DNA of 64,000 nt from Nocardioides sp. HDW12B. Lineage in GTDB: Bacteria > Actinomycetota > Actinomycetes > Propionibacteriales > Nocardioidaceae. Where the stretch lies: the NCBI RefSeq assembly GCF_011299595.1, contig NZ_CP049867.1:2666001-2730000 (forward strand), written 5' to 3'. Below the pieces are notes generated by a model. That model worked only from the letters and a program-made list of their open reading frames with translations. It had not been told where the DNA came from and did no database searches. Positions 1 through 64,000 of the stretch are shown here, piece by piece. How positions within the stretch are numbered: position 1 is the first letter of the stretch; every line of letters begins with the position of its first letter. The position numbers and the translations under genes are program-made.

Positions 1-374
1 AGACCTGGGACGAGCTGAACCGCATCGAGAGGGCGCGCAACTACGGGTGGCCCGTGGTCGAGGGGTCGGGCGAGCAGGACGAGTACCGCAACCCCTTCGT
101 CGAGTGGTCGACCGCCGAGGCCTCCCCCTCGGGGCTGGCCTTCCTCGAGGGCTCGCTGTGGGCCGGCGCGCTGCGCGGCGAGCGGCTCTGGCAGGTCCCG
201 GTGACCGGTGACGGCGTCGGCGAGCCGCGCGGCTGGTTCGTCGGCGACTACGGCCGGATCCGCACCGTCGCGGTCTCCCCCCAGGGCACCCTTTGGGTCA
301 CCACCAGCAACCGCGACGGCCGCGGCGAGCCGCAGCCCGGCGACGACCGCATCCTCGAGCTCGACCTCCGCTGA
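1..374 (+). CDS. PQQ-dependent sugar dehydrogenase (glucose/sorbosone dehydrogenase family), C-terminal end
   Basis: This is the tail of a gene that begins left of the window; the reading frame is open from base 3. The visible 123 residues begin TWDELNRIERARNYGWPVVEG, followed by WSTAEASPSGLAF and GRIRTVAVSPQGTLWVTTSN. These are the last blades of the six-bladed beta-propeller of soluble aldose (GSDH/YliI-type) dehydrogenases. Family members oxidise aldoses with PQQ and are usually exported or lipid-anchored, but the signal region is not in view. The stop codon is followed five bases later by a palindromic repeat. Family assignment is confident; substrate is unknown. Confidence 0.85.
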   Translation, partial: TWDELNRIERARNYGWPVVEGSGEQDEYRNPFVEWSTAEASPSGLAFLEGSLWAGALRGERLWQVPVTGDGVGEPRGWFVGDYGRIRTVAVSPQGTLWVTTSNRDGRGEPQPGDDRILELDLR

Positions 375-378
375 GGGG

Positions 379-446
379 GCGCCGGTTTCACTAGGTACCT
401 AGTGAAACCGGCGCTTCCCGAACGATGTTTCGCTCGGGAAGCGCCA
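379..446 (-). repeat. Double-palindrome repeat, copy 1 (diverged, inverted)
   Basis: A perfect 36-bp palindrome (379-396 against 397-414, centred on GGTACC) is followed by a hairpin with 16-bp arms (410-425 and 430-445, one mismatch, 4-base loop). The order is palindrome then hairpin, the reverse of copies 2 and 3, so this copy lies in the opposite orientation to its neighbour at 681-762. It starts five bases after the stop codon of the sugar dehydrogenase. Confidence 0.85.
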
Positions 447-680
447 ACATCGCTCGGGAAGCACGGCTTCCGAGGGCGGGTACGCCGTCGAGCCGCCTGA
501 CCACGTCGGCCGGACGGAAGCTCGCTTCGATGTGCCCCCGGAACAGGGCCGAATTAAGTCCGGGACGGAGGGGTCCCTCCTCCGCCAGTGTGACGCTTGC
601 GCGGCGTACTCCCGCGCGCAGCTCGGGTGGAGGGCCCGGCCCGGCCGGGGTGCGTCCTGGTCGAAGGTACGACGTGCTTC

Positions 681-762
681 CCGCACGAAACCGGCGCTTC
701 CCGAGCGATGCTTCGCTCGGGAAGCGCCGGTTTCACTAGGTACCTGGTGAAACCGACAGGGG
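681..762 (+). repeat. Double-palindrome repeat, copy 2
   Basis: 82 bp, identical to 24512-24593. A perfect hairpin with 22-bp arms (687-708 and 713-734) and a TGCT loop is followed by a palindrome (729-741 against 742-754, one mismatch) centred on GGTACC that shares the GGTTTC of the first. It ends six bases before the gatB stop codon on the opposite strand. The structure resembles REP-type or bidirectional terminator elements. No T-run follows the stem. Confidence 0.9.
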
Positions 763-767
763 CCCGT

Positions 768-2269
768 TCAGGTCAGGCGGGAGAGGATGAGCTCGCGCAC
801 CTTGGCGGCGTCGGCCTGGCCACGCATCTCCTTCATGACCGCGCCGATAAGGGCACCGGCGGCGGCGACCTTGCCGTCACGGATCTTGTCGGCGACGCCG
901 GGGTTGGCCTCGATCGCGCGGTCGACCGCCTCGGTGAGGGCGCCGTCGTCGGAGACGATCGCCAGCCCGCGGCCGGCCACCACCTCGTCGGGCGTGCCCT
1001 CGCCGGCGAGCACACCGTCGAAGACCTGACGCGCGAGCTTGTCGTTGAGCGAGCCGTCGTCGACCAGCGCCTGGATGCGCGCCACGTCGGCCGGCGTGAT
1101 CGCCAGCTCGGCCAGCTCCACCTCCGCCTCGTTGGCGCGACGGGCCAGCTCGGAGAGCCACCACTTGCGGGCCGCGGCCGGGGTGGCCCCGGCGTCGATG
1201 GTCGCGGCCACGAGGTCCATGGCCCCGGCGCCGGCGGTGTCGCGCATCTCCAGGTCGGAGAAGCCCCACTCCGCCTGCAGCCGACGGCGGCGCTCCACGG
1301 GCGGCTCGGGCAGGGTCGCCCGCAGCTCCTCGACCCACGCCCGCGACGGGGCGACCGGCGCGAGGTCGGGCTCGGGGAAGTAGCGGTAGTCCTCGGCGTC
1401 GGACTTCTCGCGTCCCGGCGAGGTGGACCCGGTGTCCTCGTGGAAGTGACGCGTCTCCTGCACGACCGAGCCACCCGCGTCGAGGATGCCGGCGTGCCGT
1501 GAGATCTCGTAGCGCGCCGCCCGCTCGACCGAGCGGAACGAGTTGACGTTCTTGGTCTCGCTGCGCGTGCCCAGCGTCGAGGACCCGGTGGGCTTGAGCG
1601 ACAGGTTCACGTCGCAGCGCAGCGAGCCCTGGTCCATGCGGGCGTCGGAGACGCCGAGCGCCAGCACGAGGTCGCGCAGCTGCTGCACGTAGGCGCGCGC
1701 CACGAGCGGCGCCTTGTCGCCGGGCACCTCGATGGTCCGGGTGACGATCTCGATGAGCGGGATGCCGGCACGGTTGTAGTCGAGCAGCGAGTAGTCAGCG
1801 CCGTGGATGCGGCCGGTGGCGCCGCCCATGTGCGAGGACTTGCCGGTGTCCTCCTCCATGTGGGCCCGCTCGATCTCGATGCGGTAGGTCTCCCCCTCGA
1901 CCTCGACGTCCATGAAGCCGTCGAACGCGATCGGCTCGTCGTACTGCGAGGTCTGGAAGTTCTTCGGCATGTCCGGGTAGAAGTAGTTCTTCCGCGCGAA
2001 GCGGCACCACTCCGCGATCTCGCAGTTCAGCGCCAAGCCGATGCGGATCGCCGACTCGACGGCCTTGCCGTTGACCACCGGCAGCGCGCCGGGCAGCCCG
2101 AGGCAGACCGGGCAGACGTTGGTGTTCGGCTCGCCGCCGAACACCGCCGGGCAACCGCAGAACATCTTCGTCGCGGTGTTGAGCTCGACGTGGACCTCGA
2201 GGCCCATCACCGGCGCGTAGCGCGACAGCGCCTCGTCGACGGGGACGAGCGTGCCGGTCACGTTTCCGG

Positions 2270-2273
<4 letters not shown>
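768..2273 (-). CDS. gatB: Asp-tRNA(Asn)/Glu-tRNA(Gln) amidotransferase subunit B
   Basis: GatB is the kinase and tRNA-binding subunit of the GatCAB amidotransferase. It phosphorylates Glu- or Asp-charged tRNA, after which ammonia from GatA makes the amide. The 501 residues show [11 protein letters not shown] near residue 23 and the zinc cysteines C39, C41, C54 and C57 (CGCP and [11 protein letters not shown]). The helical YqeY-like tRNA-binding tail runs to the end. The ATG at 2273 overlaps the gatA stop as ATGA, which fixes the start despite the longer open frame upstream. It is the last gene of gatC-gatA-gatB. The stop codon lies six bases from repeat copy 2. Confidence 0.97.
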
Positions 2274-3777
<1,504 letters not shown>

Positions 3778-3781
<4 letters not shown>

Positions 3782-4080
3782 TCCTCGCCCAGGATCTTGG
3801 GCACCAGGAACCGGTCGCCCTCGCGGGCCGGGGCGCCGGAGAGCGCCTCCTCGGGGGTCAGGCTCGGGCGGACGACGTCCTCGCGGAAGACGTTGGTCAG
3901 CGGGGTCGGGTGGCTCATGGGCGTCACGTCGTCGCGGCCCTCCAGCGCCTGGGAGACGGTCGCGACCGACTCCAGGATCTGGGGCAGCTCGCGGCCGAGG
4001 CGGTCCAGCTCGTCCTCCGACAGCTGGATCCGGGCCAGGCCGGCGAGGTGCGCGACGTCGTCGCGGGAGATCTCGGGCAT
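3778..4080 (-). CDS. gatC: Asp-tRNA(Asn)/Glu-tRNA(Gln) amidotransferase subunit C
   Basis: GatC is the small belt subunit that holds GatA and GatB together. The 100 residues begin [20 protein letters not shown], the usual GatC N-terminus, and include [20 protein letters not shown]. An in-frame ATG three codons upstream (4089) is less likely. A TAGGAT box ends seven bases before the 4080 ATG, which fits a leaderless transcript starting there and is the same spacing seen at many genes in this window. It is the first gene of gatCAB, divergent from the DUF664 gene. Confidence 0.95.
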
Positions 4081-4087
4081 GCCCGCC

Positions 4088-4093
4088 ATCCTA
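4088..4093 (-). promoter_or_regulatory. Candidate leaderless -10 box for gatCAB
   Basis: TAGGAT on the minus strand ends seven bases before the gatC ATG. Transcription would begin at or next to the start codon. No clear -35 hexamer was found. Confidence 0.5.
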
Positions 4094-4144
4094 GGAGCGG
4101 CCGAGAGCGGTCCCGACCACGGGCTCCGGAGCGGACCGGGCACC

Positions 4145-4150
4145 TACCCT
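4145..4150 (+). promoter_or_regulatory. Candidate leaderless -10 box for the DUF664 gene
   Basis: TACCCT ends seven bases before the ATG at 4158 and there is no ribosome binding site between. It forms a divergent pair with the gatC box 51 bases to the left. Confidence 0.5.
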
Positions 4151-4157
4151 GAGGCCC

Positions 4158-4643
4158 ATGAGCCGCTTCCACACCCTTCTCCTCGACGACGAGCGCGCCC
4201 AGCTCGAGGCCTGCCTCGACGACCAGCGCGCCGAGATCGCGCGACTTCTCGACGGACTCACCGAGGAGGAGGCGCGCCGGAGCCTGGTGCCGTCGCTCAC
4301 CACGCTCCTCGGCCTGGTCAAGCACGCCACCTTCGTCGAGCAGGTGTGGTTCCCGGTCGCCCTCGGTGGGCGGACGCGCGCCGAGATCGGTGTCCCCGAG
4401 ACCGTCGACGAGAGCTTCACCCTGACCGACGACGACACCGTGGCCTCCGTCGGTGAGCGCTACCGCCGGGTGTGCGAGGAGTCCCGCACGCTCGCTGCGG
4501 GCTTCGGGCTCGACGACCAGGCACGGCACAACCGCCGCGGACCCCTCACGCTGCGCTGGATCCACATCCACCTGATCCAGGAGCTCGCCCGGCACGCCGG
4601 GCACGGCGACATCCTGCGCGAGCAGGTCCTCGCCGCGCGCTGA
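4158..4643 (+). CDS. DinB-like DUF664 family protein
   Basis: A 161-residue helical protein of the DinB/DUF664 group, a four-helix fold that often binds a metal and includes thiol-dependent transferases such as mycothiol S-transferases. Visible features are the opening helix with ARLLDGLTEEEARRSLVPS, then LLGLVKHATFVEQVWF, where the histidine is a typical metal ligand position, and RWIHIHLIQELARHAGHGDI, with further histidines at the usual third ligand site. Specific activity cannot be told from sequence. The gene stands alone, divergent from gatCAB and convergent with ligA. Confidence 0.85.
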   Translation: MSRFHTLLLDDERAQLEACLDDQRAEIARLLDGLTEEEARRSLVPSLTTLLGLVKHATFVEQVWFPVALGGRTRAEIGVPETVDESFTLTDDDTVASVGERYRRVCEESRTLAAGFGLDDQARHNRRGPLTLRWIHIHLIQELARHAGHGDILREQVLAAR

Positions 4644-4646
4644 CCC

Positions 4647-4674
4647 GGCGTACGGCGTACGGCGTACGGCGTCG
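4647..4674. repeat. Short tandem repeat, 7-bp unit
   Basis: Three perfect copies of GGCGTAC and a fourth imperfect copy (GGCGTCG) lie directly after the DUF664 stop codon, in the 38-bp gap before the convergent ligA stop. It is outside coding sequence and may vary in copy number. Confidence 0.8.
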
Positions 4675-4681
4675 GGGGGCC

Positions 4682-6953
<2,272 letters not shown>

Positions 6954-6956
6954 GGA

Positions 6957-6979
6957 TGGAACGAGACCGTTCCGTTCCA
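6957..6979. promoter_or_regulatory. Likely TetR operator
   Basis: TGGAACG and CGTTCCA form a perfect 7-bp inverted repeat around a 9-bp spacer that itself contains a further half-site (CCGTTCC). It lies between the -10 box and the tetR start codon. Position and symmetry fit autoregulation by the adjacent TetR protein. Confidence 0.65.
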
Positions 6980-6997
6980 TCAGTGGCAGGAGGATGG

Positions 6998-7693
6998 ATG
7001 CCGACCACGACCGCCGGCTCCGACACCGCGCGTCCCCGCGTGACCGGGGAGCGCGAGGCCGAGATCCTCGACGCCTGCGTCGGCGAGCTGCTGGAGAACG
7101 GCTACGACCGGCTGACCATGGACGCCGTCGCGAAGCGGGCCCGCGCCGGCAAGGCGACGCTGTACCGCCGCTGGCAGTCCAAGCAGAGCCTCGTCGTCGA
7201 CGCCGTCATCCGCTCCAAGGCCATGAACGAGCAGGACGTGCCCGACACCGGAAGCCTGCGGGGCGACCTGCTCGCGCTCTGGTCGCGCGGGCGCCCGGGA
7301 GGACCGGGGGGCCCGGGGGGCCCGGGGGCCGACGGCAGCCGCGTCCTCGGCGTCGTGATCACCGCGATGCAGACCGACGAGGAGTTCGCCGCCGACTTCC
7401 GCGCCCGGTTCCTCGCCCCCAAGATCGCCACCACCACCGCGATCTACCGCCGTGCCCACGAGCGCGGGGAGCTGCGTCCCGACGCCGACCCGAGCCTCCT
7501 CGGTCCGGCGCTCGCCGGGATCCTGCTGCACCGCGCACTCGTGCTCGGCGAGCCCGTCACCCCGGCTGCGGTCGAGCGCGTCCTCGACCACATCGTCCTG
7601 CCGGCCGCCACCGGACACTTCCCGTCCCCGACGCCCCCCAGCGCCCTGACCCGCTCCACGACCCACCCCGTGACCACGCAGGAGACCCCGTGA
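6998..7693 (+). CDS. TetR/AcrR-family transcriptional regulator
   Basis: A 231-residue repressor that probably controls itself and the MFS pump downstream. The N-terminal HTH spans about residues 39-60 (LTMDAVAKRARAGKATLYRRW), a strong TetR signature. The C-terminal part (GPALAGILLHRALVLGEP) matches the TetR_C ligand-binding region. The ATG at 6998 follows AGGAGG by four bases. Residues 98-111 are a Gly-Pro repeat (RGRPGGPGGPGGPG) in the linker, encoded by a G-run-rich tract. The stop overlaps the MFS start as GTGA. Confidence 0.93.
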   Translation: MPTTTAGSDTARPRVTGEREAEILDACVGELLENGYDRLTMDAVAKRARAGKATLYRRWQSKQSLVVDAVIRSKAMNEQDVPDTGSLRGDLLALWSRGRPGGPGGPGGPGADGSRVLGVVITAMQTDEEFAADFRARFLAPKIATTTAIYRRAHERGELRPDADPSLLGPALAGILLHRALVLGEPVTPAAVERVLDHIVLPAATGHFPSPTPPSALTRSTTHPVTTQETP

Positions 7694-9288
7694 CCACCAC
7701 CGACCCCGCCACCGGGCCCTCCGGGCCCGCCGGCGCCGAGCAGCCGCGCGCCACCAGCCACGGCGGCCTCGCCCTGGCCCTGATCTGCATCGCGCAGCTG
7801 ATGGTCGTCCTCGACGCCACCATCACCAACATCGCGCTGCCCTACATCCAGGCCGACCTCGCCTTCTCGGCCAACGCCCTGCCGTGGATCATCACCACCT
7901 ACGCGCTGGCCTTCGGCGGCTTCCTGCTGCTGGGCGGTCGCTGCGGCGACCTCTTCGGCCGACGCCGCGCCTTCGTCTTCGGCCTCGTGCTCTTCGCGGT
8001 GGCCTCCCTGGTCGGCGGATTCGCGGAGAACGAGGCCATGCTGCTCGGCTCCCGCGCCGCCCAGGGCCTGGGCGCGGCCTTCGCCTCGCCGAACGCGCTG
8101 GCGCTGATCACCACCACCTTCGAGCCCGGCCCGCGCCGCAGCCGCGCCTTCGCCGTCTACGCGATGATGTCCGGCCTCGGAGCGGCCGTCGGCCTGCTGC
8201 TCGGCGGCTGGCTGACCGGGATGGACCTCTCCGTCCTCGGCACGGACGTCAGCGGGTGGCGCCTGACCTTCTTCATCAACGTGCCGATCGGTGTGGCCGC
8301 GGCGCTCCTCGCCCCCGCGGTGCTCACCGAGAGCGACCGCCACGCCGGCCGACTCGACGTCCCCGGAGCGGTCACCGCGACCACCGGGCTGCTGTCGCTG
8401 GTCTACGGCATCACCCGCGCCGGCGACCAGGACCACGGCTGGGGCGACCCCTGGACGCTGGCCGCGATCGGCACCGGCGTCGCGCTCCTGGTCCTCTTCG
8501 CCCTCGTCGAGCGCGGGGTGTCCCAGCCGATGCTGCCGGGCCGCATCCTCGCCAGTCGCGACCGGCTCTCGGCGTACGCCGTGATGATGTTCGTGCCCGC
8601 CGCGATGTTCGCGATGTTCTTCTTCCTGACCCTCATCCTGCAGAACGTCATGGGCGAGAGCCCGATGACCACCGGCCTGATGTTCCTGCCGTTCAGCGTC
8701 ACGATGATCATCGCCGCCACGCAGGTCTCACGCCTGGTGCAGCGCGTCGACCCGGGCAAGCTCGCCGGCACCGGCGCGGTCATCGCGGCGGTCGCGGTGT
8801 TCGGCATGAGCCGCCTGCCGTACGACGACCGCGTCACCTCGCTGGGCGTCGACATCGACTACTGGGTGGACGTCTTCCCGTTCGTGGTCCTCATGCCGAT
8901 CGGCATGGCGCTGGTGTTCATCCCGATGACGATGAGCGTCGTCCACGGTGTCTCGCCGCGCGACTCGGGCATCGCCTCGGGCGTGCTCAACACCATGCAG
9001 CAGGTCGGCGGCGCGCTCGGGCTGGCGTTCCTGTCGACGATGGCCTTCAACGCCACCGCGGGCAAGACCGAGGAGATCTGCGGGGCGCTGGCCGCCCGGG
9101 GCGAGCAGTGCTCCCCCGGCGACCCCGCCCTGCTGGGCGTGACCTTCACCCACGGCGCCGAGGTCGGCTTCCTGGTCGCCTCCGGGATGCTGCTGCTGGC
9201 GGGCGTCATCGCCTTCACCTTCAACCGCATCCGCCACGAGGACCTCGCCTCGGGCCACACGGCCGCGCCGGCACCCGCCGCGCACTGA
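7690..9288 (+). CDS. MFS drug-efflux transporter, 14-TM (EmrB/QacA type)
   Basis: A 532-residue major facilitator of the DHA2 class, which exports drugs or toxic metabolites with protons. It shows MVVLDATITNIALPYIQ in TM1 (motif D1), GGRCGDLFGRRRAFVFG between TM2 and TM3 (motif A), RAAQGLGAAFASPNAL in TM4 and, near TM5, GLGAAVGLLLGGWLTG (motif C of exporters). About 14 hydrophobic segments follow in order. The GTG start at 7690 overlaps the tetR stop, so the two are co-translated and the pump is probably induced when its substrate releases the repressor. Substrate unknown. Confidence 0.93.
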   Translation: MTTTDPATGPSGPAGAEQPRATSHGGLALALICIAQLMVVLDATITNIALPYIQADLAFSANALPWIITTYALAFGGFLLLGGRCGDLFGRRRAFVFGLVLFAVASLVGGFAENEAMLLGSRAAQGLGAAFASPNALALITTTFEPGPRRSRAFAVYAMMSGLGAAVGLLLGGWLTGMDLSVLGTDVSGWRLTFFINVPIGVAAALLAPAVLTESDRHAGRLDVPGAVTATTGLLSLVYGITRAGDQDHGWGDPWTLAAIGTGVALLVLFALVERGVSQPMLPGRILASRDRLSAYAVMMFVPAAMFAMFFFLTLILQNVMGESPMTTGLMFLPFSVTMIIAATQVSRLVQRVDPGKLAGTGAVIAAVAVFGMSRLPYDDRVTSLGVDIDYWVDVFPFVVLMPIGMALVFIPMTMSVVHGVSPRDSGIASGVLNTMQQVGGALGLAFLSTMAFNATAGKTEEICGALAARGEQCSPGDPALLGVTFTHGAEVGFLVASGMLLLAGVIAFTFNRIRHEDLASGHTAAPAPAAH

Positions 9289-9301
9289 GTCGGGCGGCGC
9301 G

Positions 9302-10297
9302 TCAGGAGAGCTGGCGGGCAGCCTCGGCGCACAGCCGCAGGGCGGTGCGGGCCCACCGCGGGTCCGCACCGGCCAGGCCACAGGCCGGGGTGAGGACGAG
9401 CCGGTCGGTGGGCTCCAACCCGAGCATGTCGAGCAGCCGCTCGACCCGGCGCACGACGTCGCCGACGGTCGGCTCGGTCTCCGGTCGCGTCGAGGGCACC
9501 GCGCCGAGGAACGTCCAGCGGTCGGCCTCCAGGGCGGCGGCCACCTCGTCGTACGCCGCGGCGTCGAGGCGGTCGAGGTCGACCGACAGCCCGACCCGTC
9601 CGTCGCCGACCCGGCCCAGCAGGTCGAAGGGCACGTCGTCGGCGCAGCAGTGCACCAGCGTCTCGAGGCCGGCGTCGTGGGCGGCGCCGAGCACGTCGTC
9701 GAGCAGCGGCGCGGCGGCCGGGGCGTCGACGGTGCGGTGGCGGTGGAAGCCGGAGGCGGTGGGCACCTGGCCGGCCAGCACCGCGGGCAGCGCGGGCTCG
9801 TCGACCTGCAGCAGCAGGGTGGCACCGGGGACCCGTCGTTGCGTCGCCGCCAGGTGGTCGTCGAGGCCGGCGGCCAGCGACTGCGCCAGCTCGCGACGCA
9901 GGCCGTGGTCGGCCAGCACCCGGTCGCCGCGCGGGCGCTCGACCGTGGCAGCCAACGTCCAGGGGCCGGTGACCTGCAGCTTGAGCACGCCTGTGAACCC
10001 CTGGAGCCGCTCCTCGACGGTGTCGAGGTCCTGACCCAGCAGCGAGACGGCGCGGCGGTGGTCGATGCCGGGGGCGTCGGTGACGCGCCAGCCCGCGGGC
10101 TGGAGGTCGACCCCGAGCCCGTCGAGCAGCGCCAGCGTGCGCCCGACCATGCCGGCGGGAGCGCCGCGTCCGGGCACCTCGGGCACGTAGGTGAGACCGG
10201 CCGGGTCGGGCAGGTCGGCCAGCACCACCTCGACGGCGTCGTCGTACGCCCGCTGGTCCTCGCCGGGGTGGGAACCGACGCCGCTGGCGCGCGTCAC
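9302..10297 (-). CDS. MetE-like (cobalamin-independent methionine synthase C-terminal fold) protein
   Basis: A 331-residue protein of the UROD/MetE-like superfamily. It retains the zinc ligands of MetE as HCC at 216-218 (His216, Cys218) and Cys306 in LTPACGLAG, plus QVDEPAL at 165-171. It lacks the N-terminal half of true MetE, so it matches the short actinobacterial methionine-synthase-like proteins, whose methyl donor and acceptor are not settled. The GTG start overlaps the mnmA stop (GTGA), making it the last gene of a desulfurase-mnmA-metE-like operon. A role in thiol or methyl chemistry is inferred from fold and context. Confidence 0.82.
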
Positions 10298-11427
10298 GCC
10301 GGCGACACGGGCGCGTCGGCCCCGACCCGGGCCGTCGCGGTGATCGTGCAGGAGCCGACCACCCGGGTGCCCTGGTAGACCACGGCCGACTGGCCGGGTG
10401 CGATGCCCTGGGCCGGGTCGAGCAGGTCGATGACGACCTCGTCGCCGTCGACGCCCACGCGGGCGCGGTGCTCGGAGCCGTGCGCGCGCAGCTGCACCGT
10501 GCCCTCCAGCGTGCCGACCGGCGGCTGCCCGCACCAGCGTGCGGAGCGGCCGTGCACGCGGTCGACCGTCAGCGCCTCGCGCGGACCGACGGTGACGGTG
10601 CCGCTCACCGGCTCGATGTCCAGCACGAACCGGGGCCGGCCGTCCGGGGCCGGGGTGCCGAGCCGCAGACCACGCCGCTGACCGACGGTGAACGCGTAGG
10701 AGCCGGAGTGGGTCCCCACGACCTCGCCGGTGCCGTGGTCGACGAAGGTGCCCTCGCGGTGGCCGGCACGGTCGCCGACCTTCTCGCGCAGCCAGCCCGC
10801 GGTGTCGCCGTCGGCGATGAAGCAGATGTCGTGGCTGTCGGGCTTGTCGGCCACCAGCAGGCCGCGCCGCTCCGCCTCCGCGCGCACCTGGGGCTTCGGG
10901 GTGTCGCCCAGCGGGAACAGCGAGTGCCGCAGCTGATCCTGGGTCAGCACGCCCAGCACGTAGGACTGGTCCTTGCCGGCGTCCTCCGCCCGGTGCATCT
11001 CCACGGTGCCGTCGGCCGCCTCGACGACGCGGGCGTAGTGACCGGTCGCCACAGCGTCGAAGCCGAGCGCGCGGGCGCGGTCGAGCACGGCGGCGAACTT
11101 GATCTTCTCGTTGCAGCGCAGGCAGGGGTTCGGGGTGCGCCCGGCGAGGTACTCCTCCTCGAAGTCCTGCACCACGTCGGCGTGGAAGCGCTCGCTCAGG
11201 TCCCAGACGTAGAAGGGGATCCCGAGCACGTCGGCGGCCCGGCGGGCGTCGTTGGCGTCCTCGATCGTGCAGCAGCCACGGGCGCCGGCGCGGTGGCTGG
11301 CCGGGTTGCGCGACAGCGCCAGGTGGATGCCGGTGACCTCGTGGCCGGCCTCCACCGCACGGGCGGCCGCGACCGCGGAGTCGACGCCCCCCGACATGGC
11401 GGCGACCACCTTCAGCCGGGCGCTCAC
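10294..11427 (-). CDS. mnmA: tRNA-specific 2-thiouridylase MnmA
   Basis: MnmA adds sulfur to the wobble uridine (U34) of tRNAs for Lys, Glu and Gln, using ATP and a persulfide sulfur donor. The 377-residue protein has the PP-loop SGGVDS at 12-17 and the two catalytic cysteines: Cys102 in [12 protein letters not shown] and Cys202 in [18 protein letters not shown] marks the central domain, and a beta-barrel completes the C-terminus. The GTG start at 11427 overlaps the stop of the upstream cysteine desulfurase. That neighbour is a plausible sulfur donor. Confidence 0.97.
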
Positions 11428-12602
11428 AGGCCCGCCACCCGGGCCCGCTCCACGGCGGGGACGAGGGCGTCGACGACCGCGTCGACGTCGGCGGCGGTGC
11501 TCGTGTGCCCCAGCGACAGCCGGAGCGAGCTGCGCGCCTCGGCCTCGTCGCGGCCCATCGCGAGCAGCACGTGGCTGGGCTGCGGCACCCCGGCGGAGCA
11601 GGCCGAGCCGGTCGAGACCTCGATGCCGCGGTGGTCGAGCAGCATGAGCAGGGAGTCGCCCTCGCAGCCGGGGAAGCTGAGGTGGGCGTTGCCCGGCAGC
11701 CGGTCGACCGGGTCGCCGTTCAGCCGCACGTCGGGCAGCGCGGCTCCCACGCGGCTGACCAGGTCGTCGCGCAGGCCGGCGACGCGCGCGGCGTGCTCGA
11801 CCTGGCGCTTCACGGCCAGCTCGGTGGCGGTGGCGAAGGCCGCGATGGCGGGCACGTCGATGGTGCCGGAACGGACACTGCGCTCCTGGCCGCCCCCGTG
11901 CAGCAACGGCGTCGGCGACAGGTCGCGGCGCACGAGCAGCGCGCCCACGCCGTACGGCCCGCCGAGCTTGTGCGCGGTCAGGGTCAGCGCGTCGACGCCG
12001 CTGGCGGCGAAGTCCACCGGCACCGCGCCGACGGCCTGGACGGCGTCGGTGTGCACCGGTACGCCGTGCCGGGCCGCGAGCGCGACCACCTCGGCGACCG
12101 GTTGGAGGGTGCCGACCTCGTTGTTGGCCCACATGACGGTGACGAGAGCGACCGAGCCGGGGTCCTCGTCGAGGCGCGTCGCGAGCCCGTCGAGGTCCAC
12201 GCGGCCCTGGCGGTCCACGTCGAGCCACACCACGCGGGTGCCGTCGTGCTCGCCGAGCCACCCCACCGGGTCGAGCACCGCGTGGTGCTCGGTGGCCGGG
12301 CAGAGCACGCGGTCGCGCGCCGGGTCCTCGCGGCGGCGCGTCCAGGTGATGCCCTTGACGGCCAGGTTGTCGGCCTCGGTCCCGCCGGAGGTGAACACGA
12401 CCTCGCTGGGGCGCGCCCCCAGGGCGGCCGCGATCCGCTCCCGCGACTCCTCGACGACCTTGCGCGCCGCTCGCCCGGACCCGTGCAGGCTGTTGGCGTT
12501 GCCCGTGCGAGCCAGGAGATCGACCATCACCTCGACGGCCTCCGGCACCATGGGCGTGGTCGCCGCGTGGTCGAGGTAGACGTGCGGGGTGGTCTCGGTC
12601 AT
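11424..12602 (-). CDS. Cysteine desulfurase (NifS/IscS type)
   Basis: A PLP enzyme that removes sulfur from cysteine and holds it as a persulfide for tRNA thiolation or Fe-S assembly. The 392 residues start [20 protein letters not shown], the standard N-terminus. PLP-binding Lys212 lies in [15 protein letters not shown] and the persulfide-carrying Cys335 in STGSACSAG. The ATG at 12602 is chosen because homology begins there; the ribosome binding site is weak. It heads an operon with mnmA (GTGA overlap) and a MetE-like gene. No iscU or sufU is next to it, so tRNA thiolation is the most likely use. Confidence 0.94.
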
Positions 12603-12741
12603 CGCCGGTCCAGGGTACGTCGTCGCCGGCGCCGTCCCCGTCGTGGTGGGGGCCGGTGGGACCGTGGCGAGGCGGGGCGGGGCCGCGCCCCCTGCGCACA
12701 CCCACCGGGTCTCGACGGGCTCGACCACCGGCCACACGGCA

Positions 12742-12776
12742 ACGAGCCGCCCCCCACGTCGTGGGGAGCGGCTCGT
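12742..12776 (-). terminator. Hairpin between the etfA end and the desulfurase start
   Basis: Arms ACGAGCCGC (12742-12750) and GCGGCTCGT (12768-12776) are perfect, with an inner CCCC/GGGG pairing. The stem lies just downstream of the etfA stop at 12794. There is no clear T-run. Confidence 0.6.
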
Positions 12777-12793
12777 CCGGTGATCCGGGGGGA

Positions 12794-13741
12794 TCAGCCC
12801 TTGCGCTTGTTGATGCCCTCCGTGGCGGCGGGCAGCACGGTGTGGAGGTCACCGACGACGCCGAAGTCGACCATCTCGAAGATGGGCGCCTCCTCGTCCT
12901 TGTTGACGGCGACGATCGTCTTCGAGGTCTGCATGCCGGCCCGGTGCTGGATGGCGCCGGAGATGCCGTTGGCGACGTACAGCTGCGGGGAGACGACCTT
13001 GCCGGTCTGGCCGATCTGGAAGGAGTGCGGGTACCAGCCGGAGTCGACGGCGGCGCGGGAGGCGCCGACGGCGGCACCGAGCGCGTCGGCCATGTCCTCG
13101 ACCTCGGAGAAGTCGCCGCCGGTGCCGCGGCCGCCGGCCACGACGATGGCAGCGTCGGTCAGCTCGGGACGGCCCGAGGACTTCTTCGGCTCCACGCCGA
13201 CGAGCTTGGCGCCCTTCGCGGCGTCGGGCAGCGTGAAGGACACCTCCTCGACGGTGCCGGCGCCGTCAGCGGCCTCCGGCGTGGCGGAGTTGGGCTTGAC
13301 GCAGATGATCGGCGTGCCCTTGGTGACCTTGGCCTGCACGGTGAAGTTGCCGGCGAAGACCGACTGGGTGGTCACGCCGCCCTCGGCGACGTCGACAGCG
13401 TCGGTGATGAGGCCCGAGTCGGTCTTGACCGCCAGGCGGGCGGCGATCTCCTTGCCCTCCGCGGTGGAGGTGACCAGCACGGCGGCCGGCGAGGCCGATC
13501 CGACGAGCTGGGCCAGGACCTCGGCCTTGGGGGTGACCAGGTAGGGCCCGAGGGCCTTGGCCGGCACGGTGTAGATCTTCGCGGCGCCGTACTCCTTGAG
13601 GGCCGCGGAGACCTCGTCGGACAGGTCGCCGATGAAGACGGCTGACGGCTCGCCGAGCTTGCGCGCGATCGTCAGCATCTCGTGGGTGGTCTTGCGAACG
13701 CTTCCGCCGACGTGGTCGACGAGAACCAGAACCTCGCTCAT
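12794..13741 (-). CDS. etfA: Electron transfer flavoprotein alpha subunit
   Basis: EtfA binds FAD and, with EtfB, carries electrons from acyl-CoA dehydrogenases to the quinone pool. The 315 residues show the N-terminal domain ([21 protein letters not shown]) and the C-terminal FAD-binding signature [20 protein letters not shown], then [23 protein letters not shown]. The ATG at 13741 is preceded by AGGAAGA. It sits 52 bp downstream of etfB in one operon, close to an enoyl-CoA hydratase, which fits a role in fatty-acid or ethylmalonyl-CoA metabolism. Confidence 0.97.
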
Positions 13742-13793
13742 GGTGATCTCTTCCTCGAAACTGGGGGGAGACGGGTCGGCGTGCCGACTCCGG

Positions 13794-14579
13794 TCAGATG
13801 AACTTCTTGGACGCCAGGAAGCCGACCAGCGCCTCGGCGCCGCTGCCGCCGTCGTCGGTGACGATCTCGCCGGCGGTCCGCGGGGGACGCTCCTCGGTGC
13901 CCTCGACGGTGGACCAGGCGGCCGACAGGCCGACCATCTCGGCGTCGACGCCGAGGTCGCTCAGCGACCAGGTCTCCACGGGCTTCTTCTTGGCCGCCAT
14001 GATCCCCTTGAAGGACGGGTAGCGGGCCTCACCGGTCTGGTCGGTGACCGACAGCACGGCGGGCAGGGTGGCCTCGACCATGACGGTCGCGGCGTCGCCG
14101 TCGCGACGGATCTTGACCGTGTCGCCGTCCACCTCGAGCTCGGAGGCGAAGGTGGCACCGGGGTAGCCCAGCCGCTCGGAGAGCATCGCCGGGACGACGC
14201 CCATGACGCCGTCGGTCGACGCCATGCCGCACAGCACGATGTCGTGCTCGGTCTTCTTCACGGCCTCGGCCAGCACCAGCGAGGTGGCGAGGGAGTCGGA
14301 GCCGGCGATGGCGTCGTCGGAGACGTGGATGCCCTTGTCGGCACCCATCTGCAGCGCCTTGCGGACGGCGTCCGAGGCACCCTCGGGGCCGACCGTCAGC
14401 ACGGTGACCTCGCTGTCGTCGGCGAGCTTCTCCTTGAGCTGCAGCGCCTGCTCGACGGCGTACTCGTCCAGCTCGGACAGCAGACCGTCGACGCCCACAC
14501 GGTCCACCGTGTTGTCATCCTCGAACCGGCGCTCGCCGGTGGCATCGGGAACGTACTTCACACACACGACAATGTTCAT
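13794..14579 (-). CDS. etfB: Electron transfer flavoprotein beta subunit
   Basis: Partner of EtfA. The 261 residues start MNIVVCVKYVPDATGERRF, the normal EtfB opening, and contain ALQLKEKLADDSEVTVLTVGP and DIVLCGMASTDG, part of the AMP-binding fold. The ATG at 14579 is chosen because family alignment begins there. A GTG twelve codons upstream (14615) is in frame, and an AGGAGG lies between the two, too far from the ATG for normal use, so the exact start is less sure than usual. First gene of etfBA. Confidence 0.95.
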   Translation of the reverse strand: MNIVVCVKYVPDATGERRFEDDNTVDRVGVDGLLSELDEYAVEQALQLKEKLADDSEVTVLTVGPEGASDAVRKALQMGADKGIHVSDDAIAGSDSLATSLVLAEAVKKTEHDIVLCGMASTDGVMGVVPAMLSERLGYPGATFASELEVDGDTVKIRRDGDAATVMVEATLPAVLSVTDQTGEARYPSFKGIMAAKKKPVETWSLSDLGVDAEMVGLSAAWSTVEGTEERPPRTAGEIVTDDGGSGAEALVGFLASKKFI

Positions 14580-14725
14580 ATCCAGATACGGCCCGGGAGG
14601 GCCCCTCCTGTGCACTCGGTTGACTCGATGTTACCCGGCGGTCACATAGACCCGCACCCACACGGGTCCGTGGGGTCAGTCACAGGGTCCCGGGGCCGGG
14701 CGAACGCCGGGATCCCGTGTCGGGC

Positions 14726-15127
14726 TCAGGGGCGGACGAGGCGCTCGATGATCTTGCCCGCGACGATCCAGACCACGGCGCAGATGCCCCAGTTGACCAG
14801 GACCGTCTTGGTGACGTCGACGCCGCCCTTCTTGCCGCCCTCGCGGAACTCCTTGAGGGTGCCGAGGAAGTTCAGGTTGTCGGCGGTGTCGGTGATGAAC
14901 TGCACGAAACCGTTCTGCCGGTTGAAGTCCAGCACGATCAGCAGCGCGCCGACGGCCAAGAAGGCTGCGGCGACCACGGCGACGATCCAGATGACGGTGG
15001 CAGCCACCGACCGGATCTTCGTCACGTCGGCCCCCGCGCCGAATCCCCCGCTCGAGGTCTTCTTGCGCTTGCCCCCGGACTTCTTGTCGGACGTGTCCTC
15101 GGACTTCTCCGACTTCTGCTCACTCAT
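14726..15127 (-). CDS. Small two-TM membrane protein of unknown function
   Basis: I do not recognise this 133-residue protein. Residues 1-35 are rich in Lys, Ser, Glu and Asp (MSEQKSEKSEDTSDKKSGGK) and probably disordered. Two membrane spans follow: SVAATVIWIVAVVAAAFLAVGALLI near 40-64 and TVLVNWGICAVVWIVAGKII near 108-127. Between them is an amphipathic stretch with NLNFLGTLKEF. The ATG at 15127 has a good GGAGGGA ribosome binding site. It lies between echA and etfBA on the same strand. Confidence 0.75.
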   Translation of the reverse strand: MSEQKSEKSEDTSDKKSGGKRKKTSSGGFGAGADVTKIRSVAATVIWIVAVVAAAFLAVGALLIVLDFNRQNGFVQFITDTADNLNFLGTLKEFREGGKKGGVDVTKTVLVNWGICAVVWIVAGKIIERLVRP

Positions 15128-15173
15128 GGCAGTGGTCCCTCCCTCTCCTCGCGCAGGCTAGCCGACGGGTGGC

Positions 15174-15950
15174 TCAGGCGCCGGAGAACCGGGCCTTGCC
15201 CGGCCCGTTCTCGATGAAGGACTGCATGCCCGTGGTCCGGTCCTCGGTGGCGAAGAGCGCGGCGAACTGCTGGCGCTCGATCTCCAGCCCGGTCTCGAGG
15301 TCGACCTCGCCCCCACGGTCGATGGACTCCTTGGCCGCACGCAGGGCCAGGGCCGCGGCGCCGGAGAACTGCCGCGCCCAGGCCACCGCCTCGGCGTACA
15401 CCGCCTCAGCGGGGACGACGCGGTCGACGAGACCGATGGCGAGCGCCTCGTCGGCCTTGACGAAGCGTCCGGTGAAGATCAGGTCCTTGGCGCGGCTCGG
15501 GCCGACCAGGCGGGTGAGCCGCTGGGTGCCGCCGGCGCCGGGGATGATGCCGAGCAGGATCTCGGGCTGGCCGAGCGTGGCGTCGTCGGCGGCGATGCGC
15601 ACATCGGCGCACAGCGCGAGCTCGCAGCCGCCACCGAGGGCGTAACCGGTGACCGCGGCCACGACCGGCTTCGGGATGCGGGCGACCGCGGTCAACGAGG
15701 ACTGCAGGCCGCCGGAGCGCGCGACCATGTCCTTGTACGACATCTCCGCCATCTCCTTGATGTCGGCGCCGGCGGCGAAGACCCGCTCCCCGCCGTACAC
15801 GACGACGGCGCGGACGTCGTCGCGCTCGGTGGCCTCCTGCGCCGCGGCCCGGATCTCCTCCTGGACCTGCTGGTTCAGCGCGTTCATCTTGGGGCGGTCC
15901 AGTCGGATCGTGCCGACCCCGTCCTCGACCTCGAGCCTGACGAACTCCAC
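15174..15950 (-). CDS. Enoyl-CoA hydratase/isomerase family protein
   Basis: A crotonase-fold enzyme that hydrates trans-2-enoyl-CoA in beta-oxidation or related routes. The 258 residues show the oxyanion-hole strand ERVFAAGADIKEM (55-67), GYALGGGCELALCADVRIA with catalytic Glu110, and LGQPEILLGIIPGAGG with catalytic Glu130. Both glutamates of true hydratases are present. The GTG at 15950 follows GGAGG by six bases and is preferred over an in-frame ATG ten codons upstream. It may provide the crotonase step used with Ccr elsewhere in the window. Chain-length preference is unknown. Confidence 0.93.
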   Translation of the reverse strand: MEFVRLEVEDGVGTIRLDRPKMNALNQQVQEEIRAAAQEATERDDVRAVVVYGGERVFAAGADIKEMAEMSYKDMVARSGGLQSSLTAVARIPKPVVAAVTGYALGGGCELALCADVRIAADDATLGQPEILLGIIPGAGGTQRLTRLVGPSRAKDLIFTGRFVKADEALAIGLVDRVVPAEAVYAEAVAWARQFSGAAALALRAAKESIDRGGEVDLETGLEIERQQFAALFATEDRTTGMQSFIENGPGKARFSGA

Positions 15951-16062
15951 CGGGCACCTCCACCGATCGCACAACGTCACGGGCCGGGCGGTCGCCCGGC
16001 CACCGCCCGCACCCTACTCACGCCTGCCACCCGCCCGGCCGCGTGGCCCGCGACCACCTGGG

Positions 16063-16068
16063 CACAAT
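16063..16068 (+). promoter_or_regulatory. Candidate leaderless -10 box for glgX
   Basis: CACAAT ends seven bases before the GTG at 16076, the same spacing seen at other genes here. It also overlaps the in-frame ATG at 16067, which argues against that ATG being the start. Confidence 0.45.
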
Positions 16069-16075
16069 GGGGCCC

Positions 16076-18223
<2,148 letters not shown>

Positions 18224-18225
18224 GC

Positions 18226-18253
18226 CCGGCGCGAGCCGGGCCCGGCTCGCCGG
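18226..18253. terminator. Shared bidirectional hairpin between glgX and glgP
   Basis: A long GC stem with a two-base bulge (GAGCCGGG against CCCGGCTC, with outer CCGGC/GCCGG) fills the 33-bp gap between the two convergent stop codons. It could stop transcription from both sides. Confidence 0.6.
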
Positions 18254-18256
18254 CCG

Positions 18257-20839
18257 TCAGGACGGTACGGCGACCAGGCCCATCTCGGCGATCGAGGCGA
18301 GGCGGTTGTTCCGCGGCACGACCCGGACGGTGTACCCGAAGGAGCCCGACGTGGCCAAGGTGACCGTGCCGTCGAACCGGTGGCGGTTGGCCTCGTAGGA
18401 CTCGACCGCCTTCAGCGGGACCGTGCCGGCGACCGTCATCACGTCCTCGTCGCGGACCCGGCCGTGGACGACCTGCACCTCGACGTCGTCGGGGCTGAGC
18501 GATCCGAGCGAGACGAAGGCGTGCACGGTCATGGTCGCGCCGACCTCCGGCGAGTCGCCGACGCCCTCGGAGTCGACGTGCTCGACGGCGACGTCGCCCC
18601 AGCCTGCGCGGACGCGGGACTTCCAGGTGGCGAGGTCCTTCGCGCCGGCGTAGTCGTGGTTGAGCGTGCGCGACGACTCGGCGGCCGGGACGTAGAGCGT
18701 GTTGACGTAGTCGCTGACCATGCGGTCGGCGAGCACCTTGGGCCCGAGCGACTTGAGGGTGTGACGCACCATCTCCAGCCAGCGGCCCGGCGTGCCGTCC
18801 TCGTCGTGGTCGTAGAACCGCGGCGCGACCTCGCGCTCGATGAGGTCGTAGAGGGCCTCGGACTCGAGGTCGTCACGACGGTCGGGGTCCTCGACGCCGT
18901 CGGCCGACGGGATCGCCCAGCCGTTGTTGCCGTCGAACCACTCGTCCCACCAGCCGTCGAGGATCGACAGGTTGAGCCCGCCGTTCAGCGCCGCCTTCAT
19001 GCCCGAGGTGCCGCAGGCCTCGTAGGGCCGCAGCGGGTTGTTCAGCCAGACGTCGCAGCCCGGGTAGAGCGGCAGCGCCATCTTGATGTCGTAGTTGGGC
19101 AGGAAGACGATGCGGTGGCGCACCTCGGGGTCGTCGGCGAACCGCACGATCTCCTGGATGAGCCGCTTGCCGCCCTCGTCGGCCGGGTGCGACTTGCCGG
19201 CGATGACCAGCTGGATCGGGCGCTCGGGGTGCAGCAGCAGCGACTTGAGGCGCGCGGGGTCGCGCAGCATCAGCGTCAGCCGCTTGTACGACGGCACGCG
19301 GCGGGCGAACCCGATCGTCAGCACGTCGGGGTCCAGCGCGGAGTCGATCCACTTCAGCTCGGCCGGCGCCGCGCCCCGGTGGGCCCACGAGTCACGCAGC
19401 CGCTTGCGGGCGTCGACGACGAGCCGCTCGCGCAGGTCGCGCTTGACGGCCCAGATCCTCGTGGAGGGCACCTCGTCGGCGACGTCGAAGACGCGGGACG
19501 GGCTGTCGGCGCCCGGGCCGGAGCCCGGCTCGACGCCGGCCTCGCGGGCGAGGTCGAAGACCTCTCGCGCGACCCAGGTCGGGGCGTGGACGCCGTTGGT
19601 GATGGAGATGATCGGTCGGTCGGGGGCGTCGAACGCGGGCCACAGGCCCCCGAACATGCCGCGGCTGACCTCACCGTGCAGCTGCGAGACGCCGTTGGCC
19701 CGCTGCGCCAGGCGCAGGCCCATGACCGCCATGTTGAAGACACCGGGGTCGCCGCCCTCGAAGTCCTCGGCCCCGAGGGCCAGGATGCGCTCGACCGGGA
19801 CGCCCGGGCAGGCGTTGTCGCCGCCGAAGAACTGGGTGACCAGGTCGCGCGGGAAGCGGTCGATGCCGGCCGGGACCGGGGTGTGGGTGGTGAAGACGGT
19901 GCCGGCGCGGGAGACCTCGACGGCGGAGTCGAAGTCGAGTCCCTTGTCCTCGGTGAGCTCGCGGATCCGCTCGAGGCCGAGGAAGCCGGCGTGTCCCTCG
20001 TTGGTGTGGAAGACCTCGGGCTCGGCGAAGCCGGTCAGCCGGGCGTGCGTGCGGACGGCGCGGACGCCGCCGATGCCGAGCAGCATCTCCTGACGCAGCC
20101 GGTGCTCGGTGTTGCCGCCGTACAACCGGTCGGTGACGTCGCGCAGGACGCCGTGGTTCTCCTCGATGTCGGTGTCGAGCAGCAGCAGCGGGACGCGGCC
20201 GACGCTGGCGACCCAGATGCGGGCCACGGCCTCCTCGCCGCCGGGCATGCCGATGGTGATGCGGGCGGGCGTGCCGTCGGCCTCGCGCAGCAGCGACAGC
20301 GGCAGCTCGTCGGGGTCGAGGACCGGGTAGGTCTCCTCCTGCCAGCCGTCGCGGGAGAGCCACTGGCGGAAGTAGCCGTGGCGGTAGAGCAGCCCCACGC
20401 CGACGATCGGGACGCCGAGGTCGCTGGCGGACTTGAGGTGGTCGCCGGCGAGGATGCCGAGGCCGCCGCTGTACTGCGGCAGCACGGCGGTGATGCCGAA
20501 CTCGGGCGAGAAGTAGGCGATGGCGGACGGGGCGCTCTCGTCGAGCCCCTGGAACCAGCGCGGGCCGGTGAGGTACTCCGCGAGGTCCGCACGGGCGGCC
20601 TCGAGCCGCGCCAGGAAGTCGGCGTCCTGGGCGAGACGCGCGAGCAGGTCGGCGGGGACCAGCCCGAGGAGCTTCACGGGGTCCTGACGGCTCTTCTCCC
20701 ACAGGTCCGGGTCGATGGACTCGAAGAGGTCCTGGGTCGGCGGGTGCCAGGACCAGCGGAGGTTGCCGGCCAGCTCGCCGAGAGCGGTGAGGGCGGTGGG
20801 CAGGACGGGGCGGACGGTGAACCGTCGGATAGCGCGCAC
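18257..20839 (-). CDS. glgP: Alpha-glucan (glycogen) phosphorylase
   Basis: This PLP enzyme releases glucose 1-phosphate from alpha-glucan ends. The 860 residues belong to the actinobacterial GT35 branch and show RWSWHPPTQDLFESIDPDLW near the N-terminus, YFSPEFGITAVLPQYSGGLG, VFTTHTPVPAGIDRF, and EACGTSGMKAALNGG with PLP-linked Lys615. The frame stays open far upstream, but homology starts at VRAIRRFTVRPVLP, so GTG 20839 is chosen; a TACCTT box ends six bases before it. In the GlgE cycle it opposes polymer growth. Divergent from an exported peptidase gene. Confidence 0.95.
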   Translation of the reverse strand: MRAIRRFTVRPVLPTALTALGELAGNLRWSWHPPTQDLFESIDPDLWEKSRQDPVKLLGLVPADLLARLAQDADFLARLEAARADLAEYLTGPRWFQGLDESAPSAIAYFSPEFGITAVLPQYSGGLGILAGDHLKSASDLGVPIVGVGLLYRHGYFRQWLSRDGWQEETYPVLDPDELPLSLLREADGTPARITIGMPGGEEAVARIWVASVGRVPLLLLDTDIEENHGVLRDVTDRLYGGNTEHRLRQEMLLGIGGVRAVRTHARLTGFAEPEVFHTNEGHAGFLGLERIRELTEDKGLDFDSAVEVSRAGTVFTTHTPVPAGIDRFPRDLVTQFFGGDNACPGVPVERILALGAEDFEGGDPGVFNMAVMGLRLAQRANGVSQLHGEVSRGMFGGLWPAFDAPDRPIISITNGVHAPTWVAREVFDLAREAGVEPGSGPGADSPSRVFDVADEVPSTRIWAVKRDLRERLVVDARKRLRDSWAHRGAAPAELKWIDSALDPDVLTIGFARRVPSYKRLTLMLRDPARLKSLLLHPERPIQLVIAGKSHPADEGGKRLIQEIVRFADDPEVRHRIVFLPNYDIKMALPLYPGCDVWLNNPLRPYEACGTSGMKAALNGGLNLSILDGWWDEWFDGNNGWAIPSADGVEDPDRRDDLESEALYDLIEREVAPRFYDHDEDGTPGRWLEMVRHTLKSLGPKVLADRMVSDYVNTLYVPAAESSRTLNHDYAGAKDLATWKSRVRAGWGDVAVEHVDSEGVGDSPEVGATMTVHAFVSLGSLSPDDVEVQVVHGRVRDEDVMTVAGTVPLKAVESYEANRHRFDGTVTLATSGSFGYTVRVVPRNNRLASIAEMGLVAVPS

Positions 20840-20845
20840 GGCAGG

Positions 20846-20874
20846 AAGGTACCGAATGGATCGTTCAAATCCAA
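20846..20874 (-). promoter_or_regulatory. Leaderless promoter of glgP
   Basis: TTGGAT (20869-20874 on the minus strand) and TACCTT (20846-20851) are 17 bases apart, and the -10 box ends six bases before the glgP GTG. This is one of the few leaderless boxes here with a fair -35 at standard spacing. Confidence 0.55.
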
Positions 20875-20987
20875 TCCGACTACCCATTTCCGTAACTGAC
20901 AACACCCTGGGGCGTTCCGCAGGTTGAATGACCTTCGCCACTCCCGGTCGCCGACCCACGACGGCCCCTCTCCTCGGAAGGCACCAC

Positions 20988-23900
20988 ATGCCCCTCCGCC
21001 ACCGCACGACCGGGCTCCTCGCCGCCGGCCTCGTGCTCTCCCTGGCCCAGCTCCCGACGTCACCGGCCACCGGCGCTCCCGGCGACCAGGTCGCCGTCGA
21101 TCCCGACGACTTCCGCGGCCTGGGCGACACCCCGCTCGGCATGGAGGACCTCGACGAGCGCGGGGTCGCGCTGCCGAGCGCCGCCCAGCGCACGGCCGCC
21201 CGCGGCCTCGGCGCCGACGTCCGCTGGAACGACTTCGGCACCCCCTCCTCGATCCTGCCCCGCACCGGCAGCCTGGGTACGGCGTCGGGCGACCCGGCCG
21301 CCGCTGCCCGGTCGTGGCTGCGCCGCAACGCCACCGTGCTCGGCCTCAGCACCGGCGAGGTCGACGACCTCGAGCTGGTCAACGACCAGCGGATGGCGCA
21401 GAGCCCGGGCCACGCCGTGCTGTTCCGCCAGACCTTCGACGGGCCGGGCGGCGACCTGAGCCCCGCCCTCGGCAGCATGGTGACGGTCGGTGTGTCCGGC
21501 GACCGGATCCACTACGTCTCCTCATCGCTCACCAAGGGCGCCGACCCCGTCCCGGCGGCGTCGCTGTCGCCCCAGGAGGGCTGGGTGGCGGCCGCCGACT
21601 CCGTCGGCATCGACGTGTCCGTCGGCGAGCTGACGGCCTCGACCGAGCCGCGCGAGGGCTGGACCACCTTCGGAGTGCCCGGCCTCGCCGAGGACCAGCT
21701 CGCCCGCGTGCGCAGCCTGGCGATGGCCGACGGCACCGTCCGCCCCGTCGTCGAGGCCAACGTCGTCGACGTCGACAACGTGCAGGCCTACACCGTCATG
21801 GTCGACGCCGTCACCGGCGACCTCCTGCACCGCGAGCACCAGGTCGAGCAGTCCAACGAGTCCTCGGGCTTCCAGGGCGAGGTCACCGCGAGCGAGTGCG
21901 GCCCCCAGCACCCGTTCGACATCTCCGACGACACCACCCGCACCATCACCGCGACCGCGGCGGCGGTGGTGACCACCAACGACCTCGTCGTGAAGATCCT
22001 CGACCCGGCCGACCAGGTCCTGACGGCGGGCGACACGGGCACCAGCCCCGAGGTCGCGACGTACACCTCGCCGGACGGGCCGCTCGCGCAGGGCACCTAC
22101 GCGGTGCAGATCTGCCCCTTCGACGACCCCACCGTCCCCTTCGTGGCGCCCGGCACCTACGCCGGCACCGTGAGCCTCTCCGAGACCGAGGGCGAGACCC
22201 CCTCGCTGCCCTACCCGCCGAAGTGGCGCTACTTCGACACGAACCCGACGCCGATCTTCACCCCCGAGCACACCCCGACCAACTCGGTCGTGGGCTGCTG
22301 GGTCGTCAACAACGACGGCGCCCGGGTGCCCGACTGCACCGAGCCGGTGGGCCAGCTCTACAACCTGGCCTCCCGCTTCCCCTGGGACGTCGACACGCGC
22401 TCCGGGCTCTCGACGCTGACCACCGAGGGCAACAACGCCCGCGACCGGGAGGCGTGGGGCTCCCCGCTGACCCCGGGCGGCTTCTTCCAGGCCCCGGTCT
22501 CCCCCACGCGTGAGTACACCGACGAGTTCACCGACGCCTGGAACAACAGCAAGTGCGACCCGGCGAACCTCGTGCCCGGCGGCAACGACATCTTCGCGTC
22601 GGTGACGAACCTGTTCGTCAACCACAACCGGATGCACGACTACTCGTACTTCCTCGGCTTCACCGAGAAGAACTACAACCTGCAGCAGAACAACTTCGGC
22701 AACAACGGCAACGGTGCCGCCGAGAACGACCCGGAGGTCGGCAACGTGCAGGCCGGCGCCCTCACCGGCGGCGCGCCGTCGTACCTCGGTCGCGACAACG
22801 CCAACCAGATCGCGCTGCAGGACGGCGTGCCCGGCATCACCAACCAGTACCTCTTCCAGCCGATCGCCGGGGCGTTCTACGCGCCGTGCACCGACGGCGG
22901 CCTGGACATGGGCATCGTCGGCCACGAGTACACCCACGCCATCTCCAACCGCATGGTCGGTGGCCCCGACGAGGGGCTGACCTCCGAGCAGGGCGGCGCC
23001 ATGGGCGAGTCGTGGTCGGACCTGGTGGCCGGCGAGTTCCAGTTCGCCCACGGCTACAGCAACGGCGGCAACATCTGGGCCATCGGGCTCTACGCCACCG
23101 GCAACAAGAAGGTCGCCATCCGCGACTACGCCGTCAACGACAACCCGCTCACCTACGGCGAGTACGGCTTCGACACCACCGGTGACGAGGTCCACGCCGA
23201 CGGCGAGATCTGGAACGCCACCAACTGGCGGGTGCGCCAGGCGCTGGTCAACAAGTACGACGCCCGGTTCCCCTACAACGACAAGGCGCTCCAGCTGCGC
23301 TGCTCGGAGAGCCGCAGCTACAAGGCGCCGGTCCGGGCGCAGGACTGCCCCGGCAACCGTCGCTGGATCGCGCTGATGTTCGACTCGTTCCTGCTCCAGC
23401 AGGGCGCGACGAGCATGCTCGACGCCCGTGACGCCATGCTCGCCGCGGACCGCATGCGCTTCGGCGGTGCCAACCAGAGCGTGATGTGGAAGGCCTTCGC
23501 CCGCAGCGGCATGGGCACCGGCGCGAGCACGCCCACGGCCGACTCCGGGGACGTCGAGCCCAGCTTCGCCGCCCCGTCGGGCAACACGACAGTGCGGTTC
23601 AAGCCGGTCCTGGCCGACGGCACCCCCGTCGCCGGCGAGGTCTACCTGGGCACCTACGAGGCCCGGGCCACGCCGCTGGCGGACACCCTGCCCGGCACCC
23701 CGCGCGGGGCCTCGGCACCGATGACGCCCGGCACCTACACGGGTCTGCTGCGCAGCGACGAGACGGGGCTGACCCGGTTCACCGCCACCATCGGCGGCGC
23801 GAGCCAGACGGTCCGGATCACGGCCGAGCCGAACCTGGCCGCGAAGGCGAAGGGCGCGTCGGTGATCTCCACCAGCGCCGGCAGCCTGAACCCCGACTCC

Positions 23901-24449
23901 CTCATCGACTCCACCGAGTCCACCAACTGGGCCGGGGTCAACGAGGGCGGCGAGAACGTCGACGAGAAGAACCCCTTCGTGACGGTCGACCTCGCCGGCG
24001 GTCTGCAGACGGTGCGGAGGCTGGGAGTCAGCGCCATGCTGCGCCCCGCCGACGACAGCGGCGGCGACGTCCCGCTCGCCCAGGACGTCGACGAGGACCC
24101 GGACTCCGGCTCGCGGTTCACCGCGCTGCGCCGGTTCGCGATCGAGGTCTGCACCACCGACTGCGCGGGCAGCGGCGCCTCGTGGCGTCGCGTGTTCACC
24201 AGCAGCCCGGACGCCTTCCCCGGCGACCGTCCGCGTCCCACGGCACCGAACCTGATCTTCCGCAGCTTCAAGATCGACGCGGTGCAGGCCCGGGCCGTGC
24301 GGCTGGTGGCGCTGGAGAACCAGTGCACCGGGTTCGCGGGCTACGCGGGCGAGCAGGACAACGACCCGCTCAACGACACCGACTGCAAGACCGCCTCGGA
24401 CCGCGGTCAGTCGGTGCGGGCGGCCGAGCTGGAGGTGTTCACCCGCTGA
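20988..24449 (+). CDS. Exported M36 (fungalysin-type) metallopeptidase with C-terminal discoidin-like domain
   Basis: A 1153-residue secreted zinc protease. A signal peptide spans about residues 1-30 (MPLRHRTTGLLAAGLVLSLAQ). It is followed by a thermolysin/fungalysin-type propeptide, a PPC-like beta domain near 300-390, the M36 catalytic domain and a galactose-binding/F5-8C-like domain from about 949 (DSLIDSTESTNWAGV). The catalytic motif is HEYTH at 646-650, with third ligand Glu674 in GGAMGESWSD. The ATG at 20988 has GGAAGG six bases upstream; an in-frame ATG at 20928 would add 20 residues before the signal. Likely digests proteins outside the cell; the extra domains suggest surface or polysaccharide binding. 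Confidence 0.93.
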   Translation: MPLRHRTTGLLAAGLVLSLAQLPTSPATGAPGDQVAVDPDDFRGLGDTPLGMEDLDERGVALPSAAQRTAARGLGADVRWNDFGTPSSILPRTGSLGTASGDPAAAARSWLRRNATVLGLSTGEVDDLELVNDQRMAQSPGHAVLFRQTFDGPGGDLSPALGSMVTVGVSGDRIHYVSSSLTKGADPVPAASLSPQEGWVAAADSVGIDVSVGELTASTEPREGWTTFGVPGLAEDQLARVRSLAMADGTVRPVVEANVVDVDNVQAYTVMVDAVTGDLLHREHQVEQSNESSGFQGEVTASECGPQHPFDISDDTTRTITATAAAVVTTNDLVVKILDPADQVLTAGDTGTSPEVATYTSPDGPLAQGTYAVQICPFDDPTVPFVAPGTYAGTVSLSETEGETPSLPYPPKWRYFDTNPTPIFTPEHTPTNSVVGCWVVNNDGARVPDCTEPVGQLYNLASRFPWDVDTRSGLSTLTTEGNNARDREAWGSPLTPGGFFQAPVSPTREYTDEFTDAWNNSKCDPANLVPGGNDIFASVTNLFVNHNRMHDYSYFLGFTEKNYNLQQNNFGNNGNGAAENDPEVGNVQAGALTGGAPSYLGRDNANQIALQDGVPGITNQYLFQPIAGAFYAPCTDGGLDMGIVGHEYTHAISNRMVGGPDEGLTSEQGGAMGESWSDLVAGEFQFAHGYSNGGNIWAIGLYATGNKKVAIRDYAVNDNPLTYGEYGFDTTGDEVHADGEIWNATNWRVRQALVNKYDARFPYNDKALQLRCSESRSYKAPVRAQDCPGNRRWIALMFDSFLLQQGATSMLDARDAMLAADRMRFGGANQSVMWKAFARSGMGTGASTPTADSGDVEPSFAAPSGNTTVRFKPVLADGTPVAGEVYLGTYEARATPLADTLPGTPRGASAPMTPGTYTGLLRSDETGLTRFTATIGGASQTVRITAEPNLAAKAKGASVISTSAGSLNPDSLIDSTESTNWAGVNEGGENVDEKNPFVTVDLAGGLQTVRRLGVSAMLRPADDSGGDVPLAQDVDEDPDSGSRFTALRRFAIEVCTTDCAGSGASWRRVFTSSPDAFPGDRPRPTAPNLIFRSFKIDAVQARAVRLVALENQCTGFAGYAGEQDNDPLNDTDCKTASDRGQSVRAAELEVFTR

Positions 24450-24454
24450 GCGGT

Positions 24455-24484
24455 GAGCCCGCCGGTCGACGTACCGGCGGGCTC
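24455..24484 (+). terminator. Hairpin after the M36 peptidase gene
   Basis: Perfect 12-bp arms (24455-24466 and 24473-24484) around a 6-base loop, starting five bases after the stop codon. No T-run. The repeat copy at 24512 follows. Confidence 0.65.
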
Positions 24485-24511
24485 CCGATGGCGTGACGCG
24501 GGGGCTGCTCC

Positions 24512-24593
24512 CCGCACGAAACCGGCGCTTCCCGAGCGATGCTTCGCTCGGGAAGCGCCGGTTTCACTAGGTACCTGGTGAAACCGACAGGGG
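24512..24593 (+). repeat. Double-palindrome repeat, copy 3
   Basis: Identical over 82 bp to 681-762: 22-bp hairpin arms (24518-24539 and 24544-24565) with a TGCT loop, then the GGTACC-centred palindrome (24560-24585). It lies between two convergent genes and ends one base before the DoxX-family stop codon, matching the setting of copy 2 beside gatB. Confidence 0.92.
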
Positions 24594-24594
24594 G

Positions 24595-25125
24595 TCAGCG
24601 CACCTTCGCGGCGACCAGCTTGCTCTGCAGCTTGGCCTCGGTGCCGACGTGGCCGGCCTCGCGGCGCAGGTCGCGCGCGGCGCGCTGGGCCCGCCAGGCG
24701 ACGCCCGGCTTGCCCTCGGTGTCGACCGCGGCGAGGATCAGCCCGCCGAGCAGGGAGACGTTCTTGGCGAAGGCCAGGCGCTGGTTGTTCTTGGCCTCGG
24801 CGTCGGTCTCCTCCCAGAAGGCGTGACCGGCGATCGTGGTCGGCACCAGGCTGGCGGCGAGCACGGTCGCCGAGACGCGGGGGAAGCGGTCGGTGGCCAG
24901 CGCGGCCGACGCCACGAGCTGCACGCCGGCGTTGACCAGCACCAGGGTGTGGGGGTCGGAGGTGATCGGGACCTGCGGAGCGGTCTTCCTGACCGTCTTC
25001 ACGATCGGGTCCGTCACCGGCTGGGCCTTCTCGGCGAGAGGCTTGGAGTTCTTGAGCGCCTCCACGGCGCCCAGGGCGAAGGTGGTGGCGAGCATGGGGC
25101 GGGCGAGGCGTCGGATCAGGGTCAT
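24595..25125 (-). CDS. DoxX family membrane protein
   Basis: A 176-residue protein of the DoxX/SURF4-like group, four-helix membrane proteins found with oxidoreductases and thiol-stress functions. The N-terminus MTLIRRLARPMLATTFALGAVEALKN and the later segment TTIAGHAFWEETDAEAKNNQRLAFAKNVSLLGGLILAA are typical for actinobacterial DoxX. The C-terminal 35 residues are basic and probably cytoplasmic. A TAGAAC box ends seven bases before the ATG. No partner gene is adjacent, so its role is open. Confidence 0.88.
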   Translation of the reverse strand: MTLIRRLARPMLATTFALGAVEALKNSKPLAEKAQPVTDPIVKTVRKTAPQVPITSDPHTLVLVNAGVQLVASAALATDRFPRVSATVLAASLVPTTIAGHAFWEETDAEAKNNQRLAFAKNVSLLGGLILAAVDTEGKPGVAWRAQRAARDLRREAGHVGTEAKLQSKLVAAKVR

Positions 25126-25222
25126 GTCCTCGGTTCTACCCCATCCGCCGCAGGTTCAGACCGGACATCGCCGGCCGCCGGGTGTCAGCCGTTCCGGGCT
25201 GGTTGACCCGCGCGGACTTGGG

Positions 25223-25228
25223 TAGGTT
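25223..25228 (+). promoter_or_regulatory. Candidate leaderless -10 box for glgE-treS-mak
   Basis: TAGGTT ends seven bases before the glgE ATG. A TTGACC lies at 25203-25208, but the spacing to the -10 is only 14 bases, shorter than usual, so its use is uncertain. Confidence 0.5.
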
Positions 25229-25235
25229 CGCGGGC

Positions 25236-27220
25236 ATGGTTGGACGCATACCTGTCCTGGATGTCACGCCGCAGATCGAAGGAGGTACGTATCCGGCCAA
25301 GGCCGCGGTCGGTGAGCCCTTCGAGGTCACCGCACTGGTCCTCCGCGAGGGCCACGACGCCCACAGCGCCGAGGTCGTCCTCGTCGACCCGACCGGCACG
25401 AGACGCCCGCCGCAGCGCATGACCAAGGTGCCCGCCGAGGCCGACCGGTGGCGGGCCACCGTCGTCGCGGACACCGAGGGCGCCTGGGGCTTCGAGATCC
25501 ACGGCTGGAGCGACCCCTACGGCACCTGGGTGCACGACTCGGAGATCAAGGTGCCCGCCGGCATCGACACCGAGCTCATGTTCACCGAGGGCGCGCTGCT
25601 GCTCGAGCGTGCCGCCGAGCAGCCCGGGCTGGACGCCGAGGCCGGCGCGACGCTGTCCGCCGCGGCCCGCGCCCTGCGTGAGCAGTCCACCCCCGACGTG
25701 GTCCGGCTCTCGGCCGGCATCTCCGCCGCCGTGCGCGCGGTCATGGCCGCCCACCCGGTGCGCGAGCTGGTCACCGTCGCGGGGCCGTTCCCGTTCTTCG
25801 CCGACCGCACCCGCGCGCTCTACGGCTCCTGGTACGAGTTCTTCCCCCGCTCCGAGGGCGCCTACGTCGACGCCGACGGCACGACCGTCAGCGGCACGTT
25901 CCGCACCGCCGCGAAGCGGCTCGCCGCCGTGGCCGAGATGGGCTTCGACGTCGTCTACCTCCCCCCGGTGCACCCGATCGGCCGGATCAACCGCAAGGGC
26001 AAGAACAACACCCTCGACGCCGGCCCCGACGACGTCGGCTCCCCCTGGGCGATGGGCTCCACCGAGGGCGGCCACGACGCCATCCACCCCGACCTCGGCA
26101 CCTTCGAGGACTTCGACGCCTTCGTCGCCGAGGCCCGTCGGCTCGGGATGGAGATCGCGCTGGACCTCGCGTTCTCGGCCGCGCCGGACCACCCCTGGGT
26201 CACCGAGCACCCGGAGTTCTTCACCACCCGCGCCGACGGGAGCATCGCCTACGCGGAGAACCCGCCCAAGAAGTACCAGGACATCTACCCGATCAACTAC
26301 GACAACGCCCCGGACGTCATCTATCCGGAGATGCTGCGCGTGACCCGGGTCTGGATGGACCACGGGGTCCGCATCTTCCGCGTCGACAACCCCCACACCA
26401 AGCCGGTGAACTTCTGGGAGTGGCTGCTCGGCGAGATCCGGAAGACCGACCCGGACGTGCTGTTCCTCTCCGAGGCCTTCACCCGGCCCTCGATGTTGCA
26501 GGCGCTGGCGAAGATCGGCTTCCACCAGAGCTACACCTACTTCACCTGGCGCAACACCCGCCACGAGATCGAGTCCTACTTCCAGGAGGTCTCGCACGAG
26601 ACGGCGCACCAGATGCGGCCGAACTTCTTCGTCAACACCCCCGACATCCTCCCGGAGTACCTCCAGTACGGCGGTCCGCCGGCGTTCAAGATCCGCGCCG
26701 CGCTGGCCGCCCTGGGCTCGCCGTCGTGGGGGGTCTACGCCGGCTTCGAGCTCTACGAGCACGTCGCCATCCGGCCGGGGGCCGAGGAGTACCTCGACTC
26801 GGAGAAGTTCCAGATCCGGATCCGCGACTGGGAGGGCGCCGAGGCGTCCGGCCGCACGCTGTCGCCGTACCTGCGGATGCTGAACCACGTGCGCCGCGAG
26901 CACCCGGCCCTGCAGGAGCTGCGCAACCTGACGGTGCACAACCCCGAGGACGACTCGATCGTGTGCTTCTCCAAGACCACCGAGCTGCCCGACGGCAGCC
27001 GGGACACGGTGATCGCGGTCGTCAACGTCGACCCGCACAGCACCCGCGAGACCACCGTCCACCTCGACATGGCCGCCCTCGGGCTCGACTGGGCCGACCG
27101 CTTCCTCGTCCACGACGAGGTGACCGGGGCCGACTGGACCTGGGGCGAGCACAACTACGTCCGCCTCGACCCCTTCGACGAGCCCGCGCACATCCTGACC
27201 GTGAGGAGCCCCACCGCCTG

Positions 27221-27221
<1 letters not shown>
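25236..27221 (+). CDS. glgE: Alpha-1,4-glucan:maltose-1-phosphate maltosyltransferase GlgE
   Basis: GlgE extends alpha-1,4-glucan by transferring maltose from maltose 1-phosphate. The 661-residue GH13_3 protein has the N-terminal beta domain and helical insert, the barrel, nucleophile Asp384 in [10 protein letters not shown] and general acid Glu413 in [22 protein letters not shown] and [15 protein letters not shown] are GlgE-specific. The 29-residue distance between the two carboxylates equals that of the Streptomyces enzyme as I recall it. First gene of glgE-treS-mak; its stop overlaps the treS start as TGATG. No in-window glgA or glgC, so this may be the main route to glucan here. Confidence 0.97.
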
Positions 27222-29007
<1,786 letters not shown>

Positions 29008-29011
<4 letters not shown>

Positions 29012-30414
29012 CCCCCGAGGCCCGTGACCAGGTCCACCGGTTCGTCGAGCAGGCGCGGTGGTTCGGCGGCAAGGGCCGCACGTTCGAGATCGGCGCCACC
29101 CGGCGGCTGGTCCTGCAGGAGGCTGCGGACGGCGTCCCGACGGTGGGCGTCGAGCTCGTCGACCTCGTCTTCGAGGGCGGCGAGACCGACACCTACCAGC
29201 TGCCGACCGTCTACTACGCGACCGAGCAGGAGCAGCTGGCCCACGCGCACGTCGGGTCGTGGGACGACGAGGAGCTGGGCCCGGTCCACGCCTACGACGC
29301 GCTGCACGACCACGCCTCCGCCCCGCTGTGGGTGCGGTCGCTCGCCGAGGGCGCCACCCGGGGCGAGGGCGCCGACGCGGTGCGCTTCGTCCGGGTCGGC
29401 GACCACGAGCTCGACGTCGAGGCCCGCTCGTCGTTCTTCTCCGGCCAGCAGAGCAACTCGTCGGTGATCTTCGGCGAGGACAGCCTGCTCAAGGTCTTCC
29501 GCCGGGTCACCCCGGGCGTCAACCCCGACATCGAGATCCTCGCGGCCCTGAGCGAGGCGGGCAACGAGAACGTCGCCACGCTCTACGGCTACGTCGAGAC
29601 GACCAGCGGCCCGGGCGGGTCGGGCGAGGTGCTGCAGCTGGGCATCCTCCAGCAGTTCCTGCGGACCGCGAGCGACGGCTTCGACCTGGCACTCGCGAGC
29701 CTGCGCGGGCTGTTCGGCGACGGCGGCGACATGACCGCCCGGGAGGCCGGGGGCGACTTCGCCTCCGAGTCGCACCGGCTCGGTCGCGCCGTGGCCCAGA
29801 TGCATGCCGACCTCACCGCCGCTTTCGGCACCGAGACGTGGGACCGTGCGCGGCTCGACGCCCTGACGTCGGCCATGACCGCCCGCCTCGACGCCGCGCT
29901 GCTCGTCGTACCAGGGCTGGAGGAGCACGCCGACGCGTTGCGGGCGATCTACGCGCGGGTGGGCGACCACCCGCGGGACGTGGCGGCGCAGCGGGTGCAC
30001 GGTGACCTGCACCTCGGCCAGACGCTGCGGACGGTGTCGAGCTGGAAGATCATCGACTTCGAGGGCGAGCCGGCCAAGCCGCTCGAGGAGCGGCGCCAGG
30101 CCGACTCCCCGTGGCGCGACGTGGCGGGCATGCTGCGCTCGTTCGACTACGCCGCGGAGCTGACCCGGCTCGACCACGCCCAGGCGACCGGCGACTCCGA
30201 CCACCACGACGCCGAGCGCTCGCGCGACTGGTCGTCGCGCAACTCCGAGGCGTTCCTCGCCGGCTACCGCGACGCCAGCGGTGCGTCGGTCGACCAGGTG
30301 CTGCTCACGGCGTACACCGCGGACAAGGCGGTCTACGAGGCGGTCTACGAGGCGCGCAACCGACCGACCTGGCTGCCGATCCCGCTGGCCGCGCTGGCCC
30401 GCATCGCCTCCTGA
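29008..30414 (+). CDS. mak: Maltokinase (Mak/Pep2)
   Basis: Phosphorylates maltose with ATP to maltose 1-phosphate for GlgE. The 468 residues have the family N-terminal cap ([11 protein letters not shown]), the N-lobe nucleotide region ([18 protein letters not shown]), the catalytic loop VHGDLHLGQ with Asp333, and IIDFEGEP as the metal-binding DFE. The ending ([18 protein letters not shown]) is typical. The GTG start lies in the treS stop. TreS and Mak are separate proteins here, as in mycobacteria, rather than fused. Confidence 0.96.
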
Positions 30415-30531
30415 GGCCCGCCCCTCACACGCCGGCCGGCTCCTGGTCACTCGCTGCCGCGGTGCCGGCTTCCGGTCACCGCCTGCACCAAAAGGCGGCT
30501 CCGGCTTGGGCCCATCGACCAGAATCACGGG

Positions 30532-31398
30532 GTGGAGGGCCACCTGCGTGATCGCCTGACGCTCGGCCCCTACCGCCGTCGTCGGTGGATGCGGCGACGG
30601 CTCGCCCAGCTCGACCGCGAGTACGCCGCTGCGGCCGCCGGCCGGGCGCCCCGGGGCCGTCGACCCCGCAAGGACCGGACCCTCGGGCCGCTGGCGGCCC
30701 TGGCGCTCTTCGCGGTGATCGTCGGGGCCGGCGGGATGGCGATGGGGGTGTCCGACCTCGTCGGCCGCCTGCCCTGGGCCGAGGACGTGCGCGGGACCCC
30801 GCCGGACGCACCCGACGGACCGGGCGCGTTCGCCTTCAGCGCCACCCAGCCGGGCCGCTCGGACGAGCCGGTCGGCTACTCCCCCTGCGAGCCGCTCCGG
30901 GTGGTGCTCAACGACGACCAGGCCCCCGACGGCGTCGAGGGCCTGGTCGAGGACGCGCTGGCCGACGTCGCCACCCTGACCGGCCTGCGCATCGAGCTCG
31001 TCGGTCCCAGCGACGAGCTGCCGACGTCCGACGGCTCGCGGGCCCTGGACGCCCCGGCGCTGATCGCCTGGACCGACCCCGACCAGGTGCCCGCCCTCGA
31101 GGGCCGCGTGGCCGGTCTCGGCGGCAGCACGGCGGTGGAGGAGCCGCTGCGGAGCCGGGTCTGGCTGCGGACCGGCCAGGTCGCGCTGGACAGCCCCGAC
31201 CTCGCCGAGATCCTCGACCGGCCCGGTGGCCGGGAGCAGGTGCTGGCCATCGTCCGCCACGAGATCGGCCACCTCGTCGGGCTCGACCACACCCCCGACA
31301 GCACCCAGCTCATGCACAGCGAGAACGTCGGGGTCGCGGACTTCCAGAACGGCGACCGACGAGGACTCGCCCGCCTCGGCGAGATCCGCTGCCGCTGA
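30532..31398 (+). CDS. Membrane-anchored matrixin-type metalloprotease
   Basis: A 288-residue protein with a basic cytoplasmic head, one membrane span (LAALALFAVIVGAGGMAMGV, about residues 54-74) and an extracellular metzincin domain. The zinc motif is HEIGHLVGLDH at 243-253 with three histidines and the catalytic Glu244. The Met-turn may be QLMHSEN a few residues later. Residues 75-120 look like a linker. The GTG at 30532 follows CAGAAT by six bases. Probably cleaves a surface or exported protein; substrate unknown. It sits between maltokinase and a convergent homocysteine methyltransferase. Confidence 0.87.
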   Translation: MEGHLRDRLTLGPYRRRRWMRRRLAQLDREYAAAAAGRAPRGRRPRKDRTLGPLAALALFAVIVGAGGMAMGVSDLVGRLPWAEDVRGTPPDAPDGPGAFAFSATQPGRSDEPVGYSPCEPLRVVLNDDQAPDGVEGLVEDALADVATLTGLRIELVGPSDELPTSDGSRALDAPALIAWTDPDQVPALEGRVAGLGGSTAVEEPLRSRVWLRTGQVALDSPDLAEILDRPGGREQVLAIVRHEIGHLVGLDHTPDSTQLMHSENVGVADFQNGDRRGLARLGEIRCR

Positions 31399-31441
31399 GC
31401 CCGCGACACCGGACGCCCCGGACGCCCCGGCGTCGCGGCGC

Positions 31442-32347
31442 TCAGACGCCCCAGAGCGCTCCGACGTGGCGGGCGTCGGTGCCGCAGCACCCGCCCACCG
31501 CCGCGAGCGCGGGCAGCTGGGAGCGCAGCCGGTCGACGGACGACGTGAGCAGGCCGAGGTCGCCCTCGTCCAGCTCCTCCATCGCGTCGAGCTCGGCGTG
31601 CGTGAGCGTCGACGCGTTGGGCCGCAGCACGGCGACCCGCTCCTGCCACCCACTCCCGTCGAGGGCCGGCGCCACGTGCGTCGGATGGGCACAGTTGACG
31701 CCGAACCGGTCCGGGGCGGCGACGGCGTCCACCCGGGCCACGGCCTCGGCGAGCGACGTGCCGTCCGGGAGCCGGCCGTCGGTCTCGACCGTGAAGGACA
31801 CCACGACGGGCAGGGCGTGGGAGCGAGCGGCCCGCACCACCCCGATCGCCTCCTCGGTCGCCGTCAGCGTCATGGCGTGCACGAGGTCCACGCCCTCGGC
31901 CGCGAAGGAGGCCACCTGGTCCGCGTGGTGGGAGGCGGCCTCGTCCGGGTCGGACCACAGGCCCGGCACGTAGCCGTCACCCCGCGGACCGAGGATGCCG
32001 ACCACGAGCGACCGTGCCACCCCGGCCCGTGCCTGCACCTCGCGAGCGAAGGCGACGGCCGCGCGGTTGACCCGGTCCAGCGCCTCGCGCCCGTAGCCGA
32101 CGCGGGGCCCCCACGCGGGGTTCGCGCGCCAGGTGGGCGTCTCGACGAGCAGGCCGGCCCCGGCGGCGCGCGCGATCGCGGCGTACTCGTCGTAGTAGGC
32201 GTCCAGCGCCTCCCTCCCCGCCCGGTCCTCGAGCAGCGGGAACGACGCGAACTCGGGGAGGTCGATGCCGTGGTGGAAGATCAGGTCGGTCTCGAGCCCG
32301 CCGTCGGTGACGAAGGGCCCGTCGGCGAACAGGGTCGCAGCACTCAT
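31442..32347 (-). CDS. Homocysteine S-methyltransferase family protein
   Basis: A 301-residue zinc enzyme of the BHMT/MmuM family, which transfers methyl from S-methylmethionine, SAM or a betaine to a thiol such as homocysteine. The zinc cysteines are Cys219 in GVNCAHP and Cys287-Cys288 in GGCCGTDARHV. The opening FVTDGGLETDLIFHHGIDLPEFASF matches family members that lack cobalamin domains. The ATG at 32347 has GAGGAGGAG upstream. It stands alone between the matrixin and a divergent GNAT gene. The methyl donor cannot be read from sequence. Confidence 0.9.
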   Translation of the reverse strand: MSAATLFADGPFVTDGGLETDLIFHHGIDLPEFASFPLLEDRAGREALDAYYDEYAAIARAAGAGLLVETPTWRANPAWGPRVGYGREALDRVNRAAVAFAREVQARAGVARSLVVGILGPRGDGYVPGLWSDPDEAASHHADQVASFAAEGVDLVHAMTLTATEEAIGVVRAARSHALPVVVSFTVETDGRLPDGTSLAEAVARVDAVAAPDRFGVNCAHPTHVAPALDGSGWQERVAVLRPNASTLTHAELDAMEELDEGDLGLLTSSVDRLRSQLPALAAVGGCCGTDARHVGALWGV

Positions 32348-32388
32348 GCACGCAACTCTCCTCCTCTGGCGCCGCGCGCGGAACCTCC

Positions 32389-32394
32389 TAGGGT
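32389..32394 (+). promoter_or_regulatory. Candidate leaderless -10 box for the GNAT gene
   Basis: TAGGGT ends seven bases before the ATG at 32402. There is no ribosome binding site. Confidence 0.5.
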
Positions 32395-32401
32395 GGGCGC
32401 C

Positions 32402-33307
32402 ATGGACGTCGTGCTGACCATCCCGGCCCCCGGGGAGCTGCACGCGGTCGCGGCGCACCTCGACGCCTGGCAGACCGACCGCGGGCCGGTGCACCTGCAC
32501 CCCGGGGACCTCGGCTGGTACTCGATGCGAGGTGCCGAGCGGACCGCCGCCGACCTGCGGGTGTGGTCGCGCCACGGTCGGCCCGTCGCGGTCGGGCTGC
32601 TCGACGGGCCTGACGGTCTCCTCCGACTGGCGCTGGACCCGGACGCGCGTGAGGACCAGGACGTGGCCGAGGCGATCGCCGACGACGTCGTGGACGCCGA
32701 CCGCGACGTCCTCCCGGGTGGTGAGGCGGTGGTCGAGGCCCGCGGCGCCACGCTGCTCGCGCAGGCCTTGCGCGCCCGGGGCTGGCAGGACGACGAGCCG
32801 TGGACGCCCCTGCACCGCGACCTCGCCGAGGCGGTGACGGACACCCGTGCGTCCGGGTCCGGGGTCCGCGTCGAGGTCGCCGGAGCGGATCTGGCGCACG
32901 CCTGGACGGCGGTCCACTGGTCGGCATTCCGGGGCTCACCGCTGAGTGAGAGCCGGCACCGCGAGGTCGTCGACTGGTGGCGGACCATGACCGACGGCCC
33001 GTTCGCCGAGCGAGGACGCACCCTGGTCGCCCTCGACGCCGACGACGCCGCGGTCGCTGTCGCCGGGGTGTGGTCGGCCGGGACCGGACGGCCCGGGCTG
33101 GTGGAACCGATGGGCGTGCACCGCGACCACCGGGGCAAGGGCCACGGAGCCGCCGTGTGCGTCGCCGCGGCGGCCGCCCTCCGGGAGCTGGGCAGCTCCA
33201 GCGCGGTCGTCTGCGCCGAGACCTCCAACGTCGGCGCCGTGTCGACGTACGTCGCGGCCGGGTTCGTCGCCGGGGCTCCGGTGACGGACCTGCGTCGAGG
33301 ATCCTGA
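32402..33307 (+). CDS. GNAT family N-acetyltransferase
   Basis: A 301-residue protein with two GNAT-like halves. The C-terminal half is a clear acetyltransferase, with the acetyl-CoA loop [23 protein letters not shown] and the motif B region [21 protein letters not shown]. The N-terminal half (residues 1-140) has a similar length and strands but no obvious cofactor loop, so it may be a degenerate copy, as in tandem-GNAT proteins. Substrate unknown. Single gene, transcribed toward glgB. Confidence 0.87.
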
Positions 33308-33413
33308 GCCGGTCAGGCTCACCCTCCGTCACGGTCGCGTTGTGCCGGTGTTGCTGCGCTGCCAGAGTGGGTACGACACCCTGAAGCGTCCCCGATCCCC
33401 AGGAGCAGCCTCC

Positions 33414-35609
<2,196 letters not shown>

Positions 35610-35673
35610 GCCGGTCGCCGGGCGGCCGCGGGACGGGGCCGACCGCCCCCGCCGAGGCCCACCGACCGCCGGT

Positions 35674-35679
35674 TAGGGT
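35674..35679 (+). promoter_or_regulatory. Candidate leaderless -10 box for the Nudix gene
   Basis: TAGGGT ends six bases before the GTG at 35686, with no ribosome binding site between. Confidence 0.5.
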
Positions 35680-35685
35680 CGCAGG

Positions 35686-36573
35686 GTGAGCCGGGACAGC
35701 GACGCGTACGACGGGACCGACGACGGGGCGCGCGACCTGGACGACCTCGACCGTGGCAGCGACCTCGGGGGCAGCCACCGCAGCGCACGCGGCGTCCGGC
35801 TCGTGGCGATCGGCAACGGCGTGACCCGCGTCAGCTGGTCCGACGCGCTCCAGGCCCAGGGGTTCGACGCCGCCTCCGCCGCCGTGCGCGAGGAGGTCGA
35901 CCTCGCGCTGGAGCAGCTGAAGCAGCGGCGCGTCGAGGCCCTCGTCGACCCCGAGGACGTCACCGCCACGCGGATCGCGACCTGGGCCGGGCTGCAGCGC
36001 GAGGGCGTCATGCGGGGCGCGGTCGACCGGGCCGGCGAGACGGGCGACCGGGTCGTCTTCGCCCGCCTCCACACCGACGCCCCGGTCTCGAAGTCGCGCG
36101 GCTTCCGGGCCATCTTGAACTCGTTCCTCCCCCGCAAGCGCGCCATCGCGCAGATGCTGGTGCGCGACGAGCAGGGTCGGGTGCTGCTGTGCAACCTGAC
36201 CTACAAGCAGGACTGGGACCTGCCGGGCGGCGTCGTCGAGGTCAACGAGTCGCCGCGCGTCGCGGTGTCCCGGGAGGTCGAGGAGGAGCTGGCCCTCGAC
36301 ATCGACGCCGGCTCCCTGCTGCTGACCGACTGGCTGCCGCCGTGGAGCGGCTGGGACGACGCGGTCTGCTTGGTCTTCGACGGCGGTCGCCACGACGCCG
36401 GTCTCGCGGACCGCATCGTGCCGCAGGCCCGCGAGATCCGCTCCGCCCGCTTCTGCACCGTGGCCGAGGTGCACCAGCTCTGCGCCGACTTCACCGCGCG
36501 GCGCATCGACTCCGCCCTGGCGGCGGTCGACGGTCCCGCCCCGAGCTACAGCGAGAGCGGCCGGCCCGTCTGA
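35686..36573 (+). CDS. Nudix hydrolase with a GNAT-like N-terminal region
   Basis: A 295-residue protein. Residues about 145-285 form a Nudix domain with the box GGVVEVNESPRVAVSREVEEELAL, all glutamates in place, so it should hydrolyse a nucleoside diphosphate-linked compound. Residues 85-130 (TATRIATWAGLQREGVMRGAVDR ... VVFARLHTD) read like the last helix and strand of a GNAT acetyltransferase without its acetyl-CoA loop. Residues 1-28 are acidic and likely disordered. The last 28 bases overlap the 3' end of the convergent histidine kinase gene. Nudix activity is a confident call; substrate and the role of the front part are not known. Confidence 0.87.
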   Translation: MSRDSDAYDGTDDGARDLDDLDRGSDLGGSHRSARGVRLVAIGNGVTRVSWSDALQAQGFDAASAAVREEVDLALEQLKQRRVEALVDPEDVTATRIATWAGLQREGVMRGAVDRAGETGDRVVFARLHTDAPVSKSRGFRAILNSFLPRKRAIAQMLVRDEQGRVLLCNLTYKQDWDLPGGVVEVNESPRVAVSREVEEELALDIDAGSLLLTDWLPPWSGWDDAVCLVFDGGRHDAGLADRIVPQAREIRSARFCTVAEVHQLCADFTARRIDSALAAVDGPAPSYSESGRPV

Positions 36574-38054
36574 GCCGGGTGCGGCACCGCCCGGTTCGCG
36601 GGCGCCTCGCCCCCGGGCACCGACCCGCCGGACCGCTCCGCGGCCGGCAGGTGCACCGAGAACTCCGACCCGCCCCCGGGCCGGGGGTCGTAGTCGGCCC
36701 GGCCGCCCTGCGCCTCGGCGAGCGCGCGCACGACGTACAGGCCGAGACCGGTGCCCTGCTCGCGCGTCGACTCCGCGCGGGCGAACTCGTCGAACAGGCG
36801 CGGGCGGAAGTCCTCCTCCACCCCGGGGCCGGCGTCGAGGACCGCGACCCGGACGAACGGCCGCCGGACCGACGGCACCTCGGTGACCTGCACGAGGTAG
36901 GGACCGTCGGCGTACTTGAAGGCGTTGGTGAGCAGGTTCGCCACCATCTGGTTCACCCGGGTGCGGTCGGCCAGCACGACGACGTGCGCGGGGACCGACA
37001 CCTGCACCGGCTGCGCCCCCGCGACGTCGGCGACGATCTCACGCAGCAGCGGCGCCAGCTCCAGCCGTCGTACGTCGACCCGCAGCGTCCCGCGTCCCGC
37101 CTGGGCAGCGGCGAGGAGGTCGTCGGTGACGCGCTCGAGCACGGCGGCCTGCCGACCCACCGCCGCCAGGAGGTGGGTCTGCTGGTGGTCGCTGAGGCTG
37201 CTGCCGGCGTCGGCCACCACGCCTGCGATGCCGCTCAGCAACGTGACCGGGTTGCGGATCTCGTGGGCCGTGGTCCGGATGGCCCGACGCAGCCGCGCGA
37301 CCTCCTCGTCGCTGCGCGAGGGGGCGAGGCCGACGACGACCTCGACCCCGTCGCCCCGCACCGTCACGTCGATCGGCACCGGGCCACCGAGCACCCGGTC
37401 CTCGACGCCGGCGGCGAGGTCACCGCTGCGGGCCCGGCTCACCAGGGCCGAGAGCGGCGGGGAGAGGTCGCTCAGCGAGCCGGGGAGCGGCGTCGCGGCG
37501 TCCCAGCCCAGCAGGGCCCGGGCGGCCGGGTTGGCGTAGCGGACGTCGTCGTCGGCGCCGAGCACGAGCAGCCCGGTCGCGGTCAGCTCGGCTGCCCGGG
37601 AGGCCACCGGAGCCGTGACGGCCGGCGGCTCCCGGTCCGGCGCCCGGGGGCTGCGGGCCGACGGGACGGTCGCGGTCGGCTCCGGCTCGCGGCCCACCAG
37701 GGACCGCACCAGCGCCAGGATCTCCTTCGGCGAGGCCCCCTTCTGGACGTAGGCGTCGGCCCCGGCCCGCAGGGCCCGGTCCTGCATCGCACCGGCCTCG
37801 AACCCCGACAGCACGACCACGCGCGCCTCGGGGCAGCCGGCCTTGATGCGCGGCAGGGCCTCCAGGCCGTCCATCACGGGCATCGCGAGGTCGAGCATGA
37901 CGAGGTCGGGCTGCAGCCGCCCGGTGACCTCGATGCCCTGGCGGCCGTCCTCGGCCTCCCCGACGATCGTGATGTCGCCGTCGCGCTCGAGGGTCAGCCG
38001 CAGCAGCAGGCGCAGGTCGGGGGTGTCGTCGACGATGACCGCGCGCACGGTCAC
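36546..38054 (-). CDS. Response regulator-histidine kinase hybrid (REC-PAS-HisKA-HATPase)
   Basis: A 502-residue soluble two-component protein with the receiver at the front. REC spans 1-120 with phospho-acceptor Asp55 in LVMLDLAMPVMDG. A Pro/Ala linker leads to a PAS-like region near 155-190 (GLLVLGADDDVRYANPAARALLGW). The HisKA domain has His264 in TTAHEIRNPVTLLSG, and the ATPase has NLLTNAFKYADG, DAGPGVEEDF and GTGLGLYVV. No DNA-binding domain or membrane span. The GTG start overlaps the stop of the membrane sensor gene upstream (GTGA), so the two likely act together. Target of phosphotransfer unknown. Confidence 0.9.
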   Translation of the reverse strand: MTVRAVIVDDTPDLRLLLRLTLERDGDITIVGEAEDGRQGIEVTGRLQPDLVMLDLAMPVMDGLEALPRIKAGCPEARVVVLSGFEAGAMQDRALRAGADAYVQKGASPKEILALVRSLVGREPEPTATVPSARSPRAPDREPPAVTAPVASRAAELTATGLLVLGADDDVRYANPAARALLGWDAATPLPGSLSDLSPPLSALVSRARSGDLAAGVEDRVLGGPVPIDVTVRGDGVEVVVGLAPSRSDEEVARLRRAIRTTAHEIRNPVTLLSGIAGVVADAGSSLSDHQQTHLLAAVGRQAAVLERVTDDLLAAAQAGRGTLRVDVRRLELAPLLREIVADVAGAQPVQVSVPAHVVVLADRTRVNQMVANLLTNAFKYADGPYLVQVTEVPSVRRPFVRVAVLDAGPGVEEDFRPRLFDEFARAESTREQGTGLGLYVVRALAEAQGGRADYDPRPGGGSEFSVHLPAAERSGGSVPGGEAPANRAVPHPAQTGRPLSL

Positions 38055-38671
38055 GGGGTGTCCCCGTCCCGGTCGTCGGGGGTCTTCTCCGGCGGCGGAG
38101 CGGTCACCGCGGGGGTGCCGCGGAGCAGGCGCTCGGACGAGCCCCGCCGGTCCGGGCCGAGCAGGTCGGTGATCATGTGGCTGGCCGAGCTGATCGCGGT
38201 CTCCAGGGCCTCGGAGGCGCGGCGCTGGTCGCCGAGGTCGAGCGACATCTTGGCCACCACGAGCCCCTGCAGCACGTTGTCGTTGAGCTCGAGGGCCTGC
38301 TCCTCCCGCTTGCGCATGTCCTCGAAGAGCTGGGCTCCCTCCATCAGCGAGCCGTAGTTGCGACGCAGCGTCCAGTAGTAGACCCCGACCAGGGCGCCGA
38401 CGACGTCCCACAGCGCGAGCTGCCAGCCCCAGGCCGTCCGCATGGCGATGCCCTGGACCTCGTCCACGCCGAACACCGGCATGAGCATGTGCACCGAGTG
38501 CGTGCCGTGGTGGACCGCGCAGGTGAAGAAGATGGCGGCGGTCGCGCCGCCCAGGGGGTTCGAGCGGAGCTGCTGGCTGCGCACGAGGGGAACGACGATC
38601 GCGGCGCAGATCGCGAAGTAGGCGACGGCCACGACGGCGTTCGCCACCAGGCCGACCACCCACCAGTCCAT
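38051..38671 (-). CDS. Membrane sensor protein with histidine-less dimerisation helix
   Basis: A 206-residue protein with three or four membrane spans (about 5-30, 42-65, 83-102), including HHGTHSVHM, a histidine cluster in the second span. A coiled segment follows with LELNDNVLQGLVVAKMSLDLG near 127-146. This resembles the HisKA_3 dimerisation helix (ELHDxxxQ), but the phosphorylated histidine is replaced by Asn130 and there is no ATPase domain. The protein therefore cannot act as a kinase alone. It probably senses a signal and scaffolds the REC-kinase hybrid made from the overlapping next gene. The ATG at 38671 has AAGGA eight bases upstream. Confidence 0.85.
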   Translation of the reverse strand: MDWWVVGLVANAVVAVAYFAICAAIVVPLVRSQQLRSNPLGGATAAIFFTCAVHHGTHSVHMLMPVFGVDEVQGIAMRTAWGWQLALWDVVGALVGVYYWTLRRNYGSLMEGAQLFEDMRKREEQALELNDNVLQGLVVAKMSLDLGDQRRASEALETAISSASHMITDLLGPDRRGSSERLLRGTPAVTAPPPEKTPDDRDGDTP

Positions 38672-38785
38672 CGAGTCATCCTTCGCCAGCCACCGTCGAC
38701 ACCCGCACGATATCCAGCAGCTCCGCGCGCTGATCCACGAATGCGGCAGAAGCCAGGACCAAGGGCACGCGACCGAACCGGGCGG

Positions 38786-39022
38786 TCACTCGTCGGGGTG
38801 CCCGGGCGCCTGCGAGGTGCTCGACCCGGCCCCCGCGGCGCGCAGCCGCGCCAGCTGCTGCTCGCGGACCTCGCGCGTGCGTCGACGCGGAGCGGACCGG
38901 CGGGGCCGCGTCGCCAGGAGCAGCGCGGCCAGGCCCAGCAGCGCCGCCAGCAGCATCACGCCGTGCACCGTGTGGGCGCCCAGCACCAGCGTCACGGGAG
39001 GCAGCACAGCCACGGGCGGCAC
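38786..39022 (-). CDS. Small single-TM protein
   Basis: A possible 78-residue protein: one membrane span (VTLVLGAHTVHGVMLLAALLGLAALLLA, about 10-37), then a basic stretch (RRSAPRRRTREVREQQLARLR) and a short tail. The GTG start is four bases after the stop of the thioredoxin-like gene, which suggests one operon, but the ribosome binding site is weak. I do not recognise the family. Membrane topology and coding bias make it more likely real than not. Confidence 0.55.
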   Translation of the reverse strand: MPPVAVLPPVTLVLGAHTVHGVMLLAALLGLAALLLATRPRRSAPRRRTREVREQQLARLRAAGAGSSTSQAPGHPDE

Positions 39023-39026
39023 GGGC

Positions 39027-39974
39027 TCAGAACAGGGCCGAGGCCAGGTCGCGGCGGCCGGCGAGCACCCGCGGGTCGTCGTTGCCCACCACGGCGAAGA
39101 GCTCGAGCAGGTGGACGCGCGCGGCGGTGCGCTCGTCGCCGTCCGTACGACGCACCAGGTCGAGCAGGCGCGCGAAGGCGTCCTTGACGTGACCGCCGAG
39201 CAGGTCGATGTCGGCGACGAGGGTCTGCGCCTCGACGTCGTCGGGCCGGTCGGCCGCGGCCTGTCGCGCCGCGGCGGGGTCGGCGTCGGCGGTGCGCTTC
39301 ATCAGGCGGGCGCGCGAGAGGCCGACGGCGGCCTCGGTGTCGGCGGGGCTGTCGTCGAGGAGCTTCTGGTACTCCGCGATCGCGGCGTCGAGGTCGCCGG
39401 CCATGAGCGCGTCCTCGGCGGGGGCGTAGCGCGGGTCGACCGCGTCCTCGACCTCCTCCTCGGCGACCGGACCGGCCGCGAAGGGCTGGTGGCGACCGGT
39501 GATGCCCTGGGAGGTCATCTGCTGCAGGAGCTGGCCGAAGAAGGCGCGGAGCTCCTCGAGGGCCGGCACCTCCTGGAAGAGCGGCTGCAGCCGGCCCTGG
39601 AGCACCAGGGCGACCAGCGGCACGGACGGCACCTGCAGGGCCTGGCCGATGCTGGGCTGGGCGTCGATGTCGACGCGCCCGACCGCGACCCTGCCCTCGA
39701 GGCCGTCGGCGATGGCCGCGATGTCGTCGGCGAGCTGGACGCTGGCCGGCATGCGGCTGGGCGAGTAGACGACCAGCACCACGGGGGCGTCCATCGACGA
39801 CTCCAGCAGGCCCTGGAAGCTCTGGTCGTCGACCTCCAGCGTCCAGCTCGGTCCGGCCCCGCCGGGGCCACGGGCGGCACCCGGGCCCGCGGCGCCGGGA
39901 CCGCCGGCAGGGCGGGCCGGGGCCTTGAGGGCAGAGAGGTCGATCGCACCGGGACGGGAGAACGGCATGGTCAT
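39027..39974 (-). CDS. Thioredoxin-like TPR protein (CnoX/YbbN-like co-chaperone)
   Basis: A 315-residue cytoplasmic protein. Residues 45-155 have a thioredoxin fold with conserved cis-Pro region (VPSVPLVALVLQGRLQPLFQEVP), but the active site CxxC is replaced by SPSRMP (71-76), so it is not a redox enzyme. The C-terminal part has TPR-like helices (AEDALMAGDLDAAIAEYQKLLDDSPAD). E. coli CnoX has the same plan and guards proteins under oxidative stress; actinobacterial members are often labelled tetratricopeptide proteins. ATG 39974 follows a GACAAT box by six bases. Confidence 0.88.
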   Translation of the reverse strand: MTMPFSRPGAIDLSALKAPARPAGGPGAAGPGAARGPGGAGPSWTLEVDDQSFQGLLESSMDAPVVLVVYSPSRMPASVQLADDIAAIADGLEGRVAVGRVDIDAQPSIGQALQVPSVPLVALVLQGRLQPLFQEVPALEELRAFFGQLLQQMTSQGITGRHQPFAAGPVAEEEVEDAVDPRYAPAEDALMAGDLDAAIAEYQKLLDDSPADTEAAVGLSRARLMKRTADADPAAARQAAADRPDDVEAQTLVADIDLLGGHVKDAFARLLDLVRRTDGDERTAARVHLLELFAVVGNDDPRVLAGRRDLASALF

Positions 39975-39980
39975 GGCCCC

Positions 39981-39986
39981 ATTGTC
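39981..39986 (-). promoter_or_regulatory. Candidate leaderless -10 box for the CnoX-like gene
   Basis: GACAAT on the minus strand ends six bases before the ATG at 39974. It lies in the 21-bp gap after the PH-domain gene. Confidence 0.45.
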
Positions 39987-39995
39987 CCAGCCGGG

Positions 39996-41108
39996 TCAGG
40001 CGTCGCGCGACCAGGGCCACGGGCGCGGCCGGCGCGGGTCCCGGGGTGGCCGGTGCTCGCGGGGCACGATCTCCGACAGCGTCCTGATCCGCTCGCCCCG
40101 CCGCGCGGACGTGCCCTCCTCGCGGTGGGTCGTGCGCGGGTCGAGGACCGGCCCGGTGGCGTGCTCGACGACGGGCTCGTCGTGCAGCGGTGCGCGGCTC
40201 CACGGCACCGAGACGTCCGAGACGCCGTCGCCCCCGTCGTCGCCGTGGTGCGGTCCCCCGGCACGACGCGACCGGTCGTCCGGCCCGCCGCCTCCGCGTC
40301 CGCCGGACCCGCCGGCCGGCCCGCCGCCGTACGCCCGGGCCTGGATCTGCTTGCTGACGCCGAGCGGGTCCCCGACGAAGTGGAACTTGTCCAGGCCCTG
40401 GCGCTGGGCCGCCGACTCGAACGTGAGGTGGCCGTAGCCCAGGACCCGCCCCAGGACCGGCTGGTGGACGGTGAGGTCGACGAGCCCGCGCAACGGCATG
40501 GCCCCCATCGTCTTGGACAGGAACGAGTTGACCTTGAACACGCGCTTGGTGGTCACGAACAGCACGTCGGAGCTGGTCGCCTGCCACAGCCACTCCCCAC
40601 GCACCGCCGCCACCGGGGCGAGGAGCAGCAGGAGCCCGGACGGGTCCTCCACGCTGAGGAGCCCGGCGGTGGCGTAGGCGTAGAGGCCGATCGCGGCGAC
40701 CAGGCAGCCCACGCGCATGCCCTGGCTGAAGACGTCGGGGTCGACCGGCAGCCGCCGCCCGCGCGCGGCGAGCGTGAAGGCGACCGACAGCAGCACCGCC
40801 GCCAGCAGGATCGTGCCCTCGACGGTCCGCGGCACCCCGAGCGCGCCCGCCACCACGGACAGCACCGCCACCGCGCGGTAGAGCGCGGCGCGGGCGTGGG
40901 CGAACCAGTGGTGGTGGATCTCGAGGGTGGACTCCCGGGTCTCCCGGCCGTCGTCGTCGCCGTCGAGCAGCTGCTCGAGCCACGGCGGGTCGGTCGAGGG
41001 CCGGAAGCGGTCACGCACCCACCGACCGGTCTGCCAGGCACCGCTTCCCAGGGCGCGGGTCCGCCGCAGCCGGCGCGGAGGGGCGCCCTCGGCGCCGGGT
41101 GACGCCAC
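39996..41108 (-). CDS. Membrane protein with bacterial PH domain
   Basis: A 370-residue protein with several membrane spans between about residues 73 and 170 (VAVLSVVAGALGVPR, ILLAAVLLSVAFTLAARG, VGCLVAAIGLYAYATAGLL, LLLLLAPVAAV). A bPH_2-type domain follows near 178-250 (DVLFVTTKRVFKVNSFLSKTMGAMPLRGLVDL ... GHLTFESA). The last 110 residues are rich in Gly, Arg, Asp and Pro and probably disordered. Function unknown; such proteins may bind lipid or act as assembly factors. GTG start at 41108. A 55-residue membrane protein is encoded just upstream on the same strand. Confidence 0.85.
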   Translation of the reverse strand: MASPGAEGAPPRRLRRTRALGSGAWQTGRWVRDRFRPSTDPPWLEQLLDGDDDGRETRESTLEIHHHWFAHARAALYRAVAVLSVVAGALGVPRTVEGTILLAAVLLSVAFTLAARGRRLPVDPDVFSQGMRVGCLVAAIGLYAYATAGLLSVEDPSGLLLLLAPVAAVRGEWLWQATSSDVLFVTTKRVFKVNSFLSKTMGAMPLRGLVDLTVHQPVLGRVLGYGHLTFESAAQRQGLDKFHFVGDPLGVSKQIQARAYGGGPAGGSGGRGGGGPDDRSRRAGGPHHGDDGGDGVSDVSVPWSRAPLHDEPVVEHATGPVLDPRTTHREEGTSARRGERIRTLSEIVPREHRPPRDPRRPRPWPWSRDA

Positions 41109-41139
41109 GGTCAGCTCCCGCGGGTGGGCCGCACGGGGC

Positions 41140-41307
41140 TCACGTGAAGAGGGCGCCGAGGAAGTCGATGAGCCCGCTGAAGACCGTCTCGGTCATGCTC
41201 CACACCCAGTTCGCCCCGTCGCCGGCGAAGTCGGCGAGCTGGTCGGGTGCCTGCACCATCCAGAAACCGACGAACAGCACGAGGAGCACGATGACCAGCG
41301 GCTTCAT
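41140..41307 (-). CDS. 55-residue membrane protein
   Basis: A short frame reads MKPLVIVLLVLFVGFWMVQA, then PDQLADFAGDGANWVWSMTE and TVFSGLIDFLGALFT, ending at a TGA. It has one clear N-terminal span or uncleaved signal, an acidic middle and an amphipathic tail rich in Phe, Leu and Trp. It occupies the gap between the HemD-like gene and the PH-domain gene on the same strand, ending 31 bases before the PH gene. A TACCCA box ends six bases before the ATG. Composition is protein-like and no competing frame exists. Family not recognised. Confidence 0.7.
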   Translation of the reverse strand: MKPLVIVLLVLFVGFWMVQAPDQLADFAGDGANWVWSMTETVFSGLIDFLGALFT

Positions 41308-41370
41308 GGTCCATGGGTACCAAAATCAGGCTCCGGAGGGGCGGAGGCGCGCGGCGGCGGCCCGCGAACG

Positions 41371-42567
41371 TCACCGGGCCGCGAGCACGTAGCCCCGCCG
41401 GACGACCGTGCGGACCAGCCCGCCGTCGTCGTCGGCCACGCCGTTCCGGCCGCCGTCCTGGCCGCCGTCCTGGCCGCCGTCCTGGCCGCCGTCCTGGTCG
41501 CTGCGGAGGGCGCCGCGCAGGGCCTCGCGCAGGCGCGCCACCGCGACCTCGGCCGCGTGCGGGTCGCGCGAGGCGCCCGGCAGGACGCGCAGCAGCTCCT
41601 CGCGGCTCACGACGTGGCCCGGGGTCGAGGCGAGCCGGCGCAGCAGCGCCAGCCCGCCCGGGGACAGCGGCACCGGTCGGTGGTCCAGCGTCACGGTGCC
41701 GGCCCGCAGCCGCAGCAGGCCGTGACCGGTGAGGAGCGCGTGCCGGTCGTCCCCCAGCTCCTCGAGGACCAGGCGCACGAGGTCGGCGAGCCGCGACGTG
41801 GCCGGGGTGCGCGCGAGCAGCCCGGCGAAGGACAGCGGCTCGGCGGTCACCGCGCCCACGGCGGCCAGCAGGAGCTGGCGCTCCTCCACCCGGGCCCGGA
41901 CCTCGTCGAGGCGGCCCTCCCGGCGTACGGCGCGCAGCCACGCCTGTGCCCCCGGCGCGCTGGTGAACAGCACGGCGTCGAAGCGTCCTGCCGCGGTGTC
42001 ACGGGCCGCGGACCGCACCGGCGGGCGGTCGTCGAGCGGGACCCAGCGGTAGGGCTGGAGTGCCTCCACCTCGGCCCCACCGGCGCGCAGCGCCTCCTCG
42101 AGGTCGGCGTCACGGCGACCGCCGTGCAGCACGAGCACCCGCGCGGCATCGACGCCGTCCGCCAGCAGCAGGTCGGCGATCCCGGCGGTCGTCTCGGCCT
42201 CGCCCAGCCAGTCCGGGCGGACCCCGAGCCGCTCCAGGGCGGCGCGCGCCTTGGGCCCCCGGGCCATCACGCGGGCGCCGGTGAGCAGGTCGAGCACGCC
42301 GGGTCCCAGACCGGCGGGTCCGACGGCGGCGCTCCAGCGGTCGACCGCGGTGGCGGTGACGACCACCACGACGTCGGGCGGCCGGCCGATCGCGTCGCGG
42401 GTCCGCGCGCGCAGCCGTCGCGCGCTCTCGTCGACCGAGGCCAGGGTCGGGGCGTGCACGACCGTGGCGCCCCGGTCCTCCAGGGCGGCGCCCAGGTCGT
42501 CACCGCGGCGCCGGGCGGTCACCAGGATCCGGGCTCCTGCGAGCACCGGGGCGTTGCCGGTCGGCAT
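41371..42567 (-). CDS. Uroporphyrinogen-III synthase-like protein fused to a winged-helix domain
   Basis: A 398-residue fusion. Residues 10-265 match the HemD fold, two Rossmann-like lobes with RILVTARRRGDDLGAALEDRGA, VVVVVTATAVDRW, RVLVLHGGRRDADLEEAL and FDAVLFTSAPGAQAWL. HemD closes the tetrapyrrole ring for haem and B12. The last 120 residues form a Trans_reg_C winged helix (VPLSPGGLALLRRLASTPGHVVSREELL ... VVRRGYVL). Similar fusions exist in actinobacteria and may regulate rather than make tetrapyrroles. A DGGQ repeat interrupts the winged helix. ATG 42567 follows a CACAGT box by six bases; GTG 42594 is the alternative. No other haem genes are adjacent. Confidence 0.88.
   Translation of the reverse strand: MPTGNAPVLAGARILVTARRRGDDLGAALEDRGATVVHAPTLASVDESARRLRARTRDAIGRPPDVVVVVTATAVDRWSAAVGPAGLGPGVLDLLTGARVMARGPKARAALERLGVRPDWLGEAETTAGIADLLLADGVDAARVLVLHGGRRDADLEEALRAGGAEVEALQPYRWVPLDDRPPVRSAARDTAAGRFDAVLFTSAPGAQAWLRAVRREGRLDEVRARVEERQLLLAAVGAVTAEPLSFAGLLARTPATSRLADLVRLVLEELGDDRHALLTGHGLLRLRAGTVTLDHRPVPLSPGGLALLRRLASTPGHVVSREELLRVLPGASRDPHAAEVAVARLREALRGALRSDQDGGQDGGQDGGQDGGRNGVADDDGGLVRTVVRRGYVLAAR
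41450..41497. repeat. Four tandem 12-bp repeats inside the HemD-winged-helix gene
   Basis: Four perfect copies of CCGCCGTCCTGG encode a QDGG repeat on the minus strand. The tract falls in a loop of the winged-helix domain, in frame, so copy number could change without breaking the gene. Confidence 0.9.
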
Positions 42568-42641
42568 GGCACCACTGTGGGCCGGTCCTGTCACCGCCGT
42601 CGGTCGCGGAGGTTACGGGCGTGCTACGTCGCCGCACCGGT

Positions 42642-44171
42642 TCAGGCCCGGACCCGGCCACCCTCGTCGAGCCACCAGCGGGCGGCGTCGCGCAGGTGCG
42701 CCGTCGCCGCGCCGTCCACGACGAGGTCGTGCAGCAGCGGGTCCTGCGTCATCCCGGCGGCGTAGAGCGCCGCGCGCCGCACCTCCTCGTCGTCACCGGT
42801 CAGCGCCCGGTGCAGCGGGCCGCGCTCCAGCGCGACCCCGGCGGTGCCGGCGACGCGCAGCCCCGTCGCCTGGAGGTCCCCGGGGTGGCGCCACCAGGCC
42901 ACTGCCGCGGCCGGCACCCGGCCCGACAGCATGGCGGCGATCCGCCGGCCCGAGCGCTGCCGCACCACGGGGTCGTCGTGGTGCTCGGCCAGCGACGCGA
43001 GGATCGCGCACACCCCCTCCGCCAGCGGCGGGAGCGCACCCAGCAGCATGCCGCCGGTGATGGCGCGCGACTCCTCCTCCCCGGTGGCGAGCTCGAGCAG
43101 CAGCCGCGTCAGCACCGGCTGCTCGGGCAGCCCCAGGCGGTCGGTCAGCCGGCCGGCGAGGATCTCGCAGGTCGACCAGTGCGCGTTGAGCCGGTTGCGG
43201 CTCCACGCCCGGACCTCCGGCGTCGGGGGCAGCGGGTGCGCCAGCCGTGGCTCGACGCCAGCGCGCTCCGCCGGCGGCAGCAGCCGCACGAGGTGGGCCA
43301 GCCACCGCCACGCCGCTCCCTGCGGCTCCTGGGCGTTGTACGCCGCGACGGCGGGCTCGGCGCTGCGCCGCCACACGCCGGGGTCGTCACTGATCGCCGC
43401 GAGGTTCTCCAGCCCGACCACCCCGCCCGCGACCACGAGGTCGCGGGGGTCGGCCAGCAGCTCCTGCAGCCAGGTCTCCGCCCCGTCCCCGGCGCTCTCC
43501 CCCACGGCGCTCATCAGGTCGAGCAGCACCTGGGGGTGCGGCTCGGCGACGGCCGCGCGGGCCACGTCGAGCACCACCGCGCCGTACGCGCTGCGGCGCA
43601 GCAGGGACAGCGCCTCGTAGCGGGTGACGTAGCCGACGCCGTGGGAGCGACCCATCTCGCTGGCGAGCCGGGCGACCAGCGGGGTGGCGAGCAGCGTGGG
43701 CATGCCCAGCGCGTTGGGCTGGGCCAGCGCCCGGGCCCACAGCCACCAGTCGCTGCCGGTCGGGTCACCGCTGATGAGCGGGTGGACGAGCGCGTCCAGG
43801 GCCGCCACGCTCACCGCCCGACCACCGGGCGCCCGGTCCTGGGGGCCGTAGGGGAAGGTGCGGCAGAAGGCGTCGAGCGGCGCGCGCAGCGCCCCCGGCG
43901 GCCGGTCGAGCACCTGCTCGTAGCCGTCCACCAGGCTGCCGTCGCGGAGCTGCCCGGTCTCGAGCCGGTGCAGCGTCGCGGCGCTGGTGACCACGCCGTG
44001 GTCGGCCAGGGCGGTGACCATGTCGGCCAGCCGGGACAGCCGTGGCGCGTCCGGCGCGGTCAGCCGCGCCGTCCTCAGCACCCACCCCAGCCGTGCGTCG
44101 ACCCGGATCCGCGGCCCGTCCAGCGGGCTGTCGTCGTCGAGCACGGCGAGCGGAGCCCCCCGTCGCGGCAT
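42642..44171 (-). CDS. HTH-like/helical-repeat regulator, unknown family
   Basis: A 509-residue protein. Residues 25-75 look like an XRE-type helix-turn-helix (LGWVLRTARLTAPDAPRLSRLADMVTAL ... SAATLHRLETGQ). The rest is almost all helical with repeated 30-40 residue units of Leu, Ala and Arg (for example GGVVGLENLAAISDDP, VRRAALYAAGMTQDPLLHDLV), like a HEAT-type solenoid. No enzyme motif is visible. A DNA-binding protein with a large helical sensor or partner-binding body is the best description. The ATG has GGAGGG five bases upstream. Neighbours on both sides are unrelated. Confidence 0.75.
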   Translation of the reverse strand: MPRRGAPLAVLDDDSPLDGPRIRVDARLGWVLRTARLTAPDAPRLSRLADMVTALADHGVVTSAATLHRLETGQLRDGSLVDGYEQVLDRPPGALRAPLDAFCRTFPYGPQDRAPGGRAVSVAALDALVHPLISGDPTGSDWWLWARALAQPNALGMPTLLATPLVARLASEMGRSHGVGYVTRYEALSLLRRSAYGAVVLDVARAAVAEPHPQVLLDLMSAVGESAGDGAETWLQELLADPRDLVVAGGVVGLENLAAISDDPGVWRRSAEPAVAAYNAQEPQGAAWRWLAHLVRLLPPAERAGVEPRLAHPLPPTPEVRAWSRNRLNAHWSTCEILAGRLTDRLGLPEQPVLTRLLLELATGEEESRAITGGMLLGALPPLAEGVCAILASLAEHHDDPVVRQRSGRRIAAMLSGRVPAAAVAWWRHPGDLQATGLRVAGTAGVALERGPLHRALTGDDEEVRRAALYAAGMTQDPLLHDLVVDGAATAHLRDAARWWLDEGGRVRA

Positions 44172-44249
44172 GTCGACCCTCCCCTCGTGGACTGCTGCGC
44201 CTCCGGTGCGCCCTGGTCCTCCGTGCCGCCGCCCGCGGTTCCGGCGCCC

Positions 44250-44278
44250 AGGTTATTTCAGATCGCCGTCGGCGTGAA
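44250..44278 (-). promoter_or_regulatory. Possible promoter for the HTH/solenoid gene
   Basis: TTCACG (44273-44278, minus strand) and TAACCT (44250-44255) lie 17 bases apart in the most AT-rich part of a 239-bp gap. The leader would be about 70 bases. Weak evidence. Confidence 0.35.
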
Positions 44279-44410
44279 TGAAAGGAGCCGACGATCCCCC
44301 TCCTGCCTACGCTGGGCGCGGCACATGCCGGGGTGCCCCCGGGGCGCCGGTGACTCCGTTCCGACGGGGGATGACGTAGCCACCGGTGCCTCGCGGGGCT
44401 ATTCGTCGAC

Positions 44411-45358
44411 TCAGTCGCCGAGCAGCCGGTCCGCCGCGGCGTACGGGTCGAGCTCGTGCGCGACGACGCGCCCGGCGAGGTCCTCGAGCCGGTCGCGGTC
44501 GGTGCTCCCCGCCCAGCGGCGCCGCAGCGCGGCGAGCGCGATGGCCTCGACCTCCTCGCGGGCCCGGCGACGACGCCGCAGCTCCAGCGCACCGCTGCGC
44601 CGCGACCACTCAAGGTGCTGCTCCAGGGCGTCGACGACCTCGGCCATGCCCTCGCCGCGGGTGGCGACAGTGCCCAGCACCGGCGGCTTCCACGCCCCTG
44701 GCGGGCGCTGGGCCAGCCCGAGCATCGAGCGCACGTCGCGCCGGACCTGGGCCGCACCGTCGCGGTCGGACTTGTTGACGACGTAGACGTCGCCGACCTC
44801 GAGGATGCCGGCCTTGGCGGCCTGGATGCCGTCCCCCATCCCCGGGGCGAGCAGCACGACCGTGGTGTCGGCGGCGCCGGCCACCTCCACCTCGCTCTGC
44901 CCGACCCCGACGGTCTCGACCAGCACCACGTCGAACCCGGCGACGTCGAGCACCCGCACCGCCTGGGGCGTGGCCCACGAGAGTCCGCCGAGGTGGCCGC
45001 GCGAGGCCATCGAGCGGATGAAGACGTCCGGGTCCGTGGCGTGCTCGCCCATCCGGACCCGGTCACCGAGCAGCGCGCCGCCGGAGAACGGCGAGGAGGG
45101 GTCGACGGCCAGCACGGCCACGCGCCGGCCGCGGCGCCGCAGCTCGCCGACCAGGGCCGAGGTGGAGGTCGACTTGCCGACTCCGGGAGCCCCGGTGACG
45201 CCGACCACGTGCGCGGCACCGGTCCGCGGCGCGATCAGCGCGATGGCGCGGCGCAGCGCCGGCGAGTCCTCCTCGACCAGGCTGAGCAGACGTCCGACCG
45301 CGCGGGCCCGGCCGGCGCGGGCGTCCTCGACGAGGCGCTCGACGTCCGGCTCGGGCAC
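44411..45358 (-). CDS. meaB: MeaB-type G3E GTPase (methylmalonyl-CoA mutase chaperone)
   Basis: MeaB loads cobalamin into and protects B12-dependent acyl-CoA mutases. The 315 residues carry the P-loop GAPGVGKS at 56-63, VDPSSPFSGGALLGDRVRM as switch I, DVVLVETVGVGQSEVEVAG as the DxxG region and YVVNKSDRDGA as NKxD. The GTG at 45358 is chosen because homology starts there, 20 bases after the thiolase stop. Older databases call this family ArgK; GTPase function is supported by the motifs. Likely client in this window is the ethylmalonyl-CoA mutase at 60.6-62.7 kb, and methylmalonyl-CoA mutase elsewhere. Confidence 0.94.
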   Translation of the reverse strand: MPEPDVERLVEDARAGRARAVGRLLSLVEEDSPALRRAIALIAPRTGAAHVVGVTGAPGVGKSTSTSALVGELRRRGRRVAVLAVDPSSPFSGGALLGDRVRMGEHATDPDVFIRSMASRGHLGGLSWATPQAVRVLDVAGFDVVLVETVGVGQSEVEVAGAADTTVVLLAPGMGDGIQAAKAGILEVGDVYVVNKSDRDGAAQVRRDVRSMLGLAQRPPGAWKPPVLGTVATRGEGMAEVVDALEQHLEWSRRSGALELRRRRRAREEVEAIALAALRRRWAGSTDRDRLEDLAGRVVAHELDPYAAADRLLGD

Positions 45359-45378
45359 GCGGGCGGTCCCGGCCGGGA

Positions 45379-46563
45379 TCAGGCGGGGACGCGGATGATG
45401 AGGGCGTCGCCCTGGCCGCCGCCGCCGCACAGCGCGGCCGCACCGACGCCGCCGCCGCGGCGCTTCAGCTCCAGCGCGAGGTGCAGCACGATGCGGGCGC
45501 CGGACATGCCCACGGGGTGACCCACGGCGATGGCGCCGCCGTTGACGTTGACCTTGTCGTCGTCGACGCCGAGCTCGCGGGCCGACTCGATGCCGACCGC
45601 CGCGAAGGCCTCGTTGAGCTCGAAGAGGTCGATGTCGGAGACGGCGATGCCCTCCTTCTCGGCGGCCTTCTGGATCGCGCGCGAGGGCTGCAGCTGCAGC
45701 GTCGAGTCCGGGCCGGCGACCTGGCCGGACGCACCGATCTCGCAGAGCCACTCCAGGCCGAGCTCCTCCGCCTTGGCCTTGCTCATCACGACGACGGCGC
45801 AGGCGCCGTCGGAGATCTGCGAGGCCGACCCCGCCGTGATGGTGCCCTCCTTGGAGAAGGCGGGGCGCAGCTTGCCGAGCGACTCGGTGGTCGTGTCGCC
45901 GCGCACGCCCTCGTCGGAGGTGACCTGGGTGTCGCCGCCGCGACCCTTGATCGTGACCGGCACGACCTCGTCGTCGAAGACGCCGTTCTTCCAGGCCTCG
46001 GCCGCGCGCTGGTGGCTGCGGGCGGAGAAGGCGTCCTGCTCCTCGCGGGTCAGCTCGGCACCGGCGGCGTTGCACTGCTCGGTGAGCATGCCCATGGCCT
46101 GGGTCGTGAACTGGTCGTAGAGGGCGTCGTAGGCCATCGAGTCGACCAGCGCGGTGTCGCCGTACTTGAAGCCCTCGCGGGACTTGGGCAGCAGGTGCGG
46201 GGCGTTGGTCATCGACTCCATGCCGCCGGCCACGACGATCTCGTGCTCGCCGGCGCGGATGAGCTGGTCGGCCATCGCGATCGCGTTGATGCCGGAGAGG
46301 CACACCTTGTTGATGGTGATGGCCGGGACGTTCATCGGGATGCCGCCCTTGACCGCGGCCTGGCGGGCGGTGATCTGGCCGGTGCCGGCCTGGATGACCT
46401 GGCCCATGATCACGTACTCGACGTCCTCGCCGTTGACGCCGGCCTTGCTCAGCGCGGCCTCGATGGCCACGCCGCCGAGGTCGGCGGCCGACAGGCTCTT
46501 GAGCCCGCCGAGGAGGCGTCCGATGGGGGTGCGAGCCCCCGCGACGATGACGGAACCGGACAT
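45379..46563 (-). CDS. Acetyl-CoA C-acetyltransferase (thiolase)
   Basis: Joins two acetyl-CoA to acetoacetyl-CoA or cleaves the reverse way. The 394 residues have the acyl-enzyme Cys88 in TINKVCLSG, and the catalytic His349 in [11 protein letters not shown] and Cys379 in [10 protein letters not shown]. The ATG at 46563 has AGGAGG six bases upstream. It is followed by meaB on the same strand and is divergent from the epimerase and ccr. With hydroxyacyl-CoA dehydrogenase and crotonase it would make crotonyl-CoA for Ccr. Confidence 0.96.
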
Positions 46564-46732
46564 GGAGCGCCTCCTGGTGCTGCGGATCGGGTGTGCCCAC
46601 GCCGGGGACGGGGGGGGTGGGTCGGACGATACCGAGCAGTAGCCGTGAGCGGGAGGGGTCGCCTCCCGGTGGTCCTGTCGGACACGTCACAGTCGCTCGC
46701 TGCCCCGGTCACGACGTACGACGATGTGCCGC

Positions 46733-47176
46733 ATGAGTGTGGAGATCCCCGGACACCTGTTCACCGCCATCGACCACGTCGGCGTCGCCGTGCCGGACCT
46801 CGACGAGGCGATCGCGCTCTACCGCGACGTCTTCGGCATGCAGGTCCTGCACGAGGAGACCAACGAGGAGCAGGGCGTGCGCGAGGCGATGGTCGGGGTC
46901 GGCGACTCCGGCTCCTGCATCCAGCTGCTCGCCCCGCTCGACGAGACCTCGACGATCGCGAAGTTCCTCGACCGCTCCGGCCCGGGCCTGCAGCAGCTGG
47001 CCTACCGGGTCACCGACGTGGAGGCGGTCTCGGCGGTGCTCCGCGAGCGCGGCGTCCGCCTGCTGTACGACGCCCCGCGCCGCGGCACGTCCGACAGCCG
47101 GATCAACTTCGTCCACCCCAAGGACGCCGGCGGGGTGCTCGTCGAGCTCGTCGAGCCCGCCGCCTCCGGTCACTGA
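46733..47176 (+). CDS. mce: Methylmalonyl-CoA epimerase
   Basis: Converts between the two stereoisomers of methylmalonyl-CoA, and in many bacteria also ethylmalonyl-CoA. The 147-residue VOC-fold protein has the metal ligands at His15 (IDHVGVAVPDLDEAI) and Glu138 (GVLVELVEP), and GPGLQQLAYRV with the internal pair. ATG 46733 is preferred over 46724 by the family N-terminus and a GACGAT box seven bases upstream. It is transcribed with ccr on the plus strand, 116 bp upstream of it. Confidence 0.94.
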   Translation: MSVEIPGHLFTAIDHVGVAVPDLDEAIALYRDVFGMQVLHEETNEEQGVREAMVGVGDSGSCIQLLAPLDETSTIAKFLDRSGPGLQQLAYRVTDVEAVSAVLRERGVRLLYDAPRRGTSDSRINFVHPKDAGGVLVELVEPAASGH

Positions 47177-47226
47177 CACCGGTCCGGCACCCGGTCCGGA
47201 CCACGAGCCAGATACGTCACACGGGG

Positions 47227-47255
47227 CTGACACGGTGGTTACTCGCCGGTAGATT
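47227..47255 (+). promoter_or_regulatory. Promoter of ccr
   Basis: CTGACA (47227-47232) and TAGATT (47250-47255) are separated by exactly 17 bases, the best sigma-70-like match in the window. The start of transcription would be near 47262, giving a leader of about 30 bases with an AGGAG before the ccr GTG. ccr can thus be expressed apart from the epimerase gene. Confidence 0.65.
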
Positions 47256-47292
47256 CGCCGCCACTCGCCCCACCGAACCTCCAGGAGCCCCC

Positions 47293-48630
47293 GTGAAGCA
47301 GATCCTCGACGCGATCCAGGCCGGAGACACCTCGTCCGAGGACTTCGCCGCGCTGCCGCTCCCCGAGTCCTACCGCGCGGCAACGGTCCGCAAGGACGAG
47401 GTGGACATGTTCGAGGGCCTGCCCAGCAAGGAGAAGGACCCCCGCAAGTCGATCCACGTCGACGAGGTGGCGCTGCCCGAGCTCGGCCCCGGCGAGGCGC
47501 TGGTCGCCGTCATGGCGAGCGCCATCAACTACAACACCGTGTGGACCTCGATCTTCGAGCCGGTCTCCACCTTCGGCTTCCTCGAGCGCTACGGCCGGCT
47601 CTCCGAGCTCACCAAGCGCCACGACCTGCCCTACCACGTGGTGGGCTCCGACCTCTCCGGCGTCGTGCTCGCGACCGGCCCCGGCGTGACCCGCTGGAAG
47701 CCCGGCGCCCGCGTGGTGGCGCACTGCCTCTCGGTCGAGATGGAGGACCCCGACGGCCACAACGACACGATGCTCGACCCGCAGCAGCGGATCTGGGGCT
47801 TCGAGACGAACTTCGGCGGCCTCGCCGACGTCGCCCTGGTCAAGGCCAACCAGCTCATGCCGAAGCCGGAGCACCTCACCTGGGAGGAGGCGGCGTCGCC
47901 CGGGCTGGTGAACTGCACGGCCTACCGCCAGCTGGTCTCCAAGAACGGCGGCGACATGAAGCAGGGCGACAACGTCCTCATCTGGGGCGCCTCGGGCGGG
48001 CTCGGCGGCTTCGCGACGCAGTACGCCCTCAACGGCGGCGCCACCCCTGTCTGCGTGGTCTCCAACGAGGAGAAGGCCGCCATCGCCCGGAGGATGGGTG
48101 CGGAGCTGATCATCAACCGCTCCGAGGAGGGCTACAAGTTCTGGAAGGACGAGCACACCCAGGACCCGAAGGAGTGGAAGCGCTTCGGCGCCAAGATCCG
48201 CGAGCTCACCGGCGGCGAGGACATCGACATCGTCTTCGAGCACCCCGGTCGCGACACCTTCGGCGCCAGCGTCTACGTCACCCGCAAGGGCGGCACCATC
48301 ACCACCTGCGCCTCCACCACCGGCTACATGCACGAGTACGACAACCGCTACCTGTGGATGAACCTCAAGCGGATCATCTCCTCGCACTTCGCCAACTACC
48401 GCGAGTCGTGGGAGGCCAACCGCCTCGTCGCCAAGGGCAAGATCCACCCGACCCTGTCGCGGACCTACGGCCTCGAGGACGTCGGCCAGGCGGCGCTCGA
48501 CGTGCACCACAACCTCCACCAGGGCAAGGTCGGCGTGCTGTGCCTGGCCCCCGAGGAGGGCCTCGGCGTGCTCGACGAGGAGCTGCGCGCCACCCACCTC
48601 ACGCAGATCAACGCCTTCCGCGGCCAGTAG
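47293..48630 (+). CDS. ccrA: Crotonyl-CoA carboxylase/reductase
   Basis: Ccr reduces crotonyl-CoA with NADPH while fixing CO2, giving ethylmalonyl-CoA. The 445 residues are a medium-chain dehydrogenase/reductase with the Ccr hallmark SAINYNTVWTSIFEPVSTFGF, GSDLSGVVLATGPGV, the nucleotide-binding WGASGGLGGFATQYAL and FEHPGRDTFGASVYV. The GTG at 47293 has AGGAG five bases upstream. A strong terminator follows. Together with the mutase at 60.6 kb it marks the ethylmalonyl-CoA pathway or supply of extender units for polyketides. Confidence 0.97.
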   Translation: MKQILDAIQAGDTSSEDFAALPLPESYRAATVRKDEVDMFEGLPSKEKDPRKSIHVDEVALPELGPGEALVAVMASAINYNTVWTSIFEPVSTFGFLERYGRLSELTKRHDLPYHVVGSDLSGVVLATGPGVTRWKPGARVVAHCLSVEMEDPDGHNDTMLDPQQRIWGFETNFGGLADVALVKANQLMPKPEHLTWEEAASPGLVNCTAYRQLVSKNGGDMKQGDNVLIWGASGGLGGFATQYALNGGATPVCVVSNEEKAAIARRMGAELIINRSEEGYKFWKDEHTQDPKEWKRFGAKIRELTGGEDIDIVFEHPGRDTFGASVYVTRKGGTITTCASTTGYMHEYDNRYLWMNLKRIISSHFANYRESWEANRLVAKGKIHPTLSRTYGLEDVGQAALDVHHNLHQGKVGVLCLAPEEGLGVLDEELRATHLTQINAFRGQ

Positions 48631-48693
48631 CGGCCACTGGACGAGCACCCCGGGAAGGCTCGGGACGCCCGTCCCACCGACCCCACCGGTCAC

Positions 48694-48740
48694 ACGTCCC
48701 GGTCCCCCGACGGCTCTCAGCCGTCCGGGGACCGGGACGT
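48694..48740 (+). terminator. Strong hairpin terminator after ccr
   Basis: Arms of 22 bases (48694-48715 and 48719-48740) pair with one mismatch around a CTC loop. The right arm is followed by TCGTCGTTTT, so a short T-tract is present on the plus strand. It isolates ccr from the DivIVA-like gene. Confidence 0.8.
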
Positions 48741-48789
48741 TCGTCGTTTTCGGCGGACACGCCGACGAGACACGCAACCGCGGACGGGC

Positions 48790-48818
48790 TTTTGGCGCCG
48801 CATCGGTGACACTAGGGA
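48790..48818 (+). promoter_or_regulatory. Promoter of the DivIVA-like/permease pair
   Basis: TTTTGG (48790-48795) and TAGGGA (48813-48818) lie 17 bases apart. Transcription from about 48824 would exclude the in-frame ATG at 48819 and supports ATG 48873 as the start. Confidence 0.5.
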
Positions 48819-48872
48819 ATGGCTCCCGCCCGCCCGCCCAGGAAACGCAAGCACGAATCGAGGGACACTCCC

Positions 48873-50105
48873 ATGACCGAGCGCTCCGGACTCTCCATCT
48901 TCGACGAGACCGACGACAGCACCGAGACCTCCACCCTTCCCGCCGTCGCGCCGGCCAAGCCCTCCGCCGCGGTGCCCGGGCAGGCGCCGTCGGCGAACGC
49001 CGCCCCGGCTCCAGCTCCGGCCCCCGCCCGTCCGGCGGCCGCCGCCCCCGCCGCGAGCCCCGAGCCGCGTGCGGCCTCGCCCCGCACGTCGAGCGGCTTC
49101 CCGATCGGTCGCCGCGGCTACGACACCGCCGCGGTGGACCGCAAGGTCGGCCAGCTGAGCAGCGAGAACTCCGCCCTGGCCCGTGACCTCGACGGGACCC
49201 GCCGCCGCCTCGCCGAGGTGGAGCAGCAGCTCGGCTCGCTGCGCGACCGGGCCAGCGAGAACGAGAACCCGACCTACGCCGGGCTGGGCGGTCGGGCCAG
49301 CGAGCTGCTGCGTCTGGCCGAGGAGCAGGCCGACGAGGTCATCGCGGCCGCCAAGCACCGCGCCGACGAGCTGCTGCGCACCGCCAGCGCCGACGCCGCG
49401 TCGCTGAAGTCCCACGCCTCGCGCGACGCCGAGGACATGCGGATGGTCCAGCTCAAGGAGCTCGACGAGGCCCGCACCTCGGCCATGAGCGAGGTCGAGC
49501 ACCTGCGCTCGTCCGCCCAGGCCGACGCGGCCGACATGGTGGCGTCCGCCGAGCGCGACGCCTCGCAGCGTCGCCTGGCCGCCGAGCAGGAGGTCAACGC
49601 GCTGCGCACCGGCGCCCGTCGCGAGGCGGAGCAGGCCCTGGCCACCGCCCACCGCGAGGTGCAGGAGATGCAGCGTGGGCTCGCGGTCGAGAAGGAGCGC
49701 CTGACCCGCGAGGCCGCCGAGCACCACAGCACCGCCGTGGCCGAGACCACCGCGCTGGTCCAGGAGGCGGAGGCCCGGGCCGACGCCGCCGAGCAGCGCG
49801 CCCGCGAGGCCATCGCGCAGGCCACCAACCAGCGCCAGGCCGCCGCCGACGAGGCCGAGCGCCTCCTCACCCGCGCCCGCCGCGAGGCCCAGCAGGTCGT
49901 GTCGTCGGCGCAGACCCAGGCCGCGACCTTCGTCGCGACCGGTCAGGCCGAGGCCGAGCGCGAGCTCGAGGCCCTGCGCTCGGAGGTCGACCGCTACACC
50001 AAGCGGCGTGACGCGATCGTGGCCCAGCTCGGCGCCCTGCGCGACGTGGTGGCCGGCTTCGCCGACGGCCCCGAGCCGCGCGGCAAGGACGCCGGCACGG
50101 AGTGA
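48873..50105 (+). CDS. DivIVA/FilP-like coiled-coil protein
   Basis: A 410-residue structural protein related to actinobacterial DivIVA-like polar-growth and filament proteins. Residues 1-74 are a disordered Ala/Pro-rich leader. Residues 75-95 (GFPIGRRGYDTAAVDRKVGQL) match the short N-terminal DivIVA motif. Then about 300 residues of heptad-rich coiled coil follow, heavy in Ala, Glu, Arg and Gln (AAEQEVNALRTGARREAEQALATAHREVQEM). Likely self-assembles near the membrane and affects cell shape or division. The stop overlaps the start of the AI-2E-type permease (GTGA), suggesting they work together. Confidence 0.85.
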   Translation: MTERSGLSIFDETDDSTETSTLPAVAPAKPSAAVPGQAPSANAAPAPAPAPARPAAAAPAASPEPRAASPRTSSGFPIGRRGYDTAAVDRKVGQLSSENSALARDLDGTRRRLAEVEQQLGSLRDRASENENPTYAGLGGRASELLRLAEEQADEVIAAAKHRADELLRTASADAASLKSHASRDAEDMRMVQLKELDEARTSAMSEVEHLRSSAQADAADMVASAERDASQRRLAAEQEVNALRTGARREAEQALATAHREVQEMQRGLAVEKERLTREAAEHHSTAVAETTALVQEAEARADAAEQRAREAIAQATNQRQAAADEAERLLTRARREAQQVVSSAQTQAATFVATGQAEAERELEALRSEVDRYTKRRDAIVAQLGALRDVVAGFADGPEPRGKDAGTE

Positions 50106-51184
50106 CCAGCAAGGTCCGCCCCCCGGCGGAGACGTCCGACGCGCCATCGCACCTGTGGCACCACCACGGTCCGGTGGCGCTCGGCTTTCTCTTCGGGGTC
50201 GGGGCGCTGACGGCGTACTGGCTGGGGAGCCTGCTGCTCTCGGTCAGCGGCGTCATCCTGCTCGTGGTCGTGGCGATGTTCCTCGCCGTCGGTCTCGACC
50301 CGGTCGTGAGCTGGCTGGTCCGCCACCGCGTCAGGCGGCCCTGGGCCGTGGTCATCGTGATCTCCGGGGTGCTGTTCGCGCTGGTGATGTTCTTCGTCGC
50401 GCTGGTGCCGGTGATCTCCGAGCAGGTGGGGCGGATCATCGACCAGGCTCCGGGCTGGTTCGCGCAGCTGCAGCGCAGCGAACGGGTGCAGGACCTCGAC
50501 GAGCGCTTCGGCGTGGTGCAGAAGGTCGAGGACTTCGTCACCAGCGGCGACTGGGCCTCCGGCCTCTTCGGCGGCGTGGTCGGCCTGAGCCTGGCGTTCT
50601 TCGGGTTCCTGGCCAACACGTTCTTCGTGACCGTGCTGATGCTCTACTTCCTGGCCTCCCTGCACACCACCAAGCAGGCGCTCTACGACCTCGCCCCCCG
50701 CAGCCGCCGCGCGCGGGTCTCCGATCTCGGTGAGCAGATCTTCACCAGCGTGGGCGGCTACGTCGCGGGTGCCTTCGTGGTCGCCGTGTGCGCCGGCACC
50801 TGCTCGCTGGTGTTCCTGATGGTCGTCGGGCTCGCCGAGTACGCCGTCGCGCTGGCCGCCGTGGTGGCTTTGCTGGACTTCATCCCGATGATCGGGGCGA
50901 CCCTGGGTGCGGTGGTGGTCTCGGCGATCGGCTTCGCCACCGACCTCAAGATCGGCATCGCCTGCGTGATCTTCTTCCTCGTCTACCAGCAGGTGGAGAA
51001 CTACGTGCTCTACCCCCGCGTCATGCAGCGCTCGGTCAACGTGCCCGGCTCGGTGACCGTGATCGCCGCGCTCGTGGGCGCCGGTCTGCTCGGCGTGGTC
51101 GGAGCGCTGCTGGCCATCCCCACGGCCGCCGCGGTGCTGCTGCTGGTGCGTGAGGTCTGGACGCCGCGACAACAGGCCCGCTGA
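50102..51184 (+). CDS. AI-2E family (PerM/TqsA-like) transporter
   Basis: A 360-residue membrane protein of the AI-2 exporter superfamily, which includes TqsA and sodium/proton antiporters. About seven or eight spans: VALGFLFGVGALTAYWLGSLL and VILLVVVAMFLAVGLDPVVSWL at the front, VIVISGVLFALVMFFVALVPVI, an external loop, and the conserved C-terminal LLDFIPMIGATLGAVVV and QQVENYVLYPRVM. The latter two are family signatures. GTG start lies in the stop of the DivIVA-like gene. True substrate is not known; the family name does not prove AI-2 transport. Confidence 0.9.
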   Translation: MTSKVRPPAETSDAPSHLWHHHGPVALGFLFGVGALTAYWLGSLLLSVSGVILLVVVAMFLAVGLDPVVSWLVRHRVRRPWAVVIVISGVLFALVMFFVALVPVISEQVGRIIDQAPGWFAQLQRSERVQDLDERFGVVQKVEDFVTSGDWASGLFGGVVGLSLAFFGFLANTFFVTVLMLYFLASLHTTKQALYDLAPRSRRARVSDLGEQIFTSVGGYVAGAFVVAVCAGTCSLVFLMVVGLAEYAVALAAVVALLDFIPMIGATLGAVVVSAIGFATDLKIGIACVIFFLVYQQVENYVLYPRVMQRSVNVPGSVTVIAALVGAGLLGVVGALLAIPTAAAVLLLVREVWTPRQQAR

Positions 51185-51214
51185 CCCGGGCCGCCCCGTC
51201 CGGTCACGACCCGG

Positions 51215-52048
51215 TCAGCACCAGGCCCGGACCCCGCCGGCGCTGAGCGCCAGGTCGCGGCGTACGACGGGGTGGTCGCCGAAGCGTCCGCAGGTCCACG
51301 CGAAGTCGGCGTCGCGGTACTCCACCATCAGCACCCGGGGCCCGTAGGTGTCGACGTACCCCTGGCACTCGCGCCATCGCCCGCACTCCTCCGCGATGGC
51401 GAAGTCGAAGCCCAGCTGCGGCCCGCGTGCGCCGAGCTCGACCCAGTTCTTCTGCGCGACCGCCAGCCCGGCCGCGTGGGCGTCGCTCACCAGCAGCCGC
51501 GCGAACGCTCGCGCGTCCGCGGCGCTCAGCAGCCCGCGGCTGCGCGTGAAGGAGTCGAGGTTGTCGAGCTCGACGGCGTCGTAGCCGTCGGCGGCGCACC
51601 CGGCGGTCCAGCCGGCCACGATGCGGGCCAGCCGCTCCCGCTTCGCCGCCGTGCGGATGTCGAGCAGCCACTCCCCCCAGGCGCTGTCGACCACGGGCGA
51701 GCCCGCCTTCTTCAGCACGAGGTCCCACCGGGCGCGCCAGAAGCGCCTCTCGTCGGGCTGGGTCTGGAAACCGTTGACGTAGCAGATCGCGTAGGTGCCA
51801 GCAGCGGGCGCCTCGCGCCGGTCCCGGACCACGGTCCCCACCCGTGCGGGCGGCTCGGCGGGGCCGCCGAGCTGGTAGTCCCAGTCCAGGTCCGCCGGGG
51901 GCAGCGTGCGCACCGCGCCTCGGGCGGCCGCCTCCGGGTCGGCCCCGGCGGCGCCTGCCGGCCCCGAGGCGCCGACCGCGAGCGGCAGCAGCAGGCACGC
52001 GGCCAGCAGGACGCGGACGAGGGGAGGCAGGACGGGGCGACGGGTCAT
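51215..52048 (-). CDS. Secreted GH114-like (endo-alpha-1,4-polygalactosaminidase family) protein
   Basis: A 277-residue exported protein with a signal peptide (about 1-35, LVRVLLAACLLLPLAVGASG). The mature part matches the GH114/TIM-barrel family: DWDYQLGGPAEPP, YAICYVNGFQTQPDE, WLLDIRTAAKRERLARI, GYDAVELDNLDSFTRS (the acidic cluster expected at the active site) and FDFAIAEECGRWREC. Members cut alpha-1,4-galactosaminogalactan or related polymers. Start at ATG 52048 is preferred for the signal peptide. No other glycan genes are adjacent. Activity is inferred from the family. Confidence 0.85.
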   Translation of the reverse strand: MTRRPVLPPLVRVLLAACLLLPLAVGASGPAGAAGADPEAAARGAVRTLPPADLDWDYQLGGPAEPPARVGTVVRDRREAPAAGTYAICYVNGFQTQPDERRFWRARWDLVLKKAGSPVVDSAWGEWLLDIRTAAKRERLARIVAGWTAGCAADGYDAVELDNLDSFTRSRGLLSAADARAFARLLVSDAHAAGLAVAQKNWVELGARGPQLGFDFAIAEECGRWRECQGYVDTYGPRVLMVEYRDADFAWTCGRFGDHPVVRRDLALSAGGVRAWC

Positions 52049-52103
52049 CACCCGCCCATCGTCCCCCTCCCCCCGCTCCGTGTCGGGGCTTTCGGTTGTC
52101 GCG

Positions 52104-53597
52104 TCAGACCGGCTGTGGGGTCTTCTCGTGGGCCCCCCCACCGGAGCCGCCGGCCGCGTCGTCCTCCGCGGTCAGCGGCTGGGCGATCGACTCCAGCGAC
52201 TGGCCCTCGGCCTTGACCCCGAGGAAGGCGGCGACGATGCCGCCGGCGATCATCAGCGCCGCGCCGATGAAGTAGCCGATGGCGATCTGGGTGATGTCCT
52301 TGTCGGCCGAGGCCGCCTCGATGAGCCGGCCGAAGAGCAGCGGCCCGGCGATGCCGCCGGCGGCCGTGCCGATGGCGTAGAAGAATGCGATGCACAGGGC
52401 GCGCGTCTCCATTGGGAAGACCTCGCTCGCGGTGAGGTACGCCGCGCTGGCGCCGGCCGAGGCGAAGAAGAAGATCACCGCACCGAACAGCGTCAGGGTG
52501 GTCGCGCTCAGGTCGCCCAGCACGAGCCCGGCGATCGCGAGCAGGACGCCCGAGACCAGGTAGGTGCCCGAGATCATCGTCACCCGGCCGACGGTGTCGA
52601 AGAGCTGGCTGAGCAGCAGCGCGCCGGCGAAGTTGCTGGCGGCGAAGATCGCGAGGTACCACCCGGTCTGGCCGACACCGAGGAAGGTGGTCAGGGTGTC
52701 GCCGTAGGTGAAGAAGAAGGCGTTGTAGAGGAACGCCTGGCCCACGAAGAGCGAGAAGCACAGGATGGTGCGGCGCGGGTAGAGCGTGAACACGGTGCGG
52801 GCGATCTCCACGAGCGAGATGGTCCGACGCTGCCGGATGGTGATGGTCTCCGAGACGTCCGGCAGGTGGTGGCCCGACTCCGTGCCGACCTTGTGCTCGA
52901 TGTCCTTCACGATGCGCTCGGCCTCGTCCTCGCGGCCGTGGATGAACAGCCAGCGCGGGCTCTCGGGGACGTTGCGTCGCACCACGAGGATGCCGACGGC
53001 CAGGATCGCGCCGAGCCCGAAGGCCAGGCGCCAGCCCCAGGCGGGGTCGACCAGGGTCGGGTCGAGCAGCGGGATGGTCAGCAGCGACCCGCCCGCGGCG
53101 CCGATCCAGAAGGAGCCGTTGATCGCGACGTCGACACGGCCGCGGTACTTCGCGGGGATGAGCTCGTCGATCGCGGAGTTGATGGCGGCGTACTCGCCAC
53201 CGATGCCGGCGCCGGTGAGGAAGCGGGCGGCGAAGTACCACAGCGGCGTCATGGAGAACGCGGTCAGCACGGTGGCGACGGTGTAGATGCCGAGGCTCCA
53301 CAGGAACAGCTTCTTGCGGCCCAGGCGGTCGGTCAGCTGGCCGAAGAACAGCGCCCCGAGGCAGGCCCCGGCGACGTAGATCGCGCCGGCCAGGCCGATG
53401 TCGGAGCTGCTCAGGCCCAGGCCCGTGCCCTCCGGCTTCAACGCCTCCGACATCGAGCCGACGATGGTGACCTCGAGCCCGTCGAGGATCCACACCGTGC
53501 CGAGCCCGATGACGACGAGCCAGTGCCACCGCGCCCACGGCAGCCGGTCCATGCGGGCCGGGATGTCGGTGGTGATCCGACCTGTCTCCACACTCAT
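52104..53597 (-). CDS. MFS transporter, sugar/acid porter type
   Basis: A 497-residue, 12-TM major facilitator of the sugar porter/AAHS-like branch. It has GQLTDRLGRKKLFLWSLG (motif A), AARFLTGAGIGGEYAAINSAIDELIPAKYRGR, PESPRWLF after TM6 and SEVFPMETRALCIAF. A 60-residue central loop carries charged residues. The ATG has GGAGGG upstream. Substrate could be a sugar, inositol or organic acid; sequence alone does not decide. It is on the same strand as the dehydrogenase gene upstream, with an 87-bp gap. Confidence 0.9.
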   Translation of the reverse strand: MSVETGRITTDIPARMDRLPWARWHWLVVIGLGTVWILDGLEVTIVGSMSEALKPEGTGLGLSSSDIGLAGAIYVAGACLGALFFGQLTDRLGRKKLFLWSLGIYTVATVLTAFSMTPLWYFAARFLTGAGIGGEYAAINSAIDELIPAKYRGRVDVAINGSFWIGAAGGSLLTIPLLDPTLVDPAWGWRLAFGLGAILAVGILVVRRNVPESPRWLFIHGREDEAERIVKDIEHKVGTESGHHLPDVSETITIRQRRTISLVEIARTVFTLYPRRTILCFSLFVGQAFLYNAFFFTYGDTLTTFLGVGQTGWYLAIFAASNFAGALLLSQLFDTVGRVTMISGTYLVSGVLLAIAGLVLGDLSATTLTLFGAVIFFFASAGASAAYLTASEVFPMETRALCIAFFYAIGTAAGGIAGPLLFGRLIEAASADKDITQIAIGYFIGAALMIAGGIVAAFLGVKAEGQSLESIAQPLTAEDDAAGGSGGGAHEKTPQPV

Positions 53598-53684
53598 GTG
53601 ACCGCCCTCCGCTCCGGAGTCGCGCGCGGAGCCGAGTGCAGGGCGGGCGAAGTCCCCGAAGACTTCAGGTGAGAGTGTCCCCCG

Positions 53685-55502
53685 TCACACCGCGGAGTAA
53701 TCCCGGAAGCCCTTTTTCGTCTTCCGCCCCAGGTAGCCGGCGGCGACGAGGTGCTCGAGCAGCGGCGCCGGAGCGAAGCCGGGCTCGCGGAACTCCAGGT
53801 AGAGCTCGCGCTGGATGGCGAGCGAGACGTCGTTGCCGACCACGTCGAGCAGCGCGAACGGGCCCATCGGCAGCGCGCAGCCGTACTTCATGGCGGTGTC
53901 GATGTCGTCGGCCGTGGCGTAGTGGGCCTCGAGCATCTTGATGGCGTCGTTGAGGTAGGGGAACAGCAGGGCGTTGACGATGAACCCGGCGCGGTCGCCG
54001 CAGGAGACGGCGTGCTTGCCGACCTTGGCGCACAGCGCCCGGGTCGTCTCGGCGACGTCGTCGCTGGTGGCCACGGTGGAGACGACCTCGACCAGCTTCA
54101 TGATCGGGGCCGGGTTGAAGAAGTGCATGCCCACCACGTCCTGCGGGCGCGAGGTGACCTTGGCGAGGCTGATGATCGGCAGGCTCGAGGTGGTGGTGGC
54201 GAGGATCGCGCCCGGCTTGCAGATCTCGTCGAGGTTCTCGAAGAGCACGGTCTTGACCTGGAGGTCCTCGGCGATGGCCTCGACCACGACGTCGACCTGG
54301 GCCAGGTCGTCGAGCGACGTGGCCCCGGTCAGCCGGCCGAGCACGGCGGCCTTGGCCGACTCGTCGAGCTTGCCGCGCTGGATCGCCTTGTCCAGGGAGC
54401 GCTCGATGGTGGCGCGGACCCCGTCGACCTTGGCCTGCGAGCGGCCGACGTAGACCACGTCGTACCCCGCCTTGGCGAAGACCTCCACGATGCCGCTGGC
54501 CATGGTGCCGGTGCCGACGACGCCCACGGTGGAGACGTCGTGGCGCAGCTGCGGTGCCTCGTCGGCCGACGGGGTGCGCTCGTCGGGGACGACGGCGGAG
54601 GAGTCCACGCCGTCGTAGGTGTAGAAGCCGCGACCGGTCTTGCGGCCCAGCAGGCCGGCGGTGACCATCTGCTTGAGGATCGGGGCGGGCGCGTGGAGAC
54701 GGTCGCGGCCCTGCTTGTACATCGTGTCGAGGATCTCGTACGCCGTGTCGAGGCCGATCAGGTCGAGCAGGGCCAGCGGACCCATGGGGTAGCCGCAGCC
54801 GAAGCGCATCGCCGCGTCGATGTCCTCGCGGGAGGCGTAGCGGCCCTCGTACATGGACACGGCGTGGTTGAGGTAGCCGAACAGCAACGCGTTGGCGATG
54901 AAGCCCGCCTTGTCGCCGCAGACGACCGGGGTCTTCTCGAGCGACTCCACGAGTGCGGACACGTCGGCGAGCACGTCGGGCTGGGTCACGACGGTGCGGA
55001 CGACCTCGACGAGCTTCTGGACCGGGGCGGGGTTGAAGAAGTGGACTCCGACCACGCGACCGGGGCGCGCGGTGGCCGTCGAGATCTCGGTGACCGACAG
55101 CGACGAGGTGTTGGTGGCGATGATGGCATCGGCGCCGAGGATGCCGTCGAGGGTGGAGATCACGCTGCGCTTGACGGCCAGCTGCTCGACGACGGCCTCG
55201 ACGACGAACTGGCATCCGGCGAGCGCCTGCAGGTCGGTGCTGAAGGTGATGCGGTCGACCAGCTCGCTCTGCTCGGCCTCGGTCAGCTTGCCGCGGCTCA
55301 CGGCGCGGGCGGTCGAGTTGGTGACGTGCTGGCGGCCGCGCTCCAGGGTCTCGTCGTCGACCTCGACGCCGACGACCTCGTAGCCGTGGCGGGCGAAGAC
55401 CTCCGCGATTCCGGCGCCCATGGTGCCGAGGCCCACCACGCCGATGGTGGTGAACTCGCGGGACGGGGCGGTGCTGACCGGGGCGACGGCTTCTGCAGAC
55501 AT
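53685..55502 (-). CDS. 3-hydroxyacyl-CoA dehydrogenase, two tandem copies in one chain
   Basis: A 605-residue protein made of two complete HCDH units (about 15-310 and 325-605). Each has a Rossmann NAD site ([42 protein letters not shown]), a catalytic-His strand ([20 protein letters not shown]) and a C-terminal helical domain ([38 protein letters not shown]). Both units look active. It oxidises or reduces 3-hydroxyacyl-CoA, here perhaps acetoacetyl-CoA to 3-hydroxybutyryl-CoA. Doubled forms of about 600 residues are known in actinobacteria. CAGGAT ends six bases before the ATG. Divergent from nucS. Confidence 0.95.
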
Positions 55503-55588
55503 GGGCGCATCCTGCCACTCCCCGGGGCCTCCCGAGCCGACCCGTGAGGTACTTCACTGGCCGGTAACTTGTGGCCCGGACGGCCGGG

Positions 55589-55594
55589 TAGATT
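55589..55594 (+). promoter_or_regulatory. Candidate leaderless -10 box for nucS
   Basis: TAGATT ends eight bases before the nucS GTG. No ribosome binding site is seen. Confidence 0.45.
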
Positions 55595-55602
55595 GCCGCC
55601 TT

Positions 55603-56289
55603 GTGAGACTCGTCGTCGCTCGGTGCCAGGTGGACTACGCGGGTCGGCTGTCGGCCCACCTGCCGATGGCGACGCGCCTGATCATGGTCAAGAACGACGG
55701 GTCGGTGCTCGTCCACAGCGACGGCGGCTCCTACAAGCCGCTGAACTGGATGTCACCGCCGGCCACCCTGCGCGAGGGCACCACCGACGACGGCCAGGTC
55801 GAGTGGAGGGTCACGTCCCCCAAGGCCGACGACACGCTGCGGATCCTCATCGAGGAGGTCCTCAGCGACACCCGCCACGACCTCGGCATCGACCCCGGGC
55901 TACAGAAGGACGGCGTCGAGAAGCACCTCCAGGCGCTGCTGGCCGAGCACCCCGCGACGCTCTCCGACGGCCTCACGCTCGTACGCCGTGAGTTCCCCAC
56001 GGCGATCGGCCCGGTCGACCTGATGTGCCGCGACGGCGAGGGGCTGTCGGTCGCGGTCGAGATCAAGCGCCGCGGCGACATCGACGGTGTCGAGCAGCTG
56101 ACCCGCTACCTCGAGCTGCTCAACCGCGACCCGCTGCTGACCGTCAACGGCGCGGTCCGGGGCGTCTTCGCCGCGCAGGCCATCAAGCCACAGGCGCGCG
56201 TGCTGGCCGAGGACCGCGGCATCGCCTGCGTCGTCGTCGACTACGACGCGCTCCGCGGCATCGACGACCCCAGCCACCGGCTCTTCTGA
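55603..56289 (+). CDS. nucS: Mismatch-specific endonuclease NucS/EndoMS
   Basis: NucS replaces MutS/MutL in actinobacteria: it cuts both strands at mismatches and keeps mutation rates low. The 228 residues have the N-terminal dimerisation/DNA-binding domain ([25 protein letters not shown]) and a RecB-like nuclease with Asp139 in GPVDLMC, Glu153 and Lys155 in AVEIKRRG, and Gln165 in GVEQLTRYL. All catalytic residues are present. The C-terminal end PSHRLF is the expected beta-clamp-binding type tail. GTG 55603 gives standard length. Confidence 0.96.
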
Positions 56290-56341
56290 CCGACGACCGG
56301 CGGCCGCTCTCCGGTCGCTCCGGAGCCGCAGGGCCGGCGGG

Positions 56342-56938
56342 TCAGGCGTCGGCGAGTGAGTAGTGGCGGGCCTCCTGGCCCTGGGCCCACGCCAGTCCGG
56401 CGGTGCCGAGGCCGATGAGGGCGGCACCGGCGGCGCCGTACGGCGGGAAGATGTGCTCCTCCGCGACCCACCAGGCGCCGAGCAGCACCATCGCGGTCCC
56501 GGGCAGGGCGACCCAGCCGGTGCGTCGGGCGACCTCGATCGAGGCCGCGCCGACAGCCACCAGCAGGCCCCACTCCCCCACGTCTCCGACCCGGCCGCCG
56601 ATCTGGAAGATGTAGTCGACCTCGTCCGGGCGCAGCTGACCGGGCCCGAGCCGGTAGGTCACCCAGCCGGCGGTCAGCCCGCTGATGATGTCGAGGGCCG
56701 TGTAGCAGACCGCGTAGACGAAGGCACCGGCGTGCAGGACCAGCGCCAGCGGGTCCCGGCGCCCCCACACCAGCACCGACAGCGCGAGGCCCACCAGCGG
56801 GAAGACGAACATGCCCGCGAGGTGCATCTGCCACCAGTGGTGGGAGGTCGGGTAGCTCAGCGACCCGGGGTGGGTGGCGCCCACGACCCCCAGGGACAGG
56901 CCGGGCAGGGCGAGCAGCACGAGGCGACGGACGTCCAT
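56342..56938 (-). CDS. Six-TM membrane protein of unknown function
   Basis: A 198-residue integral membrane protein with about six spans (VLLALPGLSLGVVGATHP, MHLAGMFVFPLVGLALSVLVW, LALVLHAGAFVYAVCYTALDII, WGLLVAVGAASIEVA, LPGTAMVLLGAWWVAEEH, AALIGLGTAGLAWA). It has YPTSHHWWQMHLAGM, with paired histidines at a membrane border, and an EEHIFPPYG motif; both might bind a metal or haem. I do not recognise the family. A TAGGTT box ends seven bases before the ATG. Confidence 0.8.
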   Translation of the reverse strand: MDVRRLVLLALPGLSLGVVGATHPGSLSYPTSHHWWQMHLAGMFVFPLVGLALSVLVWGRRDPLALVLHAGAFVYAVCYTALDIISGLTAGWVTYRLGPGQLRPDEVDYIFQIGGRVGDVGEWGLLVAVGAASIEVARRTGWVALPGTAMVLLGAWWVAEEHIFPPYGAAGAALIGLGTAGLAWAQGQEARHYSLADA

Positions 56939-56945
56939 GGGGGCG

Positions 56946-56951
56946 AACCTA
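56946..56951 (-). promoter_or_regulatory. Candidate leaderless -10 box for the six-TM gene
   Basis: TAGGTT on the minus strand ends seven bases before the ATG at 56938, in the short gap after the oxidase gene. Confidence 0.5.
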
Positions 56952-56975
56952 CCGACCGGGTCTCAGCCGCAGGTC

Positions 56976-57899
56976 TCAGCCGCGTCCGACGAGAGACGTC
57001 ACCTCGGCGGCGCAGCCCCACGAGAGCGTGACGCCGGCCCCGCCGTGTCCGTAGCAGTGGATGACGCGGTTCCCGCGCACCCCGGTGCGCTCCTCGAGGC
57101 GCACGCCTGAGCGCGCCGGTCGCAGCCCCACGCGGTGGCGCAGCACCCGCGCGCGCTTCAGCTGCGGCACCAGCGCCGTGGCCCGGGCGAGGACCTCGCG
57201 GGCGACGGCCTCGTCCGGCCGGCGGTCCCAGGCCCCCTCGGTGTCGGTGCCGCCGACGACGATGTCGTGCCGGCGCGGCACGACGTACGTCGGTCCCGCA
57301 CTGTCGAGCCACCACTCCTCGAGCCCGACCTGCTCCACGACCACGACCTGGCCCCGCACCGGCACGACCGAGTCGTCGGACCCGAGCAGCCGGGCACCGA
57401 GCCCGCTGGCGTTGACGACCACCTCGGCCTGGTCGGGCAGCGCTGCCAGCGCCATGCGGGTCACGGTGCCGCCGAGGTCCTCGACCCGGTCGTTCAACCA
57501 GCCGAGGTAGACCGGCATCTCGGCGACCGGCACCTCCGCCGACCACCCGGCGGCGTACCCCGAGGGCAGGTCGGTGGCGGCCTCGACCGCCGGCAGCGCC
57601 GAGGCCCACCACGGCCGCGCCTCCGGTGAGCGGAGCACCTGGGTGCCGCGCCGCATCGTGACGCCGGTCGCCTCGTCGTCGGCCAGCGCGGTGAGGTCGG
57701 TGCAGGTCGTGGCGGCCCAGCCGAGCACGCGCTCGAGGGGGTAGGCGCGGTAGGGGTACCAGAGCGCGGCGGCCACCGCGGAGGTCGTCTCCAGCGGCAG
57801 GTCCCGCGCCAGCACCGCCACCTCGTGCCCGGCCTCGAGCAGGCGGACGGCGCACGAGAGCCCGACCACACCGGCCCCGACGACGGTCACGCGACTCAT
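56976..57899 (-). CDS. FAD-dependent D-amino-acid oxidase
   Basis: A 307-residue flavoprotein that oxidises D-amino acids to keto acids with ammonia and hydrogen peroxide. The FAD motif GAGVVGLS lies at 8-15, AALWYPYRAYPLERVLGWA is the usual active-site region with tyrosines, YVVPRRHDIVVGGT follows, and the end HCYGHGGAGVTLSWG is the DAO signature. Length and motifs match actinobacterial DAO. It may let the cell use D-amino acids from cell walls. Stop lies 38 bp upstream of the six-TM gene start on the same strand. Confidence 0.94.
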   Translation of the reverse strand: MSRVTVVGAGVVGLSCAVRLLEAGHEVAVLARDLPLETTSAVAAALWYPYRAYPLERVLGWAATTCTDLTALADDEATGVTMRRGTQVLRSPEARPWWASALPAVEAATDLPSGYAAGWSAEVPVAEMPVYLGWLNDRVEDLGGTVTRMALAALPDQAEVVVNASGLGARLLGSDDSVVPVRGQVVVVEQVGLEEWWLDSAGPTYVVPRRHDIVVGGTDTEGAWDRRPDEAVAREVLARATALVPQLKRARVLRHRVGLRPARSGVRLEERTGVRGNRVIHCYGHGGAGVTLSWGCAAEVTSLVGRG

Positions 57900-57966
57900 G
57901 CGCCTCAGTCTTCACCGCCGGGGCCGTGCGCGGACCGCGAACCGTGACCTTTCTCGGTGAAACGCG

Positions 57967-57995
57967 TTCTGACTGACAGTGCGTCGTGTCACATT
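57967..57995 (+). promoter_or_regulatory. Possible promoter for the beta-helix gene
   Basis: TTCTGA (57967-57972) and CACATT (57990-57995) are 17 bases apart, about 70 bases before the ATG, in the divergent gap with the oxidase gene. Confidence 0.4.
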
Positions 57996-58062
57996 GGGAC
58001 GGCGTCCTCCGGCCTGGGCACTCCCGCCCGAGGTCGGGACCCGGAGAAGAACAGGTGTCCAG

Positions 58063-59988
58063 ATGAGCCGTCCGTCGTCCGTCCGTCCCCCCTCGCGTCG
58101 CCCCTCGCGTCGCGCTGCGCGACCGCTCGCGGCCCTGCTGGTGGCGCCGCTCGTGGCGCTGCTGACGGCCGGGCTCGTGAGCGTGACGGCCCCGGCCGCC
58201 TCGGCCCACGAGGAGCGGACGTCGACCTTCCCGAAGGGCACCGGCGAGGTGCCGCGCTTCCTCGGCTACGACAACGCCCGCAGCCGCGTGGTCTGCCGGC
58301 CCGAGACCCGGGCGCTCGTCGCGGACATGCGCGCCGGCGCCGTGAAGGACCGCAACCAGCGGATGCTGCGACGCTGCGAGTTCGGCTCCATCCAGGACGC
58401 GATCAACACGATCTCGGCCCGCAACACCTCGATCTACGTGCTCCCGGGCACCTACCGCGAGACGAAGTACGCCGGCGACGAGCGGTCGGACTACTGCTCC
58501 AACCTCGAGACGGAGTCCAACGACCCGCTCGACGAGGTCGACTACATCGGCTCGGTGCCCGACCCCGAGGGCGAGGAGGGCGAGGACTCCGACCCGATCG
58601 CGCTGTCCTACTCCGACCAGCGCCGCTGCGCCCACAACCTCAACCTGATCGCGCTCTTCGGCGACGAGACGCCGCGCAACGACTCGATCGCCTGCGACAG
58701 CCGCTTCTGCGGGACGCAGATCGTCGGCACCGGCCAGCGCCGCACCGACGTGCTGATCGACAACCGCTTCAGCAAGCTCAACGCGCTGCGCGCGGACCGC
58801 ATGAGCGGGCTCTACCTGTCGAACTTCGCGGTGCAGCAGGCCGAGTTCAACGCCGTCTACGTGATGGAGAGCGACGGGTTCGTGATCGACCGCCTGCTCA
58901 CCCGCGGCAACGACGAGTACGGCATCCTCGCCTTCGCCTCCGACCACGGCGTCATCAAGCACTCCGAGGCCTACTACAACGGCGACTCGGGCATCTACCC
59001 GGGCTCGGCCTCGGACGTGAACGGCGAGAACGACCGCTTCCGTCCGAAGCGCTACTCGATCGAGATCTTCGGCAACCGCAGCCACCACAACACGCTCGGC
59101 TACTCCGGCACCGCGGGGAACTCGGTCTACTCCCACCACAACCGCTTCTACAAGAACGCGACCGGCATCTCGACCGACTCGCTCTTCCCCGGCCACCCCG
59201 GGCTGCCGCAGGACCACGCCCGCTGGAGCCGCAACAAGATCTACTCCAACAACGTCAACTACTTCACGAAGTACGTCGACACCGGGGTCTGCGCCAAGCC
59301 GATGCCGGAGCGCGGCTACCTCCAGGGCACCGTCTGCCCGGTCGTGCCGGTCCCCGTCGGCACCGGCGTGCTGATCGCCGGCGGCAACTTCAACTCCACC
59401 GACAACAACGAGATCTACGACAACTGGCGCTACGGGACGATGCAGTTCTGGGTGCCCGCCCCGCTGCGCGACGAGTTCGACCCGGCGAAGCTCTACGACA
59501 CCTCGCACGGCAACCGCACCTTCGGCAACGAGATGGGCTTCGGGCCGCGCGGGCAGAAGCTCTACAACGGCATGGACCACTGGTGGGACGACGAGGGCCA
59601 GGGCAACTGCTGGGTGAACAACACCTCCTCGCGCGGCGAGCCGACCGACAACTTCCTCGTCGACCCGGGCCCGTGCGCCGAGGGTGGCTCCTTCAACTCC
59701 CCCGGCACCGCCGCGGTCAAGGACGCCGGCTTCCTCTCGTGCTCGCAGTACGACCGCAACGACCCGACGCTGCGTCACCCGCCGGAGTGCAACTGGTTCG
59801 ACAGCCCGCCCAAGCCCACGGCGACCTCCGGGGACCCGTTCCCGATCGTGCCGGGCTCCGGCGAGATCGCCCCGCGCTCCTCGACGGTCGGCGGCCCCGA
59901 CGTCGGCTGGGCGACCAGCCTGCTGGCGCTCGGCGCGCTGCTCGCCGTCGGCGCGGCGTCCCGCGCTCGGCGTACGGCGCGAGGCTGA
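58063..59988 (+). CDS. Secreted right-handed parallel beta-helix protein with C-terminal anchor
   Basis: A 641-residue exported protein. A long signal (1-49, basic then AALLVAPLVALLTAGLV, cleaved after ASA) is followed by an SIQDAINTISARNTSIYVLPGTY motif typical of pectate-lyase-like helices. Many short Asn/Asp-rich turns come next (SNNVNYFTKY, STDNNEIYDNWRYG, FGNRSHHNTLGYSG). Twelve or so cysteines suggest disulfides. The end has a Pro/Ser stretch, a membrane span (TSLLALGALLAVGAA) and a basic tail, so it is probably surface-anchored without an LPxTG motif. Substrate unknown; no catalytic set is certain. ATG 58063 has AGGTG upstream. Confidence 0.82.
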   Translation: MSRPSSVRPPSRRPSRRAARPLAALLVAPLVALLTAGLVSVTAPAASAHEERTSTFPKGTGEVPRFLGYDNARSRVVCRPETRALVADMRAGAVKDRNQRMLRRCEFGSIQDAINTISARNTSIYVLPGTYRETKYAGDERSDYCSNLETESNDPLDEVDYIGSVPDPEGEEGEDSDPIALSYSDQRRCAHNLNLIALFGDETPRNDSIACDSRFCGTQIVGTGQRRTDVLIDNRFSKLNALRADRMSGLYLSNFAVQQAEFNAVYVMESDGFVIDRLLTRGNDEYGILAFASDHGVIKHSEAYYNGDSGIYPGSASDVNGENDRFRPKRYSIEIFGNRSHHNTLGYSGTAGNSVYSHHNRFYKNATGISTDSLFPGHPGLPQDHARWSRNKIYSNNVNYFTKYVDTGVCAKPMPERGYLQGTVCPVVPVPVGTGVLIAGGNFNSTDNNEIYDNWRYGTMQFWVPAPLRDEFDPAKLYDTSHGNRTFGNEMGFGPRGQKLYNGMDHWWDDEGQGNCWVNNTSSRGEPTDNFLVDPGPCAEGGSFNSPGTAAVKDAGFLSCSQYDRNDPTLRHPPECNWFDSPPKPTATSGDPFPIVPGSGEIAPRSSTVGGPDVGWATSLLALGALLAVGAASRARRTARG

Positions 59989-59989
59989 G

Positions 59990-60544
59990 GTGCGCCGGGC
60001 CCTGACGGTCGCCGGCACCGTCACGCTCGCCACCGTCGCGGCCACCGGCGTGGCCGTGGCCACCGCCACCCCCGAGCTGGAGGCCACCGGACCGACCTCG
60101 GTCGCCGGCACCACCGGGACGGCCGTGTTCACGCTCGGCGACCGCACGATCCGGCAGGTCCGGTACGCCGACGGCGGCACCTTGGCCTACACGTTCACCG
60201 TGGAGAACGACGGCTGGCTGCCGCTGACGGTGACGGGCCTGCGGGCACCGGACCCCCAGCCGCGGCTGTTCGAGCTGAAGCGGGTGGTGGGCGCCGACGG
60301 CGACGCAACGATCGCCCTTCCGGCCCGCGGGTCGGCCGAGGTGACCGTGGAGATGCTCATGCGCGGCTGCGAGACCCTCTCGGCGCGCGCGGGCAGCATC
60401 GTCGACGAGGTCGAGCTCGAGCTCGAGAGCGCCGGGCTCCCCCGCGACACCGTCACGGTCGACCTGCCCGAGGAGGTCCGCGCCGGGTCACCGCGCGAGG
60501 CCGGCTGCGCCGACGCCACGGCCAGCTCGCGTCCCCCGGGCTGA
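59990..60544 (+). CDS. Small exported protein, partner of the beta-helix protein
   Basis: A 184-residue protein with a signal-like start (VRRALTVAGTVTLATVAATGVAVA, cleavage near ATA). The mature part is beta-rich: TLAYTFTVENDGWLPLTVTGL followed by PRLFELKRV and ARGSAEVTVEML resembles an Ig-like or DUF-type adhesive fold. Two cysteines (RGCETLS, EAGCADA) could pair. The GTG is two bases after the beta-helix stop, so the two are co-transcribed and probably meet outside the cell. Family not recognised. Confidence 0.75.
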   Translation: MRRALTVAGTVTLATVAATGVAVATATPELEATGPTSVAGTTGTAVFTLGDRTIRQVRYADGGTLAYTFTVENDGWLPLTVTGLRAPDPQPRLFELKRVVGADGDATIALPARGSAEVTVEMLMRGCETLSARAGSIVDEVELELESAGLPRDTVTVDLPEEVRAGSPREAGCADATASSRPPG

Positions 60545-60572
60545 CAGCGGTCTCACTGCCCATGGCGGACTG

Positions 60573-60635
60573 GCACTCCCCATGGTGAGGACACCGTGGG
60601 GAGTGCTGGTCTCCCTGCATACCGTGGGAAACCAG
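60573..60635. terminator. Double hairpin between convergent genes
   Basis: First stem: 60573-60587 with 60592-60606, 15 bp, one mismatch, AGGA loop. Second stem: 60606-60615 with 60626-60635, 10 bp, one mismatch. Together they fill the gap between the small exported protein and the convergent ecm gene. The second stem ends five bases before the ecm stop codon. Confidence 0.7.
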
Positions 60636-60640
60636 CAGCC

Positions 60641-62722
60641 TCAGGCGAGGCCGCGGGCCGTGCGGATCTCGGCGACGATGCCGGCCATGATCTCGGTGAG
60701 GCCGAAGTCCTTGGGCGTGAAGACCGCGGCGACGCCCAGCTCCTTGAGGCGCGCTGCGTCCGAGGTCGGGATGATGCCGCCGAGCACGACCGGGACGTCG
60801 TCGAGGCCCTCGGCCCGGAGACCGTCGAGCACCGCCGGCACGAGCTCCATGTGCGAGCCGGAGAGGATCGAGAGCCCCACGCAGTGGACGTCCTCGGCCA
60901 CCGCGGCCGCGACGATCTCGGCCGGGGTCAGCCGGATGCCCTGGTAGATCACCTCGAAGCCGGCGTCGCGGGCGCGCACCGCCACCTGCTCGGCGCCGTT
61001 GGAGTGCCCGTCGAGACCGGGCTTGCCGACCAGCAGCCGCAGCCGACCGCCCAGCTCCTCGCCCGTGGCCCGGACCGTCTCGCGGACCTCCGTGAGCGCC
61101 TCGCCGGGCTCGGCCACACCGACGGCGCCGGAGACGCCGGTGGGGGCGCGGTACTCGCCGAAGACCTCGCGCAGCGTGCCGGCCCACTCGCCGGTCGTCA
61201 CGCCGGCGCGGGCCGCGGCCAGGGTGGCGTCCATGAGGTTGACCCCCGACTTGGCGTCGGCGGCCAGCCGCGCGAGCGAATTGTCGACCTCGCCCTGGTC
61301 GCGCTTCGCACGCCACTCCTCCAGGCCGCGCAGCGCGGCCCGCTCGGCCTCCGGGTCCGCGACCTGGATGGCGGTGTCGAGGTCCGCGGTCAGCGGGGAC
61401 TCCTCGGTGGTCTGGAACTTGTTGACGCCGACCACGACCTCGTCGCCGGACTCGATGCGGCCGCGACGAGCGGCGTGGGAGGACACCAGCGCCTGCTTCA
61501 TGTAGCCGGTCTCGACGGCCGCGACCGCGCCGCCCATCGCCTGCACCCGGTCGATCTCGGCGCGGGCGCTGGCGACGAGGTCGGCGACCTTGGCCTCGAC
61601 CACGTGCGAGCCGTCGAAGAGGTCGGCGTGCTCGAGCAGGTCGGACTCGAAGGCCAGCACCTGCTGCAGCCGCAGCGACCACTGCTGGTCCCAGGGCCGC
61701 GGCAGGCCGAGCGCCTCGTTCCACGCCGGCAGCTGGACCGCACGGGCGCGGGCGTTCTTCGACAGCGTGACGCCCAGCATCTCCAGGACGATGCGCTGCA
61801 CGTTGTTCTCGGGCTGGGCCTCGGTCAGGCCGAGCGAGTTGACCTGCACGCCGTACCGGAAGCGGCGCATCTTCTCGTCGGTGACGCCGTAGCGCTCCCG
61901 GGTGATCTCGTCCCACAGCTCGACGAAGGCGCGCATCTTGCACATCTCCTCGACGAACCGCACCCCGGCGTTGACGAAGAACGACATCCGGCCCACGACC
62001 TTGGCCATGTCGTCGGCCTCGACCTGGCCCGAGTCACGCACGGAGTCGAGCACCGAGATGGCCGTGCACAGGGCGAAGGCCAGCTCCTGCGTCGGCGTCG
62101 CCCCGGCCTCCTGCAGGTGGTAGCTGCAGATGTTGATCGGGTTCCACTTCGGGATGTGGTTGACGGTGTAGGCGATGGTGTCGGTGGTCAGGCGCAGCGA
62201 GTGCTCGGGCGGGAACACGTAGGTGCCCCGGGAGAGGTACTCCTTGATGATGTCGTTCTGCGTCGTGCCGGCCAGCTGGGCGTGCACCTCGCGCGGGTCG
62301 ACGCCGGGGTTCTGCTCCTCGGCGACCACCTGATACAGCGCCAGCAGCCACATCGCGGTGGCGTTGATCGTCATCGAGGTGTTCATGCCGGTCAGCGGGA
62401 TGTCGGCGAACAGCTGCCGCATGTCGCCCAGGTGCGGGACGGGGACGCCGACCTTGCCGACCTCGCCCTTGGCCAGGACCGAGTCGGGGTCGTAGCCGGT
62501 CTGCGTCGGGAGATCGAACGCGACCGACAGGCCGGTCTGCCCCTTGGCGAGGTTGCGGCGGTAGAGCGCGTTGGACTCCGACGCCGAGCTGTGCCCGGCG
62601 TAGGTCCGCATCACCCAGGGGCGGTCGCGCTCGGGGCGCACCTCACCGGTGCCCGGGGCCGTCTCCGCGGCGGTCTCGGCGGCGGGTGCGGCCGGGGGAA
62701 CCTGGTCCTGCTGCTGGGTCAT
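60641..62722 (-). CDS. ecm: Ethylmalonyl-CoA mutase (MeaA/Ecm)
   Basis: A cobalamin enzyme that turns ethylmalonyl-CoA into methylsuccinyl-CoA in the ethylmalonyl-CoA pathway. The 693 residues have the acyl-CoA mutase barrel with RTYAGHSSASESNALYRRN and the Ecm-type GYDPDSVLAKGEVGKVGVPV; methylmalonyl-CoA mutase has a different loop there. The B12 domain has the base-off ligand His573 in LDGHSNG, and GLSILSGSH and VVLGGIIP. A TAGGGT box ends six bases before the ATG. With Ccr, epimerase and MeaB in the same window this supports acetyl-CoA assimilation or extender-unit supply. Confidence 0.95.
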   Translation of the reverse strand: MTQQQDQVPPAAPAAETAAETAPGTGEVRPERDRPWVMRTYAGHSSASESNALYRRNLAKGQTGLSVAFDLPTQTGYDPDSVLAKGEVGKVGVPVPHLGDMRQLFADIPLTGMNTSMTINATAMWLLALYQVVAEEQNPGVDPREVHAQLAGTTQNDIIKEYLSRGTYVFPPEHSLRLTTDTIAYTVNHIPKWNPINICSYHLQEAGATPTQELAFALCTAISVLDSVRDSGQVEADDMAKVVGRMSFFVNAGVRFVEEMCKMRAFVELWDEITRERYGVTDEKMRRFRYGVQVNSLGLTEAQPENNVQRIVLEMLGVTLSKNARARAVQLPAWNEALGLPRPWDQQWSLRLQQVLAFESDLLEHADLFDGSHVVEAKVADLVASARAEIDRVQAMGGAVAAVETGYMKQALVSSHAARRGRIESGDEVVVGVNKFQTTEESPLTADLDTAIQVADPEAERAALRGLEEWRAKRDQGEVDNSLARLAADAKSGVNLMDATLAAARAGVTTGEWAGTLREVFGEYRAPTGVSGAVGVAEPGEALTEVRETVRATGEELGGRLRLLVGKPGLDGHSNGAEQVAVRARDAGFEVIYQGIRLTPAEIVAAAVAEDVHCVGLSILSGSHMELVPAVLDGLRAEGLDDVPVVLGGIIPTSDAARLKELGVAAVFTPKDFGLTEIMAGIVAEIRTARGLA

Positions 62723-62728
62723 AGCGGC

Positions 62729-62734
62729 ACCCTA
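62729..62734 (-). promoter_or_regulatory. Candidate leaderless -10 box for ecm
   Basis: TAGGGT on the minus strand ends six bases before the ecm ATG. Confidence 0.5.
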
Positions 62735-62740
62735 GTGCCG

Positions 62741-62758
62741 GGTTACGCCCCGGTAACC
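62741..62758. promoter_or_regulatory. Inverted repeat upstream of ecm, possible operator
   Basis: GGTTAC and GTAACC flank a 6-bp spacer just upstream of the ecm -10 box, where a -35 would lie. A regulator bound here could control ecm. The palindrome is short, so this is tentative. Confidence 0.4.
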
Positions 62759-62828
62759 GGGTTGTGAGGTGATCCACTGGGGCCCATCTCACACCGGGGA
62801 GCGAGCCCAGCGCCGACTCAGAGCCGAC

Positions 62829-63137
62829 TCACTCGGAGGCGGCGCGCTCGAGCCGGAACAGCCGGCGCCACCCGCGGTAGGCGACCACCCGGCGCAACGC
62901 GGGCGAGCAGCCCACGAGGACGACCTGGCCGCCCGCGCGACGCACCTTGAGCGCGGCCGCGGCCAGCAGGTTGAGAGCGGTGACGTCGATCGACTCGACG
63001 TGCGTCACGTCGACGCGCACGTCCTCGTCGGGATGCCGCTCGATGTGGTCGTAGAGCGCTTCGCGCACCTCGGCCGAGCTGCGTCCGTCCAGGCGCCCCG
63101 TCAGCTCGATCGCCCCGTCGTTGTCCACGAGTTCCAT
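62829..63137 (-). CDS. STAS-domain protein (anti-sigma factor antagonist-like)
   Basis: A 102-residue STAS protein of the SpoIIAA/RsbV type, which frees a sigma factor by binding its anti-sigma kinase. It shows ELTGRLDGRSSAEVREALYDHI and VRVDVTHVESIDVTALNLLAAAAL. At the usual phospho-Ser position (DSSGL) the sequence is DVTAL, so Thr53 would be the acceptor or phosphorylation may be lost. Start at ATG 63137 is set by homology; an upstream GGGACGGGA may serve as a ribosome site. No anti-sigma or sigma gene is adjacent. Confidence 0.87.
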   Translation of the reverse strand: MELVDNDGAIELTGRLDGRSSAEVREALYDHIERHPDEDVRVDVTHVESIDVTALNLLAAAALKVRRAGGQVVLVGCSPALRRVVAYRGWRRLFRLERAASE

Positions 63138-63265
63138 GTGTCCCGTCCCTGCGGTCCGCCCACGCCGCCGCCAGCGTGGCTCACTCACTATGACGCACGC
63201 CACGTCGAAAACGTTGCACGCCGAGGTCGACGTTTTGCGGTCGTGACCTCGGGTAGGAGGAGGGC

Positions 63266-63583
63266 ATGACCGAGTCGAACACACATTCGAAGTCCCCGTC
63301 CGCTGACCAGTCCACCGACGAGCCCACCCAGCATCCCACCGAGCAGCCCACCGGCCAGTCCGACCAGCCGGACGTCCTCGGCGCCGGCGCCGCCTCCCCC
63401 GGCACCACCGAGAAGGACCCGGAGAGCTGGGTCACCGGCGACGAGCCGATGACCGGCGCCCAGCGCAGCTACCTCGACACCCTGGCGCGCGAGGCCGGCG
63501 AGACCCTCCAGGGCGACCTCACCAAGGCCGAGGCGTCCGAGCACATCGACCGCCTGCAGGAGGCCACCGGCCGCGGCGCCTAG
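63266..63583 (+). CDS. DUF3072 domain protein
   Basis: A 105-residue protein common in actinobacteria. The first 50 residues are disordered and rich in Ser, Thr, Pro and Gln. The conserved part is EKDPESWVTGDEPMTGAQRSYLDTLAREAG, then LTKAEASEHIDRLQ, the DUF3072 core. It resembles the small SAP-like or helical domains that bind nucleic acids, but function is not known. The ATG has a strong AGGAGGAGG site. Divergent from the STAS gene. Confidence 0.88.
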   Translation: MTESNTHSKSPSADQSTDEPTQHPTEQPTGQSDQPDVLGAGAASPGTTEKDPESWVTGDEPMTGAQRSYLDTLAREAGETLQGDLTKAEASEHIDRLQEATGRGA

Positions 63584-63609
63584 GTCGCAGCGGTACGACG
63601 CGGCGCGGC

Positions 63610-64000
63610 TCAGCGGTCGTAGTCGGGCAGCTCCACCCGCTCGACGTCGACCCCGAGCCGTTGCAGCGTCTCCACGAACCCGGGGTAGCCCCGGTCGATG
63701 TGGAACGAGTCGGCCACCGTCGTGCGTCCGCTGGCCGCCAGCCCCGCGAGCACGAGCGCCGCGCCGGCCCGGATGTCGTGGGCGACCACCTCCGCGCCCG
63801 ACAGCAGGGGCCGACCTCGGACCACGGCGTGGTGGCCGTCGGTGCGCACGTCGGCGCCGAGCCGCGCCAGCTCCTGGGCGAACATGAAGCGCGCCTCGAA
63901 GACGTTCTCGGTGATCATCGCGGTGCCGTCGCTGACGGCCGCGAGGGCCATCGCGAACGGCTGCAGGTCGGTGGGGAACCCGGGGTAGGGCAGCGTCACG
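63610..64000 (-). CDS. murA: UDP-N-acetylglucosamine 1-carboxyvinyltransferase, C-terminal end
   Basis: MurA starts peptidoglycan synthesis by adding enolpyruvate to UDP-GlcNAc. The last 129 or so residues are visible: [24 protein letters not shown], then [40 protein letters not shown], and the end [22 protein letters not shown]. These match the MurA/EPSP-synthase barrel. The Asp in FPTDLQ is the conserved catalytic one. The 5' part lies beyond the right edge. Confidence 0.94.

Follow-up and report, generated by a model that had tools for sequence, protein, structure and literature searches.

A conserved actinobacterial gene pair that may represent a receptor histidine kinase divided between a membrane sensor-phosphatase and a soluble kinase

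Introduction

Bifunctional histidine kinases of the HisKA_3 type, NarX and DesK among them, have a DHp hairpin with a D-x3-Q motif next to the phospho-acceptor His. DxxxQ is named as the phosphatase motif of HisKA_3 proteins (PMC3510030); the DesK spacing is given as H188-D189-Q193, and the His of NarX is described as dispensable for dephosphorylation (PMC5231405). The membrane protein described here (gene 1) has N130-D131-Q135 at the same spacing, albeit with Asn for His and without an ATPase domain. The receiver phosphatases CheZ and CheX are neither membrane sensors nor DHp hairpins. CheZ uses DxxxQ, a motif that gene 1 also has, to hydrolyse the aspartyl phosphate of a receiver (PMC3510030).

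A non-phosphorylatable residue at the His site is a trait that gene 1 has in common with DivL from Caulobacter, which acts on a receiver (PMC4211667). DivL differs from the unit studied here by its CA domain, its PAS sensors, its lack of phosphatase activity and its separate REC partner DivK. On the sensor side, AzoEtr1 from Azospirillum brasilense, SynEtr1 and plant ETR1 have a three-helix membrane sensor like that of gene 1, with the Cys and His residues of helix 2 in register. AzoEtr1 is followed by an overlapping downstream REC-bearing gene (PMC11819568), as is gene 1 in our unit. AzoEtr1, however, has its own PAS-kinase, whereas gene 1 has none and the kinase is found behind the REC domain of gene 2.

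Results

Anatomy of the gene pair

The window, i.e. the whole stretch of DNA analysed (64,000 nucleotides from Nocardioides sp. HDW12B), contains the two overlapping genes with the following features.

38051..38671, minus strand: gene 1, membrane sensor with His-less HisKA_3-like hairpin (206 aa, ATG start)
38579..38665, minus strand: membrane helix 1, residues 3-31 (model; N11, Y18 and I21 at the places of ETR1 D25, Y32 and I35)
38471..38557, minus strand: membrane helix 2, residues 39-67 (model; C51, H54, H55, H58, H61)
38342..38425, minus strand: membrane helix 3, residues 83-110 (model; carries D89)
38159..38332, minus strand: cytoplasmic DHp-like hairpin, helices 114-145 and 149-171, with no ATPase domain behind it
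38267..38284, minus strand: N130-D131-N132-V133-L134-Q135, Asn at the His position, then the D-x3-Q motif
38051..38054, minus strand: 4-base overlap of the gene 1 stop (TGA) and the gene 2 start (GTG)
36546..38054, minus strand: gene 2, soluble REC-PAS-HisKA-HATPase kinase (502 aa, GTG start)
37707..38039, minus strand: REC domain (Response_reg, 5.6e-23), residues 6-116, D55 at 37890-37892
37407..37595, minus strand: PAS-like domain, residues 154-216 (PAS_8, 20.0 bits, just under the cut-off of 21.8)
37095..37292, minus strand: HisKA DHp domain (1.2e-6), residues 255-320, H264 at 37263-37265
36639..36968, minus strand: HATPase_c domain (6e-22), residues 363-472

The coordinates, reading frames and key residues proposed in the initial annotation, i.e. 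Asn130 at the His position of gene 1 with no ATPase domain, and an overlapping kinase gene with D55 and H264, were all confirmed; among Pfam matches up to E 10 there was no HATPase family in gene 1. Gene 2 combines REC, HisKA with its His, and HATPase in one chain as hybrid histidine kinases do, with the REC in front and not at the end. Compared with the 33 other REC domains matched in the same genome, the REC of gene 2 is closest to one that is fused to another Asn helix (48%, 2.5e-29), the second-closest being at 35% (1.8e-20).

Removal of 13 duplicates, recognised by their identity across the initial 110 sensor residues read from the match, left 67 of 80 loci, close relatives such as L056 and L057 still among them. 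Of these, 49 have D131 and Q135 plus Asn or His at position 130; in the 18 left out, the sensor either forms part of a fusion with other domains (L044, L091-L102, L104, L105, L107) or is broken off by the assembly (L038, L103). The two genes adjoin in many other genomes, so their arrangement is not due to chance, and gene 2 starts at offset -1 from the gene 1 stop in 45 of the 49 distinct loci (one of the 45, L082, on a contig that ends before the partner is readable). These data support the proposal that the pair is a two-gene signalling unit, conserved together, and the unit is carried by Actinobacteria of the Nocardioides group. A separate ATPase partner for gene 1, named beforehand as a finding that would refute the initial reading, was not found; the only candidate is gene 2, and this kinase already contains a DHp of its own. 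In one partner kinase (L055) Met replaces H264.

The membrane sensor domain

The membrane part of gene 1 matches the Pfam family ETR1_N (PF25487) at E 3e-6, a narrow pass with 27.8 bits against a cut-off of 27, and each of the 31 aligned members, counting the one from the window, gave a match at E <= 0.1. The three predicted membrane helices and the Cys and His of helix 2 at the copper-ligand positions, characteristic of ETR1_N, are present in gene 1, where C51 and H55 occupy, in register, the places of ETR1 C65 and H69. The patterns used to scan genome contigs contained C-[AS]-V-H-H, and the Cys-His invariance there is partly built in; in a Pfam-based set, in which it is not, C-x2-H-[HW] occurs in 23 of 24 loci, the 24th (L023) being read as L171. 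The sensor columns are absent in two of the 49 loci (L039, cut; L053, a soluble PAS protein), which leaves 47. Judged by its sequence, the gene 1 sensor is a distant relative of the sensor of plant ethylene receptors, and its three-helix domain probably holds a metal. Neither a PDB sequence search with the sensor profile nor a search of the plasmid collection with P0001 (E <= 0.1) gave any match; comparison of the modelled gene 1 structure with PDB folds was uninformative, with 76 matches at E <= 10 and none at E <= 0.001.

That gene 1 is a true ethylene receptor working through Cu(I), a reading compatible with any output model, appears improbable. The family match, the equivalents of Y32, I35, C65 and H69 in register, and the precedent of the ethylene-binding AzoEtr1, which likewise precedes an overlapping REC gene, argue for it. 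However, of the seven residues that we take to be the ethylene-binding set, and which agree with the alignment columns used, gene 1 retains four, and the other three differ in every one of the 23 aligned sensors, with N for D25, F for I62 and any of six residues in place of P36. Mutation of D25 eliminates ethylene binding by AtETR1, an argument tempered by the fact that D25 is also missing in one of seven plasmid ETR-type loci. Furthermore, a different site is suggested by the extra His residues at 54 and 58, the sensor reached only 38.6% in profile comparison, and the reverse search was positive in three of seven records. Since only four of the seven positions are kept, we assign no ligand to the sensor.

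The His-less helix

The HisKA_3 match of gene 1, at 14 bits and E 0.075, stays below the cut-off of 24 bits. When compared with HisKA_3 profiles from its own genome, the helix gave a probability of 43% and a pairwise E of 2.5e-4 over 28 columns, with N130 on the His column; a PDB sequence search with the helix profile gave three matches at E <= 1, the best of them named a designed helical repeat. A strain-specific Asn would have counted against the initial annotation, and the opposite was observed, with Asn in 48 of the 49 distinct helix-bearing relatives and His in one (restored in L050/L062). D131 and Q135 are present in all 49, D and Q being among the selection criteria, and are likewise invariant in alignments A1 and A6. 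The invariance of the Gln is not trivial, since of the 18 HisKA_3 helices over cut-off in the same genome 15 were readable, and although all 15 have the His, only seven have Gln at His+5.

Gene 1 has neither the phospho-acceptor His nor the HATPase domain of a HisKA_3 histidine kinase, and without a CA domain it also lacks the HisKA plus CA core of a DivL-type pseudokinase. What it does have is a D-x3-Q adjoining the His position, as in HisKA_3-type receiver phosphatases. Going by these residues gene 1 cannot act as a phosphodonor, and it looks like a protein that has lost kinase chemistry yet kept an apparent phosphate-removing site.

Linkage of the Asn helix to REC domains

In a helix profile search 16 strong matches (E < 1e-11) were obtained, several of them rows or duplicate rows of the search profile and hence not independent, and in 14 of these 16 a REC domain is fused or nearby (in 13 it is fused or directly adjoining, in the other it lies about 0.6 kb upstream). 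In L168 the REC is nearby and not adjacent, L167 is a REC-helix-REC protein, and the soluble PAS protein L053 has a REC gene at L053:9203-9580. Two ETR-like units (L117 and L122) have a REC-only partner and no related, P0002-like kinase in 12.0 and 11.0 kb, and elsewhere the same Asn helix is fused to REC with the kinase absent. The two strong matches without a linked REC are L126 and L127: none is found near L127, and near L126 there is just one regulator, of distant appearance, 1.3 kb downstream. The genome that contains the window encodes a third Asn-helix protein, in whose 12-kb stretch there is no REC, and the weaker helix matches (17 loci, L128-L144) have none at E <= 1e-4 within about 1.5 kb on each side. 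Whatever the architecture, it is the REC domain and not the kinase with which the Asn helix is genetically partnered. This linkage, like the ETR1_N-like sensor and the conservation of D-x3-Q, goes beyond what the initial annotation contained.

These results do not favour the mechanism suggested at the outset, in which an inert gene 1 helix heterodimerises with the HisKA of gene 2 and transfers the signal mechanically. The pair is conserved with an overlap of the translational-coupling type, making near-equal expression plausible, and Asn is not phosphorylatable, both in line with such a scaffold. Against it, the helix of gene 1 is HisKA_3-like and that of gene 2 is of the HisKA family, and a bundle mixing these two kinds of DHp is therefore unlikely; in addition, the helix occurs with REC-only partners and in kinase-free REC fusions, and the invariance of D131 and Q135 is not predicted for an inert scaffold. 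We regard this explanation as very unlikely and the least favoured one.

Gene surroundings

To look for a third conserved gene, 55 other loci were searched for seven genes of the window; many of these loci cover about 6 kb per side and some less. The five genes outside the pair (glgB, Nudix, TPR-thioredoxin, PH-domain and HemD) recurred in a single locus, L036, which is from the same genus. An all-against-all comparison of the flanking ORFs of 19 loci gave, beyond the pair and shadow frames, clpB in ten and a gene that we take to be DUF445-like in seven. With duplicates counted, 29 of 54 rows have clpB within reach, in most cases on the opposite strand at a distance of 2.3-2.6 kb upstream; it is absent from the window, L036 and 23 other rows, and we read it as local synteny.

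The statement that no DNA-binding output is encoded nearby has to be qualified, as a HemD protein with a winged-helix domain is encoded at 41371-42594 on the minus strand, 2.7 kb upstream with two genes between. Among the loci searched HemD is near the pair only in L036, and it is therefore not convincing as an output. A promoter and terminator scan gave no promoter-like site, and one terminator-like site inside gene 1 where 0.3 were expected.

Discussion

The reading that we put forward, at about an even chance of being right, is that a receptor histidine kinase has been divided over two proteins, a sensor-phosphatase in the membrane and a soluble kinase, with gene 1 probably controlling gene 2 via the REC domain at the front of the latter. 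Gene 1 would be a membrane sensor, presumably a dimer, whose HisKA_3-type tail takes up no phosphate, as suggested by Asn130 and the missing ATPase domain. The tail keeps D131-x3-Q135, and in HisKA_3 proteins these residues serve to dock a receiver and to place the water for hydrolysis. How well the tail docks on the gene 2 REC and removes phosphate from Asp55 would depend on the state of the membrane sensor, and we infer a response running in that direction. Gene 2 would autophosphorylate on His264 and load its own REC, or other kinases would load it, and its output would be gated by REC phosphorylation.

Some observations count against the split: the sub-cut-off HisKA_3 match, L126 and L127, the return of His in L050/L062 and the Met of L055. 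Some kinases, e.g. DrBphP, need ATP for phosphatase activity (PMC8292422) whereas gene 1 has no CA domain, and the CA domain of DesK also contacts the receiver (PMC5231405). DivL, with a His-less DHp, binds a receiver without dephosphorylating it, and this leads to the main rival, in which the tail of gene 1 binds the partner REC according to its phosphorylation state and leaves the phosphate in place. Information would then flow from the REC to the membrane protein, or the kinase would merely be recruited to the membrane. In DivL the His is replaced by Tyr and kinase activity is not needed; the protein binds DivK~P without adding or removing phosphate (PMC4211667). The REC linkage of the Asn helix suits docking as well as catalysis, and gene 1 has no CA domain. 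On the other hand, DivL retains its CA domain and gene 1 has none, and the catalytic Gln and Asp kept in 49 of 49 relatives are unneeded for mere binding. DivL is presumably of the HisKA type, which also counts against this alternative, and on balance we consider it unlikely, albeit worth taking seriously.

Returning to the split receptor kinase, the wider proposal is more tentative and, in our judgement, falls somewhat short of even chances: a recurring actinobacterial module in which kinase-dead, ATPase-free HisKA_3-type hairpins serve as sensor-gated receiver phosphatases on ETR1-type metal-site membrane sensors or PAS sensors, usually with their own receiver (separate, fused, or fronting a soluble kinase), and in which the membrane signal reaches the phosphatase alone. 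Kinase and phosphatase activity, usually combined in a single bifunctional enzyme, would then belong to two proteins. In sensor kinases both activities depend on the same domain and are therefore difficult to tell apart, and a natural, conserved split would make each testable alone. A DHp hairpin without an ATPase domain would be a complete output domain, and the ethylene-receptor sensor family would extend to actinobacteria with an altered metal site, raising the question of what else the fold detects. We recognised no description of a comparable unit in the portions of the open-licence full-text literature available, which is weak evidence of absence. In support of the split reading, the same sensor family and parts list are found in a natural fusion from Actinoplanes (L092), a single-chain hybrid kinase of the order sensor-PAS-HisKA-HATPase-REC, in which, in contrast to the unit, the REC comes last and there is no Asn helix at that position.

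Organization and conservation of the two-gene unit

The unit consists of two genes whose overlap is GTGA:

38051-38671, minus strand: gene 1, membrane sensor, overlapping gene 2 at its 3' end
36546-38054, minus strand: gene 2, kinase with a receiver domain (REC) in front

This layout, claimed in the initial annotation together with an Asn at the His position and no ATPase domain in the membrane protein, agrees with the coordinates, the strand, the overlap, the residues N130 (gene 1), D55 and H264 (gene 2), read directly from the sequence, and the Pfam searches, where gene 2 matched Response_reg, HisKA and HATPase_c whereas gene 1 gave no ATPase domain. The PAS domain proposed for gene 2 and the HisKA_3-like helix proposed for gene 1 both scored under the curated Pfam cut-offs and were therefore assigned by position and by comparison with their families. 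The pair is also kept together in relatives, where five tested neighbor genes from the window adjoin it only in a same-genus locus; thus, the conserved unit is the pair. The unit is thus genuine and conserved.

The gene clpB was found near the pair in 29 of 54 rows (e.g. L040, L054 and L085), many of them Nocardioides-type loci; it usually lies on the opposite strand, 2.3-2.6 kb upstream, and is absent from the window. One further window gene (41371-42594, minus strand) encodes a fusion of a uroporphyrinogen-III synthase domain (HEM4) with a DNA-binding winged helix (Trans_reg_C).

Asn at the phospho-His position

Eighty loci were reduced to 67 distinct ones, 49 of which carry the helix, selected by D131 and Q135 with N or H at 130; the other 18 lack it and are sensors that are either fused or broken. 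Asn occupies position 130 in 48 of these 49, and is thus not a strain-specific change. The sole distinct relative with His (L050, equal to L062; ELHDS) still lacks an ATPase domain in that gene. As a control, the own genome offered 18 HisKA_3 helices scoring over the cut-off; 15 were readable and all had His, followed at His+5 by Gln (7), His (6) or Pro (2). A profile comparison placed N130 on the His column, albeit over a short stretch of 28 columns (43%; pairwise E 2.5e-4).

Diverged helix relatives in the class sample (L128-L144, mostly family f21) end short proteins, many with membrane segments. Their motif, x-D-D-[LIV]-V-Q, retains D-x3-Q, with Gln at the His position in most of those read, Ser in L128 and Ile in L134; no REC was found in the fetched stretches.

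Linkage of the Asn helix to receivers

Searching 296 genomes of the class with the helix profile gave 16 strong matches (E < 1e-11), some of which are rows of the search profile and hence not independent; REC was fused or encoded by the next gene in 13 of the 16. The forms of linkage were:

Window type: kinase with front REC
L117, L122: REC-only gene after an ETR-like sensor
L121: REC-only gene after a PAS protein
L035, L123, L124, L125: REC fused behind the helix
L167:4000-5130: REC-Asn helix-REC, otherwise nothing recognizable

No gene 2-like kinase was found near L117 and L122 within the 11.0 and 12.0 kb searched, and the neighbor in L053, from a separate search, is likewise REC-only. One more of the 16, L168, has a REC gene some 0.6 kb upstream. 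The two exceptions were L127, with no linked REC, and L126, where just one regulator, distant-looking, occurs 1.3 kb downstream.

The gene 2 REC was matched by 33 others of the own genome at E <= 1e-6. Its nearest relative among them is fused to another Asn helix (48%, 2.5e-29), the next reaching 35% (1.8e-20). Two further Asn-helix proteins are encoded in this genome outside the window:

L035:5145-7055, minus strand: PAS-PAS-Asn helix-REC fusion, with the REC closest to gene 2's
L164:5826-6950, minus strand: third Asn-helix protein, 374 aa, ...ANDNVLQR..., PAS-like on visual inspection; its sequence shows no ATPase, and the 12-kb stretch holds no REC

D55 is Asp in 47 of 48 aligned partners, the remaining row being L053, where the partner frame was mis-picked. 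The H264 column holds His in 44 (one, L090, doubtful), is absent in three (L117, L122 and L053), and holds Met in L055, a MAG sequence in which this could be an error.

Proposed role of gene 1

The phosphatase motif of HisKA_3 proteins is described as DxxxQ (PMC3510030). In DesK (H188-D189-Q193), D189 is reported to pair with the receiver and Q193 to position the water, and the phospho-His of NarX to be dispensable (PMC5231405). Gene 1 shares the D and Q with DesK and NarX, retaining exactly these residues while shedding the features that only a kinase needs. Because of this, and of the REC linkage, our first choice, at about even odds, is that gene 1 would be a sensor-gated phosphatase acting on the partner REC. 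DrBphP is described as requiring ATP for its phosphatase activity (PMC8292422), and the missing CA domain thus speaks against a strong phosphatase. The main rival, which we consider rather unlikely, is a reader of the DivL type, DivL being reported to bind DivK~P while neither adding nor removing phosphate (PMC4211667). The earlier proposal of an inert membrane scaffold, its DHp-like helix dimerizing with the cytoplasmic kinase, was not borne out and is the least favored mechanism.

Relationship of the sensor to ETR1

Residues 7-74 of gene 1 match the ethylene-receptor sensor family ETR1_N of Pfam (27.8 bits, cut-off 27). This model matched in 24 of 197 genomes from the bacterial family, once per genome, with seven matches over the cut-off, and in none of 14 control genomes; all 24 are the same sensor as that of gene 1. 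In the alignment of the sensor, each of the 31 members, gene 1 among them, matches the model with an E of at most 0.1. Seven ETR1-type plasmid loci (Azospirillum, cyanobacteria and others), retrieved with an Arabidopsis ETR1 segment, were aligned for comparison. Profile comparison was gap-free across helices 1 and 2, pairing N11/D25, Y18/Y32, I21/I35, C51/C65 and H55/H69 (gene 1/ETR1), with a probability of only 38.6% (pairwise E 3.2e-4); in the reverse search the ETR locus was the sole, weak match (E 0.004-0.017) in three of the seven plasmid records, and four gave no match. The homology to ETR1 thus appears distant yet in register. AlphaFold2 (mean pLDDT 85.5, pTM 0.61) models gene 1 as three long helices in the membrane with a hairpin on the cytoplasmic side; no similar solved structure was found by PDB fold search with the model or PDB sequence search with the sensor profile.

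The sensor keeps four of the seven ETR1 positions required for ethylene binding; all 23 aligned sensors have other residues at the places of D25, P36 and I62. AtETR1 is reported to lose ethylene binding when C65 or D25 is mutated (PMC11819568), and a published model has copper held by C65 and H69 (PMC6586836). In the sensors with and without the helix, H54 is invariant (47/47 and 18/18), H58 almost so (47/47 and 17/18) and H61 mostly kept (46/47 and 14/18); these His residues are not shared by the seven plasmid loci. We class the gene 1 sensor as ETR1_N-type and probably metal-binding, rather than as an ethylene receptor. On an Acaryochloris plasmid (L110:2965-5447), the annotation divides an ETR1-type receptor among three successive coding regions; the gene may be broken.

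Distribution and other outputs of the sensor

Most of the 53 named loci come from Nocardioides and Marmoricola; Frankiales MAGs and a single MAG labeled Chloroflexi are also represented. Distribution is patchy, since 8 of 296 genomes sampled across the phylum carry the sensor. AzoEtr1 with its overlapping REC gene (as described in PMC11819568) and an Actinoplanes fusion (L092) have the parts of the window unit in a more usual order, the latter in one chain. Since both show the same parts, the unit, which is assembled from known parts, is best read as a rearranged receptor kinase divided between two chains. Four loci with the sensor on other outputs were scanned:

L092 (Actinoplanes): sensor-PAS-HisKA-HATPase-REC
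L102: sensor ending in PAS-GGDEF-EAL (c-di-GMP enzyme)
L104: sensor ending in PAS-GGDEF (c-di-GMP enzyme)
L044: sensor ending in GGDEF (c-di-GMP enzyme)
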